DNA of 64,000 nucleotides from Methanobacteriota archaeon (GTDB lineage: Archaea; Thermoplasmatota; E2; JACPAO01; JAHWKR01), in the NCBI GenBank assembly GCA_019347805.1, contig JAHWKR010000005.1, forward strand, positions 1 to 64,000, given 5' to 3'. Each line of letters begins with the position of its first letter. The stretch's first letter is position 1. Shown piece after piece: positions 1 through 64,000 of this stretch. A program made the translations under genes and the position numbers. The notes below the pieces were generated by a model that did no database searches, had not been told where the DNA came from, and was given only the letters and a program-made list of their open reading frames with translations.

Positions 1-92
1 AGGGGCGTCGCCCCTCCCCCCACGGAATGTGATCCGTAGAGAGGGGGCTCGCGGCGAAGAGGGTGAAGATGAGGGAAGAGAATCTCTGGTGC
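1..92 (-). terminator. Region downstream of rps9, possible terminator
   Basis: Read on the minus strand, the bases just after the rps9 stop (92 down to about 40) form a pyrimidine-rich tract. A short perfect hairpin, AGGGGC-GTC-GCCCCT, lies at 1-15. Archaeal transcripts often end at U-rich tracts. No rpoN start, the usual next gene in this cluster, is visible before the window edge. The terminator reading is an inference. Confidence 0.3.
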
Positions 93-95
93 GTC

Positions 96-506
96 CTAAC
101 GGTACGACTTCTGTCTCTTGGCGCGCGCACCCCGCCCGAGGGGCTTCTTGGGGAGCTTACGGCGCGGGTCGGACACGAGGAGTGTCCGGTCGTAGGCGAG
201 GTAGAGCTGCTTGAGCTCGTCGTCGCCGGTGAAGTCGACGAGGCCCTTGGCGATGGCGGTACGGGCGGCGTCCGCCTGGCCCATCACACCGCCGCCCTCG
301 ATGACGACATCGATGTCGACGCCGTCCGCCTTCTCCCCTGCGAGGAGGAGGGGCTCCGTGATCTTGTCACGGGCGAGGTAGGGTTCATGGATCTCGACCG
401 GGTGCTTGTTGATGCGCACGCGGCCGTTGCCGGCCTTGAGCGTGACGCGGGCGACCGCGGACTTGCGCTTGCCAGACTGGTTCACGACGTGTTTCTTGGT
501 GGCCAT
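96..506 (-). CDS. rps9: 30S ribosomal protein S9 (uS9)
   Basis: Small-subunit ribosomal protein whose C-terminal tail reaches towards the P-site tRNA anticodon. The 136-residue protein has the normal archaeal length, with [13 protein letters not shown] near the N-terminus, the [19 protein letters not shown] core and the basic C-terminal ending KRQKSYR. I start at the ATG giving MATKKHVV; it lies 1 nt after the rpl13 stop, whereas the ATG 9 nt further upstream would overlap rpl13. It is the last gene seen of the conserved archaeal order L18e-L13-S9, and the run presumably continues beyond the window edge. Confidence 0.96.
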
Positions 507-507
507 C

Positions 508-945
508 TCACGCACCTTCCGGGACGTTGGTCTGTACGCCGAGGAACTCGCTGATCTCGCCGACCGTCATGGTGGTGCCGGACGGCTCGCGCTTGGCGCC
601 CTCGATCTGGATGGTCTCTTGGCCCTTCAGTTCGGCGGGGACGCCGATGTGGGCCTTGAGGCGCTTCAGGGCCTCGCGGCCGGTCGGCGTCTGGTAGGGG
701 ATCATGCCGCGGACCGTCCGCTTGACGATCTGGTGCGGCATGCGGCTCATGAACGGACCCTTGCGGTAGGTACCGACGTGGTACTTGAAGGAATATCGTT
801 CCTTGATGCTCGACTTGGTCGTGCCGGAGACCAGCGCCTTCTCGGCGTTGACGACATGGACCGTCTCGCCTTGGAGGAGGCGTTTGGCCACCCGGGTGCA
901 CATGCGTCCGAGGACGCAGCCTGTCGCGTCGATGATCGTGACCAT
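508..945 (-). CDS. rpl13: 50S ribosomal protein L13 (uL13)
   Basis: Large-subunit ribosomal protein of 145 residues, the usual archaeal length. Recognisable segments are the N-terminal [11 protein letters not shown]-like stretch, [12 protein letters not shown], and [21 protein letters not shown] in the middle. The ATG giving MVTIIDATG is chosen because homologues begin there; the in-frame upstream extension would run into rpl18e. It lies 5 nt after the rpl18e stop and 1 nt before the rps9 start, so the three genes form one operon. Confidence 0.96.
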
Positions 946-950
946 ATCAT

Positions 951-1322
951 TCACCCCACGATGCGGCACTTGGCCCCTTTGTTGTTCGTCTTGGCGAGTT
1001 CTCCGAGCGAGATGCATTTGCCTCCCGCGGCGGTGACCTTGTCCCGCGCGGTGGCGGAGAACTTGTATGCGGCGACGGTGACCGGCCTCGAGACGTGGCC
1101 CGCTGCCAGGACCTTGCCCGGCACGACCGCGGTCTCGCCGTCACGGACGACGTCTTCCAGCTTGCCGACGTTGACCTCGGCCCAAAGCCTCGCTGGCCTC
1201 TCCAATCGTGATGCGATGTCTCGCCAGATGGGAGAGCCCTGTTCCCGTCCCACCGTGCGGAGGGACTCGACGAGGGCGATGAGCTGAGGGTCCGTCTTGC
1301 GAAGGACTCTCTTCTGACTCAT
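951..1322 (-). CDS. rpl18e: 50S ribosomal protein L18e
   Basis: Archaeal/eukaryotic-type large-subunit protein with no bacterial orthologue by that name. The 123 residues include RLERPARLWAEVNVGKLE, VVPGKVLAAGHVSRPVTVAA and the C-terminal NNKGAKCRIVG. The start giving MSQKRVLRKTDP fits homologues; an ATG at 1346 would add eight residues and cannot be excluded. It is first in its operon, with a clear TATA box upstream at 1384-1391. Its presence is one of the arguments that the window is archaeal. Confidence 0.94.
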   Translation of the reverse strand: MSQKRVLRKTDPQLIALVESLRTVGREQGSPIWRDIASRLERPARLWAEVNVGKLEDVVRDGETAVVPGKVLAAGHVSRPVTVAAYKFSATARDKVTAAGGKCISLGELAKTNNKGAKCRIVG

Positions 1323-1383
1323 ACTCTCTGACTCCTGCGACATCACCCTCTCGGGTGTGCAGACTCCGCGTACTTGGCTCCCC

Positions 1384-1391
1384 TATAAATA
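1384..1391 (-). promoter_or_regulatory. TATA box of the L18e-L13-S9 operon
   Basis: On the minus strand the sequence reads TATTTATA, a near-ideal archaeal TATA box. Transcription should start about 25 nt downstream, near 1362. That leaves a short leader to the L18e start codon at 1322, or a very short one to 1346. Confidence 0.7.
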
Positions 1392-1424
1392 CGTGGGGGG
1401 TCGCCCAGAGAGGGAGGCGGGGCT

Positions 1425-1640
1425 TCAACGGTCACGAGAGGCGATGCTGTCGGTCTGCCGGAACAGGGAACGGACGGCCGCCTTCTCCTGCCGCTTGGGC
1501 TTTTTCTGGCTATCGACCCCGTCCTCTTCCTCTTCGGTGAGGTCGTGGAGGCGCATGAGGGCCCAGAACTCGTGGGTGCGAGGGTCGATCCCGTTCTGCT
1601 CTGCCAATTCTTCGGGGGTAAGGTTCTGTCTCCGCAACAC
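1425..1640 (-). CDS. Small hypothetical acidic/basic protein
   Basis: A 71-residue frame starting at a GTG (1640). Its composition looks protein-like: LTPEELAEQNGIDPRTHEFW, an acidic LTEEEEDGVD patch and a basic C-terminus (KKPKRQEK). I recognise no family. An in-frame TTG follows one codon after the GTG, so the start is uncertain, and no convincing TATA box or ribosome-binding site is visible. It lies downstream of, and on the same strand as, the membrane protein ending at 1885. It could also be a chance frame in GC-rich DNA, although the amino-acid pattern argues against that. Confidence 0.45.
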   Translation of the reverse strand: MLRRQNLTPEELAEQNGIDPRTHEFWALMRLHDLTEEEEDGVDSQKKPKRQEKAAVRSLFRQTDSIASRDR

Positions 1641-1884
1641 TGCGACCCGAAGTGACAGAAACGGGCGGGACACGGAAACCCTTGTCCGTCCAGTGTGGAC
1701 GGACGGCGTCGAGCCGGAGGGACCTGTCGGGGGAGCGGCGCCCGTCAGGCTTGTACTGAAGAGGCGCCGGAAGAAGCGGTGGTCGCGGAGGACGGTCATG
1801 GCGATCGCTCGTGGGGGTCGGGGAGACCCCGGCCGGGGCGGCCGGCCGGGGGCATGGGGTTCGGGAAGAAGGTGAGGGAGAGAC

Positions 1885-2445
1885 TCAAGCGGCCGTCGGC
1901 CGGGCTGCCTGGGTGCGGCGTTCGGGGGAGACCGGCGTCGGGTTCCGCGGTTCGGCGAGGTCCGCCTCCAGGGCAGCCATCGGGTCCGAGCGCTTTCGCT
2001 GGGGCGCCTCCTGCTTGGGGCGCTCCTTCCAGACGACCTCGGCCTCCTCGATCTCGGCCTTGGCTTGCTCCTCCTCACGGCGGCGGCCGCGGGCGAGGAT
2101 GACGAAGGCAGCGAGGAGGATGGCGGCCGCGCCGATGGCGAAGGGCCACCAGGCGACCTCGGTCTCCATCCGGACGGCGGTGGTGTCGGCGGGGGCGGCT
2201 GTCGTGCCCTGTTCCGCCGTCCTTGTGTCCGAGAGGTAGACATAGGTGATGTCAGACTCAGGGACCGTCTGGATCTCGGCCGACGGCGCGGGGTCGGTCT
2301 CGATGAGCGAGTCGAGGGTCCCGTCGACGGTGTCGATGAGGCCCCCGATGATGCCGGCCTGGCTGGTCGGAACGAAGAGCGTCGCGATGGCCAAGGAGAG
2401 CGTCACTAGGAGGGCGACGCGGGACGTGGAGTGGTCGAGGGGCAT
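1885..2445 (-). CDS. Secreted, C-terminally membrane-anchored protein, paralog A
   Basis: A 186-residue protein of unknown function. It has an N-terminal signal segment (ALLVTLSLAIATLFVPTSQA), a short exported part beginning GIIGGLIDTVDGTLDSLIET, a Thr/Ala-rich stretch, one membrane segment starting WWPFAIGAAAILLAAFV, then a charged cytoplasmic tail rich in Arg, Glu and Pro. The start giving MPLDHSTS puts the signal segment at the N-terminus. Architecture and the GxIG..D(T)V..(T)..(S)..ET pattern match the neighbour at 2889-3611, so the two look like diverged duplicates. A palindromic site lies upstream at 2506-2541 and is shared with that neighbour. The pair is unrecognised and I infer no function. 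Confidence 0.8.
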   Translation of the reverse strand: MPLDHSTSRVALLVTLSLAIATLFVPTSQAGIIGGLIDTVDGTLDSLIETDPAPSAEIQTVPESDITYVYLSDTRTAEQGTTAAPADTTAVRMETEVAWWPFAIGAAAILLAAFVILARGRRREEEQAKAEIEEAEVVWKERPKQEAPQRKRSDPMAALEADLAEPRNPTPVSPERRTQAARPTAA

Positions 2446-2505
2446 GGAGTCGTGGGGAGTCGTGTGGGACCTCGTGGTTCTCACCAAAGTGTGATACATC
2501 AACCA

Positions 2506-2541
2506 GGACAAGCCTCATCGCTTGTCCAGGAATCTGGACAA
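2506..2541 (-). promoter_or_regulatory. Overlapping palindromes, operator candidate upstream of paralog A
   Basis: Three half-sites of GGACAA/TTGTCC sit in a row: GGACAAGC-N6-GCTTGTCC (2506-2527) overlaps TTGTCCA-N6-TGGACAA (2522-2541). Both dyads have perfect arms and 6-nt spacers. The second dyad recurs upstream of paralog B at 3656-3675. Position just upstream of a TATA-like box suggests a regulator-binding site; the regulator is unknown. Confidence 0.6.
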
Positions 2542-2682
2542 ATCGCCAGGTTGGGGAGCGTGGACACCGGTCGGCAGATAGGATGGGCACGTTGTTTGAT
2601 TGAGGGGCCGTTCCCGCGGATCGGAAGGCATTGTCATCGATCTTCGGCGTGGTGGGACCGCCGCACAACGGCTCGCAAAATC

Positions 2683-2731
2683 AAAAAAAAAAGGGACCGG
2701 ACCGGAAGCAGGGAGAAGGCTTCCGGTCCGG
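2683..2731 (-). terminator. Hairpin plus T10 intrinsic-type terminator
   Basis: On the minus strand a perfect 13-bp stem (CCGGACCGGAAGC paired with GCTTCCGGTCCGG, 9-nt loop, arms 2697-2709 and 2719-2731) is followed after four bases by ten consecutive T. This is the layout of a bacterial rho-independent terminator. It lies about 160 nt after the stop of the gene ending at 2889. Confidence 0.75.
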
Positions 2732-2842
2732 GGGATGCTGCCACCGCTTCATTCCGGGCGTGGGACCGGTCTGCGGGGGACACGACCTTGGCACCTGGGG
2801 GACCGCGGGAGAGAACGGTCCGGTCCAGGGTCTTGGTCCTTG

Positions 2843-2882
2843 CCGGGGGCCGACGGTGGTTCCTGCTGTCCGTCGGCCCCGG
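2843..2882 (-). repeat. Large inverted repeat after the paralog B stop codon
   Basis: The arms 2843-2856 and 2870-2882 pair over 13 bp with a single bulged G and a 13-nt loop. The hairpin begins 6 nt downstream of the stop codon on the minus strand. No T-run follows it; it may protect the mRNA 3' end or assist the terminator further on. Confidence 0.5.
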
Positions 2883-2888
2883 GTGTGA

Positions 2889-3611
2889 TCAGTGTATCCG
2901 TCTGGCGCGCGCGGCGCGGCGCGCCCGTTCGGTCTCTTCTTCGTCGATGTTCATGGTGCGGTAGGTGTGGGAAGACATCGGGGGGCCGGTCGTTCCGGGC
3001 TTGGTGGCCTGTCGCCCGGAGGGCGGGACGGAAGGGGTCGCGACCGTCGCCACGACGACCGGTGGCCCCCGATGAGCGTGAGCGTTGCTGTTGGCGGTCT
3101 TTGCGCTGACCGTGCGGTTCTTGTCGCCGCGCTCGGCCCCTTGGCGGGTCGCGTAGATGGCCGCGCCGAGGACGACGAGGGACGCGACGACGAGGAGGGT
3201 GGGCCACCAGGTGGCACCGACCAGATTGGGGAGCATGGTGTCGGAGACGGGGAAGGCTGTCGCGCCGCCGGTGCGGGCGCCGCTTGACGAGGTGCTCGCG
3301 GTCGAGGTACGGTCGGCGCTCGCCGTCTGCGACTCCGACTGGACCAAGTCTGCGGTGCCGATCTCATTGCCGAGCAGCGTCATGTTCAGCGAGGTGTCGC
3401 CAAGGGTCGTCTCGACGACCGTGTCGACCGTGCCGGTGACGGTCCCGGTCAGGCTGCCGATGAAGCCGTCCGCGCTCGCGGTCGGTGCGACGAGGAGCAA
3501 GAGGAGCAGGCCGGACCCGGCGAACGACCAGCGGCCGTGGCCGCGCGACGCGCGACGTGCGTCAGGGCGGTCGGGGGGCTGCGGCTTTTTTGCGTGGGAC
3601 CTGCGGGGCAT
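2889..3611 (-). CDS. Secreted, C-terminally membrane-anchored protein, paralog B
   Basis: A 240-residue protein of unknown function. A basic N-terminus precedes a hydrophobic signal segment (GSGLLLLLLVAPTASA), then an exported part starting GFIGSLTGTVTGTVDTVVET, a Ser/Thr-rich linker, a membrane segment beginning WWPTLLVVASLVVLGAAIY and a long cytoplasmic tail with a strongly basic end (RARRAARARR). The ATG at 3611 lies 26 nt after the TATA-like box at 3634-3640, so the mRNA is probably leaderless; an ATG at 3629 is less likely. The order of parts and the exported motif match paralog A at 1885-2445. The operator-like dyad at 3656-3675 also matches. The family is unrecognised. Confidence 0.8.
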   Translation of the reverse strand: MPRRSHAKKPQPPDRPDARRASRGHGRWSFAGSGLLLLLLVAPTASADGFIGSLTGTVTGTVDTVVETTLGDTSLNMTLLGNEIGTADLVQSESQTASADRTSTASTSSSGARTGGATAFPVSDTMLPNLVGATWWPTLLVVASLVVLGAAIYATRQGAERGDKNRTVSAKTANSNAHAHRGPPVVVATVATPSVPPSGRQATKPGTTGPPMSSHTYRTMNIDEEETERARRAARARRIH

Positions 3612-3633
3612 GGGCACCATCTGCGGCAAACGG

Positions 3634-3640
3634 GTATAGG
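3634..3640 (-). promoter_or_regulatory. TATA box of paralog B
   Basis: The minus strand reads CCTATAC, centred 26 nt upstream of the ATG at 3611, the spacing seen for many genes in this window. Confidence 0.5.
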
Positions 3641-3655
3641 CATGTCAAGTGTCGG

Positions 3656-3675
3656 TCGTCCAAAATCCTGGACAA
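3656..3675 (-). promoter_or_regulatory. Palindrome upstream of paralog B, operator candidate
   Basis: On the minus strand TTGTCCA-GGATTT-TGGACGA, an inverted repeat with a 6-nt spacer and one mismatch. It matches TTGTCCA-GGAATC-TGGACAA at 2522-2541 upstream of paralog A. It lies about 28 bp upstream of the TATA-like box. Confidence 0.6.
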
Positions 3676-3812
3676 CCCGGGCCTGGTGCGGAGGTTGCGG
3701 GCGCATTTTCGCGAAACTCTCCTGTTGTGCGGATGCTGAGCTGTCCATGCGAGTCCGTAGACCTCGCGATCGCTGGCCATCAATGATGTGTTTGGACCCG
3801 GTGTGGCCTCGA

Positions 3813-4985
3813 TTACGCCTGCGGCTGCCCGGCCGACGCGTCGGCGACCTCACCTTCCGTCCCGGCGATGCGGGTGGTCTGCACCTTGCCGAACATCGCC
3901 TCCTTGAAGATGGCGAGCCGGTCGAGGCCCTGGATGTCCTCACGGAAGAGCGGCAAGAGGCGCTTCTGGACATGCGGCAGGCGGATCTCCAGGTCGCCGA
4001 TGTGGGACAGGTTCATGGCGCGACGGATCTCCGAGAAAGCGGTCGCCGTCGTGATGGCATCCACCAGGGTCGCCGGATAGCGATGCTCCTTCAGCACCTC
4101 GGCGAGCCTTGTGCGCGTCTCCTCGTCCTGCATCAAACGATGGAACTCTGCCTGGTCCGGCCCGAGCGCATCCGGCTGCACCTTGTTGATGAAGACATAG
4201 CCGATGTGGATACCGATCTCCTTCACCGCGTGCTCATAGAGGTCGATGGTCTCCTCGACCGGCAGTTTTTCCGGAAGAGCGACGATGTTGAGCGCCGTCC
4301 TGTCGGGGTCGGTGAGCATCTCCTGGATGCCCTTCGCCTCGGTGGCGAGCCGCTCGAACACCTGCTCGAGGTCCACATCCTCCGCTTCCGCCGCCGCGTC
4401 GCGCTTGTCGGCCTCGATCTCCTCTTTCTTCTGGAACATCGAGCCGATGCCGCGGCGCGCCTTGTTGAACCGCTGCCACACTTTGTAGCCGCGTAAGACC
4501 CAACGGATGAGGCTTTTTTCCGACATCAGTTCCTGGATGGCCTTCGGGGCGGAGAGGAAGGACAAGGCGTGGCCGGTGGGGGCCGTGTCGATTACGATGA
4601 TGTCATAATCGAGCTCCTTGCGGATCTCGTTCAGCCGACCGATGGCCATGAGTTCGTTGAGGCCCGGCAGATAGTTCGTGACGTAGCGGAAGAGCGGATG
4701 GTCCATGACCGCCTCGCCCTCCGCATATTGCTGCAGACGCTCGCGGATGATCTCCTCCGGGTCGAGCATCTGCGCGTGCAGGTTCTCCTGGATCTCGGTG
4801 ATGCCCTTGATCTCGACCCCGAGCGAATCCTCCAGTCTCTTCGCCGGGTCGACCGTGACAAGCAAGGTGCGTTTGCCCTGGCCCGCGAAATGGAGCGCCG
4901 CCGCAGCCGAACAAGTGGTCTTGCCGACACCGCCTTTTCCGGCGAAGATGAGGAGCTGCTTCGTGCCGAGGTCCTCGAGGGCCAT
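3813..4985 (-). CDS. ArsA/Get3 family ATPase
   Basis: A 390-residue single-domain ATPase of the ArsA/Get3 group. The deviant P-loop GKGGVGKTT is at residues 16-24 and the family motif DTAPTGH at 133-139; a helical, charged region around 190-220 may be the client- or metal-responsive lid. In archaea these proteins either deliver C-terminally anchored membrane proteins or energise arsenite export. No ArsB, ArsR or ArsC is nearby, which favours the Get3-like role, but this is inference. The start lies 29 nt after a TATA-like box, so the mRNA is probably leaderless. The next genes (fdhD and its oxidoreductase) lie upstream with their own promoter. Confidence 0.88.
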   Translation of the reverse strand: MALEDLGTKQLLIFAGKGGVGKTTCSAAAALHFAGQGKRTLLVTVDPAKRLEDSLGVEIKGITEIQENLHAQMLDPEEIIRERLQQYAEGEAVMDHPLFRYVTNYLPGLNELMAIGRLNEIRKELDYDIIVIDTAPTGHALSFLSAPKAIQELMSEKSLIRWVLRGYKVWQRFNKARRGIGSMFQKKEEIEADKRDAAAEAEDVDLEQVFERLATEAKGIQEMLTDPDRTALNIVALPEKLPVEETIDLYEHAVKEIGIHIGYVFINKVQPDALGPDQAEFHRLMQDEETRTRLAEVLKEHRYPATLVDAITTATAFSEIRRAMNLSHIGDLEIRLPHVQKRLLPLFREDIQGLDRLAIFKEAMFGKVQTTRIAGTEGEVADASAGQPQA

Positions 4986-5010
4986 TCTGGGCCGGCGAAA
5001 GACGGGATTG

Positions 5011-5019
5011 TGATAAGGG
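5011..5019 (-). promoter_or_regulatory. TATA box of the ArsA/Get3 gene
   Basis: The minus strand reads CCCTTATCA, centred about 29 nt before the ATG at 4985. The 13-mer CGACACCCTTATC, which includes this box, recurs exactly in the promoter of the molybdoenzyme gene at 8261-8273. Confidence 0.55.
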
Positions 5020-5036
5020 TGTCGTGGAAGGCAAGA

Positions 5037-5867
5037 CTAAGCCAATCGTTCGGGGTGACAATAGAGGTTGTATCCGTCCTCCCTCAGAAACCCCACCAGG
5101 GTCATCCCGAGCCGGTCAGCGAGGGAGACCGCGAGAGACGACGGGGCGCCGACCGCGGCGAGGAAGGGGATGCCGCCGCGGGCCGCTTTCTGGACGAGTT
5201 CGAAGGAGGCACGGCCGGAGACGACGGCGATGCTGTCGTTGAGTGGGAGTTCTCTTGCAAGGAGGGCGGCGCCGAGCGCCTTGTCCATGGCGTTGTGGCG
5301 GCCGACGTCCTCGGCGAGCCGGACGAGTCGGCCTTCCGGTGTGAAGAGGCCGGTGGCGTGGATGCCGCCGGTCGCCGCGAAGAGCTTCTGTTCTGTTCGC
5401 AGTCGGTCTGGCAAGGTGCGGAGGGTCGCATCGTCGAGGGTTCGTTTGGCGGGTGGGAGCGGGTCGGTCGCCACCTCGACCGCGTCGAGGGTGGCTTTGC
5501 CGCAGACGCCGCAGGATGAGGTGGTGTAGACGTTGCGCGTGAACTCCTTCGGGTCGAGCTCCAGGTCGTCACGCAGCGTCACTTGGATGACGTTGCCTTT
5601 CGCATCAGGTCGTTCCGGATCCTCGATGTGTCCGATCTGGACGATGTCGTCCCTCTTGTGGACGATGCCCTCGGTAAGAAGGAATCCTGCGGCGAGCGCC
5701 TTGTCGTCCCCCGGCGTCCGCATGGTGACCGCGAGCGGTGTCTCGAGCCAACGCACCTGCACCCGGATCTCAAGGGGTTCCTCGGCGGCGACCAGATCCT
5801 CGTCCTTTTCGAGGTGGTCCTGCTTCGGGCCGTGGCGGGTGACGGCAACGCGGGTCGTCTCGGGCAT
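5037..5867 (-). CDS. fdhD: Formate dehydrogenase accessory sulfurtransferase FdhD
   Basis: Sulfur-carrier protein that transfers sulfur to the molybdenum cofactor of formate-dehydrogenase-type enzymes. The family signature SSCGVCGK carries the two reactive cysteines (about residues 119 and 122), and LAEDVGRHNAMDK is the other conserved block. At 276 residues the length is normal. It begins 2 nt after the stop of the molybdoenzyme gene; a GTG at 5873 would overlap that stop (GTGA). The pairing with that gene says the enzyme is its client. Confidence 0.93.
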   Translation of the reverse strand: MPETTRVAVTRHGPKQDHLEKDEDLVAAEEPLEIRVQVRWLETPLAVTMRTPGDDKALAAGFLLTEGIVHKRDDIVQIGHIEDPERPDAKGNVIQVTLRDDLELDPKEFTRNVYTTSSCGVCGKATLDAVEVATDPLPPAKRTLDDATLRTLPDRLRTEQKLFAATGGIHATGLFTPEGRLVRLAEDVGRHNAMDKALGAALLARELPLNDSIAVVSGRASFELVQKAARGGIPFLAAVGAPSSLAVSLADRLGMTLVGFLREDGYNLYCHPERLA

Positions 5868-5869
5868 GG

Positions 5870-8236
5870 TCACCCCGCAAGACTCGAGGCCGCGGTCGCG
5901 CCGACCTCTTCGCTCTCGTGGTTTCGTTCGGCACCAAGCGTGTGCCCCTCCCGTTCGATGCGCACGAGTGCGTTGTAATCAGGGATCTTCGCCTCGGGGT
6001 CGAGCCGGTCCGGGTCGAGGAGCACGTTGCCCTCCGGCCAATGCACCTGCAGGTTCCCGGGAAGAATTGGTGCGCTCTGGATGCGGCAGTCGAGCGAGCC
6101 GTGCGGTGAGACGAGTCTGATCCTTTTTCCGTTCTCGATTCCGAGCCTTTCCAGGTCTTCCGGCGCCATGAGGACCGCGTCGCGCGGCGCGCCGTTCAGG
6201 GGATCGATCTCTGCCTGCACCATGCTGTTGAACTGCTTGCCCCGGCGTGTGGTCACGCGGAACAGTCGCGGGTCGGTGGTGGCTTCCGGTGGCGTGAGCG
6301 GGACGAACGTAGCTTTCTGGTCGGGGGTGGGGAAGCGTCCGCCTTCGCAGAGCCTGCGTCCGCCCCACTGGATGCTGTCGCCCTTCTTCTTGAGGTCCTG
6401 GATTCCGCCATAGGTCGGGACGACGCGGGCGATCTCGTCGCGGATGGCCTGCGCGTCCTGGAGCATGCTGTGCTTCGCTTTTTCGGGGTCGACCGCTTTT
6501 TGCAGCAGCTGGAAGATCTCCCATTCACTTTTCGCCTCGCCCACTTCGTGGCCGGGGATGTGCGGGTTGTAGTAGACGCGCCGCTCGGTCGACGTCGACG
6601 TCCCGCCGCCCGGCTGTTCGTAGCGCGTGGCAGAAGGCAAGAGCAGGACGGTTCCGCCTTCGGGCGGGTCGACGAGCATGGCGGACGATGTGACGATGTC
6701 CTGATGGACCCTCAGCTTCGGCTGTTTGAGCGCTCGTTCGACGGCTTCAGGGTCGGGGAGCGTCTCGAGGAAATTGCCGCCGACCGACCAGAGGACATCG
6801 ATCTCACCGCGGCCGCAGGCGGTGATGTAATCGGTCGCCGGGAGGCCTTGGCTTGTCGGGATGCTGAAGCCCCAGATCTCCTCTATCCGCTTTCTTGCTG
6901 TCTCGTCGTCGATCGGGCTCCCCAGTCCGACGAAGTCGGGGACGCATCCCATCTCGGCGCCACCTTGGACGCCGCTGTGGCCCCGGATCGGCATGAGCCC
7001 CGCCCCCGGCTGGCCGATCGCGCCGATGGCGAGCGCGAGGTCGCATACCGCTGCGACGTTCTGCACGCCGAAGGTGTGCTGCGTGAGCCCCATGCTCCAG
7101 ACGAAGACCGTCTTCGGGTTGTCGGTGAGGAGGTCCGCGAAGGCCTCCATCTCGCTCTTCGATGCGCCAGAGAGCCGCTCCAAATGTTCGAACGCTTGGG
7201 CCTTGATGCTCTCTTCGAACTCTTTCCAGCCGTTCGTGTGCTCTTTGATGAATCCGTGGTCGACGGTGTCCCGTTCGATGAGCACCTTTAGGGCCCCGGC
7301 GATGAAGGCGATGTCGCCCCCGGTGTGGACCTGGAAGAAGCGGTCGGCGAGCCGCGTGCCGAAGACGGCCGACTCGAACGTGGACGGGACCCAATAGCGC
7401 TCCATCCCCGGTTCCTTGTAGGGGTTCACGACCGCGACCTTGGTGCCCTGCTGCTTGGCCATGTGCAGGTATTTCGTGGTGACGGGTTGGTTGTTGGGGA
7501 CATCGGAGCCGAAGAAGACCACAAGGTCGGCATCGAACCAATCCTGATAGGAGACGGTGGAGGCGCCGACGCCGATCGTGCGCTTCATGGCGGTCGTGGA
7601 AGGGGAATGACAGATGCGCGAGGAGTTGTCGACGTTGTTCGTGCCGAGGAAGCGCGCCGTCTTCTGGGCGATGTAATAGGATTCGTTGGTGAGGCCGCGG
7701 CTCGTGATGTAGAACGCGAGCCGCTCCGGGGTCGTGTCCTGGATGTGTCGCGCTGCGATCCTCATCGCCTCGTCCCAGTCGATCCGTCGGAAGCCTTGGT
7801 CGCCGTGGTGGCGCACCATCGGATAGGGGAGCCGGCCGAGGGCGCGCAGCTCGTGGCTCTTCAGGGTCTTGAGATGTGCCACGTCGGCGAGCACCTTCGG
7901 GTCGAGCGCGTCCATCGTGTTCAGCTCCAAAAGGTTGAGCCGGACCGTGCAGAGATGGACACCTTTCATGGTGAAGTCGTACATCCCGGTCGTGCCGAGC
8001 GCGCAGCCGTCGCAGACCCCGTCGCGGAGCACCTTGAAGGCGTACTTGCCATGACGCTTGTTCTTCCACGCCACCTTGAGCATGTCGAGATAATGGTTCG
8101 GTTTCACCTGTCCGAGACCGTTCGGCATCCAGCCCGCCCACGACGACGGGCCGAGGAGGCGCTTGCGCTCCTTGGCGGGCTTGTGCGCCCGCTTCCACGC
8201 CTTGCGGGTCTCGACCGGGTTGCGGGACCTCGACAT
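5870..8236 (-). CDS. FdhA/YdeP-type molybdopterin oxidoreductase
   Basis: A 788-residue molybdopterin bis-MGD enzyme of the YdeP/FdhF-like alpha subunit group (the family described as oxidoreductase alpha (molybdopterin) subunit). It begins with a basic region, then VLRDGVCDGCALGTTGMYD with its CxxC. The molybdopterin domains contain ISSR-like ITSRGLTNESYY, NSSRICHSPS and a C-terminal MopB-binding domain. The classical CxxCxxxC FeS motif is reduced. The ATG at 8236 (or 8239) sits 28 nt downstream of a TATA-like box; longer N-terminal extensions would run antisense through the methyltransferase gene. It is coupled to fdhD. The substrate is unknown; formate is one possibility. Confidence 0.88.
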   Translation of the reverse strand: MSRSRNPVETRKAWKRAHKPAKERKRLLGPSSWAGWMPNGLGQVKPNHYLDMLKVAWKNKRHGKYAFKVLRDGVCDGCALGTTGMYDFTMKGVHLCTVRLNLLELNTMDALDPKVLADVAHLKTLKSHELRALGRLPYPMVRHHGDQGFRRIDWDEAMRIAARHIQDTTPERLAFYITSRGLTNESYYIAQKTARFLGTNNVDNSSRICHSPSTTAMKRTIGVGASTVSYQDWFDADLVVFFGSDVPNNQPVTTKYLHMAKQQGTKVAVVNPYKEPGMERYWVPSTFESAVFGTRLADRFFQVHTGGDIAFIAGALKVLIERDTVDHGFIKEHTNGWKEFEESIKAQAFEHLERLSGASKSEMEAFADLLTDNPKTVFVWSMGLTQHTFGVQNVAAVCDLALAIGAIGQPGAGLMPIRGHSGVQGGAEMGCVPDFVGLGSPIDDETARKRIEEIWGFSIPTSQGLPATDYITACGRGEIDVLWSVGGNFLETLPDPEAVERALKQPKLRVHQDIVTSSAMLVDPPEGGTVLLLPSATRYEQPGGGTSTSTERRVYYNPHIPGHEVGEAKSEWEIFQLLQKAVDPEKAKHSMLQDAQAIRDEIARVVPTYGGIQDLKKKGDSIQWGGRRLCEGGRFPTPDQKATFVPLTPPEATTDPRLFRVTTRRGKQFNSMVQAEIDPLNGAPRDAVLMAPEDLERLGIENGKRIRLVSPHGSLDCRIQSAPILPGNLQVHWPEGNVLLDPDRLDPEAKIPDYNALVRIEREGHTLGAERNHESEEVGATAASSLAG

Positions 8237-8260
8237 CATGGCGGACGACGAAGGCCCGGC

Positions 8261-8273
8261 GGATAAGGGTGTC
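8261..8273 (-). promoter_or_regulatory. Promoter of the molybdoenzyme-fdhD operon
   Basis: The minus strand reads CGACACCCTTATC ending 8261, centred about 28 nt upstream of the start at 8236. The same 13-mer occurs in the ArsA/Get3 promoter. Confidence 0.5.
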
Positions 8274-8333
8274 GCGGTGATGGTCGTGTCTTCGGCCGAC
8301 AAGCTCATGACCGGTCGCGCCTCGTCGGCGGGC

Positions 8334-9101
8334 ATGAAGACCGGGTCGGACGCGCCACGACCGATCCCCGCCGGGGACCCGATGGCGAACCGGGTCATGA
8401 TGGACCGTATCGCGGCCCTCTTCGACGCCTCGCGCTCCCGCCCCTGGCCACAGGTCGCCTCTTTCCTCGAAGCCTCTCCGCCGGGCTCCGTGTTGCTCGA
8501 CCTCGCCTCCGGGAACGGCCGACACAGCCTTGTCGCCGCCGAGAAGGGACACCTGCCTGTCGCGGTGGATGTGTCACGCGAACTGCCGCGATTGTTGTCG
8601 GAGCGGGCTTCGGTGGAAGGGCTCGCCGTGGAACCTGTGGAAGGGGATGCCCTGCGGTTGCCGTTTCTAGACGGGGTGTTCGATGCGGCGGTCTTCATCG
8701 CCGGGGTGCACTGCATCCGCGGCCGGGCGAATCGCTTGCAGGCGCTCGGCGAACTGCGCCGGGTGATGAAGCCTCAAGGGTCTGCTCTTGTTTCAGTGTG
8801 GTCTCGTGAACAGGACCGCTTCCGCTCGTTTTTCAAGACCGAGAAAGAACGGCATCCTCTTCGCGTCGACGCGCATCACGAGGCCGGCCTTCCAGGCCCA
8901 CCGCCGGAGTTCGGCGACATCGATATTCCATGGCGCCACGGCATGCCCGAAGAGGTGCCCCGCTTCTTCCACCTCTACGACATGGTCGAGCTGGTCTCCG
9001 ACCTGGAATCAGCCGGGTTCGTTGTCGTGTCACACGAAGCGGCCACGTTGGGACGGAGCGAGACGCCCGACAACCTCTTCGCGACGGTGCGGCCCACCTA
9101 G
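8334..9101 (+). CDS. Trm9-like SAM-dependent methyltransferase
   Basis: A class I methyltransferase of about 255 residues. Its pattern follows the Trm9/ALKBH8 wobble-uridine tRNA methyltransferases: FDASRSRPWP near the start, the SAM motif LLDLASGNGRH, AVDVSRELPRLL, GDALRLPFLDGVFDAAVFIA and the late LVSVWSREQDRF. A tRNA role is therefore likely but not certain. Starts at 8334 and 8382 are both possible; 8382 gives the shortest protein with the whole family pattern. It is divergent from the molybdoenzyme gene, and its stop overlaps that of the convergent ferredoxin gene by 4 nt. Confidence 0.8.
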   Translation: MKTGSDAPRPIPAGDPMANRVMMDRIAALFDASRSRPWPQVASFLEASPPGSVLLDLASGNGRHSLVAAEKGHLPVAVDVSRELPRLLSERASVEGLAVEPVEGDALRLPFLDGVFDAAVFIAGVHCIRGRANRLQALGELRRVMKPQGSALVSVWSREQDRFRSFFKTEKERHPLRVDAHHEAGLPGPPPEFGDIDIPWRHGMPEEVPRFFHLYDMVELVSDLESAGFVVVSHEAATLGRSETPDNLFATVRPT

Positions 9102-9511
9102 ACGCGACAATCCTCGCCGTCGCAAAGTGTCAGGCCATCCGGGCTCCGCGCCGCCTTGCAGCCCCCAGGGCCGAGCCGATAGCGCAACCGTTCGACCGGC
9201 CCCTTGTTGCCGAGGATGTGGTGGTCGAGGATCTCCAAGGCGTCCTCCGTCTTGAGGTGTGAATACCAGACGCCATCGGGATAGGTCACCATCATCGGAC
9301 CATGACCGCACTGCCCGAGACAGCCCGCGTTGTTGACCCGGATCTCGTCTTTCCTGCCGGCTTCCTTGACCCTTTTTTTGAGGGCATTGCGGATGTCGTC
9401 CGCCGGGCCATCGTTCGGACACTCCGGGCCCTTCGTGCAGACGAAGACGTGGAACGCATAGGGATGGTCCTGGCCATGCTCCACCGGGCGGTCCCGAGGA
9501 CGATGCTCCAT
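9098..9511 (-). CDS. Thioredoxin-like [2Fe-2S] ferredoxin
   Basis: A 137-residue electron-transfer protein of the thioredoxin-like [2Fe-2S] family (NuoE-like fold). The cluster ligands are seen as VFVCTKGPEC in the N-terminal part and NNAGCLGQCGHGPMMVTYP in the middle. The start giving MEHRPRDRP puts the family fold near the N-terminus. An unusual C-terminal extension carries three more cysteines (GGCKAA, LTLCDGEDCRV). It is convergent with the methyltransferase and has no obvious partner. Confidence 0.87.
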   Translation of the reverse strand: MEHRPRDRPVEHGQDHPYAFHVFVCTKGPECPNDGPADDIRNALKKRVKEAGRKDEIRVNNAGCLGQCGHGPMMVTYPDGVWYSHLKTEDALEILDHHILGNKGPVERLRYRLGPGGCKAARSPDGLTLCDGEDCRV

Positions 9512-9680
9512 CAAGACCGGTTGAGAAGGGAGAGGTAGATGGGGGTTGTGGTCGAGGGGACGGCCATCGATCCGAGCGCGATCGGACAATGGTGTGTCGG
9601 GATGCACTCGAAATCAGAACGTGGCACAAGCCTCACACATCTTCCTCGTCCAACTCCCGTTCCTCGTCCACCTCCCGGAC

Positions 9681-9689
9681 CTTTATCAC
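9681..9689 (+). promoter_or_regulatory. TATA box of the thiamine pyrophosphokinase-like gene
   Basis: CTTTATCAC centred about 29 nt upstream of the ATG at 9714, implying a leaderless mRNA. Confidence 0.55.
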
Positions 9690-9713
9690 GTCTCACCCAT
9701 TGGGCGGCCTTCG

Positions 9714-10436
9714 ATGCCCGAACTCGTCCTCGTCGTCGGCGGCGGTGAACGCCCCCCGGACCACCTCAAGGAAGCCGCCAAGGAGGCCCACCTGTTGGGG
9801 GTCGACGGGGGCGCCCGCTGGATCCTGCGCTGGGGCCTGGTGCCCGCGCGCATCCTGGGTGACCTGGATTCGCTCGACGAGCGCACGCGCACCTATGCCG
9901 ACGGCTTCGGAGCCCCCATCGAGAAGACCCCCGACGAGGTGCATCGCTCCGATCTTGCCCGCGTCGTCGATGTCCTTGTGGGAGAGAACCCGCCCGAGGT
10001 GACCTTCACCGGTTGTGTCGGCACGCGACTGGACCATGTCATGGCCCTCTTCGGCGGCATGGGCCGCCTCGCCGTCTCCGGCGTCAAGACCCGCTTCGTC
10101 GAACGCTGGGGCACCGGATCCGTCGTCACGCCCGAGCATCCCCTCTCGCTCCCCGACCTCGCCGCCGAGCGCGCCACCTTCATGCCCCTCACCCCCGAGG
10201 TGACCGGTCTCATGCTGTCCGGCTTCGACACCGGGGACGACCCACCGACGACGCTCGCGCCGCCCTTCGACGGGCTTTGTGGGGTCCCGATCGTCTCCGA
10301 CCCGGCCGAGGTCGAGGTGGAAAGCGGTGCCGTCCTCGTCGTCGTCCCCCGCCGCGAAGGCGTCCACCCGCCCGAGCCGCGCTCCAAGACCGGCGTCCCC
10401 AGTTATCGCCTCGGCACCCTCGAACGGACCGGATGA
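9714..10436 (+). CDS. Thiamine pyrophosphokinase-like protein
   Basis: A 240-residue protein resembling thiamine pyrophosphokinase, which makes thiamine diphosphate from thiamine and ATP. The N-terminal catalytic domain has LVVGGGERP, LLGVDGGARWIL, the metal-binding ILGDLDSLD motif, a later HRSDLARVVDVL block and TGCVGTRLDHVMALFGGM, all in family order. The C-terminal part is a beta-rich thiamine-binding-like domain. The start is set by the TATA box at 9681-9689. No other thiamine gene is close by. A related pterin pyrophosphokinase activity is an alternative. Confidence 0.78.
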   Translation: MPELVLVVGGGERPPDHLKEAAKEAHLLGVDGGARWILRWGLVPARILGDLDSLDERTRTYADGFGAPIEKTPDEVHRSDLARVVDVLVGENPPEVTFTGCVGTRLDHVMALFGGMGRLAVSGVKTRFVERWGTGSVVTPEHPLSLPDLAAERATFMPLTPEVTGLMLSGFDTGDDPPTTLAPPFDGLCGVPIVSDPAEVEVESGAVLVVVPRREGVHPPEPRSKTGVPSYRLGTLERTG

Positions 10437-10501
10437 GCGCGTCCACCACCCCAGGCTGATGTCGAAAGGTACATGAGCCGTCCCCGGGTCCGCACAAAAG
10501 G

Positions 10502-10939
10502 ATGCCGCTTTCCCTGGACGACCCCCTCTTGTGGGGCATCGTCTTCCTGGTCCTCCTCGTCCTGGAGATCCTGATCGCCGCCAACGTGCGCGCCCACCGC
10601 ACAGCGGCCCAGAAGCGCGCCTACGCCCCCACCACGGCGGCGCCGTCCTTGGCCCCCGAAGAGGACCTCACGGAGATCCTGTCCCGCTTCGCCGAGGACG
10701 AGAAGGGCCACCGCATCGGTGAGACCGTCGGCATGGACGGCGACCTCTTGATCCTCAAGGAGGGCAAGACCTATCGCGCCATCCCCTATGACGCCTTCCG
10801 CCGTGAGGGAGAGACGCTCATCCTCGTCCGCCCCGTCGACCTCGTCGCCGCCGAGAAGCGTGGCGAAGAGTGGCGCGAACGGCAGCACCGCGTCGTCACC
10901 TACAGCGAGGAAGAGGTCCCGAAGGACGACGAGGACTAG
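10502..10939 (+). CDS. Membrane-anchored hypothetical protein
   Basis: A 145-residue protein with one N-terminal membrane helix (LLWGIVFLVLLVLEILIAAN), then a basic stop-transfer segment and a small soluble domain. In that domain HRIGETVGMDGDLLILKEG and TYRAIPYDAFRREGETLIL look like a small beta-barrel. The C-terminus is acidic (SEEEVPKDDED). I do not recognise the family with confidence. It ends 11 nt before pth2 on the same strand, so the two are probably cotranscribed. Confidence 0.8.
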   Translation: MPLSLDDPLLWGIVFLVLLVLEILIAANVRAHRTAAQKRAYAPTTAAPSLAPEEDLTEILSRFAEDEKGHRIGETVGMDGDLLILKEGKTYRAIPYDAFRREGETLILVRPVDLVAAEKRGEEWRERQHRVVTYSEEEVPKDDED

Positions 10940-10950
10940 GAGCCCTTGCC

Positions 10951-11310
10951 GTGTCGGACGAGATGAAGATGGTGATCGTCGTCGACCGCTCCATCAAGAT
11001 GGGGCCCGGCAAGATGGCCGCCCAGGTCGGACACGCCGCCGTCTCGTGCGCCCTTGCCGCCGAACGCTACGACAAGCGCAACTTCGATGCCTGGATGGCC
11101 GAGGGACAACAAAAAGTGGTCGTGCGGGTCGACACCACCAAGGAATTGTTGCGCACCAAGATGGCCGCCGATGACCTGGGCCTCACGAACGCCCTCATCA
11201 AGGACGCCGGCCACACCCAGCTCGCCCCCGGCACCACCACCTGCCTCGGCATCGGCCCCGCCAAACAATCGGTGTTGGACCAGGTGACGGGTGACCTGAA
11301 GCTGCTTTAG
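10951..11310 (+). CDS. pth2: Peptidyl-tRNA hydrolase 2
   Basis: Releases tRNA from prematurely dropped peptidyl-tRNA. The 119 residues match the archaeal/eukaryotic Pth2 family: IKMGPGKMAAQVGHAAVSC at the N-terminus with the catalytic Lys-Gln-His region, QKVVVRVD, and TQLAPGTTTCLGIGPA near the end. I start at GTG 10951, which has GGAG 8 nt upstream; ATG 10963 is an alternative. It follows the membrane-anchored protein by 11 nt and its stop overlaps the stop of the convergent lipoprotein gene. Confidence 0.94.
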   Translation: MSDEMKMVIVVDRSIKMGPGKMAAQVGHAAVSCALAAERYDKRNFDAWMAEGQQKVVVRVDTTKELLRTKMAADDLGLTNALIKDAGHTQLAPGTTTCLGIGPAKQSVLDQVTGDLKLL

Positions 11311-12413
11311 CGGATGACAGCGTGGCTGTGGTCTGTTCGCCTGACCCCGTCCGGCAACCGGATGTCGTACTGGTGGTAGGCCATGCCCATCGTGTAGGTG
11401 CCGCCGGGGCCGACGACGAGGTCTTCGAGCGTCCAGTCGCCATCGGGGTCGGACGCTTCGTGGAACGCGACGGTGAACCTCTGGTCGCCGCTGCTTTCGG
11501 TGGTGTAGGTGGTGCCGTCGGGGGCGGTGTCGCGGATGCGGTACATGCCCGGGCCAAAGGCGAAGACTCCGTGCATGAGGGTGAGGCGGTTGAAGCCGCC
11601 TTCGATCGTGATGGTGCGCGAGAAGGCAGGTTCTTCAGGGATGGTGAGGAACTGTCCGTAATCGATCGCGGTGTGGAGGCCGCGCGGGACGGTGACCCAG
11701 CCGGTGTAGTCGTAGCCGTGCGCGACGACCTCCCAGGTGCCGATGACGGACTCGAAGCGTACGACCTCGTGTTGGGCGGCGTCGTAGACGAGCTTCATGC
11801 CGGCATCGAGCGGGACGGGACTGATGGCGCCGTAGATAGCATCGGTCGGCTGGGGTTCGCGCTCCGGTGGGTCGAAGCGCACGGTGGCCGTGAGGCCGTC
11901 GACGCGTTCGACGGTGGCGAGGAACGGGGAGGTCCCGAAGGTGGTCTCCCAACTCTCGCCTTGGACGAGCGGGAAACGCAGCGGTTCGAAACGCACATTG
12001 TGCAATGCGTAGGACAGGTCGGCCGCGATGTCGCCGAAAGCAGGGGCGTGGTAGGCGATCGCTTCCTTGTGCCACCCTTCGTGGGGCATGCCGACGAGGT
12101 AGCCATCCTCGGTCCGGTCGGCCACCACGCGGACCAGTTCGGGGGCGGTGGGAAAAAGATCGGACTGGAAGCGGATGCGCCACCATTCGCCGGGGACGAG
12201 CCGTGGGGGAGCATCGAGCGTGGCGGACAGGTCGGGTCCGACCGCGGGTCCGGTGACGACCTCGCCGTAGGTGGGGTCGGGTCGGTCGGCGTCGATCTCG
12301 ATATCAGGCGTCCGCTCCATGGCGGGGGTCGGTTCGTCGGGGCCGGTGCATCCGGCAAGGAAGAGGGCGACGATCAAGGCGACAATAGGCGCTGACGGAA
12401 TCCTTCGGTTCAT
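11307..12413 (-). CDS. Lipoprotein of unknown function
   Basis: A 368-residue exported lipoprotein. The signal peptide ends in the lipobox LAGC (VALFLAGCTGPDEP). The mature part is beta-rich with recurring GEWWRIRF-, DGYLVGM- and GPGMYRIRDTAPDGTTY-like segments. A GTG at 12419 would overlap the stop of the RDD gene (GTGA); the ATG at 12413 is the other choice. Third gene of the PadR-RDD-lipoprotein operon. A distant likeness in pattern (W-x-G-x-x-W near the N-terminus) to the lipoprotein at 43931-45454 is visible, but homology is not certain. Confidence 0.82.
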   Translation of the reverse strand: MNRRIPSAPIVALIVALFLAGCTGPDEPTPAMERTPDIEIDADRPDPTYGEVVTGPAVGPDLSATLDAPPRLVPGEWWRIRFQSDLFPTAPELVRVVADRTEDGYLVGMPHEGWHKEAIAYHAPAFGDIAADLSYALHNVRFEPLRFPLVQGESWETTFGTSPFLATVERVDGLTATVRFDPPEREPQPTDAIYGAISPVPLDAGMKLVYDAAQHEVVRFESVIGTWEVVAHGYDYTGWVTVPRGLHTAIDYGQFLTIPEEPAFSRTITIEGGFNRLTLMHGVFAFGPGMYRIRDTAPDGTTYTTESSGDQRFTVAFHEASDPDGDWTLEDLVVGPGGTYTMGMAYHQYDIRLPDGVRRTDHSHAVIR

Positions 12414-12415
12414 GA

Positions 12416-13150
12416 TCACACCTGCACGACGATGGTGTCCACGATCTTGTCACTGACCCGTTGCCGGTCCTTGTGGAGGAACACCAGCATGACGAGGGTG
12501 TCGAGGAAGAGCAGGAACGGATTGAGTTTCACGAGGTTCCGGAGGATCGACTCGCGGTAGGTCATCGGTGCCCCGTCGATCCGCATCACCCGGAGTCCAA
12601 GGGCGCGCTTGCCCAGCGAGCGGCCTTCGTGCTTTTCGAACCAGCCGTAGTACCCGAGAATGACGATCGTGGTCGCGGCGGAGATCGCCGCCTGGACGTA
12701 CGCGGGCAGGCGGAGGTCGTGGTATCCCCAGGGGACCAGCCATTCGAGCCCGGTGCTGTTGGCGTTGCCGAAGCCGTGCGAGAAGTGACCGAAGGCGATG
12801 GTGGCGGCACTGTGGACGAACGAGACGGCGATGAGGAGCAGGAAGGTGTCGATGAGGAACGCACCCAGACGGGGTCCGAAGCGTGCACGTTCGATGGGGC
12901 GGGCGAGCGGCAGCACGATGGCGTCGGCAAGGGCGGATTCACCACCGGAATCGACGAGGGCGAGCTCGAGGTCTTGCCGCGTCACCTCAGCGTGCCCAGC
13001 CTGCAGGGCCCGTGCTTCGCCCGCGGCATGGAGATGGCTCATGATCTCGTACGTGACACCGGCGCGTTCCGGGTCCCCCAGGGCATAACGGGCGAGGATG
13101 CGGCGGACGGTCTCGTCCAACCAGGTGCGGGCGTCAGGTGTCATCTGCAT
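12416..13150 (-). CDS. RDD-family membrane protein with N-terminal helical domain
   Basis: A 244-residue protein. Residues about 1-80 are a soluble helical domain (YEIMSHLHAAGEARAL... ELALVDSGG) that resembles the HAAS-type domains often encoded next to PadR regulators. The rest is an RDD membrane domain: ERARFGPRLGAFLIDTFLLL carries the Arg and Asp of the name, followed by two more membrane segments and GRSLGKRALGLRVMRIDG. It starts 3 nt after the PadR stop and overlaps the lipoprotein start. The RDD part may act in transport or stress sensing; PadR regulation is inferred from position. Confidence 0.85.
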   Translation of the reverse strand: MQMTPDARTWLDETVRRILARYALGDPERAGVTYEIMSHLHAAGEARALQAGHAEVTRQDLELALVDSGGESALADAIVLPLARPIERARFGPRLGAFLIDTFLLLIAVSFVHSAATIAFGHFSHGFGNANSTGLEWLVPWGYHDLRLPAYVQAAISAATTIVILGYYGWFEKHEGRSLGKRALGLRVMRIDGAPMTYRESILRNLVKLNPFLLFLDTLVMLVFLHKDRQRVSDKIVDTIVVQV

Positions 13151-13153
13151 GGG

Positions 13154-13501
13154 TCATTCTCCTTCCAAGAGCCGCGCGATCGCTTCGGCGTAGGTCTTCC
13201 ATTCCTCGACAAGGGCGGCCCGGTGTTCGATGCCCCGGGGCGTGATGCGGTAGTACTTCCGGGGCGGGACGCCCGGCTCGACCTCGCGCCAACTGCTCGT
13301 GATGTGGCCTTCCTTCTCGAGCGCGTGGAGCGCGGGATAGACGTTGCCTTCGGCGAGTTCAAGCACACCGCCGGTGCGGTCGCGGATCGCGGTGATGATC
13401 TCGTAGCCGTAGCGTTCCCGTTCGCCCACGAGCTGGAGGATGGCGAGCCTGGTGCTGCCCTTGCGGAATTGTTGGGTCCAGCGGCTTACGTCCTCTACCA
13501 C
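13154..13501 (-). CDS. PadR-family transcriptional regulator
   Basis: A 115-residue winged-helix regulator of the PadR family: STRLAILQLVGERERYGYEI, the wing region LELAEGNVYPALHALEKEGH and the PRKYYRITPRG strand. The GTG at 13501 lies about 35 nt downstream of the TATA box at 13534-13540; an ATG at 13528 would fall upstream of the predicted transcript start. It is first in an operon with the RDD protein and lipoprotein and probably represses it. Two 8-bp palindromes flank the predicted start site. Confidence 0.9.
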   Translation of the reverse strand: MVEDVSRWTQQFRKGSTRLAILQLVGERERYGYEIITAIRDRTGGVLELAEGNVYPALHALEKEGHITSSWREVEPGVPPRKYYRITPRGIEHRAALVEEWKTYAEAIARLLEGE

Positions 13502-13503
13502 AG

Positions 13504-13540
13504 AGGTACCTATGGTGCAGAGGCACATGTGGTTGATATA
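13504..13540 (-). promoter_or_regulatory. PadR operon promoter with two palindromes
   Basis: The minus strand has a TATA box TATATC (13534-13540). Two perfect 8-bp palindromes, CACATGTG (13524-13531) and AGGTACCT (13504-13511), follow with centres 20 bp apart, about two helical turns. They straddle the predicted transcript start near 13512. Autoregulation by PadR is an inference. Confidence 0.4.
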
Positions 13541-13587
13541 CCTAGCGGTGGTGTTGGAGGACCGGAGCGACCGGCGCCTGATGCCCG

Positions 13588-14433
13588 TCACAAGGAAGAC
13601 TGCGGGAACCGGAGTGGTCGACCCACCGGACCCGCGTCCCACACCCAGGTCCCCGCGACGAGGTGGTAGGCCAAGACGGAGGCCGCGAGCACCACCGTGG
13701 CCCAGACGAGAAGCCGCAGGGCCGCCTCGGGTGCCTCGATGAGGCGCGCCATCCCGAACCGTTCCGTGGTTCCGTCGTTGTGTCGGATGGTCCCCTCGAC
13801 ATGCGACGCTTGCCGCCTGAGATGCCGCACCGAATCGGAGAGCGAGCGCTGCGCCCGAGACAGGAGATAGGCGAAGAGGGCGCCCAGTACGAGCGGAAGT
13901 CCGAACGAGGCCGATTGGGCATAACCCGCGACGAGCACCGGGAACGCTCCCCAAGCGAGCGCGAAGACGTGCGCGTTGTGCAACCGGCCACCGAAGAGCT
14001 CCAAATTGTAAGCGACCACCAGGAACACCCCCACCGGCACCAACCAAAGGATCGCCACGTCGCTGATGTGCGCCGCCCACAAGCCGAGCGCGGCCGCGCC
14101 GGTGAGGCCGACAAGGGCGAGCGCGACAAGCGCGTTCGTGGGGATCGTGGTCTTGAGCGGACGTCCCTTCAGTTCATCCAACGCGTGTGCCGCGAGCCCC
14201 ATGGCGAGGAAGAACGCCGCCAAAGTCAAAACGAGTAGATAGAGGTCGAGGACCGGCACCAAAGCCGCACCGAAGACGACGAAAGAGAGATGCATCAACG
14301 TGTACGGCGGATGCAACAAGGTCCACCAGGCGCGCCAACCATGCGTGCCGCGGGCGTAGTATGCCGCGGCGGTCGGGAGATCTTCGTTATCCGCTGCAGT
14401 GCCGCCGTCGGCCACGGTCGCCCGCCCCCTCAT
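13588..14433 (-). CDS. Polytopic membrane protein, possibly prenyltransferase-like
   Basis: A 281-residue protein with about seven hydrophobic segments. The stretch LAAHALDELKGRPLKTTIP in a loop between membrane segments resembles the polar loops of UbiA-type prenyltransferases, but the standard NDxxDxxxD motifs are not intact, so the assignment is weak. Its ATG overlaps the stop of the UbiE-like methyltransferase gene by 4 nt (14430-14433). This suggests joint work on a lipid or quinone. The promoter should lie upstream of that gene. Confidence 0.6.
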   Translation of the reverse strand: MRGRATVADGGTAADNEDLPTAAAYYARGTHGWRAWWTLLHPPYTLMHLSFVVFGAALVPVLDLYLLVLTLAAFFLAMGLAAHALDELKGRPLKTTIPTNALVALALVGLTGAAALGLWAAHISDVAILWLVPVGVFLVVAYNLELFGGRLHNAHVFALAWGAFPVLVAGYAQSASFGLPLVLGALFAYLLSRAQRSLSDSVRHLRRQASHVEGTIRHNDGTTERFGMARLIEAPEAALRLLVWATVVLAASVLAYHLVAGTWVWDAGPVGRPLRFPQSSL

Positions 14434-15254
14434 GCGGACGCGCCCCGCGCCAAGACGACCGGCTTGTCCTCGGCCTGACGAGCCTCCGCCCTGGCCGTGG
14501 ACTCCACCGACACTGCTTCCTCCGCCTTGCGCCCCCACATGACCAGACCTCCACCGAGGCTCATGAGCCGATGGTCCACGTCCACCAGACCTGCTGATCC
14601 GAACGCCTCCGTCAACCGTTCGACGCTCCACTCGGAATAGAACCGCTCGATGTTCGGCCCCAGGAACCGCCCCACCTCATGCCAACCGCGCGAATGCAAC
14701 CGGCCGGCGGTCGGTAGCACGACACGCGTGTGCGCCTTCCACAGCGCCTTCCAGAGCGGCCCTGGCGGGACATGGAACTCGATGAACCCGACGAAACCAC
14801 CGGGCTTCACGACCCGCACGAGATCGGCGAGCGTCGCGGCCGGGTCCTGCACGTACCGGAACAGGTAGGAGAAGGTCACCGCATCGACCGAGTCGTCCGC
14901 AAACGGGAGGCGGCCGGCCGTGCCGAGCGTGAGCACCACACGACCCCCGGCATCGGCGGGAGAACGTTCCAGGTTCTTTCGCGCCGTCCCCAACATCCCC
15001 GGTGATTGGTCGACGCCGACCACGGAACAACCGGTCTTGGCGACAAGCGCGCGGGCGATCCCCGCCGTCCCTGTGGCCACGTCCAACACCTGGCTGTCCG
15101 CATCGACCCCCGCCTCGCGAGCCGCCTCGACCAATCGCTTGCGCCAGCGTCCATACTGGCCGTAGGAAAGGATGGCCGCCTGTCGGTCATAGCCGTCCGA
15201 GGCTCCATCGAAGAGCCGCACCGCGAAGCCGGGTCGTGTGCCGTCGGCGTCCAT
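14430..15254 (-). CDS. UbiE/MenG-like methyltransferase
   Basis: A 274-residue class I SAM methyltransferase of the UbiE/COQ5 type. Visible motifs are FDGASDGYDRQAAILSYGQ, the SAM motif VLDVATGTAGIARAL, VVGVDQSPGMLGTARKN, LPFADDSVDAVTFSYLFRYV and LVRVVKPGGFVGFIEF. UbiE-like enzymes methylate quinone precursors, which fits the coupled membrane protein downstream. The ATG at 15254 puts the family start in place; upstream the frame would run on without family similarity. The C-terminal 20 or so residues are Ala- and Glu-rich and not conserved. Confidence 0.82.
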   Translation of the reverse strand: MDADGTRPGFAVRLFDGASDGYDRQAAILSYGQYGRWRKRLVEAAREAGVDADSQVLDVATGTAGIARALVAKTGCSVVGVDQSPGMLGTARKNLERSPADAGGRVVLTLGTAGRLPFADDSVDAVTFSYLFRYVQDPAATLADLVRVVKPGGFVGFIEFHVPPGPLWKALWKAHTRVVLPTAGRLHSRGWHEVGRFLGPNIERFYSEWSVERLTEAFGSAGLVDVDHRLMSLGGGLVMWGRKAEEAVSVESTARAEARQAEDKPVVLARGASA

Positions 15255-15360
15255 CGGGACGGGGGAAGGGAGCGGCGCTATTGAGGGTTGTCCAAGTCCC
15301 GGCCAGAGCCGGAGCGCCATGGCGGCGCGCCATACCGTGCAGGTCCGCCCGAAGGCCGAG

Positions 15361-15675
15361 CTAGTATTGGCGCCAGCGATGCCCGCATTCGACGCACTCG
15401 GCGAACATGGTCGGCGGTTCGTCCGAGCGGCGGGTCTGCCGGAAATCGGCATATGCCTTGCCGTGTCCGCACTTCGGACACTCGGTGTCGGTGAGGCTGC
15501 GCGTCTCGATGGTGCGCGAGTTCTCGTCCAGGATGAGCGTCTCCTTCCCGCTCGCCTTCTGCGTCACGACCTGGGGTCCGCTGGCCGCCACCTCGACCTC
15601 GCATTTCTTGCACTCGAGCTTCCGGGTCTTGCGGTCCGGGTAGACGAGGGATTTGCACTGCGGACAGAAAGGCAT
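15361..15675 (-). CDS. tfs: Transcription elongation factor TFS (RPB9/TFIIS-like)
   Basis: A 104-residue protein with two zinc ribbons: MPFCPQCKSLVYP with ECKKC at the N-terminus, and TECPKCGHGKA with AECVECGHRWRQY at the C-terminus. The acidic DE pair before PPTMF matches the hairpin that reaches into the RNA polymerase active site to stimulate transcript cleavage. The length and C-terminus are typical of archaeal TFS. It stands 71 nt downstream of the NUDIX gene on the same strand. Confidence 0.93.
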   Translation of the reverse strand: MPFCPQCKSLVYPDRKTRKLECKKCEVEVAASGPQVVTQKASGKETLILDENSRTIETRSLTDTECPKCGHGKAYADFRQTRRSDEPPTMFAECVECGHRWRQY

Positions 15676-15746
15676 GAGAGGCGAATGAGTCGGGTCGCCC
15701 TTGAAAGCGTATCGGTGGCGGAGTCACGTTTCCACCCCGTTGGTCT

Positions 15747-16271
15747 TCACCCGAGGAGCGAACGATGACCGGCCGCACCGGCATAGGGACAGCCCTCGTC
15801 GTCGCAGGAACGGATGTCGCGATAGCGGCTCGTGACCCGGGATTCGATGATGTCGAGCGCGTGGCCGATGATGTGGGCATGGTCGAACGCGAGCCTGGGC
15901 AGCTTCCCGAGGTCGTACCAGCGCGCCTCCTTGACGTCGCTCGCCCCGCGCACACCTTCGGCGCGCGACGGGTCCTTCGGGACGCCATAGAACGCCACCG
16001 AGACGTTGTGCTGTCGCGGGTCGCGCTTCGGGTCGCTGAAGACCCCGACAAGCCCACGCAAGGTCACCTCCAGACCCGTCTCCTCCTTGGCCTCACGCAG
16101 CGCCGCTCGCTCGACACGCTCCCCCTCATCGACATAACCACCCGGCAGCGCCCACACGGCACCTTCCACCGGTTCCTTGCGCCGGACCAGAAGGATCCGT
16201 CCGGTATGGTGAACGACCGTGTCCACCGTCAAACCCGGCATGCGATGACCATCGATCGTCTCAGGCGCCAT
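15747..16271 (-). CDS. NUDIX hydrolase
   Basis: A 174-residue NUDIX protein. The box is complete: GGYVDEGERVERAALREAKE followed by ETGLEV, giving the Mg-binding REAKEE. Upstream TVDTVVHHTGRILLVRRKEP and the W-x-LPGG lead-in resemble the ADP-ribose pyrophosphatase/MutT-like branch. The C-terminal tail has two cysteines (RSCDDEGCPYAG). It overlaps the DUF531 gene by 11 nt, so the two are probably cotranscribed. The substrate is unknown. Confidence 0.88.
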   Translation of the reverse strand: MAPETIDGHRMPGLTVDTVVHHTGRILLVRRKEPVEGAVWALPGGYVDEGERVERAALREAKEETGLEVTLRGLVGVFSDPKRDPRQHNVSVAFYGVPKDPSRAEGVRGASDVKEARWYDLGKLPRLAFDHAHIIGHALDIIESRVTSRYRDIRSCDDEGCPYAGAAGHRSLLG

Positions 16272-16893
16272 GCGACAGGTCCCGCATATGCAACAGGTGC
16301 GTAGTAAGGATGGCGGGCGCGGCAGACAATGCCGTACAGGTCTCGAGGGACATCCCTCGGCCGGTGAGGTCCCATCGGTCCCGCACAACCTTCTCCAGGC
16401 TACGCGGAAAGCCATGGGGGCCGATGCCGACGACGAGCAGCAACGATTCACCAGAAGAGAGCCGCGAGGCCAACGCCTCGCCCGTCGCCGACGCCGCTCC
16501 CTCGACGCGGCTCGTCGCCAAGACCGGAGTGCCGTATTGCGGTGGAAACCCCTTCCCCGGGTCCCCCTCGACATGGAAACGCCCCGCCTCGGCAAGATCC
16601 GTGAAATAGGTGCCCGCTGCGCCGATCGTCGTCGACCGGGCCACTCTCGCCGCGATGCGCCGCGGGTCCTTCGCGAGCGAGGCGTCCTCCGGGTCCATGA
16701 GGTGATAGGGGAACGCGAAGGTCACCAGGTTGCAGTGGAAGGCCGCCGCCACCGCCCCCGCACGGGCCAAGGTGCGGCGATGCGCTTCCGTGAACCGGTT
16801 GCGATCATAGGAATTGTAGAGGCCGATGGTGAGACGTCCCTCACGACGCGATACTGGCACGACCACCGCGAAGCAGGGGGCCGTGATGGACAT
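16261..16893 (-). CDS. DUF531-like conserved archaeal protein
   Basis: A protein of about 210 residues that resembles the archaeal DUF531 family: IGLYNSYDRNRFTEAHRRTL, GAVAAAFHCNLVTFAFPYH and a nucleotide-binding-like GIGPHGFPRSLEKVV. The function is unknown; an rRNA/tRNA methyltransferase of the SPOUT type is a possibility suggested by the GPxG-like motif. A GTG at 16929 is an alternative start; the ATG at 16893 gives a short leader after the TATA-like box at 16936-16944. It overlaps the NUDIX gene downstream. Confidence 0.7.
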   Translation of the reverse strand: MSITAPCFAVVVPVSRREGRLTIGLYNSYDRNRFTEAHRRTLARAGAVAAAFHCNLVTFAFPYHLMDPEDASLAKDPRRIAARVARSTTIGAAGTYFTDLAEAGRFHVEGDPGKGFPPQYGTPVLATSRVEGAASATGEALASRLSSGESLLLVVGIGPHGFPRSLEKVVRDRWDLTGRGMSLETCTALSAAPAILTTHLLHMRDLSHGA

Positions 16894-16935
16894 GTCGCTC
16901 CCAGAACCGACACGTATCCGGGCCGCCACCCGGAC

Positions 16936-16945
16936 GCCTTAAACG
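16936..16945 (+). promoter_or_regulatory. TATA box of the PGI/PMI gene, possibly shared with the divergent DUF531 gene
   Basis: CGCCTTAAAC, centred about 27 nt upstream of the ATG at 16967. On the opposite strand the same bases read GTTTAAGG and could serve the divergent gene starting at 16893. Confidence 0.5.
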
Positions 16946-16966
16946 CCACGGCCGCATCGGCGCCCG

Positions 16967-18067
16967 ATGATGCTCGACGAACCGGAGCGCATGGCCGAAC
17001 TCGACCCGACCGGGATGACCGGCCTCATCGAGCGCTACCCGGAACAGGTCGCCGAAGCCCTCCAACTCCCCCTCCCCGACCTCTCCGCGCTGGACGGGGT
17101 CACCATCAAGAAAGTGCTCTTCCTCGGCATGGGCGGCTCTGGTGCCGGCGGGGAACTGGCGGTGCAACTGCTCGACGAGGCCGGGACCGCGGTCGGCCGT
17201 GTCGTCCACGACTACGACGCCCCCACCTGGGTCGACGGCGAGACCCTCATCATCGCCACCTCGTTCTCCGGCGGCACCGAAGAGACCCTCGCCGCGCTCG
17301 CCACCTGCCGCGAGCAGGCCGCCGGCTGGGTCGCCATCGCCTCCGGCGGCGCCCTTGCGAAGAGCGCCGAACGCGACGGCGCGCCGTTCATCCGCGTCCC
17401 CGGCGGCCCCCATCCGCGTGCCGCCTACGGTTACCTCACCGTCCCCCTCCTGCGGCTCCTTGCCGAACTCGCCCTCCTCGACAAGCAACAAGTGGAAGAG
17501 AGCCTGCGCATCGCCGTCGACGCCTGCCGACAGGTGCAGATGAAGAACGGCACGAACGTCCACAAGGACGACAACCCGACGAAGCAGCTCGTGGAACACC
17601 TCGCCGGCCGACAGGTCCTCATCGTCGCCGACACCCCCTACGCCGCCGTCGCCGAACGCATCCGCTGCCAGATCAACGAGAACGGCAAGACCGTCGCCTT
17701 CACCCGCATCCTACCCGAAGCCAACCACAACGACACCGTCGCCTGGGCCGCCGGCCCCCGCTACACCGACTGGGCCTGCCTCTGGGTCGGACCCTTCACC
17801 CGCAACCCCGCGCTGCGGGCCCGGGGTACCTTCGTGCGGGGCCTCCTCGAACAACGCGGCATGGCCGTCTTCGACCTCGACGTCACCGTCGGCGACCCGC
17901 TCGCCCACCGCCTCGCCCTCATCTACCTCGGCGACTGGGTCTCCCTCTACCTCGCCTTCCAGAACGGCGAAGACCCCGGCGACGTCTCCGTCATCCCCCA
18001 ACTCAAGGAAGAAGCCGCGGGTACAGGGTTCATCCAGGACATCAAGCGGAAATTGGGGATCTCCTGA
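16967..18067 (+). CDS. Bifunctional phosphoglucose/phosphomannose isomerase
   Basis: A 366-residue sugar isomerase interconverting glucose-6-P or mannose-6-P with fructose-6-P. It has two SIS domains. The first carries VLFLGMGGSGAGGELAVQLL and IIATSFSGGTEETLAAL; the second begins around residue 210 with LIVADTPYAAVAERIRCQIN. EANHND carries the family Glu and His. The ATG at 16967 or the next at 16970 fits the TATA box. This two-domain enzyme is the common archaeal PGI/PMI type. It is single-transcribed and convergent with DUF99. Confidence 0.92.
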   Translation: MMLDEPERMAELDPTGMTGLIERYPEQVAEALQLPLPDLSALDGVTIKKVLFLGMGGSGAGGELAVQLLDEAGTAVGRVVHDYDAPTWVDGETLIIATSFSGGTEETLAALATCREQAAGWVAIASGGALAKSAERDGAPFIRVPGGPHPRAAYGYLTVPLLRLLAELALLDKQQVEESLRIAVDACRQVQMKNGTNVHKDDNPTKQLVEHLAGRQVLIVADTPYAAVAERIRCQINENGKTVAFTRILPEANHNDTVAWAAGPRYTDWACLWVGPFTRNPALRARGTFVRGLLEQRGMAVFDLDVTVGDPLAHRLALIYLGDWVSLYLAFQNGEDPGDVSVIPQLKEEAAGTGFIQDIKRKLGIS

Positions 18068-18082
18068 ACCACACCCCCGCTC

Positions 18083-18658
18083 CTACGCCTTCGTTCCGCT
18101 GACCCCGCGCGTCACCGCCGTCGCGACCAGATGGGCCAAACGGAGCGGCTCCGGGATGCCGCCTTCCCCCATGGCCGGGCCCAGCAGTGCCTGGATGGTC
18201 CCGAGGTCGTCGCGGGTCCCCTCGACATGCACATAGAGCCTCTTCCCCACCACCTCGACCTCGGTCGCCTCGCGCTTGGGCAAGCGGCCGAGCCGCACCT
18301 CGGGCTCGGAAAGCCGCTCCCGGATGGCCGATTCCATGCGCGCCCGGTCCGGCCGCCGCCGCGTCACCGCCACGACCGGCATCCCTGTCGCCTCATGGAG
18401 GTGCGCGAGGTCGAGTATGTTGAAGCCGCCAAGCGCCACGCCGTCCGTCAGCAAGATGTCCGGCCCGGCACCCGGCAAGCGCCGCACCAGCTCCACGACC
18501 CGCTCGGGGGCGTCCAGACCGTCCACCGCGACCCGCCCCACAGTCACAGCCTCCACCGTGGCCGCGCCCCGTGTCAACACCCCAACCAGGGCCGCCTCGT
18601 CGTCTTCGAACGTGAAATGGCCGTCGTCGACGGCGAAGTAGCGTGGCGCCGGTCGCAC
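18083..18658 (-). CDS. DUF99 (UPF0215) family protein
   Basis: A protein of 191 residues with YFAVDDGHFTFEDDEAALVG at the N-terminus, where DUF99 members have a GxDDG motif, then VVELVRRLPGAGPDILLTDG, VALGGFNILDLAHLHEATG and PVVAVTRRRPD. The start is a GTG at 18658 that puts the motif near the N-terminus. DUF99 proteins resemble endonuclease V in fold; the biochemical role is unproven. Convergent with the PGI/PMI gene and divergent from PCNA. Confidence 0.8.
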   Translation of the reverse strand: MRPAPRYFAVDDGHFTFEDDEAALVGVLTRGAATVEAVTVGRVAVDGLDAPERVVELVRRLPGAGPDILLTDGVALGGFNILDLAHLHEATGMPVVAVTRRRPDRARMESAIRERLSEPEVRLGRLPKREATEVEVVGKRLYVHVEGTRDDLGTIQALLGPAMGEGGIPEPLRLAHLVATAVTRGVSGTKA

Positions 18659-18763
18659 ACGCCCGGCATCGGTCGCAGGTAGATGAGCGACCGCACTCCG
18701 GCACCCGCCGAGCGGTCGTCCCCTCCGGGGACGCGGCCCGGCGCGGTCCGTTAAACGGTTTTT

Positions 18764-18780
18764 CGGCCCCGAAGGGGCCG
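18764..18780. repeat. Perfect short hairpin upstream of pcn
   Basis: CGGCCCC-GAA-GGGGCCG, a 7-bp stem with a 3-nt loop, in the divergent region between DUF99 and PCNA. No T-run follows on either strand in terminator position. It may be a regulatory structure; the role is unknown. Confidence 0.3.
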
Positions 18781-18817
18781 CTCCCCAGGGAGAAGTCGTC
18801 GAAGTGGAACGAAACCC

Positions 18818-18826
18818 CCTTAAACC
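18818..18826 (+). promoter_or_regulatory. TATA box of pcn
   Basis: CCTTAAACC, with a predicted transcript start near 18846 and a leader of about 35 nt. Unlike the leaderless genes around it, the leader carries a ribosome-binding site, AAGGAG at 18865-18870, nine nt before the ATG. Confidence 0.5.
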
Positions 18827-18879
18827 GGCCTCTCTTGGCGAGCGTCGTGGCGAATGCAGCCCTGAAGGAGTCCACCGCA

Positions 18880-19617
18880 ATGTTCCGGGCCACCGTCAAG
18901 GCCGATGTGCTCAAACACATCGTCGAAGCCACGTCCACCCTCGTCGATGAGGCGAAGATTCACATCACGACCGATGGCGTCTCACTCAAGGCGGTCGACC
19001 CGGCCCACGTCGCCATGGTCGACCTCTCGCTCGGCGCGAAAGCGTTCGAGTCGTACGAAGCCGGTGACCTGGAACTGGGACTCGACCTCGAGAAGTTCAA
19101 GGACGTCCTCAAGCTCGCCGGCTCGGCGGACACGGTCAAGATGGAGTACCACAAGGACTCCCACCGGCTTGTGATGCGCATGGGCAACCTCGTGCGTCGT
19201 GTCGGTCTCGTCGACACCGCCGGGATGCCCGACCCGAAGGTCCCGAACCTCAATCTGCCCAACAAGGTGGTCGTCTCCGCCGAAGAGCTGCACCGGGCCA
19301 TCAAGGGCTCCGAGTCGCTCTCCGACCACGTCACGGTCATCGCCGACCCCGAGTTCTTCGAGATCTCCGCCGAATCGGACCTCGACGCCTTGAACCTGCG
19401 CCTGCCGAAAGAGGAGCTCATCGAACTCGAGGCGGCGGAACGGACCAAGAGCATGTTCTCGCTCGACTACCTGTCGAACATGATCAAGGCGGTCCGCAGC
19501 GGTGGCGCGCTCACCATGCACCTCGGCTCCGATTACCCGGTCAAGATGGAGTTCGACCTCGCCGACGGCAACGGCCACTGCGTCTACCTCCTCGCGCCCC
19601 GCATCGAGACCGACTAG
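18880..19617 (+). CDS. pcn: DNA sliding clamp PCNA
   Basis: Ring-forming processivity factor for DNA polymerase, ligase and other replication enzymes. The 245 residues show the two repeated clamp domains: DVLKHIVEATSTLVDEAKI, TTDGVSLKAVDPAHVAMVDL in the first and SDHVTVIADPEFFEISAESD, MFSLDYLSNMIKAV, LGSDYPVKMEFDLADG in the second, ending VYLLAPRIETD. The ATG at 18880 has a strong ribosome-binding site. It heads a block with both primase subunits and GINS. Confidence 0.97.
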   Translation: MFRATVKADVLKHIVEATSTLVDEAKIHITTDGVSLKAVDPAHVAMVDLSLGAKAFESYEAGDLELGLDLEKFKDVLKLAGSADTVKMEYHKDSHRLVMRMGNLVRRVGLVDTAGMPDPKVPNLNLPNKVVVSAEELHRAIKGSESLSDHVTVIADPEFFEISAESDLDALNLRLPKEELIELEAAERTKSMFSLDYLSNMIKAVRSGGALTMHLGSDYPVKMEFDLADGNGHCVYLLAPRIETD

Positions 19618-19665
19618 GCGCGTCCTCCGACCCCCTCTCCCCTTTCCGCTCCTTCCCCTTTTTCG
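19618..19665 (+). terminator. Pyrimidine-rich tract after pcn, likely terminator
   Basis: The stretch after the stop codon is almost pure C and T and ends in CCCTTTTTCG. Archaeal RNA polymerase terminates at such U-rich transcripts. A similar tract follows rps27e at 23709-23768. Confidence 0.45.
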
Positions 19666-19703
19666 TGACCACTACTTCCGGTGGACCCTCTCCAGCCCGT
19701 GAA

Positions 19704-19710
19704 CCTTAAT
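19704..19710 (+). promoter_or_regulatory. TATA box of the primase operon
   Basis: CCTTAAT centred 29 nt upstream of the ATG at 19736, implying a leaderless priL mRNA. Confidence 0.5.
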
Positions 19711-19735
19711 CCCCCACCGCCCAGTGGACCACTCG

Positions 19736-20920
19736 ATGGGAGCGCTCGCCCTCTATGCCAAGTACCCCGTGCTCCCCGACGCACGGGACTGGCTCCGGAC
19801 GGAAGGGCCCAAGCTCGATGCGCTCCTCACCGACTTCCTCTACGCCCAGGCACGTGACCGCGCCCGCGAACGCGTCTGGTCCGCCCTGCGGCGCAACGAC
19901 GAGGAAGACCCACCCGTCTTCCTGTCCGAGGTCGAGGAGGAGATGGAGCTCGTCTCCCATCCTCTTGCCCGCATGCTCGTCGCCGCCGTCGACGAAGCGC
20001 TCCTTGCCCGCCGCTTCGCGGTCGCCGAATCGAAACGCCTGTCGAAGCTCCTGGAACGGGAACCCGGCGAGACCGTCAGCGCCGTCGCCCGCACGTTCGA
20101 CATCCCCTTCGCGCGCGGCGGCCCGGACGAAGAGCACGACTTCGGGCTCCACTTCACCGAATATCTCGCGCGCGCCCCGAACGAGAAAGCGTGGAAACTG
20201 GTCAAGCGCGACCTCGTCAAGGGCCACGTCTGGCTCGCGAAGGACGACTTCGTGCGCCTCTGCGAAGAGGTCTACAAGCGCCGCCTCGAGGACGAACTGC
20301 AGGACCGCCAAGGCCAGGTGCCGACGGTCTTCCGCGAGGTCTTCCAAAGCGCCATCACACGGCTCAAGCAAGAGACCGAACGGCTCGCCGCCGAATACAA
20401 GGAAGCCGGCTTCGCCGAGGTCGACCAGGAACGCTTCCCGCCCTGCATCCGACGCATCCTCACCGACATGCACAACCACGTCAACATCCCCCACATGGGC
20501 CGCTTCGCGGTCGTCACCTTCCTCCACACGCTCGGCATGGACGCCGACGGCATCCTGCGCTTCTTCTCCAGCGTCCCCGACTTCGACCCCGAAAAATCGC
20601 GCTACCAGATCGAACACATCACCGGAAAAGGCGGCCCCACCGAATACACCCCGCCCGGTTGCGGCACCATGCAGACCTACGGCGTCTGCCCGCTCGAGGA
20701 ACGCGACACCATCTGCAGCGACATCAAGCACCCCCTCGCCTATTACCGCAAGGCGTTGTGGATGAAAGAACGCAACATCCCGATGCCCGGAGAGACGAAG
20801 GAAGACGCCGCGCAAGCGAAAGAAGCGACCGCGGCGAAGAGCGGGGATAGCGCGAAGAAAGGTGAGACGGACAAAAAGCCGAAGGCGAAACCGGTCGCCA
20901 ATAAGGAGGCCGCGCGATGA
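19736..20920 (+). CDS. priL: DNA primase large subunit PriL
   Basis: Regulatory subunit of the archaeal primase, which binds the initiating nucleotide and holds a [4Fe-4S] cluster. At 394 residues it is complete: the helical N-terminal half is followed by the C-terminal domain with the four cluster cysteines in FPPCIRRIL, PPGCGTMQTYGVCP and TICSDIKHPLAYY. A charged, Lys/Ala-rich tail of about 45 residues follows. ATG 19736 fits the TATA box; GTG 19724 is an alternative. The stop overlaps the priS start (ATGA). Confidence 0.95.
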   Translation: MGALALYAKYPVLPDARDWLRTEGPKLDALLTDFLYAQARDRARERVWSALRRNDEEDPPVFLSEVEEEMELVSHPLARMLVAAVDEALLARRFAVAESKRLSKLLEREPGETVSAVARTFDIPFARGGPDEEHDFGLHFTEYLARAPNEKAWKLVKRDLVKGHVWLAKDDFVRLCEEVYKRRLEDELQDRQGQVPTVFREVFQSAITRLKQETERLAAEYKEAGFAEVDQERFPPCIRRILTDMHNHVNIPHMGRFAVVTFLHTLGMDADGILRFFSSVPDFDPEKSRYQIEHITGKGGPTEYTPPGCGTMQTYGVCPLEERDTICSDIKHPLAYYRKALWMKERNIPMPGETKEDAAQAKEATAAKSGDSAKKGETDKKPKAKPVANKEAAR

Positions 20921-22173
20921 CCACGAACGGTGCCACGCGTCAGGACGAGGCAAGGCCGCCGCCGCAACCGCTCCCACCACCGCTCGCCTACATGCGCCGC
21001 GTCCTGCGCGACCACTACCAGGACCACCTGCCCGCACCGCCGGACCGCTTCGGCCGCCGCGAGTTCGGCTTCATCTTCTGGCCCCGCCAACCCGGCCCGC
21101 CGCCGTTCGTGCGCCACCTCGCGTTCCGCACCCGCGACGACTATGCGCGCACCTTCATGCGCCGCGTCCCGTGGCACGCCTACTATTCCACCGCATACTA
21201 CCAGAGCCCCGGCGAGCGCCGCATGGTCGACAAGGGCTGGCTCGGCGCCGAACTCATCTTCGACCTGGACGCCGACCACTTGCCCGACGCCAAGGCGATG
21301 ACGTTCGAAGAACAACTCGCAGCGGTCAAGATCGAGTTCCGGAAACTGCTCGACGAGTTCCTTCTCGGCGACTTCGGCTTCGGCGAAGACGACATGTACC
21401 TCACTTTCAGCGGCGGCCGCGGCTATCACTGCCACGTCACGACCGACTCCGTCCTCGGCCTCGATTCTCGCGCGCGGCGCGAGATCGTCGACTACGTCAC
21501 CGGAAAAGGCGTGCATGACCGGCGGCTCATCTGGACCGAGACGCGACGCTGGCGCGACGGCGCCTACGAACAGGAGACCCGGCACCTGCGCTTCCCCAAG
21601 CCCGACCTGCCGGGATGGAGCGGACGTGTCGGCCGCGGTGTCCTAGGTGTCGTCGAAGAGGTGCGCGACCTGCCGTGGGACGAAGCCGTGCGGCGGCTCA
21701 CACAGTACGACGGCATCGGACCCGCCAAGGCGGAGGCGTTCCTCGACAAGGTGCGCGACCCGCGCGTCGTCGAACGCATGCGCGAAGGCTGGGCCGACCA
21801 AGGGCCCGCCGTGGAACGGTTCCTGTCGCGCGAAGCGGTGCAGCGCGGCGTCGTCGCGCTCGGAGAAGGTGAGACGGACGAACCGGTCACGGCCGACGTC
21901 AAACGCCTCATCCGGTTGCCCGACTCGTTGCACGGCAAGACCGGCCTGCGCGTCGTGCGGCTCACGCTGGACGAGCTGGCGGACTTCGATCCGCTCGTCG
22001 ACGCCGTCGCCTTGCCGATGGGTCCGGAAGACCGTGTCGTCTCCCCGAAAGGCGGTTCGTTCACCTTGGCGGGCGAACGCTATGTCCTGCCGGAGGGCGA
22101 GCCGATGGCCATTCCCAGGGCGGCGGCGTTCTTCGCGGTGGCGTCGCGGCTGGCGGTCCCGGCGGAGCGGTAG
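20917..22173 (+). CDS. priS: DNA primase small (catalytic) subunit PriS
   Basis: Catalytic subunit that makes RNA/DNA primers. The metal-binding FDLDADH is at about residues 115-121, SGGRGYHCHV at 165-174, and RLPDSLHGKTGLRV near residue 330 marks the family's late motif. Length (418 residues) and a Pro-rich N-terminal 20 residues are within the archaeal range. It is translationally coupled to priL by the ATGA overlap. Confidence 0.96.
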   Translation: MTTNGATRQDEARPPPQPLPPPLAYMRRVLRDHYQDHLPAPPDRFGRREFGFIFWPRQPGPPPFVRHLAFRTRDDYARTFMRRVPWHAYYSTAYYQSPGERRMVDKGWLGAELIFDLDADHLPDAKAMTFEEQLAAVKIEFRKLLDEFLLGDFGFGEDDMYLTFSGGRGYHCHVTTDSVLGLDSRARREIVDYVTGKGVHDRRLIWTETRRWRDGAYEQETRHLRFPKPDLPGWSGRVGRGVLGVVEEVRDLPWDEAVRRLTQYDGIGPAKAEAFLDKVRDPRVVERMREGWADQGPAVERFLSREAVQRGVVALGEGETDEPVTADVKRLIRLPDSLHGKTGLRVVRLTLDELADFDPLVDAVALPMGPEDRVVSPKGGSFTLAGERYVLPEGEPMAIPRAAAFFAVASRLAVPAER

Positions 22174-22210
22174 CGGGCTCGGCCCTCCTCCTGTCACGGC
22201 GAGGCCCATC

Positions 22211-22220
22211 CTACAAATAG
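22211..22220 (+). promoter_or_regulatory. TATA-like box of the GINS gene
   Basis: CTACAAATAG, about 30 nt upstream of the ATG at 22247. Confidence 0.4.
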
Positions 22221-22246
22221 GCCGCCTTCGTAGCCAAGGCCGTCGG

Positions 22247-23134
22247 ATGGACGGGGAAGAAGGCTTCACCTATGCGTCGTTGCGCCGATTGGAGCGCACC
22301 GAGAACACCTCCCCCAGGTTGACCAAGCTCGAGGGTCGGTTCTGGGAACGGCTCGGCGACCACCTCGGCCGACTGCGCTCCGCCTTCCAGGACCAACAGG
22401 AAGAGGACCCGACCTCGCGGCGCACGGTGGTCCTTGCCGACGAACTCCGCAACACCCTGAGACTCGCCGAAAGCATCTGGTCCCTTCGCGAAAAGAAGGT
22501 CGTGCAGGCGGCGCTCGCTGCGGCCAGGAAATCCGAGGGCCCCCCTCATCCCCCGGAACACACGCTCCCCGAAGAACGCAGCCTCTACGAAGAGGTCCTC
22601 GCCGTCTTGAAAGAACGACGCGGCGACGTCCTCCTCCAGGTGCGGCCCGGCGCGAGACCGAAACCGGTCCCCGATGCCGAAAAAGAGAAGCCAGAGGCGG
22701 CGCAAGTCGGAGCAGGTATGGCAGGGGCAGGCGCAGCCCGACCGGCCGAGACGCCGTTCGCGACGGCCGCGCCCGCCGAGACAGGCAGGACGCATGCGAC
22801 CGGACGACCCGGAGCCCGACAGGTCCCCGCAGGACCCCCCGGACCCGAACGGGAAGAAGCCCCCCAAGAAGCGCAAGCGCCGCCTCACCAAGGAAGAGGA
22901 GGAGTGGGAAGCGCTCGCCAAGAAGAAGTGGAGCTTCGGCTTGTCGAAGCGCTAGAGGACGTCCCCCTCTTCGCCGGACCCGACCTGGTCGACTACCGCA
23001 TGTCGAAAGGCGAGATCGGCAACCTCCCCCGCCGCGCCGCCGAGATCCTCGCCCAACAGGGACGCGTACGGATCCTGCCCGAAGGCACCTCCCCACCGCG
23101 CCAGGAAGCGCCTCCCACCCCCAAGGCCCCCTGA
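22247..23134 (+). CDS. GINS complex subunit (Gins51-type)
   Basis: Component of the archaeal CMG-like replicative helicase. The 295-residue protein has a helical A domain (about 1-130: FTYASLRRLERTENTSPRLT to VLAVLKERRGDVL), a long Pro/Ala/Glu-rich linker (about 130-235) and the small beta B domain at the C-terminus (EDVPLFAGPDLVDYRMSKGE to ILAQQGRVRIL). A-before-B order is that of Gins51. The linker is longer than usual. It follows the primase genes, its common neighbours. Confidence 0.85.
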   Translation: MDGEEGFTYASLRRLERTENTSPRLTKLEGRFWERLGDHLGRLRSAFQDQQEEDPTSRRTVVLADELRNTLRLAESIWSLREKKVVQAALAAARKSEGPPHPPEHTLPEERSLYEEVLAVLKERRGDVLLQVRPGARPKPVPDAEKEKPEAAQVGAGMAGAGAARPAETPFATAAPAETGRTHATGRPGARQVPAGPPGPEREEAPQEAQAPPHQGRGGVGSARQEEVELRLVEALEDVPLFAGPDLVDYRMSKGEIGNLPRRAAEILAQQGRVRILPEGTSPPRQEAPPTPKAP

Positions 23135-23183
23135 GCTGCCCGCAACGCTCATATAGAGGACCCGATTAGACCGGTTGCTCTCC

Positions 23184-23207
23184 CTGGGTGGAGCTTAAAA
23201 AACCCAG
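23184..23207 (+). promoter_or_regulatory. L44e promoter bracketed by an inverted repeat
   Basis: The TATA box CTTAAAAAA (23194-23202) lies 26 nt before the ATG at 23224. It sits between the arms CTGGGT (23184-23189) and ACCCAG (23202-23207) of a perfect 6-bp inverted repeat. The repeat could be an operator; this is inference. Confidence 0.45.
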
Positions 23208-23223
23208 TCCGCCGGTGACCTTC

Positions 23224-23508
23224 ATGATCCGACCCCGTGTCCTCAAGCGCTACTGTCCCTTCGACAAGAAGCACACGCCCCACGAAGTGGAGCGCGTCAA
23301 GAAGCGCAAGGCGAGCGAACTGAAATGGGGTCAGCGCCGTTTCCGCCGCGTGACCGCTGGTTACCGTGGTTTCCCTCGTCCCAAACCCGAGGGCCGCGAG
23401 AAACCGACCCGCCGTGTCTACATCCGCTACCGCTGCCAAGAGTGCAAGAAGGCGCACCACTCGCCCAACATCCGGGCCAAGAAGTTCGAACTGAAGGAGG
23501 TCCATTGA
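23224..23508 (+). CDS. rpl44e: 50S ribosomal protein L44e
   Basis: Archaeal/eukaryotic large-subunit protein with a zinc finger. The 94 residues contain [20 protein letters not shown], the [20 protein letters not shown] core and [20 protein letters not shown]. The upstream cysteine pair is reduced: RYCPFDKK has C-x-x-D instead of C-x-x-C, so one zinc ligand may be missing. The ATG follows the TATA box directly. The stop overlaps the rps27e start (TGATG). Confidence 0.94.
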
Positions 23509-23708
23509 TGGCAAGCGAAGCACCGGTCGCATCCGGAAAGACCCGCGCCGCGTTCATCCGTGTCGCCTGCAAGGACTGCGGCAACAAGCAGATCCTCTTC
23601 TCGCGCGCCGCGACCCACGTGCCGTGCAACACCTGCGGCAGCGAACTCGCCACGCCCACCGGCGGACGTGTCAAGCTCAACGGCGAGATCCTCGAGACGC
23701 TCGAATAG
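23508..23708 (+). CDS. rps27e: 30S ribosomal protein S27e
   Basis: A 66-residue zinc-ribbon ribosomal protein: IRVACKDCGNKQILFSRAAT and VPCNTCGSELATPTGGRVKL hold the four zinc cysteines. The start is fixed by the one-base overlap with the rpl44e stop. L44e-S27e-aIF2alpha-Nop10-PAC2 is a conserved order in euryarchaea. Confidence 0.95.
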   Translation: MASEAPVASGKTRAAFIRVACKDCGNKQILFSRAATHVPCNTCGSELATPTGGRVKLNGEILETLE

Positions 23709-23768
23709 CCCTCGTGGGCCCTTCTCCCCCCGTCCCTCTCATCCCCCGTCTTTTCTTGTCCCTCTGTC
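23709..23768 (+). terminator. Pyrimidine-rich tract after rps27e
   Basis: An almost pure C/T stretch with CGTCTTTTCTTGTCCCTC follows the stop codon. It resembles the tract after pcn and could terminate or attenuate transcription before the aIF2alpha gene. No clear TATA box is seen between it and that gene. Confidence 0.35.
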
Positions 23769-23873
23769 GGCCAGCGACGGCGCCGCACCCGGAGTCCCTC
23801 CTCGTGCCGCCCGTGTTCCATACCTTGAAGAACAGGTCCGGTATGGCCCGCCCAGCCACCTGGAGGCTCCCCT

Positions 23874-24671
23874 TTGGTAAAGGCACGTGAATTCCCGGAA
23901 GAGGGCGAACTCGTCGTCGGCACGGTCCGCGAAGTGCAGAACTTCGGCGCGTTCATCAAGCTCGAGGAGTATCCAGGCAAGGAGGGCTTCGTGCACATCG
24001 CCGAGGTCTCGTCCGGCTGGGTGAAACGGATCCGCGACTATGTACGCGAACAGGCGCGCGTCGTCTGCAAGGTGCTCAACGTCGACACCGGCAAGGGCCA
24101 CATCGACCTGTCCTTGAAGCGCGTCAACGAGCACCAGAAACGCGAGACCATCCAGGAATGGAAGAACGAGCAGAAGGCCGAGAAGCTCTTCGAGATCGTC
24201 GCCGAACGCATCGGCAAGACGACCGACGAAGCGTACAAGGAGTTCGGCTACGAGCTCATCGATGTCTACGGCACGCTCTACGGCGCCTTCGAAGAGGCCG
24301 CCTACGACCTCGACGCCATCAAGGAAGAAGGAGTCGACGGGGCATGGCTCGGCGTCTTCGGCGAGGTCGCCGTCGAGAACATCCAGATCCCCTTCGTCGA
24401 CATCGCCGGCTACATCGACGCCACCATCCCCGGCAAGGACGGCGTCGACGACCTCAAGAAGGCGCTCGCCGCCGCGGAAGGCTCCGAGTTCGAGGACGTC
24501 GAGATCCACGTTACCTACCTCGGCGCGCCCCACTACCGCGTCAAGGTGCGCGCCCCCGACTACAAGGTCGCCGAGGAAGAGCTGCGCAAGGCCGCCGACC
24601 GCACCATCCAACTGGTCCACAAATCGGGCGGCACCGGTTCCTACCACCGGGAACTCAAGGAGGAGAAGTAG
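23874..24671 (+). CDS. eif2a: Translation initiation factor aIF2 subunit alpha
   Basis: Alpha subunit of the factor that carries Met-tRNAi to the ribosome. The 265 residues contain an N-terminal S1 domain (VVGTVREVQNFGAFIKLEEY, GFVHIAEVSSGWVKRI), a helical middle domain and a C-terminal alpha/beta domain ending in KSGGTGSYHRELKEEK. The start is a TTG at 23874: it has GGAGG 7 nt upstream and no ATG or GTG lies in a fitting position. It is followed closely by nop10. Confidence 0.94.
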   Translation: MVKAREFPEEGELVVGTVREVQNFGAFIKLEEYPGKEGFVHIAEVSSGWVKRIRDYVREQARVVCKVLNVDTGKGHIDLSLKRVNEHQKRETIQEWKNEQKAEKLFEIVAERIGKTTDEAYKEFGYELIDVYGTLYGAFEEAAYDLDAIKEEGVDGAWLGVFGEVAVENIQIPFVDIAGYIDATIPGKDGVDDLKKALAAAEGSEFEDVEIHVTYLGAPHYRVKVRAPDYKVAEEELRKAADRTIQLVHKSGGTGSYHRELKEEK

Positions 24672-24674
24672 GTC

Positions 24675-24857
24675 ATGGCCGGCCGGATGAAGAAGTGCCC
24701 GGCCTGCTCCGCCTACGGGCTCACCGACCCGTGCCGCGTCTGCGGCAAGAAGACCGCCTCGCCCCACCCCGCGCGCTTCTCCCCCGAGGACCACTACGGG
24801 ACCTACCGCAGGAGACTGAAACGCCTCGCACAGCTCGAGCGACGCGAGGGATCCTGA
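24675..24857 (+). CDS. nop10: H/ACA ribonucleoprotein subunit Nop10
   Basis: A 60-residue component of the box H/ACA pseudouridylation complex. MKKCPACSAYGLTDPCRVCG holds the four zinc cysteines; the C-terminal helix RFSPEDHYGTYRRRLKR contacts Cbf5 in known complexes. It lies between eif2a (3 nt upstream) and the PAC2 gene (2 nt downstream). Confidence 0.95.
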   Translation: MAGRMKKCPACSAYGLTDPCRVCGKKTASPHPARFSPEDHYGTYRRRLKRLAQLERREGS

Positions 24858-24859
24858 CC

Positions 24860-25630
24860 ATGCCCATGCCGATGGTCGACATCGTCACCAAAGGCAAGCC
24901 CAAGCTGGACGACCCCGTCTTCATCGAAGGGCTCCCCGGCGTCGGCAACGTCGGCAAGCTCGCCGTCGAGCACCTCAACGACGAACTCACTGCCAAGCCG
25001 CTCGCCGAGGTCTACTGCAAGGACTTCCCGCCCCAGGTCTTCATCGACCCCGACGGGACAGTCAAGCTGGTCAAGAACGATATCCGCTACGTCAAGAAAG
25101 GCACCAAGAGCGGACGCGACCTCATCCTCCTCACAGGCGACTACCAAGGGCTCACCAGCGCCGGACAATACGACCTCGTCACCGACGTCCTCGACCTCCT
25201 CGAAACCCACGGCTGCAAGGAGCTCTACACGCTCGGCGGCTACGGCCTCGGGCGCATGGTCACCGAACCGGCCGTCCTCGGCGCCGCCATCGACAAGAAA
25301 TCGGTCACGCGTATGAAGAAGCACGGCGTCGAGTTCCGTGAAGACGAACCCGGCGGCGGCATCGTCGGCGCAAGCGGCCTCTTCCTCGGCCTCGGCAAGG
25401 TCCGCGGCATGACCGGCGCCTGCCTCATGGGCGAGACCTCCGGCTACCTCGTCGACCCCACCTCCGCCCAAGCGGTCCTCCGGGTGCTCGAATCGCTCCT
25501 TTCCCTCAAGATCGACTATTCCCGTCTCGACGACAAGGCGCGCGACATGGACAAGATCGCGCAACAGTTGAAAGAGATGGAACGGAAGGCGTCGGAGCGC
25601 TCACCCGATGACCTTCGGTACATCGGGTGA
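24860..25630 (+). CDS. PAC2-family protein (proteasome assembly chaperone-like)
   Basis: A 256-residue PAC2 family protein, related to proteasome assembly chaperones such as PbaB. Visible blocks are PVFIEGLPGVGNVGKLAVEH, KDFPPQVFIDPDGTV, LILLTGDYQGLTSAGQYDL, ELYTLGGYGLG and GASGLFLGLGKVRGMTGACL. The C-terminus is a coiled coil-like charged helix. The ATG at 24860 begins 2 nt after the nop10 stop, ending the conserved translation operon. Confidence 0.9.
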   Translation: MPMPMVDIVTKGKPKLDDPVFIEGLPGVGNVGKLAVEHLNDELTAKPLAEVYCKDFPPQVFIDPDGTVKLVKNDIRYVKKGTKSGRDLILLTGDYQGLTSAGQYDLVTDVLDLLETHGCKELYTLGGYGLGRMVTEPAVLGAAIDKKSVTRMKKHGVEFREDEPGGGIVGASGLFLGLGKVRGMTGACLMGETSGYLVDPTSAQAVLRVLESLLSLKIDYSRLDDKARDMDKIAQQLKEMERKASERSPDDLRYIG

Positions 25631-25948
25631 CCCAAGAAGCCGAACCGAGCCGGGCCGTGAGTCGGCGTGGCATCGGCCAGGCGTAGCGCCGTCGACACGA
25701 GCCCTCCCAGCGGCGAGACGACCATCGTCCAGATTTCACACGTGCGGTGCCTCGCGACGCGTGTCCTTCGACCGTGGAACGACCCGCTCCTGGTTCGTTG
25801 TTCGCACTTCGTGAGGCCTCCACACGGGGGCGCAACCACACGCTGTATTGCCATAATTCCATCCCTGCCCAGTCTTCGTTCGTTCGCTCGGGGACTGGAC
25901 GAGAACCAACTCAACATACAATTTTGCTACCGAAGAGTTGCACCATAA

Positions 25949-25985
25949 CTCGATAATTTGGCCTTTTCTTGAAGGCGTTATTGAG
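25949..25985. repeat. Two-part hairpin in the low-GC island
   Basis: CTCGATAA pairs with TTATTGAG (7 Watson-Crick pairs and one G-T), and inside it GCCTT pairs with AAGGC around a 6-nt loop. It lies about 320 nt after the PAC2 stop and 60 nt before the next start codon. No T-run follows, so a simple terminator is not the obvious reading. Confidence 0.45.
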
Positions 25986-26012
25986 CGCTCTGTTTCATCC
26001 CAATCAAGTACG

Positions 26013-26020
26013 ATTTATCT
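26013..26020 (+). promoter_or_regulatory. TATA box of the small secreted protein gene
   Basis: ATTTATCT centred 28 nt upstream of the ATG at 26045. Confidence 0.55.
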
Positions 26021-26044
26021 AACGCCACTGTTTCCCCGTTTACG

Positions 26045-26455
26045 ATGCGTGCTCGGGCGCTGATGGTGCCGATCATCCTCACTCTCGTCGTCCTCCCGGC
26101 GACCGCCACGCCGAGCATGGCCGCCACGAACGGTTGGGTCCTCCTGGAGACGTTCACCGCCGGGACGGCAGGCGCGCAACTGGACACCTTCGCCATCCTG
26201 CCCGCGGAGGACTACGACCGCTATCTCCTCCGCGTGGAGTCCGATGGGGGGACCGGCATCGGCACCGCGACGTTCCAGATCTCCCGTTCAGGCCTCGTCG
26301 ACAACGAATGCCGCGGAGTCCTGGCCCAGACCCTCGAGTTCCACAAGAACCAGTTCTGCGACAGCCTGCGGCCGAACAACGGCTACCACATCGTCTGGGT
26401 CCCCAGCACGCCCGACATGCAGGTCAAGCTCTACGGCTTCGACCTCGTCCGCTGA
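26045..26455 (+). CDS. Small secreted protein of unknown function
   Basis: A 136-residue protein with a clear signal peptide (LMVPIILTLVVLPATATPSMA). The mature part of about 110 residues looks like a beta-sandwich (FTAGTAGAQLDTFAILPAED, VKLYGFDLVR) and has two cysteines (NECRG, FCDSL) that could form a disulfide. I recognise no family. It follows the low-GC island and has its own promoter. Confidence 0.75.
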   Translation: MRARALMVPIILTLVVLPATATPSMAATNGWVLLETFTAGTAGAQLDTFAILPAEDYDRYLLRVESDGGTGIGTATFQISRSGLVDNECRGVLAQTLEFHKNQFCDSLRPNNGYHIVWVPSTPDMQVKLYGFDLVR

Positions 26456-26511
26456 CCATCACCACCACTTCGGAGTACGGAGGGACTACACCCCCTCCGT
26501 TCTCCTCCACC

Positions 26512-27498
26512 TCATCGATACTCTGCGGGGTCCAAGACCCCCTCCGGCGCCTCGCCACGCAGGAACCGTCCCACGTTCCGCGCGGCGCTCGCCACCATCG
26601 TCGCCCGCGCCCCCGGCACATGGAACGCGCAGTGCGGCGTCATGACCATGTTCGGCAATGAGGCGAAGCCCAGCGGGTCCCGGAACCGCCCATCCGCTTT
26701 CGGATAGTGCCACCAGACGTCGAGCCCGACACGGAACGATGGACGATGCACGAGATGCGCGTGGAGATCCTCCTCCACCACCAGCTTGCCGCGCGCCACA
26801 TTGACCAGGATCGCCTCCCGCTTCATGCCCTCGAGGAACGCACGGTCGACAAGGCCACGTGTCTCATTCGTGAGCGGCAACGCCAGGACGAGTCCGTCCA
26901 ACCCCCCACGCCACGCACGCAGGTCGGCGAGCGTCCCGCTCTTCGCCACGCCTTGGTCCACGACAGGCGACCGAGCGATCGCCACCACGTCCGCGCCAAG
27001 GGCGGACAAGGCACGGCCGACACGGCGGCCCACATGTCCCCAACCGGCGACCGCGATGCGCGACCCCGCGACCGACGCGGAAGGCTTCTCCTGGTCCCAA
27101 CCTCCTCTGCGCATCTTTGCATCGTGCTCGACGATACGCTTCGCCGCGGCCAGGTAGAGCGCGATCGCGTGCTCCGCCACCTGGGGCGCGTTCGGACCCG
27201 CATTGGCCGCGAAGACGGCGACTGGGGCGTGGGCCGACATCCGGCGGAACGGCAACGTCTCGGCACCCGCCCACACACGCTGGACGAACCGCACACCGTC
27301 GAGAAACGGCAGCTCGTCGTCCGGGATCCGCCAACCGGCGACCAGGAGCGCCACCGCCCGCGGCAAGAGCACACGCCGCTCGTCCGGGTCCTCCGGGAGC
27401 GATCGGACGTCGGCCACACCGCCAAGCGCCGCCGCGGCGACCCGCACGGTCTCCGCATCGGCCGCATGCGCGAAAAGGACAAGCGGGGTCGCTGGCAT
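26512..27498 (-). CDS. D-isomer-specific 2-hydroxyacid dehydrogenase family protein
   Basis: A 328-residue NAD(P)-dependent dehydrogenase. The Rossmann motif is IAVAGWGHVGRRVGRAL; the catalytic Arg lies in LVNVARGKLVVEEDL and the catalytic His in MTPHCAFHV. The substrate domain is split between the N- and C-termini as usual. ATG 27498 is 25 nt downstream of a TATA box. The substrate cannot be read from the sequence; phosphoglycerate dehydrogenase and glyoxylate reductase are relatives. Confidence 0.87.
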   Translation of the reverse strand: MPATPLVLFAHAADAETVRVAAAALGGVADVRSLPEDPDERRVLLPRAVALLVAGWRIPDDELPFLDGVRFVQRVWAGAETLPFRRMSAHAPVAVFAANAGPNAPQVAEHAIALYLAAAKRIVEHDAKMRRGGWDQEKPSASVAGSRIAVAGWGHVGRRVGRALSALGADVVAIARSPVVDQGVAKSGTLADLRAWRGGLDGLVLALPLTNETRGLVDRAFLEGMKREAILVNVARGKLVVEEDLHAHLVHRPSFRVGLDVWWHYPKADGRFRDPLGFASLPNMVMTPHCAFHVPGARATMVASAARNVGRFLRGEAPEGVLDPAEYR

Positions 27499-27519
27499 CG
27501 GACACGCGAAGTCCTCGAC

Positions 27520-27527
27520 GTATATGG
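27520..27527 (-). promoter_or_regulatory. TATA box of the 2-hydroxyacid dehydrogenase gene
   Basis: The minus strand reads CCATATAC, centred about 25 nt before the ATG at 27498. Confidence 0.5.
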
Positions 27528-27759
27528 AGAACATGGAAGCCCCCGAATCGTCGACCCCCACGCCAACAGCCGCAAGAGAAACAGGACGTACCGACGGACC
27601 CCGTCGGTGACCCGGTGAACCCTTGCACCTACACCCGACCTGTCGTCGATGCATGGACACGTAGAGCCTGACGGAGACCCAATTCTATGCATGTACGAGA
27701 AGTCTAAATCCTGGTGGCAGGTGTCCCCAGCCCGACGCCATCTGCGTCACGACTCCCTC

Positions 27760-28905
27760 ATGGACCCATTACACCACCGAACGAACGAAGACGGCGCCGC
27801 CGGGACCAAAAGCCCACGAGCCATCTCCGACACCTCACTCCGCATCAGCGTCTGCGGCGGCGGCGATGCACGCCAAGCGATCGCCTCGACGGCCGCACGG
27901 GTCCTCCGCGACCGCGGGATGCATGTCCACATACACCAGTATGGGCGCGACGTCTCCCTCCTCGAGACCGGCCACCTCCATGACCCGGACGCGGACCCCC
28001 CGATCCTTACCGATTGCAACATCGTCTCGACCGACCTCCCGTCCACACCTGACCTCTTGCGCCTCCACAAGCAGGTCGTCCGGCCCCACTATGTCCTTTC
28101 GGACGGATTCGGTGCCGCGCCCGGCCTCCCAGGAGTGGTCCTCAGACGGCGCGCCCGTGCGCTCACCCACGCCTCGGCCGGTGCCACGCTCATCGTCGCC
28201 GCACGCGACCCTGAATCACTCATCATCATCCGCGACGAAGCGGCACGCGCAGGCGTCGACTGCATCACGATCTCCGTCAAGGTGGACGAGACACCAGGCA
28301 TGGAGGATCTCCACCTCATCGGGGCCCTCCTCGAACATTGGACACAAGAGGGCCTCAGCCGAACGGAAGCGACCTGGCTGGAGAGCGAACGGATCCGCGC
28401 CCACGCCCTCCGGGACGGACCGACAGCGGGTTTGCGCTGGTACCACGCCGCCTCATTGCACGACTCCGGGGCCCTCTGGGACCGACTCAATCGACTCGTC
28501 GCCATCACCGACCGCCCCATCGACCTTGTGGCACGCGCCACGGCCGACGGACCTTTCGCGCCCGGTCTTTGGGGTAGCCACATCATGGAACTGGACCGCC
28601 GGGGCCTGATCGGCCGCGTCTGGGTCTCCGGGCCCGGAGCCGGACAACTGCGCCGGTTCGTCGCACGCGCCGACCTGCGCATCGTAGGCGACGGCGCCGC
28701 CGGCGTCGAACAGGTGCTCAGCGAAGCCGGTGCCGTCCCGGGTAGCGTCCTCGTCACGATCGGCGACCCCGACCCGTTCTGGATGGGCGGATTGCTGGCC
28801 CGGCTACGGGGAGGCCGGGTGCGCTTCCACAGCTACGGCGACGGCTCGGCGACAATGCCTGCCCAGTCACCCTCGGAGGCCATCGGGATGTCTATCGGCC
28901 CGTGA
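27760..28905 (+). CDS. Degenerate Mur-ligase/CapB-like protein
   Basis: A 381-residue protein whose order of segments recalls the poly-gamma-glutamate synthase CapB/PgsB branch of Mur ligases: an N-terminal nucleotide-domain-like start (RISVCGGGDARQAIASTAAR), VRPHYVLSDGFGAAPGLPGV, LIVAARDPESLIIIRDEAAR, then RPIDLVARATADGPFAPGLW and SVLVTIGDPDP. The P-loop Lys of GTxGK(S/T) is absent; the stretch reads CGGGDARQ. Catalysis with ATP is therefore doubtful, and the homology itself is tentative. Starts at 27691 and 27649 are alternatives; CTAAATCC near 27704 may be the TATA box. The end overlaps the convergent gene by 14 nt. Confidence 0.45.
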   Translation: MDPLHHRTNEDGAAGTKSPRAISDTSLRISVCGGGDARQAIASTAARVLRDRGMHVHIHQYGRDVSLLETGHLHDPDADPPILTDCNIVSTDLPSTPDLLRLHKQVVRPHYVLSDGFGAAPGLPGVVLRRRARALTHASAGATLIVAARDPESLIIIRDEAARAGVDCITISVKVDETPGMEDLHLIGALLEHWTQEGLSRTEATWLESERIRAHALRDGPTAGLRWYHAASLHDSGALWDRLNRLVAITDRPIDLVARATADGPFAPGLWGSHIMELDRRGLIGRVWVSGPGAGQLRRFVARADLRIVGDGAAGVEQVLSEAGAVPGSVLVTIGDPDPFWMGGLLARLRGGRVRFHSYGDGSATMPAQSPSEAIGMSIGP

Positions 28906-30778
28906 AGGCCGGCGCCCTGCGTTCGAGGAACGCCTTCATGCCTTCGCTCTTGTCCTCCGTGTCGAAGGTCGAGAGCGCCAACTCCGCCTCGAGGCGGAGT
29001 CCATCCTCGATGCCGTCGTCGAGGCCCTCGCGCATCGCCCGCTTGGCATACCGCACGGCGAGCGGTGCCTGCCGCGCGACCGTCTCGGCCACCTTCATCG
29101 TCTCCGCCATGAACGACCCCTGCGGGTAGACCCGGTCGACGAGCCCGAGCTGCATCGCTTCGTCGGCCTTGAGCCGACGCCCCGTGTAGACGAGTTCCCG
29201 CGCACGGCCACGGCCGATCCGGCGCGGCAGCCGCTGCGTCCCACCGAAGCCCGGGATGATGCCGAGCGACACTTCGGGAAGTCCCAGTTCGGCGCGCTCG
29301 CCGGCCAGGATGAAATCGCATGCCAACGCCAACTCCAAGCCGCCACCGAAAGCGAAGCCGTTGACCGCGGCGATGACCGGCTTGTCGAGGGTCTCGATGC
29401 GCCGGAACACGCGCTGGCCGAGGAGCGTGAAGACCCGCGCGCCCTCGGCGTCCTTGTCGGCCATCGCCTTGATGTCGGCTCCAGCGACGAACGCCTTGCC
29501 CTCACCGGTGATGACCGCGACGCGCGCCTCCTCCTCGGTCTCGAGCCGCGTCAAGGCTTCATCGAGCTCTTCGAGCACGCCCATGTCGAGCGCGTTCAGT
29601 TGCGCCGGACGCTCGATGGTGATGACCGCGACGTGGCCCTCGCGGTGGTAGGACACCGTGCGGATCGGCACCGGTCGACCCTCCTTCCCGACCGCCTCGA
29701 GGTGCTCCGGGACCGGGAACGTCTCCTTGTGGGCCTCATGAAGGTCGCGCACCCACTCCAACACCCTGGCGGTGCCGAGCCGGTTGGCGAGCGCGAAGGG
29801 CCCACGCGCCCAGCGCAGCCCGACCGTGGCGCCCTTCTCCGTGTCCTCGATATTCGCGACACCCTCCTCGACGAGATGGCCCGCGATGCCGATGGTGGTC
29901 GCCGCGAGCCGACGCTCCACCGCCTCGAAGCGTGACGGGTCCGGCTCGCCCTCGAGCGACCAATGACCCTTGTCGCCCTCGATCTGTTCGATGAGCACCT
30001 TGGCGGGCGCATAGAACGGCCCCAACTCGGCATGGAGCGTCCGTTGGGCATGCAGCGTGATGGTCGGCCCGGTCACGTTCATGAGCTCGAACGGCCCCAT
30101 CGTGGTGCCGAATAGCCGGTTCGCCGCGGCGTCTATGGTGGGGATGTCCGCGACACCCTCCTCGAACAGCCGGCACGCCTCGTTCATCATCGGCACGAAG
30201 AACCGGTTGACGCAGAAGCCGGGCCGGTCGAGCGTCTCGATGGGCACCTTGCCGATGCGCCGTGACACCTCCATGAGCGCCGCGAACGTCTCCTCCGAGG
30301 TCGCATCACCCTTCACCACTTCGACCAGCTTGTTGATCATGGCGGGATAGAAGAAATGCAGGCCGACGAAACGGTCCGGGCGTCCCGTCGCCGCCGCGAG
30401 CCGCGTGACCGAAAGGCTCGACGTGTTGGTGGCGAGGATGGAATGGTCGGGTGCCGCCTTGTCGATCGCCGCGAAGACCGGTCCCTTGGCGTCATAGGAC
30501 TCGAAGACCGCCTCGATGGCGAGGTCGATGCCATCGGCCGCCTCTTCCATGCGCTTTTTCGGATGGACGCGCGCCAGGATCTCCTCGACGTCCGCCTCCG
30601 TGTAGCGGCCCCGCTCGACGAGGCCCATGAGGCCCTTCTGCATGCGCTCCTTGGAACGCACGGGTATGTCCGGGTCGACATCGACAAGATGGACGGTCAA
30701 GCCGCCCTGGGCGCACGCCTGCGCGATGCCGGTGCCCATGTTGCCCGCGCCTGCGACGCATACGGTCTGGATCGTCAT
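28892..30778 (-). CDS. Fused 3-hydroxyacyl-CoA dehydrogenase / enoyl-CoA hydratase
   Basis: A bifunctional beta-oxidation-type enzyme. The dehydrogenase is N-terminal: Rossmann GAGNMGTG at about residues 10-17, ATNTSSLSVTRLAAATGRPD and LHFFYPAMINKLVEVV, with a C-terminal domain to about residue 375. The crotonase domain follows (VAGADIKAMA, GGGLELALACDF and GIIPGFGGTQRL). This order is the archaeal type used for crotonyl-CoA conversion in fatty-acid or butyrate-like metabolism; bacterial FadB has the reverse order. Start 30778 gives the family N-terminus; ATG 30826 adds 16 residues. Fits the nearby mutase, epimerase and thiolase. Confidence 0.93.
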   Translation of the reverse strand: MTIQTVCVAGAGNMGTGIAQACAQGGLTVHLVDVDPDIPVRSKERMQKGLMGLVERGRYTEADVEEILARVHPKKRMEEAADGIDLAIEAVFESYDAKGPVFAAIDKAAPDHSILATNTSSLSVTRLAAATGRPDRFVGLHFFYPAMINKLVEVVKGDATSEETFAALMEVSRRIGKVPIETLDRPGFCVNRFFVPMMNEACRLFEEGVADIPTIDAAANRLFGTTMGPFELMNVTGPTITLHAQRTLHAELGPFYAPAKVLIEQIEGDKGHWSLEGEPDPSRFEAVERRLAATTIGIAGHLVEEGVANIEDTEKGATVGLRWARGPFALANRLGTARVLEWVRDLHEAHKETFPVPEHLEAVGKEGRPVPIRTVSYHREGHVAVITIERPAQLNALDMGVLEELDEALTRLETEEEARVAVITGEGKAFVAGADIKAMADKDAEGARVFTLLGQRVFRRIETLDKPVIAAVNGFAFGGGLELALACDFILAGERAELGLPEVSLGIIPGFGGTQRLPRRIGRGRARELVYTGRRLKADEAMQLGLVDRVYPQGSFMAETMKVAETVARQAPLAVRYAKRAMREGLDDGIEDGLRLEAELALSTFDTEDKSEGMKAFLERRAPAFTGR

Positions 30779-30849
30779 GGGGGTCTGGTCGGCGGCGAGG
30801 CGGGGCTGGATGAAAAAGGTAGCCATGGCCTTGCGGGACCGAGAAGGGT

Positions 30850-30895
30850 GGCAGGTATGAAGATGAGAAGGGAGGAGAGCGAAGAGATGGGGCTC
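30850..30895 (-). terminator. Pyrimidine-rich tract after the DUF5678-like gene
   Basis: On the minus strand the bases after the stop at 30902 are nearly all C and T (with CTCTTCGCTCTCCTCCC). The pattern matches other probable terminators in this window. Confidence 0.35.
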
Positions 30896-30901
30896 CGGGT
30901 C

Positions 30902-31270
30902 CTAATGCTCGCGGATCCATTCCGCCGAGCGCTCGAGGAAATAGAGGTGCGGTTTGTCGACCCGCGCCCCCTCCTTCTGCACCGGATTGTATTCGTCGTC
31001 CATCCCCGGGTCGGGGTGGCCGGTCTCCTTGAGCGCCTTGATCGCGCTGATCATGGCCCGATTGGGCGTGCTGCCGTGCCCGACCACCTGTTGGTGATGG
31101 ACAGCGACCCACGACATCGGGTATTCCTGGACGAGCTCAGAGTAGTGCTGGATGAGCCACCGGGTGTCGGCCTCCTCCTCGGGATCCTCGGCACCGATGT
31201 CGACGAACTCGATGAGGTCGGGCTCGAACCCGTCCGCGTTGGCTTGGTCCTTGTTGGAACGACGCGCCAT
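30902..31270 (-). CDS. DUF5678-like small protein
   Basis: A 122-residue protein. An acidic first half (DIGAEDPEEEAD) leads into ELVQEYPMSWVAVHHQQVVG followed by HGSTPNRAMISAIK, which resembles the DUF5678 pattern, a small domain of unknown function. The ATG at 31270 lies 34 nt after the TATA-like box GTTTAAGG on the plus strand (CCTTAAAC on the minus); an ATG at 31285 is less likely. It stands alone between the HAD/ECH fusion and an SDR on the same strand. Confidence 0.7.
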   Translation of the reverse strand: MARRSNKDQANADGFEPDLIEFVDIGAEDPEEEADTRWLIQHYSELVQEYPMSWVAVHHQQVVGHGSTPNRAMISAIKALKETGHPDPGMDDEYNPVQKEGARVDKPHLYFLERSAEWIREH

Positions 31271-31300
31271 GACGATCGGCAGCATCTTGACGACGAACGG

Positions 31301-31308
31301 GTTTAAGG
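31301..31308 (-). promoter_or_regulatory. TATA box of the DUF5678-like gene
   Basis: CCTTAAAC on the minus strand, about 34 nt upstream of the ATG at 31270. Confidence 0.45.
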
Positions 31309-31393
31309 CTTGGGGCCGGGCCCGGCCGGTCCAGGCGTGCCGTTGGACGAAGTCCAGAAGAGGCCTCATCGAGGTGACCGTCCGGCCGGTCGC

Positions 31394-32122
31394 TCACCAG
31401 CGTTCGTTGCTCGGCGTCAACCACAACTCATGGCTCATGCCGCGCACGTCCTGCCGGCACAGATAACTGACAGCGCCCGCGACCGCTTCCATGCTGATCG
31501 TGTCGCTCCAATCCTCCTTGTCCGGGAACCGCTCACGCATCCCCGCATGGTCGAGCATGCCGTCCAGGATGAGCGACACCGGCTGGATGCCTGCGCGACG
31601 ATGCTCCCGGGCGACCGCCTCGACAAGGCCATGGAGGGCGTGCTTGGCGGCACTGAACGCCGCCATGTCCGCGAAGCCGCGCTTGCCGGCCGTGGCGTTC
31701 ATGAAGATGAGCCTGCCGCCGTTCGACGCCAGCATCTGGGGGATGGCCGTTTGCATCCAAAGCCACGGCGCCTCGACGCTCACCTTGAGGTGCTCCTCGA
31801 GGTCCTTGGGCGACTCCTCAAGGAAGGGACCGAAGCTCGAGGCGCTCGGGGTGTAGACCAGGTTGTCGAGCCGGCCATAATGCAGGAGCACATCGTCGAC
31901 GACATGGCGGATGATGCGCGGCTTCGTCGCGTCGCCCGGGTGGAGCCAGACACTCGGTGCCACATCCTTCACACGCTCCGCGAGCGCTTCCAGGGCCGTG
32001 GCGCTCCGGCCGACCAGGAACAACCGGTGGCCGTCGTGGGCGAGCCGCTCGGCGACCGCCGGGCCGATGCCCTGGCCAGAGGCGCCGATGATAAGGGTGA
32101 CCGGTTCTTCGGCGTGGCGCAT
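31394..32122 (-). CDS. SDR-family protein lacking the catalytic tyrosine
   Basis: A 242-residue short-chain dehydrogenase/reductase fold: LIIGASGQGIGPAVAERL near the start, LFLVGRSATALEAL and the NAG-equivalent LVYTPSASSFGPFL. In the YxxxK position it has AAFSAAKHAL: the catalytic Tyr is Phe (about residue 156) while Lys remains. The expected Ser region reads MNATAGKRG. It may be catalytically altered or a binding protein. The ATG at 32122 lies 26 nt after a TATA-like box. It is divergent from the methylmalonyl-CoA mutase gene. Confidence 0.82.
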   Translation of the reverse strand: MRHAEEPVTLIIGASGQGIGPAVAERLAHDGHRLFLVGRSATALEALAERVKDVAPSVWLHPGDATKPRIIRHVVDDVLLHYGRLDNLVYTPSASSFGPFLEESPKDLEEHLKVSVEAPWLWMQTAIPQMLASNGGRLIFMNATAGKRGFADMAAFSAAKHALHGLVEAVAREHRRAGIQPVSLILDGMLDHAGMRERFPDKEDWSDTISMEAVAGAVSYLCRQDVRGMSHELWLTPSNERW

Positions 32123-32143
32123 CGGAGACGGCATCGGGCCGCG

Positions 32144-32153
32144 TTTGAAAAGG
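32144..32153 (-). promoter_or_regulatory. TATA box of the tyrosine-less SDR gene
   Basis: The minus strand reads CCTTTTCAAA, centred 26 nt before the ATG at 32122. Confidence 0.45.
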
Positions 32154-32213
32154 CCACGCCTGGGGCCGACACGACCGCTCCCGATGTCCGGTAGGACCTG
32201 TTGCATGGAGCAA

Positions 32214-32220
32214 CCCTTAT
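32214..32220 (+). promoter_or_regulatory. TATA box of the methylmalonyl-CoA mutase operon
   Basis: CCCTTAT centred 29 nt upstream of the ATG at 32246; the mRNA is probably leaderless. Confidence 0.55.
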
Positions 32221-32245
32221 GCGAAGTGCCGGTCTCCGCGCCCTC

Positions 32246-33976
32246 ATGGCCGCCAAGAGGAAACGAGGCACCCTCGGGACCGGCGTCTCCGGCGTGGGCG
32301 ACACGGAGGACCTTTCCCTTGTCGAGAAGAAGCGCGACCGATGGGCGGAGACGACCCTCGCGCGCGCCACCGAGCGCCACGCCGAGCGCAAAGAGGCGTT
32401 CCGCACCGTCTCCGGCCACGAAGTGGACCGGCTCTACACGCCCCTGGACCTCACCGAACGCGGCTACGATCTCCTCACCGGCGTCGGGTTCCCCGGCGAG
32501 GCGCCCTTCGTGCGTGGCGTGCAACCGACCATGTACCGCGGCCGGCTCTGGACGATGCGCCAATACGCCGGTTTCGGCTCGGCCACCGAGACGAACAAGC
32601 GCTTCAAGTACCTCCTCGAGCAAGGCCAGACCGGCCTGTCGGTCGCCTTCGACCTGCCGACCCAGATCGGCCTCGACGCCGACCACGCCATGGCGGCCGG
32701 TGAGGTCGGCAAGACCGGTGTCTCCATCTCGTCGCTCCACGACATGGAGGCCCTTCTGGACGGCATCCCCCTTGACACGGTCTCCACCTCGATGACCATC
32801 AACGCCCCCGCCGCCGTGCTCCTCGCCTACTATGTCGCCGTCGGCAAGAAACAAGGGGTGGCGACGAACGGACTGCGCGGGACGGTGCAGAACGACGTCT
32901 TGAAGGAATACATCGCCCGCGGCACGTACATCTATCCCCCCGAACCGAGCCTGCGCCTCACCACCGACCTTTTCGCCTACTGCCGCGAAGAGGTGCCGCG
33001 CTGGAACACCATCAGCATCTCCGGCTACCACATCCGCGAAGCGGGCTCCACCGCGGCCCAGGAACTCGCCTTCACGCTCGCGAACGGCATCACCTATGTC
33101 CAGGCCGCGATCGACCGCGGCCTCCCCGTCGACGACTTCGCGCCGCAGCTCTCGTTCTTCTTCAATGCCCACAACGACCTCTTCGAGGAAGTGGCCAAGT
33201 TCCGCGCCGCGCGGCGCATGTGGCACCGCATCATGACCGAACGGTTCGACGCCAAGGACCCCCGCAGCCTGACCCTGCGCTTCCACACCCAGACCGGCGG
33301 CAGCACCCTCACCGCGCAACAACCCGAGAACAACGTCGTCCGCGTCGCCCTGCAGGCGCTCTCGGCGAGCATCGGCGGCACGCAGTCCCTCCACACCAAC
33401 TCGATGGACGAAGCGTTGTCGCTCCCGACCGAGAAGGCGGCCCGCATCGCCCTCCGCACCCAGCAGATCCTCGCGCACGAATCGGGCGTCGCGAACACCG
33501 TCGACCCCTTCGCCGGTTCCTATTTCGTCGAATCCTTGACCCATGACCTCGAAGAGGAGGCGTTCGGCATCATCGACACCATCGATCGCATGGGGGGTAT
33601 GCTCAAAGCCATCGAGACCGGCTGGGTCATGAAAGAGATCCACGAGGCCGCCTACCACTACCAACGCGCCGTCGAAAAAGGCGAAGAGATCGTCGTCGGC
33701 GTGAACGCCCACCAGACCGGCAGCGACGAGGTGGCCGAGATCTACCGACTTTCCCCCCACCTGGAACACGAAGCCGTCGACCGGTTGCAGGCGGTGCGTG
33801 GAAAACGTGACAATCCGGCCGTGGACGAGGCGTTGGAACGGCTCCGGAAGGCGGCGCGCGGAGACGACAACCTCCTGCCTCACATCTTGGTGGCGGCCGA
33901 GGCCTACGCCACGACCGGCGAGATCTGTGACGCCATGCGCGACGTCTTCGGCGAACACCGCGCGACGGAGATGTAG
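32246..33976 (+). CDS. mcmA: Methylmalonyl-CoA mutase large subunit
   Basis: Catalytic (substrate-binding) subunit of the B12 enzyme that interconverts methylmalonyl-CoA and succinyl-CoA. The 576 residues comprise only the TIM-barrel part: [93 protein letters not shown] and [18 protein letters not shown]. The B12-binding domain is absent, so a separate small subunit must be encoded outside this window. It leads an operon with SDR, membrane protein and epimerase genes. Confidence 0.95.
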
Positions 33977-33978
33977 CC

Positions 33979-34785
33979 ATGGGATACCGACCCGACCGCA
34001 GACCGACGAACCTGGACGGCAAGCAGGCCCTGGTCACCGGCGCGAGCGCCGGCATCGGCAAGGCCACCGCGGTCGCGCTCGCCGCGCGGGGCGCGAACGT
34101 GGTCCTCGTCGGACGCCGCCGTGATCGGCTCGACGAGGTCGCCGAGCTCATCCATGGCAAGGGCGGCACCGCATGGGTGCTCCCCCTGGACGTCACCGAC
34201 CAGGAAGCCATCGACGCCGCACTCAAAACGCACGCCTCTTACTTCACCAAGACCGACATCCTCGTCAACAACGCCGGGCTCGCCAAGGGTGTCGACAAGG
34301 TCCAAAAATCCGACCCGGAACACTGGGCCACCATGATGGACACCAATGTCTTGGGACTCCTGCGCATGACCCGCGCCATCGTCTCCCACATGGTTGAACG
34401 AGGAGAGGGGCACATCGTCAACCTCGGCTCGGTCGCCGGCCGCTGGGTCTACCCCGGCGGCGCCGTCTATTGCGCCAGCAAGTTCGCCGTCCGCGCCCTC
34501 ACCGAAGGCATGCGCCTCGACCTGCACGGCACCGGCATCCGCGTCACCAACATCTCACCCGGTCTCGTCGAGACCGAGTTCTCCATCGTCCGACTCCAAG
34601 ACAGGCAGAAGGCCGACAAGGTCTACGACCGCACCACGCCCCTTGTCGCCGAGGACATCGCCGACTGCATCCTTTGGACGCTGGAGCGCCCCGCGCATGT
34701 GAACATCCAGGAGATGGTCGTCTACCCGACCGACCAGGCGGCCGTGCAGGCGGTGCATCGGTATGAACGGGAGGGACAGAAATGA
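33979..34785 (+). CDS. Short-chain dehydrogenase (YdfG-like)
   Basis: A 268-residue classical SDR with all signatures: VTGASAGIGKATAVALAARG, the DILVNNAGLAKG loop, GSVAGRWVYPGG Ser region and YCASKFAV with Tyr and Lys. It resembles the YdfG-type NADP-dependent 3-hydroxyacid dehydrogenases. It begins 2 nt after mcmA and overlaps the next gene (ATGA). In this operon it might act on a hydroxyacyl intermediate; the substrate is unknown. Confidence 0.88.
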   Translation: MGYRPDRRPTNLDGKQALVTGASAGIGKATAVALAARGANVVLVGRRRDRLDEVAELIHGKGGTAWVLPLDVTDQEAIDAALKTHASYFTKTDILVNNAGLAKGVDKVQKSDPEHWATMMDTNVLGLLRMTRAIVSHMVERGEGHIVNLGSVAGRWVYPGGAVYCASKFAVRALTEGMRLDLHGTGIRVTNISPGLVETEFSIVRLQDRQKADKVYDRTTPLVAEDIADCILWTLERPAHVNIQEMVVYPTDQAAVQAVHRYEREGQK

Positions 34786-35171
34786 ACCGACAAGAAGAGA
34801 TCCACGTCGTCATCCAAGAACGCACCGGCCTTTTCCGCAAGGTGGCGACCACCTTTCTCACGCTTGCGGTCATCGTCGCCTCCATCACGATCCTCACCGT
34901 CATCTTCGCCGGCGAAGCGCCCGAAGAACTGCTCATCGGCTCCCTCGTCCTCGCCGCCTTCGGCATCGGCTTCGCCATCATCGACTGGGTCGTGCGCCTG
35001 GCACGCGACGGGATCCGGTCGATGTGGCAGAATCGGCGCAAAAAAGACACGACCGACGGGACCGTCCTTCCCATCGACGCCCGCATCCACGCCCTCGAGA
35101 ACGAGCTCCGACTATTGCGGGCCGAACGGGAAGCCGGAGCCGGCCCGACCCCTGAGAGTGATACACGATGA
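34782..35171 (+). CDS. Small membrane protein with C-terminal coiled coil
   Basis: A 129-residue protein with two membrane helices (VATTFLTLAVIVASITILTV and LLIGSLVLAAFGIGFAIIDW). A basic segment and a short coiled coil (IHALENELRLLRAEREA) follow. I recognise no family. It is linked by ATGA overlaps both to the SDR upstream and to the epimerase downstream, so it is translated with soluble CoA enzymes. It could tether them to the membrane, which is speculative. Confidence 0.75.
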   Translation: MNRQEEIHVVIQERTGLFRKVATTFLTLAVIVASITILTVIFAGEAPEELLIGSLVLAAFGIGFAIIDWVVRLARDGIRSMWQNRRKKDTTDGTVLPIDARIHALENELRLLRAEREAGAGPTPESDTR

Positions 35172-35629
35172 CGACCCAGAGCGAAGGCACGTTCCCCCAC
35201 GCCCCCGAAGGGCTACGCGTCCAGAAGATCGACCACCTCGGCGTCGCCGTCCACTCCATCGAGGAGGCGCTGCCGATGTACGCCGGCATCCTCGGCCTCG
35301 AATGCGTAGCCATCGAGACCGTGGAAGACCAGAAGGTGAAGACCGCCTTCCTGCCGGTCGGTGGCACCAACATCGAGCTCCTGGAACCGACCGCTCCCGA
35401 TTCACCGGTCGCCAAGTTCCTCGACAAGCGCGGCCCCGGCGTGCATCACGTCGCCTACCGGGTCGACGATGTCGCCCGGGAACTGGAACGACTGAAGGGT
35501 GAAGGCGTGCGGCTCGTCGACGAGACACCCCGGCGCGGCGCGGGCGGCGCGCTCATCGCCTTCCTGCACCCGAAGGCGACCGGCGGTATCCTCGTCGAAC
35601 TGTGCCAACGCGACAGCGAGCACCACTAG
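35168..35629 (+). CDS. mce: Methylmalonyl-CoA epimerase
   Basis: A 153-residue glyoxalase-fold enzyme that epimerises (S)- and (R)-methylmalonyl-CoA, partner of the mutase encoded first in the operon. Metal ligands and core are in KIDHLGVAVHSIEEALPMYA, NIELLEPTAPDSPVAKFLDK, GVHHVAYRVDDV and FLHPKATGGILVELCQ. It overlaps the membrane protein gene (ATGA) and its stop overlaps that of the convergent DUF35 gene. Confidence 0.95.
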   Translation: MTTQSEGTFPHAPEGLRVQKIDHLGVAVHSIEEALPMYAGILGLECVAIETVEDQKVKTAFLPVGGTNIELLEPTAPDSPVAKFLDKRGPGVHHVAYRVDDVARELERLKGEGVRLVDETPRRGAGGALIAFLHPKATGGILVELCQRDSEHH

Positions 35630-35958
35630 AGCGGCTCTGCCTCGTAGCGCTCCTGTGTGTCGCGAATCAGCATCACGTTGCCGCACTCGACCTTCGTAGT
35701 GGTGTCGGCGACCGCGGCGAGGACGACCGGCGGGTCCTTCTCTTCGCGCTCCGCCTCAAGACGCACCAGGACGACGAGTTGCGGCGTCTTGAACCCCTCG
35801 GGCGGCCGCTCGATGCGGGTCCAGGTGATGACCGTGCCCTTGCCTTCGATGACGACCGGATGCATGTCGGCGCCACAAGCGGGACAATCCCGCCGTACGG
35901 GATGCGTCCGGTGTCCGTCGTCGCAACGTGAGACCGTGATCATGTGCGGACTCGTCAT
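35626..35958 (-). CDS. DUF35 OB-fold/zinc-ribbon protein
   Basis: A 110-residue acyl-CoA-associated protein. The zinc-ribbon is partial (CDDGH, RDCPACGADMHPVV), followed by an OB-fold (GTVITWTRIERPPEGFKTPQ, LVVLVRLEAEREE). DUF35 proteins bind thiolases or thiolase-like aldolases and funnel the CoA substrate. The start overlaps the end of the thiolase-like gene by 4 nt (35955-35958), the usual pairing. Confidence 0.88.
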   Translation of the reverse strand: MTSPHMITVSRCDDGHRTHPVRRDCPACGADMHPVVIEGKGTVITWTRIERPPEGFKTPQLVVLVRLEAEREEKDPPVVLAAVADTTTKVECGNVMLIRDTQERYEAEPL

Positions 35959-37148
35959 GCCGTCGCCTCCAAAAGCGCGACATGGATGTTGTTCCCCAGG
36001 CCACCGATGTTGTGGGCGAGCGCCTTCTTCGGCCGCTTCCCTTGTGCGCGTTCGACGCTCCTTGCCTCCACCTCGGCATGACCCGTGAGTTGCCAGAAGA
36101 GTTCCGCGACCTGGGCACAACCGGTCGCCCCCACGGGATGCCCCCGCGCCTTCAATCCGCCACCGACGTTGGTCGGGTGCTTGCCTGTGACGGCGGTCTC
36201 GCCTTCTGCGACCGTACGCACACCGGCGCCGCGTTCGAAGAGACCGAGGTCCTCCAGGTTCATCCCTTCGAGGAGCGAGAACGCGTCGTGGGTCTCGATG
36301 AGGTCGATGTCCTCGACGCTCCACCCGGAGCGACCGAACGCTTCTTCCGCCGCGCGGGTCGTCGCCCGGAAAGAGGTCAACGTGCGCGCATCGTGATTGC
36401 GGTGGGTGATCGACAGATGGTCGGTGGCGTGGCCCATCGCCCCCAGCCGCAATGGGCCTTTCTCCCTCGACACGAGGAGGCAGACCGCGCCGTCCGAGAG
36501 CGGGGCGCAATCATAGAGCCGGAGCGGGTCGGCGACCGGGCCGCTTGCGAGCACCTCGTCACGCGTCACCGCCTTCCGGAACTGGGCAAGCGGGTTCTGC
36601 AGGCCATGGGCGTGGGCCTTGACCGCGCAATCGGCGAGCAGTTCCCGTTCGATGCCATGCTCCTCGAGATAGGCGCGCGTCATGAGCGCCACCTGGGCCG
36701 CCATGGTCAGTCCCAACTTGCGTTCTTCCAACGTCGCCATGCGCGCCAAGACCTGGTTGGCCATGGCCGCAGGCAAGCGGGTCATCGTCTCGACACCGAC
36801 GACGAGCACCGTGTCCCGTGCACCAGATCGGATGAGCGCGTCGGCGATCTCCAACGCGGCGAGGCCCGAGGATGGGCCGCTCTCGACCCGCGTCGCAGCG
36901 AGCCCGGCCAACCCCAACCCGTCGGTCACCGCCGCCGCCGCGTTCTCCACACCGCCATATTCGCCCGGGAACTGGCTCGAGACGACCACATGGCCTGGTT
37001 CCGGCAGTGCTTCTTCCGCCTCTCCGTGCATCCGCTCGAACGCCTCTATGGCGAGCGTGTCCAAACGAGCCGTATGGCGGCCGAACGGCGTGTGGCCGAC
37101 GCCGTGGAGATATGTGTCCACGCCGCCGCCGAACGGGGGGAGGACCAT
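35955..37148 (-). CDS. Thiolase-like protein lacking the nucleophilic cysteine
   Basis: A 397-residue protein of the SCP2/thiolase family. Family blocks are VVVSSQFPGEYGGVENAAAA, VLVVGVETMTRLP, LIETHDAFSLLEGMNLEDLG, GGGLKARGHPVGATG (His about 337) and HNIGGLGNN at the end. Where thiolases have the nucleophilic Cys (ExxCxSG), it reads ESGPSSG: Pro about residue 92. The late Cys of CxGGG is also absent. Ltp2-type retro-aldolases that pair with DUF35 also lack the Cys, so an aldolase or other C-C reaction is possible. The ATG at 37148 is 24 nt after the upstream gene. Confidence 0.85.
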   Translation of the reverse strand: MVLPPFGGGVDTYLHGVGHTPFGRHTARLDTLAIEAFERMHGEAEEALPEPGHVVVSSQFPGEYGGVENAAAAVTDGLGLAGLAATRVESGPSSGLAALEIADALIRSGARDTVLVVGVETMTRLPAAMANQVLARMATLEERKLGLTMAAQVALMTRAYLEEHGIERELLADCAVKAHAHGLQNPLAQFRKAVTRDEVLASGPVADPLRLYDCAPLSDGAVCLLVSREKGPLRLGAMGHATDHLSITHRNHDARTLTSFRATTRAAEEAFGRSGWSVEDIDLIETHDAFSLLEGMNLEDLGLFERGAGVRTVAEGETAVTGKHPTNVGGGLKARGHPVGATGCAQVAELFWQLTGHAEVEARSVERAQGKRPKKALAHNIGGLGNNIHVALLEATA

Positions 37149-37172
37149 ATGGGGTTCGGTTGGGGAACCACG

Positions 37173-37823
37173 TCACCCGGAGGAAGACAAAGGTTCCGTC
37201 TCCTGTATCCTGCTCACCCGGGTGGACCACCTGGCGTAGACCCCTGTCCCGATAAGCGCCCCCAGCAGGTTGTAGTAGAGGTCGAGGAGCGTGTTCGTGT
37301 AGAAGCCCTGGTCGATGGTGTGGAAGAAGACGAAGCCGGCGAACTCGTAGACCTCGACGAGTGCTCCGGCCGTCACGGCGACGCAAGCGGCGAGGAACGA
37401 AGTCAGGACGGCACCGGTCTTGAGATGGGCGCGCAGCGTGGCATAGGCGGCGACCGCGACCGCCCCCGAACCGAGCGCGTGGGTGATGTTGTCCCACCAG
37501 GGGAAGACGTAGTAGGCACCGTTCGACCCGAAGAGCGTGTGCAGACCCGAAAGGCTCCCGCCGAGATAATGCAATCCGGCGCCGACCCCGACCAGCCAGA
37601 CCGCCTTGGCAGGGATGTCCCAATGGAACCGGTGCACAAGGTAGGTGAGGGTGACGAAGCCGAGGATCCCGATGAGGGTGTAGCTCGCCCAGAGCCGGTT
37701 CATCGTGTAGAGGTTGAGGGCCAGCGCGATACCCAACACCGCACCCACGGCACGGTAAGGGGTCCAGTCACGGGAAGGCGCGGCCACAGGACGGCCATCG
37801 GCGACGGACGCTCTTCTAGGCAT
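37173..37823 (-). CDS. DUF2238/YjdF-like membrane protein
   Basis: A 216-residue protein with about six membrane helices. FPWWDNITHALGSGAVAVAA, VEVYEFAGFVFFHTIDQG and TNTLLDLYYNLLGALIG hold the polar residues that characterise DUF2238/YjdF proteins. The function is unknown. The ATG at 37823 starts 10 nt after the stop of the small membrane protein, and the thiolase-like gene follows by 24 nt, so all four minus-strand genes may be one operon. Confidence 0.8.
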   Translation of the reverse strand: MPRRASVADGRPVAAPSRDWTPYRAVGAVLGIALALNLYTMNRLWASYTLIGILGFVTLTYLVHRFHWDIPAKAVWLVGVGAGLHYLGGSLSGLHTLFGSNGAYYVFPWWDNITHALGSGAVAVAAYATLRAHLKTGAVLTSFLAACVAVTAGALVEVYEFAGFVFFHTIDQGFYTNTLLDLYYNLLGALIGTGVYARWSTRVSRIQETEPLSSSG

Positions 37824-37833
37824 CGGTCGCCTC

Positions 37834-38022
37834 TTACGGGGCACTTGGGGGCGGTACGGGACGTTCGGCGAGCGCACCGATGAGGACCACCAGGAACCCA
37901 AGGCCACCGAGGTACATCCCCAGGAGGGGCGGTTCGCTATCGCCTGTCCCGAGGCCGCCGATCGCGAGGACGACCGCAAAGGCGAGAAGCGCGAAACCGA
38001 CGCGGGCCGTCTTGGACCTCAT
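37834..38022 (-). CDS. Small two-helix membrane protein
   Basis: A 62-residue protein with two hydrophobic segments (VGFALLAFAVVLAIGGLG and LLGMYLGGLGFLVVLIGALA) separated by a short loop. No family recognised. ACCTAAGG near 38040-38047 could be its TATA-like box. It is first in the run that continues with the DUF2238 gene. Confidence 0.65.
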   Translation of the reverse strand: MRSKTARVGFALLAFAVVLAIGGLGTGDSEPPLLGMYLGGLGFLVVLIGALAERPVPPPSAP

Positions 38023-38110
38023 CAGGCTTGCGGACGGCGCCACCCTCCATCATCGTTTCCTTAGGTCCCGTGAGACCGACAGCCTTGTTCTGCTGTCCGA
38101 CCGGCCGGTT

Positions 38111-38118
38111 GATATATC
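38111..38118 (+). promoter_or_regulatory. TATA box of the Gly-rich membrane protein gene
   Basis: GATATATC centred 27 nt upstream of the ATG at 38142. Confidence 0.55.
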
Positions 38119-38141
38119 TCCATCCGGTCAAGCGGTCTGCA

Positions 38142-38837
38142 ATGGCCGCCACGGGTCTCCCCCTCGCCACGGTCGCGCTCGTCGCCTTCGTCACGCCCCT
38201 CCTGTGGGCGGGTGAACTGACCGTCTGGACCTTCGACGAGCCGGTCTCCAACCTGGAGTGGGACGAAGCCGGAATGAAGCCACAACAATCCGGTGGCGGG
38301 ACGGCCGGTGGGGGTGGCGGCTCGGGAGGGGGTGGCGCCGGAGGCGGAGGCGGGTCCGGTGAAGACACAGGCGGGGGCGGCTCCGGCGACGCCGACCATG
38401 GTGGTGGAAGCGGCGGCTCCGGGGACACCGACACCGGCGGCTCGGGTGCTGCTGCCGGCGGCAGCGGTTCCGGTTCCGGCGACGTCGACGACGGCGGTGG
38501 AGGCAGCGGTCCCGGCGAAGGTTCCGCCCCGCAAAGCTCCTTCTCGTTCGATTGGGACTGGGGCTTCTGGTTCTGGGGCATGGGCTGGTTCGTCGCCATG
38601 ATGGCGCTCATGATGGCCGTCTTCGCCCAGGCGATGATGGCGTTCTGGCTCGCGACCCTCGCCTGGCTCCAGTTCATGGCCTGGTGGGTCTACGGGCTCG
38701 TCGGCATGCTCCTCCTCTTCGTGCTCTACCTGTGGGCCACCTTCGGTGTCTACGGCGGCATCATCACCGCGGGCGGCGTCGGCCTCATGGTCTGGCTGCA
38801 CGCCAACGGCCACCTCTACCTGGGCCCCTCCGAGTAG
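38142..38837 (+). CDS. Gly-rich, aromatic-rich membrane protein
   Basis: A 231-residue protein of unknown function. An N-terminal hydrophobic segment (GLPLATVALVAFVTPLLWAG) and a short loop lead into about 80 residues built almost wholly of Gly, Ser, Asp and Ala (GGGGSGG-type repeats). An unusual aromatic stretch FSFDWDWGFWFWGMGWF then starts the C-terminal part, with Met-rich helices (VAMMALMMAVFAQAMMAFW) and further membrane helices. The Gly-rich part is a flexible or adhesive linker by composition. It has its own TATA box and no partner gene. Confidence 0.75.
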   Translation: MAATGLPLATVALVAFVTPLLWAGELTVWTFDEPVSNLEWDEAGMKPQQSGGGTAGGGGGSGGGGAGGGGGSGEDTGGGGSGDADHGGGSGGSGDTDTGGSGAAAGGSGSGSGDVDDGGGGSGPGEGSAPQSSFSFDWDWGFWFWGMGWFVAMMALMMAVFAQAMMAFWLATLAWLQFMAWWVYGLVGMLLLFVLYLWATFGVYGGIITAGGVGLMVWLHANGHLYLGPSE

Positions 38838-38890
38838 TAGGCGCGTTCCATCAAGGCTATGACAGGGCACCCGTTCGGTGGCCCGAAGAC

Positions 38891-39781
38891 ATGAACGTCA
38901 CCATCATCGGCGCCCCCGTGGACCTCGGCCAACAGCGCCGTGGCGTCGACATGGGCCCGTCCGCCATCCGTGCCGCCGCTCTGAACAGCCAGATCAAGGC
39001 ACTCGGCCACAAGGTCGAGGACGCCGGCAACATCTTCGCACCTGAGAAGGAACAGCGCTCGCCGCGCAGCAAGAGCGCGCGCTACCAACGCGAGATCATC
39101 GACGCGTGCGAGGTCCTCGCCAAGGAGGTAGCCAAGATCTGCCAGCGCGACCGCTTCCCGGTCGTCCTCGGTGGCGACCACTCCATCGCCATGGGCAGCA
39201 TCGCCGGCGTCACCCAGGCACGCGGCGAACACGGCCTCGTCTGGATCGACGCCCATGCCGACTTCAACACCCCTGAGACGTCCCCGTCCGGGAACATCCA
39301 TGGCATGCCGCTTGCGGCCGTGTGCGGACGCGGCGGAACGCTCGCCGAGATCGGCGGCATCACCCCCAAGGTGCGCGAAGAGAAGGTGGCCTTGGTCGGC
39401 ATCCGCGACGTCGACGCGAACGAGGCCGAACTCGTGAACGACTCCAGGATCACCGCCTTCACGATGCGCGACATCGACGAACGCGGCATGCGGCGCGTCA
39501 TGGAAGACGCCCTCCAGGTCGCCGGCGGCAGCATGAAGCACGTCCACGCCTCGTTCGACATCGACGCCGTCGACCCACGCTGGGCACCCGGCTCCGGGAC
39601 ATTGGTGGACGGCGGGTTGAGCTACCGCGAAGCCCACCTTGCCTGCGAGATCCTCTCCGATTCCGGCTTGGTGAAGAGCCTCGACATGGTCGAGGTCAAC
39701 CCGTTGCTCGACGAAGGGAACAAGACAGGGAAACTCGCCGCCAAACTGGTGGCGAGCGCGCTGGGCAAGAGCATCCTCTAG
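38891..39781 (+). CDS. rocF: Arginase
   Basis: A 296-residue ureohydrolase that splits arginine to ornithine and urea. All metal-ligand motifs are intact: VVLGGDHSIAMGSIAG, WIDAHADFNTPETSPSGNIH and SFDIDAVDPRWAPGSGT. The GxxxGPxAIR start (GVDMGPSAIRAAAL) and the ending LDMVEVNPLLDEGNKTG fit arginase better than agmatinase. The ATG at 38891 begins with MNVTIIGAPVD. It stands between two unrelated genes and no urea-cycle gene is nearby. Confidence 0.9.
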   Translation: MNVTIIGAPVDLGQQRRGVDMGPSAIRAAALNSQIKALGHKVEDAGNIFAPEKEQRSPRSKSARYQREIIDACEVLAKEVAKICQRDRFPVVLGGDHSIAMGSIAGVTQARGEHGLVWIDAHADFNTPETSPSGNIHGMPLAAVCGRGGTLAEIGGITPKVREEKVALVGIRDVDANEAELVNDSRITAFTMRDIDERGMRRVMEDALQVAGGSMKHVHASFDIDAVDPRWAPGSGTLVDGGLSYREAHLACEILSDSGLVKSLDMVEVNPLLDEGNKTGKLAAKLVASALGKSIL

Positions 39782-39788
39782 GGGCGGA

Positions 39789-40526
39789 TTAGAAAGCCAA
39801 CGTCCGCTCCAACAACTCCTCGATGTTCTGCGAGTAGGGGTGCCCCGGCTTGTCGTTGACGAAGATTGTGTGGCTACCAGCGATGGGCACCTCACAATAG
39901 CACGGGATGCTCGCAAGGAGCGGGATCTTGATCTTCTCGGTGACCGCCTGGGTCATCTGCGGCGTGAGCACCCGGTTGACGACGAGGCCCGTCTTCTTCT
40001 CGAGGCCTTCGTAGAACTCGGCGATGAGCCGGTCGGTCCCTTCGATGTCGAAGCGGTCGGACTTGGCGACGAGGATGATGCGGTCGGCGGTCAGGACCGC
40101 GTTGATGCTGGCATAGGTGACGCCGGGCGAAGTGTCGAAGAAGACATAGTCGTAGCCCTTCAGTTCCTCACGGATCGACATCAACCGCTTGAGCCCTTTC
40201 AGCTGTTCCTTGCGGTCTCCGCCGATGGATTTCCGCACGGCCGACATCTCGGGGTTGGCGAGGCCGACCTCGAGGGCGCCCTTGGTCTTGGCGGTCATGG
40301 AGACGTCGGTCAGGATGTCCTTCAGCTTGACGTCGTCTTTTTCGAGGAAGTCGTTCATCCATTTGCCGCGCGTGTTCTTGAACGTGTTGTAGATGGCGGG
40401 GCTCTCGAGGTCGAGCTCGAGAAGCGCCACGCGCTTGGCGCGGTTCGCGGCCGAGACGGCAAGGTTCAGCGAGAGGTTCGTCTTGCCGGTCCCGCCCTTG
40501 TATGAATGGATCGTGATGACCTGCAT
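39789..40526 (-). CDS. ParA/MinD-family ATPase
   Basis: A 245-residue P-loop ATPase of the ParA/MinD/Soj type. The deviant Walker A reads KGGTGKTNLSLNLA at residues about 10-23, with a DLESPAIYN switch region and the Walker B YVFFDTSPGVTYASINAVL. These proteins position plasmids, chromosomes or cell-surface machines. No ParB-like or centromere repeat is visible. The gene follows a small wHTH protein gene by 9 nt, and the two are probably one unit. Confidence 0.9.
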   Translation of the reverse strand: MQVITIHSYKGGTGKTNLSLNLAVSAANRAKRVALLELDLESPAIYNTFKNTRGKWMNDFLEKDDVKLKDILTDVSMTAKTKGALEVGLANPEMSAVRKSIGGDRKEQLKGLKRLMSIREELKGYDYVFFDTSPGVTYASINAVLTADRIILVAKSDRFDIEGTDRLIAEFYEGLEKKTGLVVNRVLTPQMTQAVTEKIKIPLLASIPCYCEVPIAGSHTIFVNDKPGHPYSQNIEELLERTLAF

Positions 40527-40535
40527 GGGGAGTCC

Positions 40536-40907
40536 TCAGACGTGGAAGTAGACCTTCTTCGGGTTCTCGCCGTCCATCTTGCCACGCTCCTTGTGGATGT
40601 AGCCCTGGCGCTGCAACTGGTTCAGGTAGGCGGATTCGATGCTCCTCGAGTTTCCGGTCATATCGGAGACCGTCTCGGCGGTGGCACGACCGAGCTGATG
40701 GAGCGCCATGGCGGTGCGCCGCAGGTGGTCGGGAAGCTCCAGGAGGGTGAGCGCGTCGAGCGGCTCTTCCTGCTTGAGCGCCTTGGGAGTGGCGGATTGG
40801 CGGCTCTCAAGGATCTTCGCCTGCATCTCGACCAGGTCGTTGATGCGCTTGTTGAGGTCCTTGATGCCGCGGGCGATCTCGGTGAGGAGCTTCACCTGCT
40901 GGCTCAT
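40536..40907 (-). CDS. wHTH protein partner of the ParA-like ATPase
   Basis: A 123-residue protein. The N-terminal third is a coiled coil (IARGIKDLNKRINDLVEMQA). The rest is a winged helix: LRRTAMALHQLGRATAETVS, DMTGNSRSIESAYLNQLQRQ and GYIHKERGK. It may be a DNA-binding adaptor for the ParA-like ATPase encoded next, analogous in role to a ParB, or a transcription regulator. The ATG at 40907 lies 27 nt after a TATA box, so it is the first gene of the pair. Confidence 0.78.
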   Translation of the reverse strand: MSQQVKLLTEIARGIKDLNKRINDLVEMQAKILESRQSATPKALKQEEPLDALTLLELPDHLRRTAMALHQLGRATAETVSDMTGNSRSIESAYLNQLQRQGYIHKERGKMDGENPKKVYFHV

Positions 40908-40928
40908 CGTCGCGCCCATGCCACCGCC

Positions 40929-40939
40929 CATATTAAGCG
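40929..40939 (-). promoter_or_regulatory. TATA box of the wHTH-ParA operon
   Basis: The minus strand reads CGCTTAATATG, centred 27 nt before the ATG at 40907. Confidence 0.5.
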
Positions 40940-40984
40940 TTTTTCTGTTCAACACCAGCCGAGGCTCGGAGTTCACCCGCAACA

Positions 40985-40993
40985 CCCTTATCA
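40985..40993 (+). promoter_or_regulatory. TATA box of the polytopic membrane protein gene
   Basis: CCCTTATCA about 37 nt upstream of the GTG at 41026; the leader would be about 10 nt. Confidence 0.45.
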
Positions 40994-41025
40994 ACACGAC
41001 CCTCTGAGCCCACATTGGTGCCCTT

Positions 41026-42258
41026 GTGGAACTCTTCTTCTTGCCGCGGTTCGACCGGCGCAGGGTCATCCTCGCCGCCGCGGTCCTGACACCCCCAGTG
41101 CTCCTCGGCGCCCTCTCGAGCGCCGTCACCTTCCTCGGCCTCGCTGCGCTCGACATCCCCGACCTCGGCGCCCGCCAGGCGTTCAAGGAGGACGCCGAAC
41201 TCCTCGACATCGTCCTCTTCATCGTCCTCGCCATCGGCACGTTCATCGCCCTCACCGTCCCCGAAGAACCCCTCAAGGGACTGCATGGATACACGCTGGG
41301 TGTCCTCCTGCTCCTCGTCGCCGCCGTGCGCTGGGACTGGTCTTTCGGCCTGTCGACCGCCGCCGCCCAGATCGGTCTCGGCATCGCCCTCTGGGGCCTC
41401 GGCTGGGTGCTCGTCTCCCTGCACGCCATCGGCCTCCTCCGCACCCTACCGCATCGTCGCTGGGTCTTCGTCACCGGCGCCATCGCCACCTATCTCGCCG
41501 TCGCCACCTTCACCGCCGTCGCCCTCGGGGAGGCATGGGGCCTCGCCGCGGTCGCCGACCTCTTCGCCATCCTCGCGCTCCTCGCCGCCGTCCTCGTCTA
41601 CGTCAACCGCGAACACATGGCCGAATGGGGTTACCGTCGCCTCCAGGACGTGCACCTGCCCAAAGAGGACCTCAAACGCTCCATCCTCGTGCCTGTGTAC
41701 GGCCTCGCGCTCTTCGGCCTCATCGGCGCCGCCTTCGTGCACCACTTCGACTATGGCCACCTCGCTCCTGGCCATTATCTGACGCTGTTCGGCAGCACCG
41801 TCCCCGCCGTCCTCCTCTTCGGCGCCGTCATGGAACGGGCCGGCCGCCGCGCACTCCTCTACACCATCCCCGTCCTCGTCGGATTCGTCTTCGTCGTCCA
41901 GGCCGCCGTCGACACGCCGTGGCCCATCATGGTGCTCGAAGGCGCCCTCCTCGGGACCCTCCTCTACCTGTTCCAATACTTCGTCGAAGTGAGCCGGGTG
42001 CTCGGCCGAACCGTCGTCTTCGCCATCACCATGGGCGCCGTCGCCGCTATGGGGGCCGGCGGCAGCTTCGTCGCCCAGTTCCAAGGCCTCACCGGCATCG
42101 CCCAAGAACAACTCCTCATCCTGCAACTGGCCGGCCTGCTCCTTGTCTTCGCCCTCGCCCCGCTCGTCCCCGACACCGTGCCCCGCGTCACCGAAGAGGA
42201 AGAGATCGCCGACTACCTCGAGATGGCCAGACGGGTGCAGGAAGAGTCGAGCGGATGA
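41026..42258 (+). CDS. Polytopic membrane protein of unknown function
   Basis: A 410-residue protein with about eleven or twelve hydrophobic helices, starting at a GTG. A cytoplasmic loop near the middle has NREHMAEWGYRRLQDVHLPK. The C-terminus is acidic (VTEEEEIADYLEMARRVQEE). I do not recognise a transporter signature. The gene is followed on the same strand by two lipoprotein genes, each with its own TATA box, which hints at a cell-surface locus. Confidence 0.8.
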   Translation: MELFFLPRFDRRRVILAAAVLTPPVLLGALSSAVTFLGLAALDIPDLGARQAFKEDAELLDIVLFIVLAIGTFIALTVPEEPLKGLHGYTLGVLLLLVAAVRWDWSFGLSTAAAQIGLGIALWGLGWVLVSLHAIGLLRTLPHRRWVFVTGAIATYLAVATFTAVALGEAWGLAAVADLFAILALLAAVLVYVNREHMAEWGYRRLQDVHLPKEDLKRSILVPVYGLALFGLIGAAFVHHFDYGHLAPGHYLTLFGSTVPAVLLFGAVMERAGRRALLYTIPVLVGFVFVVQAAVDTPWPIMVLEGALLGTLLYLFQYFVEVSRVLGRTVVFAITMGAVAAMGAGGSFVAQFQGLTGIAQEQLLILQLAGLLLVFALAPLVPDTVPRVTEEEEIADYLEMARRVQEESSG

Positions 42259-42284
42259 CGACGTTCCAACGCGCTCCCCCGAAC

Positions 42285-42296
42285 GCTTAAAAATAT
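42285..42296 (+). promoter_or_regulatory. TATA box of the DUF4097-like lipoprotein gene
   Basis: GCTTAAAAATAT, a strong AT-rich box. Its centre is about 34 nt upstream of the GTG at 42325. The ATG at 42295 lies within the box and cannot be the start of a transcript made from it. Confidence 0.55.
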
Positions 42297-42324
42297 GCAA
42301 CGGGACCGCTCCTCTGGTCCGCTG

Positions 42325-43884
42325 GTGCAACACGTGTCCCCCCGCCTGGTCTGCGGTCTCCTCCTCACCCTCCTCGTCGCCAGCCCCGGCTGTCTCTTCC
42401 CGCCCGTCGAGGTCATCGCCACAGGCGACCACCGACTCCCTGTCGGCATCCAGAACCGCACCATCACCGTCGACGACGAAGGGGAAGAGACCCGCGCCCT
42501 CACCCTGTCGCTCCTGCCCGCGACGACCGGCGACCAGCACGACGAGACCTTCGTCCTCCCCGCCCACCTGACGTTCTTGAGCGTCCACTTGGAATGGAAC
42601 GACCCCGTCGCCGACCTCGACCTCGTGGTCACGCTCCGCGCGGGCGGCAGCGAGACCTGGAACGACACCCACCAAGGCGGCAACATCGGACAACCCGACC
42701 GCGACATCACCCTCTTCACCAAGGCCGACGGCGAAGGCGGTATCCGCCAGGCCTCCCCCTCCGACCTCCTTGTCGTCCTCAGCGCCAAAGGCATGGTCCG
42801 CGACCTTGGCGCCAACCTGACCGTGCGCTATGACTTCCAACGCGACGTGGAACCGGTCGTCGGCCGCTTCGAGGCCGCCGGCGACACCCGCATCCGCGTC
42901 GGCGACATCGAGACCGTCTCCCAGGAAGGCCGTTGGGTCGCCCGCCGCACCATCGAGATCGAGGACGATCCCGCCGCCTTCGGGGGCAAGGTGCGCGAAC
43001 TGGCACTCGCTGCGGAAAGCGGAGAAGCCGACATCCTTGTGACCACCGGAGACCGCGGCACCGCCCTCTTCACCATCGTCCAGGAAGGCCACGGGGCGAC
43101 CCGCGACGGCGCCGTCGCCGCCGTCAACACGTTCCGCGTGCCCTACCAGAACGTCCTCAGCAAAGGCGACGAACGCCTCACCCTCTCGCTCGCCCTCGAG
43201 GTCGACGACGACGATTGGACCGACTTGCAAGGCCACATCGAAGCACGCCTGCCACAAGGCTACCTGCACGCCACCGACCTCGCGACGACGAGCGGCCGCA
43301 TCGACATTCAGAACCTCACAGGGGACGGCCTGCGCGGCCTCGCCGCCCGCGTCGCGACGACCCAGGGCGCCATCGACGTCAACCGCTATGACCTCGGCAC
43401 CGGCGCCGCCATGCACCTCAAGAGCCAGGAAGGATCCGTTCGCGTGCGCCAACTCACCGCCAACACCCTGGAGGTCGACACCGCGAGCGGCGACAGCGAC
43501 CTGCGCGGCATCCGCCTCGGCGCGCTCGTCCTTACAAGCGTCTCCGGCACGCACACGACGTTCGCGCTCCACACCAAGAGCCTCGACGTCTCCGTCGGCC
43601 AAGGCACACTCGACGGCGCCCTCAGCCCGACCGGCAGCGACACCTGGCGCCTCGACGCCACAAGCGGCCACCTCCTTGTCGACCTCGACGGCCCGAGCGG
43701 CACCGGTTACGACATCACCGCCGACACCGACTCCGGCACCGTACGCATCCGGTGCAAAGGCGACCCATGGACACAAGCCGGGCCCGGCAGCACCCAGCGC
43801 CACTGCGGTCCCGACCCGGGCGATCCCGTCCTCAGACTGGTCCTGGAGACGACGAGCGGCAACATCGCCGTCAAGGAGATGTGA
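42325..43884 (+). CDS. Putative lipoprotein with DUF4097-like beta-helix part
   Basis: A 519-residue exported protein. A signal segment (LVCGLLLTLLVASPGCL) holds a possible lipobox Cys. The middle is a beta-sandwich-like region of about 260 residues. From about 320 there are repeated turns such as ATTSGRIDIQNLTGDGL, ATTQGAIDVNRYDLGTG, LKSQEGSVRVRQLTANTLEV and TTSGNIAVKEM, the pattern of DUF4097 adhesin-like beta-helices. The start is GTG 42325 (or 42334) because of the TATA box. It lies between the polytopic protein and another lipoprotein. Confidence 0.78.
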   Translation: MQHVSPRLVCGLLLTLLVASPGCLFPPVEVIATGDHRLPVGIQNRTITVDDEGEETRALTLSLLPATTGDQHDETFVLPAHLTFLSVHLEWNDPVADLDLVVTLRAGGSETWNDTHQGGNIGQPDRDITLFTKADGEGGIRQASPSDLLVVLSAKGMVRDLGANLTVRYDFQRDVEPVVGRFEAAGDTRIRVGDIETVSQEGRWVARRTIEIEDDPAAFGGKVRELALAAESGEADILVTTGDRGTALFTIVQEGHGATRDGAVAAVNTFRVPYQNVLSKGDERLTLSLALEVDDDDWTDLQGHIEARLPQGYLHATDLATTSGRIDIQNLTGDGLRGLAARVATTQGAIDVNRYDLGTGAAMHLKSQEGSVRVRQLTANTLEVDTASGDSDLRGIRLGALVLTSVSGTHTTFALHTKSLDVSVGQGTLDGALSPTGSDTWRLDATSGHLLVDLDGPSGTGYDITADTDSGTVRIRCKGDPWTQAGPGSTQRHCGPDPGDPVLRLVLETTSGNIAVKEM

Positions 43885-43897
43885 CGACCCGCCCATA

Positions 43898-43907
43898 ACC
43901 TTTAATT
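43898..43907 (+). promoter_or_regulatory. TATA box of the lipoprotein gene at 43931
   Basis: ACCTTTAATT, centred 28 nt upstream of the GTG at 43931. Confidence 0.55.
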
Positions 43908-43930
43908 CACCACGACGGGCTCGACGACCT

Positions 43931-45454
43931 GTGGGACGCCCCCTCCTGCTTGCGCTCCTCTTCATCCTCCCCCTCCTCTCCGGGTGCACCAGCGAAGGTC
44001 TACCGGGCGAGCGCGCGGTGACGGACCACACCTGGCGCGCCGGCGACACCTGGACCTACCTGCGCACCCACGACGACGGCCCGCCCTTCATCTACACCCG
44101 CGAAGTGACCGGACTCTTCAACAAGGACGGCTACGAGGTGTTCGAACTGACCGAAGGGATGAGCGGACACACGATCCGTCAACGAAGTCTCTACACGGTC
44201 GACGACCTGCGCTTCTTCGGCTTCGAGGTGCGCGACGGCGACGAACCGCGACAGACCCTCGCGCCGACCCGCCCCATCCCGTTCCACTACGTCTTCCCCC
44301 TCGAACCCGGCACCGCACAGACCTTCGAGGGCATCGTCGAACAGTCGGCCGGCGACCACCGCCAATCGGAACGTGTCCACGTCACCGCCACCGTCAAGAC
44401 CGCCACCAAGCAGGTGCTCGGCGAGCGCGTCTACACGGTATGGCCCTACGAGATGCGCATCGACTGGCTCGACACCCCCTTCGACGACGGCGCGACCATC
44501 CGCGGCCACTGGGCACCGACCGTCGGACAATCGGTCCTGACCGAGGTCGAGCAAGGCGGACAGACGACCCGCTACGAGATCGTCTCGTTCCAACGCCGAC
44601 TGCCTGTCGCCGGACCCCCCGCCTACGCGCTCACAGAAGGATTGCGCTCGCAGGCGCTCGACCGCGGCTTCCTCGCCCGCATCGACGGCCCCGGCTACGC
44701 CCGCTGGCTCCTCCACGTCGAGGTCCCGACCACCGTCGGCGTGCGCTTCGACCATCCGACCGCGCCGAGCGACGGCCGCCACCGCTTCGACCTCGTCTCC
44801 CTCCGTCCCCTCGGCGCCACCGGAGCCTGGGTCTTCCGCGACCCCACCGCCCTCTCCGGCCACGGCTTCGCGTTCCACATGTGGGCGGGCGAAGCGGGCA
44901 AGCCCGGTCACGAGTTCCACTCCCCCGCCGGCGCCGGGGAACGCCCCGTCACGCTTCAACCCGGGCAGGTCTACGAGCTGGTCGTCGCCTCCAACCACGG
45001 CGGCACACAAGCCAACCTGCGGGTCGGCGACGAAGCGCGCGACCGCGCCCCAGCCCAGACCGGCAGCGTCGACATCCTGCGCATCGCCCATCGACGCGTC
45101 ACCGAAGAGACCAGCCCCGGACCCCAACTGGTACGCGACCACGAGACGCACCTCGTCTCGCTCCCCGAAGGCGAACGCATCGAAGGCCTCGTCTTCGCCC
45201 TCAACCATGGCGGCGAAGAGGCCACCGTCGCCGAGACCGCCGGCCGCCGCACCGTCTCGTTCGGGGTGCACGACCTCCTCATCGAAGACCCCGGTTCCGT
45301 CTACGGCGTCTACATGAGCCACCCGGCCCGGAGCGCGTTCGAGGTCTCGGTCGGCTACGAATACCGTGCCGACCTCGCCCTCCAAGGCGCCGTCGATTAC
45401 GAACTCGGCGTGTTCCTCATGCGACTCGTCGCCGACGACGAGAAAAAAGATTGA
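43931..45454 (+). CDS. Large lipoprotein of unknown function
   Basis: A 507-residue exported lipoprotein. The signal peptide ends in LLSGC (LFILPLLSGCTSEGLP). The mature protein is beta-rich with WRAGDTWTYLRTHDDGPPF, DGYEVFELTEGM and repeated AVDYEL- and GTQANLRVGD-like sandwich segments. The GTG start follows the TATA box by 28 nt. No family is recognised. It converges on the PGF-type surface protein gene, 34 nt away. Confidence 0.8.
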   Translation: MGRPLLLALLFILPLLSGCTSEGLPGERAVTDHTWRAGDTWTYLRTHDDGPPFIYTREVTGLFNKDGYEVFELTEGMSGHTIRQRSLYTVDDLRFFGFEVRDGDEPRQTLAPTRPIPFHYVFPLEPGTAQTFEGIVEQSAGDHRQSERVHVTATVKTATKQVLGERVYTVWPYEMRIDWLDTPFDDGATIRGHWAPTVGQSVLTEVEQGGQTTRYEIVSFQRRLPVAGPPAYALTEGLRSQALDRGFLARIDGPGYARWLLHVEVPTTVGVRFDHPTAPSDGRHRFDLVSLRPLGATGAWVFRDPTALSGHGFAFHMWAGEAGKPGHEFHSPAGAGERPVTLQPGQVYELVVASNHGGTQANLRVGDEARDRAPAQTGSVDILRIAHRRVTEETSPGPQLVRDHETHLVSLPEGERIEGLVFALNHGGEEATVAETAGRRTVSFGVHDLLIEDPGSVYGVYMSHPARSAFEVSVGYEYRADLALQGAVDYELGVFLMRLVADDEKKD

Positions 45455-45488
45455 GGGGAGGACGAAGGGAAGAGACGTTGGTGGGGAC
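45455..45488 (-). terminator. Pyrimidine-rich tract after the 45489 gene
   Basis: On the minus strand this convergent gap reads as a run of C and T with TCTCTTCCCTTCGTCCTCCCC. The pattern matches other probable terminators here. Confidence 0.35.
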
Positions 45489-46706
45489 CTATCGTCTGCG
45501 CACGCGGCCCACCGCGACGAGCCCGAGAAGACCGAGGAGGACGGCCGCCAGACCGATGCCCGGGCTGTCCTTGTTCTCCTTCTCCTCGTCCGTGAGCGAT
45601 TGCTCCGGACCCGATGGTCCTGCGCCTGTCGTCGTGTCGCCGCCGCCGGTCGCGTCCCCACCGCCGGAGCGAGCGGCCTGGTCGTGCTTGACCGTGTAAG
45701 GCAGCTCTCGGGACAGGTCACCGAGGCTCGAGGTGGCCTTGATGATGAGGACCCCCACCTTCCCGGCGCCCTCTGTCGGTGTCACATCGACCGAGACGAC
45801 CGTGTTCGCGCCGGGCTCAAGCGCGACCATGTTCGACTCCAAGAGGACGCTCCAGCCCCCGGAGAGCCCACGCGTCGTGAGGAGGATCGTGTCCTTCGCC
45901 TTGGCCTGGTTGTCGAGCGTGAAGTGGAACGTCATCGCCTCGCCGGTCTTCGCCTCGCCCGCCGTCTCACCGAAAGCGGCCAAGGTGAAAGCGGGCTGGA
46001 TGGCGCCGTCGTATTGCCCGAAGCCGTAGTCGGCGCCATAGGTCGGCTGGGTGAGCTTGCCACCGGCGACATCGCCGAGCTCGGCATCCGGCGCCTGGTC
46101 GACCACGAACGGGCCGTGTCCGCTCGTCAGATAGAACCCGGTGAGCGTGTCGCCGAGGTCGGGGGCGCCGACGAGCGCCTTCTCAATGTGGAACAAGATC
46201 CGGTCCTCGTGCGGTGAGACCGACCCCGACAGATTCCCGACGAGCGTCCCCTCCTCGTCGTCCGTATGGAGCGTGAAGTTGGACAACACCTGTTCGCCAT
46301 CGAGCCGCACCTCGGCGAGCGCATAGTAGGCCGCGCCCTTGACGGTGAACGAGGCACGGTAATCGGCATGCAGGAGCGGCGTGTCCTTGTCGCTCGCCGC
46401 CTGGGTCGACTCCGTCTCCGGCGCCGCCAATCCTGCGTCCATGTCCGCCACCTCGATGGCCAACTGGAACGACTCCCGCGTCTCGCCCAGCACATAGCCC
46501 TTCACCAGGTCGTAAGACGACGCGTTCTGGTCGATCTGGTCGCGCACATCCTTGAGCGCATCCGGCCAAGCCAACTGCAACACCTGCACGTCCCCGGTCC
46601 CGTCGGTGATCTCTGGCTGGTCAGGCCCCGCCGCCGTGACGGACGGCGGGAAAACCAAGAGCAGCGACAGCGCGAGCGTGACGGCGACCGGTCTGAGAGA
46701 TGACAT
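45489..46706 (-). CDS. Secreted protein with PGF-CTERM-like C-terminal anchor
   Basis: A 405-residue exported protein. After a signal peptide (VTLALSLLLVFPPSVTAA) comes a domain of about 200 residues (FQLAIEVADMDAGLAAPETE, DRILFHIEKALVGAPDLGDT) and a beta-sandwich (FGETAGEAKTGEAMTFHFTL, ALEPGANTVVSVDVTPTEGA). A Gly/Thr-rich linker then leads to SPGIGLAAVLLGLLGLVAV and a final RRR. That tail resembles archaeosortase substrates (PGF-CTERM), with PGI instead of PGF. No archaeosortase lies in this window. The weak TATA-like TCCTTATGC near 46746-46754 may drive it. Confidence 0.8.
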   Translation of the reverse strand: MSSLRPVAVTLALSLLLVFPPSVTAAGPDQPEITDGTGDVQVLQLAWPDALKDVRDQIDQNASSYDLVKGYVLGETRESFQLAIEVADMDAGLAAPETESTQAASDKDTPLLHADYRASFTVKGAAYYALAEVRLDGEQVLSNFTLHTDDEEGTLVGNLSGSVSPHEDRILFHIEKALVGAPDLGDTLTGFYLTSGHGPFVVDQAPDAELGDVAGGKLTQPTYGADYGFGQYDGAIQPAFTLAAFGETAGEAKTGEAMTFHFTLDNQAKAKDTILLTTRGLSGGWSVLLESNMVALEPGANTVVSVDVTPTEGAGKVGVLIIKATSSLGDLSRELPYTVKHDQAARSGGGDATGGGDTTTGAGPSGPEQSLTDEEKENKDSPGIGLAAVLLGLLGLVAVGRVRRR

Positions 46707-46914
46707 GGAACCCACCAGGAGGTAGCCCTCGCCTTTGTCTAGCGCGGCATAAGGACGTTGTGGGGCCCGTGGCCGGCACCCCCGTGCGGCCGTGGGGCGA
46801 CGGCTCCCTCGGCCTGCGGGGCGAAATCCGAACGAGACCCCTCTATAGCGAAGGCGGACAAGTCTCCCACCGACTCCGTTCCCCTCAAGTGCCCTTGCGA
46901 GAGAACCCTTGCCG

Positions 46915-47196
46915 ATGGTGTCCGCGGAATACCGAGAAGAGGCGAAGAAGACACTCGAACGATTGAAATGGCACGAACGTCGGTTGCACGCTGCCGTCGT
47001 CTGGTACCTGGACGATGAACGGCGCAACACGTCGCGCGTCCTTGGGGAGGACATCCACACGCTCGATCCCGACGCCATCCTCGTCGGCTCCCGCAAGAGG
47101 CCGCTCAGGATCCGCTACGACCGCATCTACCGGATCGCCACCCCCGAAGGGGTCCTCTTCGAACGGCCACCGAGGACGGTCGAAGCGGAACGATAA
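46915..47196 (+). CDS. DUF504-like protein, copy 1
   Basis: A 93-residue protein. LERLKWHERRLHAAVVWYLD, SRVLGEDIHTLDPDAILVG and PLRIRYDRIYRIATPEGVLF resemble DUF504 (UPF0248), a small archaeal family of unknown function that may bind RNA. The ATG giving MVSAEYREE is chosen; a TTG lies 6 nt upstream. Its stop overlaps the start of the second copy (TAATG). Confidence 0.75.
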   Translation: MVSAEYREEAKKTLERLKWHERRLHAAVVWYLDDERRNTSRVLGEDIHTLDPDAILVGSRKRPLRIRYDRIYRIATPEGVLFERPPRTVEAER

Positions 47197-47555
47197 TGCG
47201 GGACGGGTCAAGCCGCCTCCGACCCTTTGAAGTCCCCCCCGTCCATCCGGACCCTGTGCCGACCGTCAAGGACGCCCTCAACAAGCTCAAGTGGCACCAC
47301 GGACGGCTCGACCACGCCGTCGTCTGGTACACCCACCGGGGCGCACCGGGCGACCTGCGGGCGGTGGAAGGCAGCGACATCTTGGAGCTCGGCTCCTCCT
47401 TCTTCCACGTCCAGGCACCCGAAGGGGCTACCGCCATCCCTTACCATCGCATCCAACGCATCGAGATCAAAGGACACCCCTATTGGGAGCGCCACCCGCG
47501 CCATCGCACCCTCGGCGACCTCGAGAAGGCGCAACAAGAAGAAGAACAGCTATAG
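47196..47555 (+). CDS. DUF504 protein, copy 2
   Basis: A 119-residue protein with clear DUF504 segments: ALNKLKWHHGRLDHAVVWYT, HRGAPGDLRAVEGSDILELG and GATAIPYHRIQRIEIKGHPY. It is more complete than copy 1, with which it aligns along its length, and overlaps it by one base. The two genes look like a tandem duplication. A Glu/Gln-rich C-terminus follows the domain. Confidence 0.83.
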   Translation: MRDGSSRLRPFEVPPVHPDPVPTVKDALNKLKWHHGRLDHAVVWYTHRGAPGDLRAVEGSDILELGSSFFHVQAPEGATAIPYHRIQRIEIKGHPYWERHPRHRTLGDLEKAQQEEEQL

Positions 47556-47556
47556 A
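47549..47556 (+). promoter_or_regulatory. TATA box of the ketopantoate reductase gene
   Basis: GCTATAGA at the end of the DUF504 gene, centred about 27 nt upstream of the GTG at 47579. Confidence 0.45.
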
Positions 47557-47578
47557 CGCCCCGCCCTGTCCGCGCCCC

Positions 47579-48610
47579 GTGGCGCGCATCCTCCTCGTCG
47601 GCCCCGGTGCCATCGGTGCGTTCATCGGCGCCCGGCTCGCCGCTTCTGGACATGACCTCCTCGTCGCCTGCCGCACGGTCGAGACCGCCGAGCGCATCCT
47701 GCAGGTCGGCCTCGTCGCCACCGACCACGAGGGCCGCGCCACACATGCCGATGTGCGCGTCCTCACCACACCAGAGGAACTGACCGACGACCCCGACCTC
47801 GCCATCATCGCCACCAAGTGCGCCGACGCCGAGGCCGCCGTAAGGGATTGGAGCGACGTACTGCCGCTCGATTGTCCCGTCGTCGCCATGCAGAACGGCC
47901 TCATGGGCGACCGTCTCGCGCCTCACGCCGGAGGGCGGCTCATCGAGAGCGTCGTCGCCTTCCCCGCGACCCTCGAAGGCATCGGTCGCAGCATCCAGAC
48001 CGGCCCCGGCGGCATCCTGATCGGCGCCTGGCCCCCGACAGGGCTTGCTTCCGGCCGCGACAAGGCCGAAGCCGCTGCCGTCCTCCTTCGTGACGCCGTC
48101 CCGACCGACGTCCGTGACGACATCGAGGGCGCCAAATGGACCAAGCTCATCATCAATGCTTGCATCACATCCCTCGGTGTCGTCACCGGACGCGACCTCG
48201 GCGACCTCCTCCGAGACCCACGCGCCCGCGACGCCTTCCTCGCCATCACAACAGAGGGCCACCGCACCGGACAGGCGCTCGGCGTCGACTTCGAGAAGGT
48301 CGCCGGCTTCACGCCCCGCCTCTTCGCCTACCCGGACGGCCCCTCGTTCCCCGCCCGACTATGGCGACACCAACTGCTCAAGGTGGTCGGCCGCAAACAC
48401 CGCCGCCAACGCTCCTCCAGCCTGCAATCCCTCGAGCGCGGCCGCAAGACCGAAGTGGACGAACTGAACGGCGCCCTCGTCCGCGCTGCCCACCGACAGG
48501 GCGTCCCCGTGCCGACCAACGAAACGATCCTCGCCCTCGTCCATGACATCGAAGCCGGGCGACGGCCACAAGGGATGGAGAACCTCGACGACGTGCCGCG
48601 GACCTATTGA
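47579..48610 (+). CDS. panE: 2-dehydropantoate 2-reductase (ketopantoate reductase)
   Basis: NADPH-dependent enzyme that makes pantoate for coenzyme A. The 343 residues start with the Rossmann motif RILLVGPGAIGAFIGARLAA. Next come AIIATKCADAEAAV, VVAMQNGLM, the catalytic KWTKLIINACITSLGVVTGR and late SSSLQSLERGRKTEVDELNG with the family Glu. GTG 47579 is the start. It is convergent with the LVIVD lipoprotein gene, whose stop it overlaps. Confidence 0.92.
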   Translation: MARILLVGPGAIGAFIGARLAASGHDLLVACRTVETAERILQVGLVATDHEGRATHADVRVLTTPEELTDDPDLAIIATKCADAEAAVRDWSDVLPLDCPVVAMQNGLMGDRLAPHAGGRLIESVVAFPATLEGIGRSIQTGPGGILIGAWPPTGLASGRDKAEAAAVLLRDAVPTDVRDDIEGAKWTKLIINACITSLGVVTGRDLGDLLRDPRARDAFLAITTEGHRTGQALGVDFEKVAGFTPRLFAYPDGPSFPARLWRHQLLKVVGRKHRRQRSSSLQSLERGRKTEVDELNGALVRAAHRQGVPVPTNETILALVHDIEAGRRPQGMENLDDVPRTY

Positions 48611-50088
48611 CCGAGCACGGAGCCCGGTATGGGACCGGTGTAGTCGAGCACGTAGAGACCCGTCCCGCGGTCGGTGACGAAGAGTTGCCCGTCCTTCCAG
48701 CGCGCCTGATAGACGTTCGGACCGAACCCGTCCGGTGAGAAATTGGGCTTCTTCCACCAGATGTCACCGTCGTAGGTGTGCGTGGCGTTGCCGTTGGTCA
48801 TGTAATAGGCGAGATGCTTCGGCGCGGCAGGGTCGGTGACATCGAGAACCCAGACACCAGCGTGGTAGTGGCTCACCGCGAGGAGACCGCGCTCCATGTC
48901 CGGCATCGTCGTGTGGCCGCTGAAGACATATTTCCCGGGGATGCTCATCTCGCCGGGCACACCCCAGACGCCAAGGTGCTTGATGTCGGCCGGGTCGGTG
49001 ACATCGTAGGCGCGGACGACGCCCGAGTCGCTCTCGAGGGAACCGATCTCCGGTGCCGACCAGGCGATGACGCGGCCGTCGGCGCGCGCCTCCGGCTCGG
49101 GCATGAACCAATGGATGGCGAGCGCGCCCGAACCGTCCATGGTGCGGTCGACGTCGAGCGTCACGGGGTTGCGGACGTCACTGAAGTCGACGGTCACCGC
49201 GCCCCCGTCCCAATAGGAGAGATATCCGACGGGCTTGCCGGTGAGCGGGTGGTCGTAGACCAGCACGTCGTGCGGGAAAGACCGGCCGGCATCGATCTTG
49301 GCGACCGCCGGGTCACGCCATTCGCCGACCTTGACCAGCTTGGCGCCGGTCGGGGTGGTGACGATCTCGGCGATGCCGATGTAGTTGCCCGGCAGGTTGG
49401 TGGGGAAGTTGTAGCTGGCGGGTTGGCCGACATAGAAGACATACTCCGTATCGCCGACGGTGTGGACATGCATGTTGTGCGTGCCGATGTTGTCGACCGG
49501 GAGCGCATCGAGCCACCGGACGTCCGTGCGGTCGGAGACGTCGAAAAGATGCAGGCAGATCGTACAGCCTTGGCCTTCGGCGGTGCCGACCGCGGTCTCC
49601 GCGCCCGGCAGGTCCTGCACGTTCATGAGCGCGTAGCGGCCATCCGCGGTGACGCGCACCTCCTGGACGCTGTTGCCGACCATCATGTAGGAATCGAGGA
49701 CGGTGACGTTGGCAGGGTCCGAGACGTCGGCGATGACGAAGCCGGCCGTGGTGTCGCCGTCGACCGCCACGAAAGCCAGGTCCTCGTCGTCGTCCTCGTG
49801 GAAGACGAAGTTGGCGAAACCCTGTTCGCCCAGCTTGATGCCGAGCGTGTTCCAGGACACGAGTTCCAGGTTGACCCCGCCGTTGTGGTCCGGCTCTGTC
49901 GGGGCTCGGTGGTCGTGCTCGACCTCGATGGGCGCACCGATCAGGGCGGCGACCGCATCATGGTCGATGGAGCCGTCCTCCTTCAGGAACGGGGACGCCT
50001 CGTCGCCCGGTGGCTCGGTGGTGCCGATGCAACCGGCGAAAGTGACGAGTAGAAGGCTCAGGACGACCGCACGCAGGGACCACTGCAT
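48604..50088 (-). CDS. LVIVD-repeat lipoprotein
   Basis: A 494-residue exported protein. The signal peptide ends in the lipobox FAGC (LLLVTFAGCIGTTEPP). The mature part is a beta-propeller-like chain of LVIVD-type repeats: GFVIADVSDPANVTVLDSY, LHLFDVSDRTDVRWLDALPV, VRAYDVTDPADIKHLGVWGV and VWVLDVTDPAAPKHLAYYMT. Two histidine-rich segments (THNMHVHTVG, GHTTMP, SHYHAG) could bind metal. Known members are surface proteins without clear function. The ATG lies 27 nt after a TATA-like box. Confidence 0.87.
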   Translation of the reverse strand: MQWSLRAVVLSLLLVTFAGCIGTTEPPGDEASPFLKEDGSIDHDAVAALIGAPIEVEHDHRAPTEPDHNGGVNLELVSWNTLGIKLGEQGFANFVFHEDDDEDLAFVAVDGDTTAGFVIADVSDPANVTVLDSYMMVGNSVQEVRVTADGRYALMNVQDLPGAETAVGTAEGQGCTICLHLFDVSDRTDVRWLDALPVDNIGTHNMHVHTVGDTEYVFYVGQPASYNFPTNLPGNYIGIAEIVTTPTGAKLVKVGEWRDPAVAKIDAGRSFPHDVLVYDHPLTGKPVGYLSYWDGGAVTVDFSDVRNPVTLDVDRTMDGSGALAIHWFMPEPEARADGRVIAWSAPEIGSLESDSGVVRAYDVTDPADIKHLGVWGVPGEMSIPGKYVFSGHTTMPDMERGLLAVSHYHAGVWVLDVTDPAAPKHLAYYMTNGNATHTYDGDIWWKKPNFSPDGFGPNVYQARWKDGQLFVTDRGTGLYVLDYTGPIPGSVLGQ

Positions 50089-50110
50089 GGGTCGACCAGT
50101 GCCAGAGGCC

Positions 50111-50120
50111 GTTCAAAAGC
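50111..50120 (-). promoter_or_regulatory. TATA box of the LVIVD lipoprotein gene
   Basis: The minus strand reads GCTTTTGAAC, centred 27 nt before the ATG at 50088. Confidence 0.45.
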
Positions 50121-50319
50121 ATTGTGACGGTCGGAGGGACGGAGCTGTACAGTGGGGCGCCTGGGCCCTGCGAACCGGACATCCCACCTGCTGCCCTTCG
50201 GGTGACAAGTGTCCACCCGATGCCAAAGGATACTTGTGTCGTGCGACCGGAACAGAGACCGGACGACGAGCGCCGGGAACTGTCATGGAAAGGTCATCCG
50301 GCCGGTCCCCCTGATCACC

Positions 50320-52041
50320 ATGCCTGTCGCCAACGAACACATCGCGGACATCTTCCGACGCGTCTCCGACCTCCTCGAGATCAAAGGCGCCAATTTCTAC
50401 CGCGTGCGCGCCTATCGCCAGGCCGGCCGCCTCATCGCCCAACTCGACGAACCGATCGTGAACATGGTCGAAGAAGGTGAAGACCTGACCCGGCTGAACG
50501 GTATCGGCGACGACCTCGCCGGCAAGATCGCAGAGATCGTCCAGACCGGTTCCCTCGACCAACTCAAGAGGCTCGAAGCAGAGGTCCCTGCCGGCCTCAC
50601 CGAACTCCTCGAGGTACCGGGGCTCGGCGCCAAACGCGCCGCAGAACTGCACAAGCGGCTCGGCGTGGAAGACCTCGACGGGCTGAGGGCGGCGGCCGTC
50701 GCCGGGCGCATCCAGGACCTCAAAGGCTACGGGGCGAAGACGGAACAAAAGATCCTCAAAGGCATCAAGGAGGTCAAGGAGCGCGACAAGCGGTTCCTCC
50801 TCAGCAAGGCCGACGCGTTGGCACGTCCTTTCCTGCTACACCTCGACAAGACCGGCAAAGCGGAAGGACTGCGCCTCGCCGGCAGCCATCGCCGCCGAAA
50901 GGCGACCGTCGGCGACATCGACATCATCGCCACATCCAACGACGGCGCCGCCATCATGGACGCGGCCGTCGGCTACGACGGCGTCGAGGAAGTGGTCCAA
51001 AAAGGCGAGAAGCGGACCACGGTGCGGCTGAAGGGCGGCCTCCAGGTCGACATTCGGGTCGTGCCACCGGAAGCGTTCGGCTCGGCGTTGCTCTACTTCA
51101 CCGGCGCGAAAGAGCACAACATCGCGCTCCGCAGGCGCGCCATCCGACAGGGTTACAGCCTCAACGAATACGGCCTTCACAAGGACGGCGAGACGGTCGC
51201 CGCCGAGACCGAAGAAGGGATCTATGGCCGCCTTGGACTCCAATGGGTACCCCCCGAGCTGCGCGAGGACGCCGGAGAACTGGAAGCGGCCGCGGACCAC
51301 GCGCTCCCTGAGCTCGTCGCGCACGACGACCTGCGTGGTGACCTGCACATGCACACCGAACGGACCGACGGCCGTGACAGCCTGCGTGAAATGGCCGAAC
51401 GGGCACGGGAACTCGGCCGCGAATACATCGCCATCACCGACCACTCCAAACGGGTCACCATGGTCAAAGGGCTCGACACCGACGGCTATGCGGAACAATG
51501 GGAGGAGGTCGATGCCCTGAACGACGAACTCGACGGCATCACCATCCTCAAGGGCGCCGAGGTGGACATCCTCAAGGACGGCTCCCTTGACCTGGATGAC
51601 AAGACCCTCGAAGGGTTCGACGTCGTCGTCTGCAGCGTCCACTACGACCGCGACATGGACAGCGACCAGATGACGGAACGCATCCTCAAGGCGATGGCGA
51701 ACCCCAACGCCAACATCCTCGGCCACCCACGCGGCCGCCGCCTGGGCAGACGCGGCCCGCTCCGTTTCGACATCGATCGGCTCGCCGAAGCCTCGGTGGA
51801 ACAAGGCTGGTTCTTCGAGATCGACGCCCAACCTGAACGGATGGACCTACCCGACGAGGACGCCCGCCATGTCAAGTCGGCAGGCGCACGGTTCGTCGTC
51901 TCGAGCGACGCCCACAACACCGGCATGCTCGGTCACATCGACAACGGTGTCGACCTCGCGCGCCGCGCCTGGTTGACCAAGGACGACATCCTCGACACCC
52001 TCCCGCTCGACAAGTTCCAGGACGCCATCAAAAGAGAATGA
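50320..52041 (+). CDS. polX: PolX-type DNA polymerase/PHP phosphoesterase
   Basis: A 573-residue family X DNA repair polymerase with a fused PHP domain, common in bacteria. N-terminal helix-hairpin-helix parts (LTRLNGIGDDLAGKIAEIV, LLEVPGLGAKRAAELH) precede the nucleotidyltransferase core: GSHRRRKATVGDIDI (Asp about 199 and 201) with the third Asp in LQVDIRVV. The PHP domain follows from about 340: DLHMHTERTDGRDSL, YIAITDHS, GHPRGR and VVSSDAHN are intact. The start MPVANEH is the family N-terminus. It heads a four-gene operon. Confidence 0.92.
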   Translation: MPVANEHIADIFRRVSDLLEIKGANFYRVRAYRQAGRLIAQLDEPIVNMVEEGEDLTRLNGIGDDLAGKIAEIVQTGSLDQLKRLEAEVPAGLTELLEVPGLGAKRAAELHKRLGVEDLDGLRAAAVAGRIQDLKGYGAKTEQKILKGIKEVKERDKRFLLSKADALARPFLLHLDKTGKAEGLRLAGSHRRRKATVGDIDIIATSNDGAAIMDAAVGYDGVEEVVQKGEKRTTVRLKGGLQVDIRVVPPEAFGSALLYFTGAKEHNIALRRRAIRQGYSLNEYGLHKDGETVAAETEEGIYGRLGLQWVPPELREDAGELEAAADHALPELVAHDDLRGDLHMHTERTDGRDSLREMAERARELGREYIAITDHSKRVTMVKGLDTDGYAEQWEEVDALNDELDGITILKGAEVDILKDGSLDLDDKTLEGFDVVVCSVHYDRDMDSDQMTERILKAMANPNANILGHPRGRRLGRRGPLRFDIDRLAEASVEQGWFFEIDAQPERMDLPDEDARHVKSAGARFVVSSDAHNTGMLGHIDNGVDLARRAWLTKDDILDTLPLDKFQDAIKRE

Positions 52042-52249
52042 TGACAGACCGAGATGATCCCATGAAAGAAGCACCCAAGAAGGACAAAAAAAGCAAGGAG
52101 CGCGACGGCGACAAGGACCGTAGGCGGTCCCGTGGACCCCGCCAAGGAGGCGTCCGACCCGGTGGGACCGAACCCGGAAAAGAACGCGAACCGCGACCGG
52201 AACGTCCCGCCGCGAAGAAGTCACCGGCACGCAAGAAGGTGCCGGGACG

Positions 52250-52253
<4 letters not shown>
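52038..52253 (+). CDS. Small Lys/Arg-rich disordered protein 1
   Basis: A 71-residue protein made almost entirely of charged residues and Pro/Gly (PKKDKKSKERDGDKDRRRSR, KKSPARKKVPGR). It looks disordered and strongly basic, apt for nucleic-acid binding. No family is recognised, and low complexity makes a spurious frame possible. However, its ATG overlaps the polX stop (ATGA) and its own stop overlaps the next start (ATGA). That coupling supports a real gene. Confidence 0.6.
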
Positions 52254-54723
<2,470 letters not shown>

Positions 54724-55127
54724 GCGAAGACGGCCGAGCGACCTGAACACCGCCATCCAAGCGATGTGCGGGCCGGCGACGCCTGCCTACGACGACCATG
54801 AGAACGACGTGCCGACTCCCGCAGCCGTCCCGGGACCGGCCGAGGCCGGCCCCGGTGGCGTAGGGGAGATTCTTGGCGGGGTCCGGCAGGAACCGGCGTC
54901 CCGCCCCCGCCGAGCGGAACGAGCATAAGAACCATGTCTCACCATTAAGGGTTCCGCAACCCAGGTTCTGCACTTATGGACGTGTCAAGCTGCCGACAGC
55001 GGGTCGTGACAGGAATCGCGATGACTGCGCAGCCAGAATGTGGGTGGATGCAGGCGAAACGAAGGGGTCCCCCGCAGCCGAACGGTTGCAAGCGAGCGAC
55101 GAAGCCGGTAGGGAACGACCGAACGGT
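54724..55127. other. Gene-free convergent region after ligA
   Basis: About 400 nt with no convincing reading frame between two convergent genes. It holds several GC-rich inverted repeats (for example CCGGCC-GA-GGCCGG at 54836-54849) and two TATA-like spots (CATTAAGGG near 54941, ACTTATGG near 54971). I looked for SRP RNA, RNase P RNA and tRNA signatures on both strands and found none. Confidence 0.5.
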
Positions 55128-55991
55128 TCACGCCACGGGATCGGCCCGTTGCTCCACGTCCTTGGCCAGTCGCGCCTTGCGCGCCGCCTCGAGCGATTCC
55201 GTCTCGATCCCGAACATGGTCGCCGCGTTCTGCCACATGACCCGCTCGCGGTCCTCGGGCTCGAGCAGCTTCTCCATGAACGAGACGTAGGGCGCCATCT
55301 CGGCGATCGGCCAGTCGGTGCCGAAGAGCAGCTTGTGCGGCTCGCCCATGTAGCGGATCATTCGCTTCACCTCGTCGAGCAGGAAGACCTCGAACCGTTC
55401 CTCGAAATCGACGAGCGTCAACCCGGAGACGTCGGCGTAGACGTTCTCGTTCTTGTAGAGCAGCTCCGCCGTGTCGCGCAGCCAGGGGTTACCAAGGTGG
55501 CAGATGATGAACGTGACATCGGGATGGTCGACGGCGACGTCGTCGATGTGGATCGGGTGGCTGTACTTGACCTTCCCCTTGGACGAATAGGTGTCGCCAC
55601 TGTGCACCATGACCGGCACCTTGTATTGCGCAGCGAGTTCGTAGACCGGACCGCAGATGGCGTCATGGGGATAGAAATATTCGTAGCCGGGATAGAGCTT
55701 GAGCCCCTTGACGGTGCCGTCCCGCAGATGCTCCTCCAGGTGCGACCAGTCGACCGTCGGCCGCGTCAACCCGAGGCCGGCGACGACCGTGAAGCGTGGA
55801 TCCTCGCTGACCGCCTCGAGGATCTGGTCGACCGACGGACGCGCGTCGTTGACCATGTAGCTCGTCAGGATGACCGAATGGTCCACATCCGCCCGCTCCA
55901 TGGCCGCGGCGAGCCGCGCCACGTTCTTCTGTGTCGGCCCCTTCGTCTCCTCGTGATAGTTGTTGAGGTGGACGTGGCAATCGACGATCAT
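55128..55991 (-). CDS. Amidohydrolase family 2 protein
   Basis: A 287-residue metal-dependent TIM-barrel hydrolase. The metal-binding MIVDCHVHLNNYHEE is at the N-terminus, GLKLYPGYEYFYP has the bridging Lys, then VPVMVHSGDTY, FIICHLGNPWLRDTAEL and LLFGTDWPIAEMAPY with the late Asp. Members of this group decarboxylate or hydrolyse ring acids; the substrate is unknown. A TATA-like box CCCTTATCG lies near 56026-56034, which leaves a leader of about 15 nt. Confidence 0.88.
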   Translation of the reverse strand: MIVDCHVHLNNYHEETKGPTQKNVARLAAAMERADVDHSVILTSYMVNDARPSVDQILEAVSEDPRFTVVAGLGLTRPTVDWSHLEEHLRDGTVKGLKLYPGYEYFYPHDAICGPVYELAAQYKVPVMVHSGDTYSSKGKVKYSHPIHIDDVAVDHPDVTFIICHLGNPWLRDTAELLYKNENVYADVSGLTLVDFEERFEVFLLDEVKRMIRYMGEPHKLLFGTDWPIAEMAPYVSFMEKLLEPEDRERVMWQNAATMFGIETESLEAARKARLAKDVEQRADPVA

Positions 55992-56180
55992 CGGCGCACC
56001 CAGCCGGTGGTCCGCTCAAGGCGTTTGCGATAAGGGAGCATGGCACTGTCGACCGATGTCGCCAAGAGACAAGACGCCACGACCTCCACCGCGTGGCGCG
56101 ACACCTGCGACGTCCGCCCTTGCTGCGGCCGCCGGACCCCCCGCCCAGGCGGCCACTGAGGGCGCTACGCGTCCCTTGCG

Positions 56181-56189
56181 CTTAAAAAC
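56181..56189 (+). promoter_or_regulatory. TATA box of the lysS operon
   Basis: CTTAAAAAC, centred 28 nt upstream of the ATG at 56213. Confidence 0.55.
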
Positions 56190-56212
56190 GGTGACCCGCT
56201 CCGCGCCCCCGC

Positions 56213-57808
56213 ATGCATTGGGCGGACGTCATCGCCAGACAGCTCCTTGAGCGGCGGCCGGACCATGTCCTTGCCACCGCCATCACCCCGAGCGGCCCCA
56301 TCCATGTCGGCAACATGCGCGAGGTCCTGACCAGCGAAGCGGTCCATCGGGCCATCCAGGACCAGGGCGGCGAGTCCGAATTCATCTACATCGCCGACTC
56401 CTACGACCCGCTCCGGAAGGTCTACCCGTTCCTCGACGAGAGCGCCTACGCCCCCCATGTCGGCCGGCCGCTCGCCGAGATCCCCTGCCCGTGCGGCGGC
56501 CATGCCACCTACGCCGAACATTTCCTGGAACCGTTCCTCGCCGCGCTCTTTGACATGGGCATCACCCCGCGCGTGCTCGACGCCCACATGATGTACAAGG
56601 ACGGCGCCTACCAGGAGACGATATTGCGCGCCCTCGCCGCCACCGACCGTGTGCGCGAGATCATCGAACGGGTCTCGAAACGGCAGCTCCCCAAAGGCTG
56701 GATCCCCTTCAACGTGCAATGCCAGGACAAGTCGTGCGGCAGCCTCGACACAACCCCCCTCGCCTACATCCACCCCATCGTCACCTACCGATGCAAACGC
56801 TGCGACCTCGAGGCCGAGGTCGACATCACCCGCCCCGGCGTCGGCAAACTCCCGTGGCGCATCGACTGGCCCGCCCGCTGGTCGTTCCTCGGCGTCACCT
56901 TCGAGGCCGCCGGCAAGGACCACCACGCCTCCGGCGGTTCTTGGGACACCGGCCAGGAGATCGCCCGCACCGTCTTCGACACCGAACCCCCGATGGGACT
57001 CCTCTACGAGTTCATCCAACTGAAAGGCAAGGGCGCCATGCACAGCTCGACCGGCACCACCGTCTCCGCCGAAGACATGCTGCGCATCACGCCCCCCGAG
57101 GTGCTGCGCTTCCTCATCGTGCGCAACGACCCGCGCAAGCACATCGATTTCGACCCTGGCCTCGGCATCCTCAACCTGGTGGAGGACTACGACCGCTTCG
57201 AGCGTGTTCACTATGGCAAGGAGGAGGAAGGGACCGGCATCAAGGACGCCGAACGGGTCTACGCCCTCAGCCAGCCGCACCGGGTGCGCGCACAGATGCC
57301 CGTCCAGGTCTCCTACCGCCACCTCGTCACCGTCGTGCAGATGGCCGAAAGCGACGACGACGTCATCCACATCCTTGCGCGCGCCGGCGAGATCCCCAGC
57401 GACCTTCCCGACGCCGACCGCAAGCACATCCTGGAACGGGCGGCGCACGTGCGCGAATGGCTCGCCCGCTTCGCCCCCGAGGACGTCAAGTTCCAGGTCC
57501 AGAAGGAACCGCCCGTCTTCCCGACCGACGCCGACGACCGCATGCTCTACAGCCGCTTCGTCGACGTGCTCGAAAGCGTCGCCGAGTGGCGCGGCGACAA
57601 GATCCACGACGCGGTCTACGAAGCGCTCACCGACCTCGGCCTCAAGGCGGGCGAAGGTTTCCGCGCGGTCTACCGCGCCATCTTGGGCAAAGACCGCGGC
57701 CCCCGGGCCGGACACTTCCTCGCGAGTCTGCCCCGTGATTGGGTCGTCGAACGGTTCCGTCACTACGCCGGAGAAGAAGCGACGACCGGCACCCAGGAGC
57801 GGGCATGA
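56213..57808 (+). CDS. lysS: Lysyl-tRNA synthetase, class I
   Basis: Class I LysRS, the type found in most archaea and few bacteria. The 531 residues have the HIGH-like ITPSGPIHVGNMREV near residue 25-39, YIADSYDPLRKVYPFL, zinc-binding cysteines (IPFNVQCQDKSCGS, YRCKRCDLEAEVD), and PPEVLRFLIVRNDPRKHIDF. In the KMSKS position the sequence reads KGAMHSSTG; whether this is normal for the lineage I cannot tell. It is leaderless by position of its TATA box, and its stop overlaps the DUF4438 gene (ATGA). Confidence 0.95.
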   Translation: MHWADVIARQLLERRPDHVLATAITPSGPIHVGNMREVLTSEAVHRAIQDQGGESEFIYIADSYDPLRKVYPFLDESAYAPHVGRPLAEIPCPCGGHATYAEHFLEPFLAALFDMGITPRVLDAHMMYKDGAYQETILRALAATDRVREIIERVSKRQLPKGWIPFNVQCQDKSCGSLDTTPLAYIHPIVTYRCKRCDLEAEVDITRPGVGKLPWRIDWPARWSFLGVTFEAAGKDHHASGGSWDTGQEIARTVFDTEPPMGLLYEFIQLKGKGAMHSSTGTTVSAEDMLRITPPEVLRFLIVRNDPRKHIDFDPGLGILNLVEDYDRFERVHYGKEEEGTGIKDAERVYALSQPHRVRAQMPVQVSYRHLVTVVQMAESDDDVIHILARAGEIPSDLPDADRKHILERAAHVREWLARFAPEDVKFQVQKEPPVFPTDADDRMLYSRFVDVLESVAEWRGDKIHDAVYEALTDLGLKAGEGFRAVYRAILGKDRGPRAGHFLASLPRDWVVERFRHYAGEEATTGTQERA

Positions 57809-58878
57809 TGGCCGTAAAAGGCGCGACAGGACCGACGACCGCCGCAAAAAGCCCGAAAGGTCTGGCCGCTGCGGTAAAAGGCCGGATGAAGCGGAGCAGG
57901 AACGAGGTCGTCGGCGCGACCGGCGCCTCGCTCTCCACCAACGAAGAAAAGCTCGTCGCGTTCGCCGTCCAAGGGGTCGTCACGCACCCCATCTCGAGCC
58001 ACCACGGCTTCGAGGTGACCCGCGAAGGCCTGCTCTTCGCCCTGCCCGGCGTCGGCGGCATCGTCTACAGCCACTTCGTCGGCGACCCCTGCATCGGACT
58101 CCTCGGTGACCACATCGAACCGGGTGCCTCCGTCGCCAACTTCGACAAGAACCATGGCGACGACGCCGAAAAAAGCGCCTTCGCGGTCTACGCCCAGCTC
58201 GGCAACACGGCCGTCGTCGCGAGCGGTGACGCCAAGGGCTGCATCGGCACCGTCATCGGGAAACACGGCGGCGTCGAACACGTCATCATTCACTTCCCTG
58301 CCGCCGTCCTCGACCGCCTCGAGATCGGCGACAAGGTGCGCATCCGCGCCCACGGCATGGGGCTCGCCATCGAGGGGACGAAGGGCCTCGAGATGCGCAA
58401 CACCGACCCACGGCTCCTTGCGCGCATGCCCGTCGAGAAGAATGGTGGCCGTCTGCGCGTCGGTGTCGCCGCCATCGTCCCCGCCGTCCTGATGGGCAGC
58501 GGCATCGGAGCCGACAACACGCACCGCGGTGATTACGACATCCAGTTGTCCGACCCAGGCGTGGTCGCGGCGCGCGGCCTCGACCGGTTGCGCTTCGGCG
58601 ACCTCGTCGCCATCGAGGACACCTACCATGGCTACGGACGCACCTATCGACCCGGTGCGGTCTCCATCGGGGTCGTCGTGCACAGCGACTCCCACATCGC
58701 CGGACACGGACCGGGCGTGACGACCCTCATGACGAGCCTGGACGGCGACATCGAACCGGTCGTGCAGGACGGTGCCAACATCGCCGACCTCCTCGGACTC
58801 GACCGGGCGTCGCCCGGACAGCATCACGATCCACAGCTCCTTGCCCGCCACGAGGAGGTGGCAGGAAAATGGGGATGA
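57805..58878 (+). CDS. DUF4438 family protein
   Basis: A 357-residue protein with a basic, low-complexity N-terminus of about 30 residues and then a DUF4438-like body. Typical segments are NEEKLVAFAVQGVVTHPISS, GVGGIVYSHFVGDPCIGLLG, HIEPGASVANFDK and THRGDYDIQLSDPG. The function is unknown. It is coupled to lysS by an ATGA overlap at 57805-57808; co-translation with LysRS suggests shared regulation rather than a proven link. Confidence 0.83.
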   Translation: MMAVKGATGPTTAAKSPKGLAAAVKGRMKRSRNEVVGATGASLSTNEEKLVAFAVQGVVTHPISSHHGFEVTREGLLFALPGVGGIVYSHFVGDPCIGLLGDHIEPGASVANFDKNHGDDAEKSAFAVYAQLGNTAVVASGDAKGCIGTVIGKHGGVEHVIIHFPAAVLDRLEIGDKVRIRAHGMGLAIEGTKGLEMRNTDPRLLARMPVEKNGGRLRVGVAAIVPAVLMGSGIGADNTHRGDYDIQLSDPGVVAARGLDRLRFGDLVAIEDTYHGYGRTYRPGAVSIGVVVHSDSHIAGHGPGVTTLMTSLDGDIEPVVQDGANIADLLGLDRASPGQHHDPQLLARHEEVAGKWG

Positions 58879-58885
58879 CCCCGAT

Positions 58886-58969
58886 GCCGAGATGGCAGAG
58901 CGGCCTAATGCGCCGGTCTTGAAAACCGGTGGGTGCAAGCCCGCGGGAGTTCGAATCTCCCTCTCGGCG
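58886..58969 (+). tRNA. tRNA-Ser (UGA)
   Basis: An 84-nt tRNA. The acceptor stem pairs GCCGAGA (58886-58892) with TCTCGGC (58962-58968), followed by discriminator G. The anticodon stem CCGGT/ACCGG encloses loop CTTGAAA with anticodon TGA at 58920-58922. A long variable arm (GGGTGCAAGCCC) identifies a class II serine tRNA, and GAGTTCGAATCTC is the T-arm. CCA is not encoded. No intron is seen. Confidence 0.95.
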
Positions 58970-58986
58970 TACACAGGGGAGGGAGT

Positions 58987-59015
58987 CCGAGGGAGGGGCC
59001 GTGCCCCTTCCTCGG
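58987..59015. terminator. GC-rich hairpin after tRNA-Ser
   Basis: CCGAGGGAGGGGC pairs with GCCCCTTCCTCGG over 13 bp (one G-T wobble) around a 3-nt loop. It lies 17 nt after the tRNA and 64 nt after the stop of the convergent wHTH gene. No T-run is present, so it may be a terminator for either gene or a transcript-processing signal. Confidence 0.35.
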
Positions 59016-59078
59016 CTCTCATGAAAAGGAAGACGGAGCAGATCCCGTTGTTCGTCGGGTCCACTCCTGCGCCGCGCG

Positions 59079-59357
59079 CTATTTGCGCGTGTACCAGGTC
59101 TCGTCGCGGCCGGTGGTGTGATGGCCGACGATGCCTTTGCCCTCCAGTGTGTGCAGGGCCACGAGCACCTTGTTCTTGCCGAGGTGCATCTCCTTGGCAA
59201 GCCGCTCCACGGGCTTGCCCGCCGCCGGATTGGTCGCACCAAGGGTGCACATCGTGTCGTAGACGTTCTTCAGTTCAGGCGGCAAACCGGGCAGACGTCC
59301 GCGCGCGCGCTCATCGGCACCATCCCCATGGTCGTTCTTCTCTCGGTCTTTCGACAT
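59079..59357 (-). CDS. Small wHTH DNA-binding protein
   Basis: A 92-residue protein. The charged N-terminal 25 residues precede a winged helix: ELKNVYDTMCTLGATNPAAG, KPVERLAKEMHLGKNKVLVA and LHTLEGKGIVGHHTTGRDET. A regulator in the broad archaeal MarR/ArsR-like wHTH group. The ATG at 59357 is 29 nt after a TATA-like box. No target gene is evident; the response regulator lies upstream on the same strand. Confidence 0.75.
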   Translation of the reverse strand: MSKDREKNDHGDGADERARGRLPGLPPELKNVYDTMCTLGATNPAAGKPVERLAKEMHLGKNKVLVALHTLEGKGIVGHHTTGRDETWYTRK

Positions 59358-59382
59358 GCCCCCTACTCTGCCTGCACAGGCT

Positions 59383-59389
59383 CATATCC
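59383..59389 (-). promoter_or_regulatory. TATA box of the small wHTH gene
   Basis: The minus strand reads GGATATG, centred 29 nt before the ATG at 59357. Confidence 0.45.
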
Positions 59390-59488
59390 GTTGGCCTGCA
59401 GCAGGAGGTCTTCGCGTGGCGCTGACCGCCGAGGTGGTCGCTACCGGATGGGGCGTCGGGTCGCACGCCGGAGGTACCGATCGCCGGT

Positions 59489-59923
59489 TCAGGAGTAGGA
59501 GACGTCCTCGCTGCGCGTGACCGCCTTGAAGGCCTTCTCGAGCCGGTCCACGACCCGTTGCACCTCCTCCTTGCGCAGCGGTTTCGGCAGGATGTCGAAC
59601 GCACCCTCCGAGACGGCGGTGATGACCCCTTCGTTGCTCTGCGGCAGCGCGGTCGTCACGACGATCTTGCAATACGGGTCCTTGTCGAGGGCGTGGCGGG
59701 CGAAACGGATGCCGGACGCCTCCGGCATCAAGAGGTCCAGGAAGACGACCGGATGCCGGCGTTCATCGAAAAGCTTGACGCCCTCTGCCACAGAGTCTGC
59801 CTGGTCGAGGTCGGCGAAACCAAGGTCGCGGAGGATGTCCGTGAGGACGGTCCGGACCGCCTTCGAATCGTCGATCACAAGTACGGGAGTGTCGGAGAAA
59901 GCCAAGGACGCTCCGTTTCCCAT
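59489..59923 (-). CDS. Response regulator receiver-domain protein
   Basis: A 144-residue stand-alone CheY-like receiver. VLVIDDSKAVRTVL gives the acidic pair, PVVFLDLLMPEASGI the phospho-acceptor Asp, KIVVTTALPQ the Thr and FDILPKPLRKEEV the Lys. No output domain follows and no histidine kinase is in the window. A TATA-like CCCTTTAAGGG at 59935-59945 lies close to ATG 59923, so translation may begin downstream instead, for instance at the TTG at 59905. Confidence 0.85.
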   Translation of the reverse strand: MGNGASLAFSDTPVLVIDDSKAVRTVLTDILRDLGFADLDQADSVAEGVKLFDERRHPVVFLDLLMPEASGIRFARHALDKDPYCKIVVTTALPQSNEGVITAVSEGAFDILPKPLRKEEVQRVVDRLEKAFKAVTRSEDVSYS

Positions 59924-60071
59924 CCGATGGCACCCTTAAAGGGGTTGGGGTTCGGCCTAGCCTCCCCCGACCGACCTGTCGGATAGGAAGAGGCGCCCGG
60001 CGACACAAGACGACCGGTCGGAACCGGTCGGCTGCGCGCCCCGACACGGAACGCGTGCGCTCCCGGCTGGG

Positions 60072-60689
60072 TCACGCCCGGACGCGACGCTCCCGCCGTT
60101 CGAGGACGAGCTCGAGATAGCTCTTCTCCTCGATGTCGTAGAGCCCCAGGCGCGACAACAGGTTGGACGCCTCGCGCCCGGCACGGCGCAGCGCCTCCGG
60201 ATCGCCCGCCGCTGCCTCCGAATGCACCATCACCTCGACCTCGACGAAGACCCCGAGCCCATCGACCTCATCGAGCGTGATGACGGCGTCCCCCACCGAC
60301 CAGGCACGGCGATGCTTGAGGACGTCCTGCACGGCCGAGAAGCCGAGATGACCCAAAAGCGCATGCACGTTGCCCTGCACCAGCACCTCCTCCTCGGTGC
60401 GCGTCTTGGCCGTCCCTTCCATGCGGGGACCCTTGTAGGTGACGAACGTGCGACCCGAAGCCCATGCCTCGGCCGGGAGCGAGCGCCAATCGACCTCCCC
60501 CTCGTCGGTGATCCGTACGACCCGTCGCAAGCGCAACGCCTCGTCTGTGGTGGCGAAATCGCGCACCGGATGACGGTAATAGGTGTCGTGTTCGACGCGA
60601 CGACCCAATGGGGCCGCTTTCAGCTCCAGGACGCGTCTCTGCACCTCGGCGGGCCGCGGCACCCAGGCCTTGACCTCGACCTCGATCAA
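60072..60689 (-). CDS. CYTH-domain (CyaB-like) protein
   Basis: A 205-residue protein with the CYTH tunnel-fold: the ExExK motif EVEVKAWV at the N-terminus, RLRRVVRITDEGEV, FVTYKGPR, RTEEEVLVQ and FVEVEVMVH. CYTH proteins act on triphosphates (class IV adenylate cyclase, thiamine or inorganic triphosphatase); which one cannot be read. It has no functionally related neighbour. Confidence 0.87.
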   Translation of the reverse strand: MIEVEVKAWVPRPAEVQRRVLELKAAPLGRRVEHDTYYRHPVRDFATTDEALRLRRVVRITDEGEVDWRSLPAEAWASGRTFVTYKGPRMEGTAKTRTEEEVLVQGNVHALLGHLGFSAVQDVLKHRRAWSVGDAVITLDEVDGLGVFVEVEVMVHSEAAAGDPEALRRAGREASNLLSRLGLYDIEEKSYLELVLERRERRVRA

Positions 60690-60733
60690 CGCCTCGCCTC
60701 CTGTCGCATCGGCGGATTCAAAAACAAGCCCTC

Positions 60734-60740
60734 TTTTGAG
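60734..60740 (+). promoter_or_regulatory. TATA-like box of the lipoprotein gene at 60764
   Basis: TTTTGAG centred 27 nt upstream of the ATG at 60764. Confidence 0.35.
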
Positions 60741-60763
60741 CCCTCGCTTTGGTCGCCCCTGTC

Positions 60764-61420
60764 ATGTCACGCTTGGCACCCGCGCTCCTTCTTGTCGTCC
60801 TTGTCAGTGGATGCTTCGAGACCAGCCCGGTCGCCGTCGTGCCGTCGGAGGTGCTGACACAGGGCTGGAGCGAGAAAGAACGCGATTCGGGCTCCAAGTG
60901 GTACGGCCTCGCAGCGAGCTGGACGGTCATCGAGTACCGCGTCACGCCCGAGCGAAAGACCATCGACTCCGGACCCTACCCCGCCTCCTTTACCCTCATG
61001 ACCATCGACACGACGAGCCGGCTCGAACCGAGCGAGGTGCGCGACAAGCTCGAAAGGCAGATCCGGGACAACGCGGCGAGCCAGGACCTCGCACTCAAGG
61101 CGGGCTCCCGCGCCGAAGGTCCGCGCACGCTCGAATCCGGTGTCAAGACCACATGGTTCCGCTATGACGCCGTCATCGGCGAAGACTCGCGCCTCTTCTC
61201 ACCGGGACACGAGGCACGCGTCATCGGCGAGGTCGGCTTCGACGAACGCAGCAAGATCACGTTCGTCGCAGTCGGACTCGCCCAGGTGCAAGGCAGCGGA
61301 CCGACCGGCCAATATTTCCGCGACACGACACACTGGGAAAAGATCGTCGAAGACCCTGACGGGACCATCGACGGACACACCGGGAACGACGGCCTCGTCT
61401 GGAACATCCGGAGCCATTGA
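60764..61420 (+). CDS. Lipoprotein of unknown function
   Basis: A 218-residue exported protein. The signal peptide ends in the lipobox VSGC (LLLVVLVSGCFETSPV). The mature part is a compact domain with LAASWTVIEYRVTPERKTID, EPSEVRDKLERQIRD and ARVIGEVGFDERSKITFVAV. No family is recognised. It ends one base before the m5C methyltransferase gene, so they may share a transcript. Confidence 0.75.
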   Translation: MSRLAPALLLVVLVSGCFETSPVAVVPSEVLTQGWSEKERDSGSKWYGLAASWTVIEYRVTPERKTIDSGPYPASFTLMTIDTTSRLEPSEVRDKLERQIRDNAASQDLALKAGSRAEGPRTLESGVKTTWFRYDAVIGEDSRLFSPGHEARVIGEVGFDERSKITFVAVGLAQVQGSGPTGQYFRDTTHWEKIVEDPDGTIDGHTGNDGLVWNIRSH

Positions 61421-61421
61421 G

Positions 61422-63107
61422 ATGGACGGTCTCGTCCGCAGGGTGGTGCCGCGGCCGGCGGTGCGCGAATGGTGCGAGAAGCATGGCTTCTCACCGGACC
61501 TCGTCGCCCGCTGGACCGAGTGGCTGCCCGACCCGAAACCACTTCTCGCGTCGTTCCTCAAGCCCGTTCCGCGCTACTTGCGCCTCAACCCGCTGCGTGG
61601 TGACGCCGACAGCCTCGAAGCCTCCCTCACCGGACGTGGTTTCGAGTTGGAGCGCGTCGGTTCGCCCGACCCGGCGATCCCGGCGTGGCGCATCGTCAAG
61701 GAACCGTTCGCCGTCTCGTCGACACCGGAACATCTTGACGGCCGGTTCTACCTCCAGGACCTCGCGAGTCTGAGCGCACCCGCCGCGTTGGGCGCCCAGG
61801 CAGGCGAGCGCATCCTCGACATGGCCGCCGCACCGGGCGGCAAGACCACCGCGATCAGCGGCACGACCGGTGACGCGGCGCATGTGCTCGCCGTCGAACC
61901 GGTGCCGCACCGCGCCGCCGCCTTGACCTCCAACCTGCGCCGTCTCGGCGTGCGCGGCGTCGGTGTCGTCACCGCACGCGGCGAGGACATCGAAGGCGAG
62001 GCGCTCTTCGACCGCATCCTCCTCGACGCGCCGTGCACCGGCGAAGGGGTCCTCCCGCGCGACCGCCTGCGCCGCACCGGCACCCTCGAGGAACACGAGA
62101 CGCTCGCCCGCTTGCAACGGGTGCTCCTCGACGCCGCGGTGCGCCTTCTCAAACCGGGCGGCGTCCTCGTCTACAGCACCTGCACCTTCGCCCCCGAAGA
62201 ATGCGAGGAGGCCGTCTTGCACGCCGTCGGACGCGGCCTCGTCACCGAACCGTTGCCGTTCGACGACCTCGGCGGCATCCCGCTCTCCCCGGCACTGGAA
62301 GGCGTCGGCGAGGAGCGGTTCGACCAAGCGGTGCGCCATGCCCGCCGTGCCTACCCGAACAAGCATCATACGCTCGGCTTCTTCGTCGCCCGGTTGCGCA
62401 AACCCGTGGATTGGGATCCATCGCTTCTTCCGAAGAGCGCTCCGCCGAAGGTGGACGCCACCGCCCTCGACCTTTTTTCGTCCGAAGACGAGGGACCTGT
62501 CGCGGTGGACGACGGCGAAATAGAGGAGATCCCGCTCCCCCCCGGGTCCCCGCCCGAGGCGACCCTCCGCGGCGCCGACCCGCCCGAGTTAGAGGCGTTC
62601 GACAGCGCCATCGCCGCGTATGGGGAAGGCGTCCGCGCTCAGCTGGAAGCGGATGGCATCCTCAAGACGCTCGAACGCAAGGACATCACCCCACACCGGC
62701 GCCTCATCTGGACACGACGGGACGACGTCGCCGCGTTCGCCCCGTTCGCGCCCATCGCCCTCGGCATCACCCTCGCGACGTTGTCGCGAAAAGGCGCACG
62801 ACTGACACTGGAGGGCGCCCGTGCCATCGCCCCTTTCGCCCGCCGCGGCACGGTGCGCGTCGACGCGAAGGGCGAACAGCTCTTCCTCTACGGACGTCAC
62901 CTGCTGGTGCGCAGCCTGACGCATTGGGACCGCCCCCTCGAACCCGGCGCCGACGTGTTGGTCCTCTCCGCCGATGGCCGCTTCCTCGGCCAAGGCCGTG
63001 TCGAGCTGCCGCTCCACAACCGCCGACCGGACATCAAGGAGCTGGCGGTGACGAACCTCGCCGACCTCGGCCTCTACCTGCGTGCGCAACAGAAGGTGCC
63101 GGAGTGA
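61422..63107 (+). CDS. RsmB/NOP2/Sun-type RNA m5C methyltransferase
   Basis: A 561-residue RNA cytosine-5 methyltransferase. The catalytic domain has the RNA-binding N-terminus (YLRLNPLRGDADSLEASL), the SAM motif ILDMAAAPGGKTTAIS and both catalytic cysteines in LLDAPCTGEGVL and LVYSTCTFAPEECEE. The C-terminal third, after an acidic linker, is a PUA-like domain (FLYGRHLLVRSLTHWDRPLE, VLVLSADGRFLGQGRVEL). The target (rRNA or tRNA) is unknown. It is coupled to the NUDIX gene by GTGA. Confidence 0.92.
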   Translation: MDGLVRRVVPRPAVREWCEKHGFSPDLVARWTEWLPDPKPLLASFLKPVPRYLRLNPLRGDADSLEASLTGRGFELERVGSPDPAIPAWRIVKEPFAVSSTPEHLDGRFYLQDLASLSAPAALGAQAGERILDMAAAPGGKTTAISGTTGDAAHVLAVEPVPHRAAALTSNLRRLGVRGVGVVTARGEDIEGEALFDRILLDAPCTGEGVLPRDRLRRTGTLEEHETLARLQRVLLDAAVRLLKPGGVLVYSTCTFAPEECEEAVLHAVGRGLVTEPLPFDDLGGIPLSPALEGVGEERFDQAVRHARRAYPNKHHTLGFFVARLRKPVDWDPSLLPKSAPPKVDATALDLFSSEDEGPVAVDDGEIEEIPLPPGSPPEATLRGADPPELEAFDSAIAAYGEGVRAQLEADGILKTLERKDITPHRRLIWTRRDDVAAFAPFAPIALGITLATLSRKGARLTLEGARAIAPFARRGTVRVDAKGEQLFLYGRHLLVRSLTHWDRPLEPGADVLVLSADGRFLGQGRVELPLHNRRPDIKELAVTNLADLGLYLRAQQKVPE

Positions 63108-63670
63108 GCGACTATACCGTGCTCCTCGTCTTCACCTCCTATCGAATCGAACGCTTCGTCCTCGCCCGGCATCGCCTACGCGGCTGGGAACTCCCCGGCG
63201 GGCGTGTCGAACCCGACGAGGACCTGGTCGATGCGGCAAGACGCGAATGGGACGAAGAGACCGGCCTCGCGCTCCACCACCTCGAACCGCTCCTTTTGCA
63301 TCACCGCGCGGGGGGCGACCGCGGCCATGTCTTCCTCGGCGCCATGCATCCCGACGAGCGCCCGGTGTCGGCGGCCCGACGGCACGACCCGGCCGAGAAG
63401 ATCGACGAGGTGCGCCCCGTCGCCCGACTCGACGCGGTGTCCCCGCTCGCTTTTCCTGACGACCCCTACCCCGAGGTGGCCGGGGCGGTCTGGCGACGTG
63501 CCGCGAGCGGACCCTGGCGACGGCCGCCCGACGAGACGGAAACAGGGTTCGTCGCAAGACTGGCGTCACACGCGGCGCGAACAGCGACCGACCACCGCGT
63601 CGAACCGCACCCATTGGCCAAGGCTCGGTCGGGTTCTGTCGAAGAACAGAGGGAAAAGAGGGAGGAGTAG
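63104..63670 (+). CDS. NUDIX hydrolase
   Basis: A 188-residue NUDIX protein with the box GGRVEPDEDLVDAARREWDE followed by ETGLAL. The N-terminal VLLVFTSYRIERFVLARHRL and WELPGG precede it. A Lys/Glu-rich tail (SVEEQREKREE) follows the fold. The start is a GTG that overlaps the stop of the methyltransferase gene (GTGA). The substrate is unknown; coupling suggests a link to RNA metabolism but does not prove it. Confidence 0.87.
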   Translation: MSDYTVLLVFTSYRIERFVLARHRLRGWELPGGRVEPDEDLVDAARREWDEETGLALHHLEPLLLHHRAGGDRGHVFLGAMHPDERPVSAARRHDPAEKIDEVRPVARLDAVSPLAFPDDPYPEVAGAVWRRAASGPWRRPPDETETGFVARLASHAARTATDHRVEPHPLAKARSGSVEEQREKREE

Positions 63671-63780
63671 CGGGCCGGCATGGCCAGCACCGCGGAGGTC
63701 TCCCTTCCCGATATCAGACCTTCCGACGGAGTACTTGACCCGATTGGTAGGTCCGTCCAAACGTGCCGGGCACGCCGAGC

Positions 63781-64000
63781 CTAGGTCCGCTCGACGCCGA
63801 AGGCCACCTTCAGGTTGACCTTGTACTGGATGATCTTGCCGTTGTCGCATTTCACCGACATGTTCTCGACATGCGCCCCGGTGATCCCCCGCGTCGTGTT
63901 CGTCGCGTCCTCGATGGCGTTCTGGATGGCGTTCTCGAAACTGCTTTCCGAGACACCGATGAGCTCGACGACCTTTGCGGTGCGGTGCTCGTGCTTGACT
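63781..64000 (-). CDS. Dodecin (partial, cut by window edge)
   Basis: At least 72 residues, lacking only the first few, of a dodecin: a small flavin-binding protein that assembles as a dodecamer and buffers free flavin. Visible features are HRTAKVVELIGVSESSFENA, IQNAIEDATNTTRGITGAHV and IIQYKVNLKVAFGVERT at the C-terminus. The stop codon is at 63781-63783. The start lies past the window end. Confidence 0.88.
   Translation of the reverse strand, partial: VKHEHRTAKVVELIGVSESSFENAIQNAIEDATNTTRGITGAHVENMSVKCDNGKIIQYKVNLKVAFGVERT

Follow-up and report, generated by a model that had tools for sequence, protein, structure and literature searches.

Archaeal palindromic operators are found upstream of the BRE and TATA box at activated promoters and downstream of them at repressed promoters, as reviewed for the TrmB family, with the BRE at about -33/-34 and the TATA box at about -26/-27 (PMC4158304). 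In regulons of the TrmB/TrmBL1/Tgr type and the Lrp type, the dyad occupies a fixed position at the core promoter, which for activated genes is upstream of BRE/TATA. The dyad that precedes the two genes described here, A and B, is placed in this way at B and probably at A. Its sequence, TTGTCCA-N6-TGGACAA, differs from the TACT-N3-AGTA and TATCAC-N5-GTGATA motifs of those regulons, and membership of A and B in a TrmB or Lrp regulon cannot be claimed. On the protein side, the closest described systems are the C-terminally anchored type I surface proteins with GPS-CTERM or LPXTG-like tails and the tail-anchored clients of Get3, which have a single transmembrane (TM) helix at the C terminus (PMC10248533).

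The locus and its genes

The window (the whole stretch of 64,000 nucleotides that was analysed) is an archaeal contig with a G+C content of 66% and belongs to a 2.94 Mb genome in 81 contigs. From reading the sequences, we take the genes at 96-1346 to encode the ribosomal proteins eL18, uL13, and uS9, and the gene at 18847 to be PCNA-like. On the minus strand, the order of transcription is the FdhD-like gene, ArsA, B, A, ORF X, and the ribosomal genes (Table 1). GC3 was 0.90 for A and 0.88 for B, and the G+C content by codon position was that of real genes. ORF X, for which the family search returned none, has an acidic stretch followed by a basic one in its C-terminal part and may be co-transcribed with A as a member of the same unit. 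Elsewhere in the window, a tandem pair on the plus strand (46909-47196 and 47256-47555) encodes similar small proteins (KTLERLKWHERRLHAAVVWY... and ALNKLKWHHGRLDHAVVWY...), a further local duplication.

Table 1. Genes, protein parts, and promoter elements. Positions without a prefix are those of the window; residues are those of the respective protein.
Feature	Position	Strand	Remarks
ORF X	1425-1640 or from ATG 1799	-	small, downstream of A; 71 aa (GTG 1640) or 124 aa; start uncertain
Gene A	1885-2445	-	ORF, 186 aa
Gene B	2889-3611	-	ORF, 240 aa
ArsA gene	3813-4985	-	
FdhD-like gene	5037-5873	-	
Signal peptide of A	residues 1-30		hydrophobic; signal-peptidase-like site PTSQA/G
Exported amphipathic helix of A	residues 31-50		followed by Thr-rich linker
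WWP and TM helix of A	residues ~99-117		hydropathy; followed by charged tail of ~69 residues, predicted cytoplasmic
Signal peptide of B	residues 1-47		long basic n-region; signal-peptidase-like site PTASA/DG
Exported helix of B	residues 48-70		followed by Ser/Thr/Gly-rich linker
WWP and TM helix of B	residues ~135-153		hydropathy; followed by charged tail of ~87 residues
Possible TATA-like box of A	2493-2498	-	TGTATC; weak, inferred
Extra dyad at A	2506-2527	.	GGACAAG-N8-CTTGTCC; half-site 2522-2527 in common with the main operator
Operator of A	2522-2541	.	TTGTCCA-N6-TGGACAA = TTGTCCAGGAATCTGGACAA, 0 mismatches
TATA-like box of B	3634-3639	-	CTATAC; 23-28 bases before ATG 3611, 16 bases below the operator
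Operator of B	3656-3675	.	TCGTCCAAAATCCTGGACAA, 1 mismatch; -64 to -45 from ATG 3611
PrsW-like intramembrane protease gene	L013:4378-5139 (G000:C49)		followed by the third operator; contains a masked run of N
Third operator copy	G000:C49:27187-27206		at most 1 mismatch, intergenic
M28 peptidase lipoprotein gene	L013:5247-6344 (G000:C49)		

Architecture and relatedness of proteins A and B

Both proteins consist of an N-terminal signal peptide, an exported segment, a linker, the motif WWP, one TM helix, and a charged tail in the same order. This common layout, described in the earlier note, was borne out by the open reading frames, the codon-position G+C, and the hydropathy. The 19-residue hydropathy exceeded 1.6 only in the signal peptide and the TM helix of each protein, so that the topology check gave one signal peptide and one TM helix for both. 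Furthermore, the predicted signal peptidase I sites, S-Q-A in A and A-S-A in B, are at equivalent places, and positive residues are found on the inner side of the TM helix (RGRRR in A; R..AER..K in B). With these features, A and B are predicted to be Sec-exported type I single-pass membrane proteins. They share the signal peptide, the Thr/Ser-rich linker, and the TM helix with Arg residues with the anchored surface proteins mentioned above, but differ from them in the tail of about 70-90 residues beyond the TM helix and in an exported part made up of one short helix and the linker; the anchor-domain scores were all under the cut-off (13.5 vs 28 bits for GPS-CTERM).

Immediately after the signal peptide, a block of 20 residues (GIIGGLIDTVDGTLDSLIET in A and GFIGSLTGTVTGTVDTVVET in B) is identical at 11 positions. 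This block is amphipathic as a helix, with p values of the moment of about 0.017 and 0.020 for the two proteins, and it was helical in the AlphaFold models, in which the linker was disordered, as was the greater part of the tail; both models are of low confidence (pLDDT of 60 for the single-sequence model of A, with helices at 5-23, 27-49, and 100-141, and 57 for that of B).

Whether A and B are homologous was judged by block shuffles, which retain the local composition and are a fairer test than a plain genome search. The local alignment of the whole proteins had a score of 100, which at most 0.05% of the shuffles reached. When the exported segments were aligned alone, without the signal peptide and the TM helix, no more than 1 in 10,000 shuffles attained the score. 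A and B are thus likely paralogs, short of proof. In the other reading, which we consider unlikely, they arose separately as small exported membrane proteins with a biased composition and came by chance to resemble each other in layout and regulator. That composition, an identity of only 29% over a gapped alignment, and an E value of 0.16 in the plain genome search are in its favour, and PWW before a TM helix is also present in exported proteins of the phylum that are unrelated to A and B. Within the 326 kb of the same genome that were read (overlaps not removed), WW ahead of a TM-like stretch is rare, with only four instances, those of A and B among them; this speaks for paralogy, but in view of the unrelated proteins it is weak by itself. 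However, chance resemblance hardly accounts for the rarity with which the composition-preserving shuffles reached the observed score, or for a block that lies at the same place past the signal peptide and agrees at 17 of its 20 second codon positions.

We also searched for relatives of the two proteins. None were found in the 58 nearest genomes, in viral contigs, or in the PDB, and comparison with Pfam, NCBIfam, and PHROGs gave nothing near a family cut-off. The profile search of archaeal genomes proposed in the earlier note, carried out with a two-row profile on 390 genomes of the phylum, likewise yielded no relatives. Weak genome matches were rejected as TM segments, parts of unrelated proteins, or interrupted frames. 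A and B are orphan proteins of no known family, in agreement with the earlier note, which had recognised none.

The operator and its promoters

The dyads that the earlier note had placed upstream of A and B, one of them with one mismatch, were found again, as was the extra overlapping dyad at A. Here the half-sites TTGTCC, GGACAA, and TTGTCC follow in series, and the first and the last are separated by 30 bp. Across the 2.94 Mb genome, the motif was observed three times with one mismatch or none, against 0.23 expected under an order-2 Markov model (Poisson P 0.0018), and a perfect site was expected 0.005 times; the backward pattern, used as the control, gave no site at this threshold. Because the motif had been read from the promoters of A and B, we also resampled promoter pairs with a Markov model, and none of 4000 pairs shared a 7-bp-arm dyad as similar. 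All three sites are intergenic and upstream of genes for exported proteins; the three two-mismatch sites all fall within coding sequence. With up to two mismatches, 6 sites were observed vs 5.3 expected, and with up to three, 102 vs 73; with these counts at or near the background, the regulon would be small. A simple gene finder assigned 38 of 53 classified sites to genes and 15, including the three good ones, to the regions outside. In the 58 related genomes no enrichment was observed (17 matches vs 28 for the control), and the operator is accordingly taken as a feature of this lineage. Among the matches listed in a literature search with the two half-sites, none concerned archaeal operators.

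Other spacings, TTGTCC-N4..14-GGACAA, gave three more sites that were not regarded as the same operator; two fall within genes, and the remaining one precedes a threonine synthase gene. The last, TTGTCC-N6-GGACAA at L034:1501-1518 (G000:C16), is about 100 bp upstream of that gene and has a spacing unlike that of the A and B operators.

At B, the position of the TATA-like box predicts a leaderless start at ATG 3611. About 10 bases separate the end of the operator from the position of the BRE below it, which places the operator just upstream of the expected BRE/TATA, and from this location we infer that the putative regulator most likely activates B. The same arrangement is probable at A and ambiguous at the gene behind the third site. 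Upstream of A, an imperfect dyad, TATCAC-N6-GTGAGA (2479-2496), overlaps the likely core promoter and resembles the TrmBL1/Tgr motif TATCAC-N5-GTGATA with a different spacing.

The third site is centred 49 bp before the predicted GTG start of an M28 peptidase gene (PF04389), whose product is exported with a lipoprotein-type signal, and the site follows a PrsW-like protease gene (PF13367) at a distance of 55 bp. The M28 gene has no clear TATA box; a GTATCAC is found upstream of the operator, an arrangement that would fit a repressor, and the putative regulator could repress this gene.

The shared dyad might be a mere relic, with the promoters duplicated along with A and B and the palindrome inherited without present function. 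The upstream regions, operator included, do show a weak overall similarity (score 35, a value attained in 1.6% of the shuffles). Nevertheless, the palindrome has been kept at 0-1 mismatch though the proteins and the flanks have diverged far, and a third near-perfect site precedes an unrelated gene, which makes a relic quite improbable. The claim of a regulated paralogous pair is thus backed by the sequence statistics and by the third intergenic copy of the operator.

A proposed small envelope regulon

The explanation that we favour, with somewhat better than even confidence, combines an old tandem duplication of A and B with a small envelope regulon that is controlled through the operator and includes the M28 peptidase. 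A and B would have arisen as an old tandem duplicate of a small Sec-exported type I membrane protein. In both, a short amphipathic helix and a flexible Thr/Ser-rich linker would lie outside, and a single TM helix would lead to the charged tail on the inside. The two genes would have separate promoters, each with a 20-bp operator that is most likely bound by a putative dimeric helix-turn-helix regulator. At B, this regulator would act as an activator; at A, the extra overlapping dyad may leave room for another dimer, so that control could be stronger or cooperative. A and B are probably switched together by this one putative regulator, so that its targets would be an activator-controlled pair and, probably, one exported peptidase gene. 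Since the M28 peptidase lipoprotein would be under the same regulator, the regulon seems to be a small response concerned with the cell envelope or with nutrients, with A and B acting at the membrane, where they probably associate through the helix outside and dock through the tail inside. Against this explanation stand the lack of operator enrichment in the 58 relatives, the absence of A and B orthologues in which conservation of the dyad would show, the weak TATA box of A, the promoter of the M28 gene with its possible repressor layout, and the low-confidence AlphaFold models. Highly speculative is a wider version, a new archaeal envelope-signalling module in which the orphan A/B family, the new operator, the M28 peptidase, and possibly the PrsW-like protease belong together and A and B are processed or sensed at the membrane.

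The earlier note had also connected A and B with delivery by the adjoining ArsA gene, which is a genuine member of the GET3/ArsA/TRC40 ATPase family (TIGR00345, E 1.8e-48). Although that gene was said to follow the pair, its coordinates are merely higher, and in transcription it is upstream of B. Its product has no CXXC motif, which is weak evidence because some true Get3 proteins also lack it (PMC10248533). The scan of genome contigs with ArsA gave an irrelevant bacterial locus as the sole match, and its orthologues in three same-order genomes, each from another family and hence a thin comparison, have no A/B-like neighbour. Adjacency to B thus counts for little against the signal peptides of A and B, a TM helix far from the C terminus, and a separate ArsA gene unlinked to A/B-like genes in relatives, and delivery of the two as tail-anchored proteins is scarcely credible.

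Taken together, the sequence data suggest that the orphan envelope proteins belong to a real regulon that is small and specific to this lineage. It is seen in one genome only and is ordinary in kind. A and B would function at the membrane surface and would be switched on by some condition of the envelope or of nutrient supply. Beyond a few model species, little is known about archaeal operators and their target genes; here, a three-site operator, two orphan membrane proteins, and one secreted peptidase would make up a regulon that is small and open to testing, with the dyad as a ready bait for the putative regulator.
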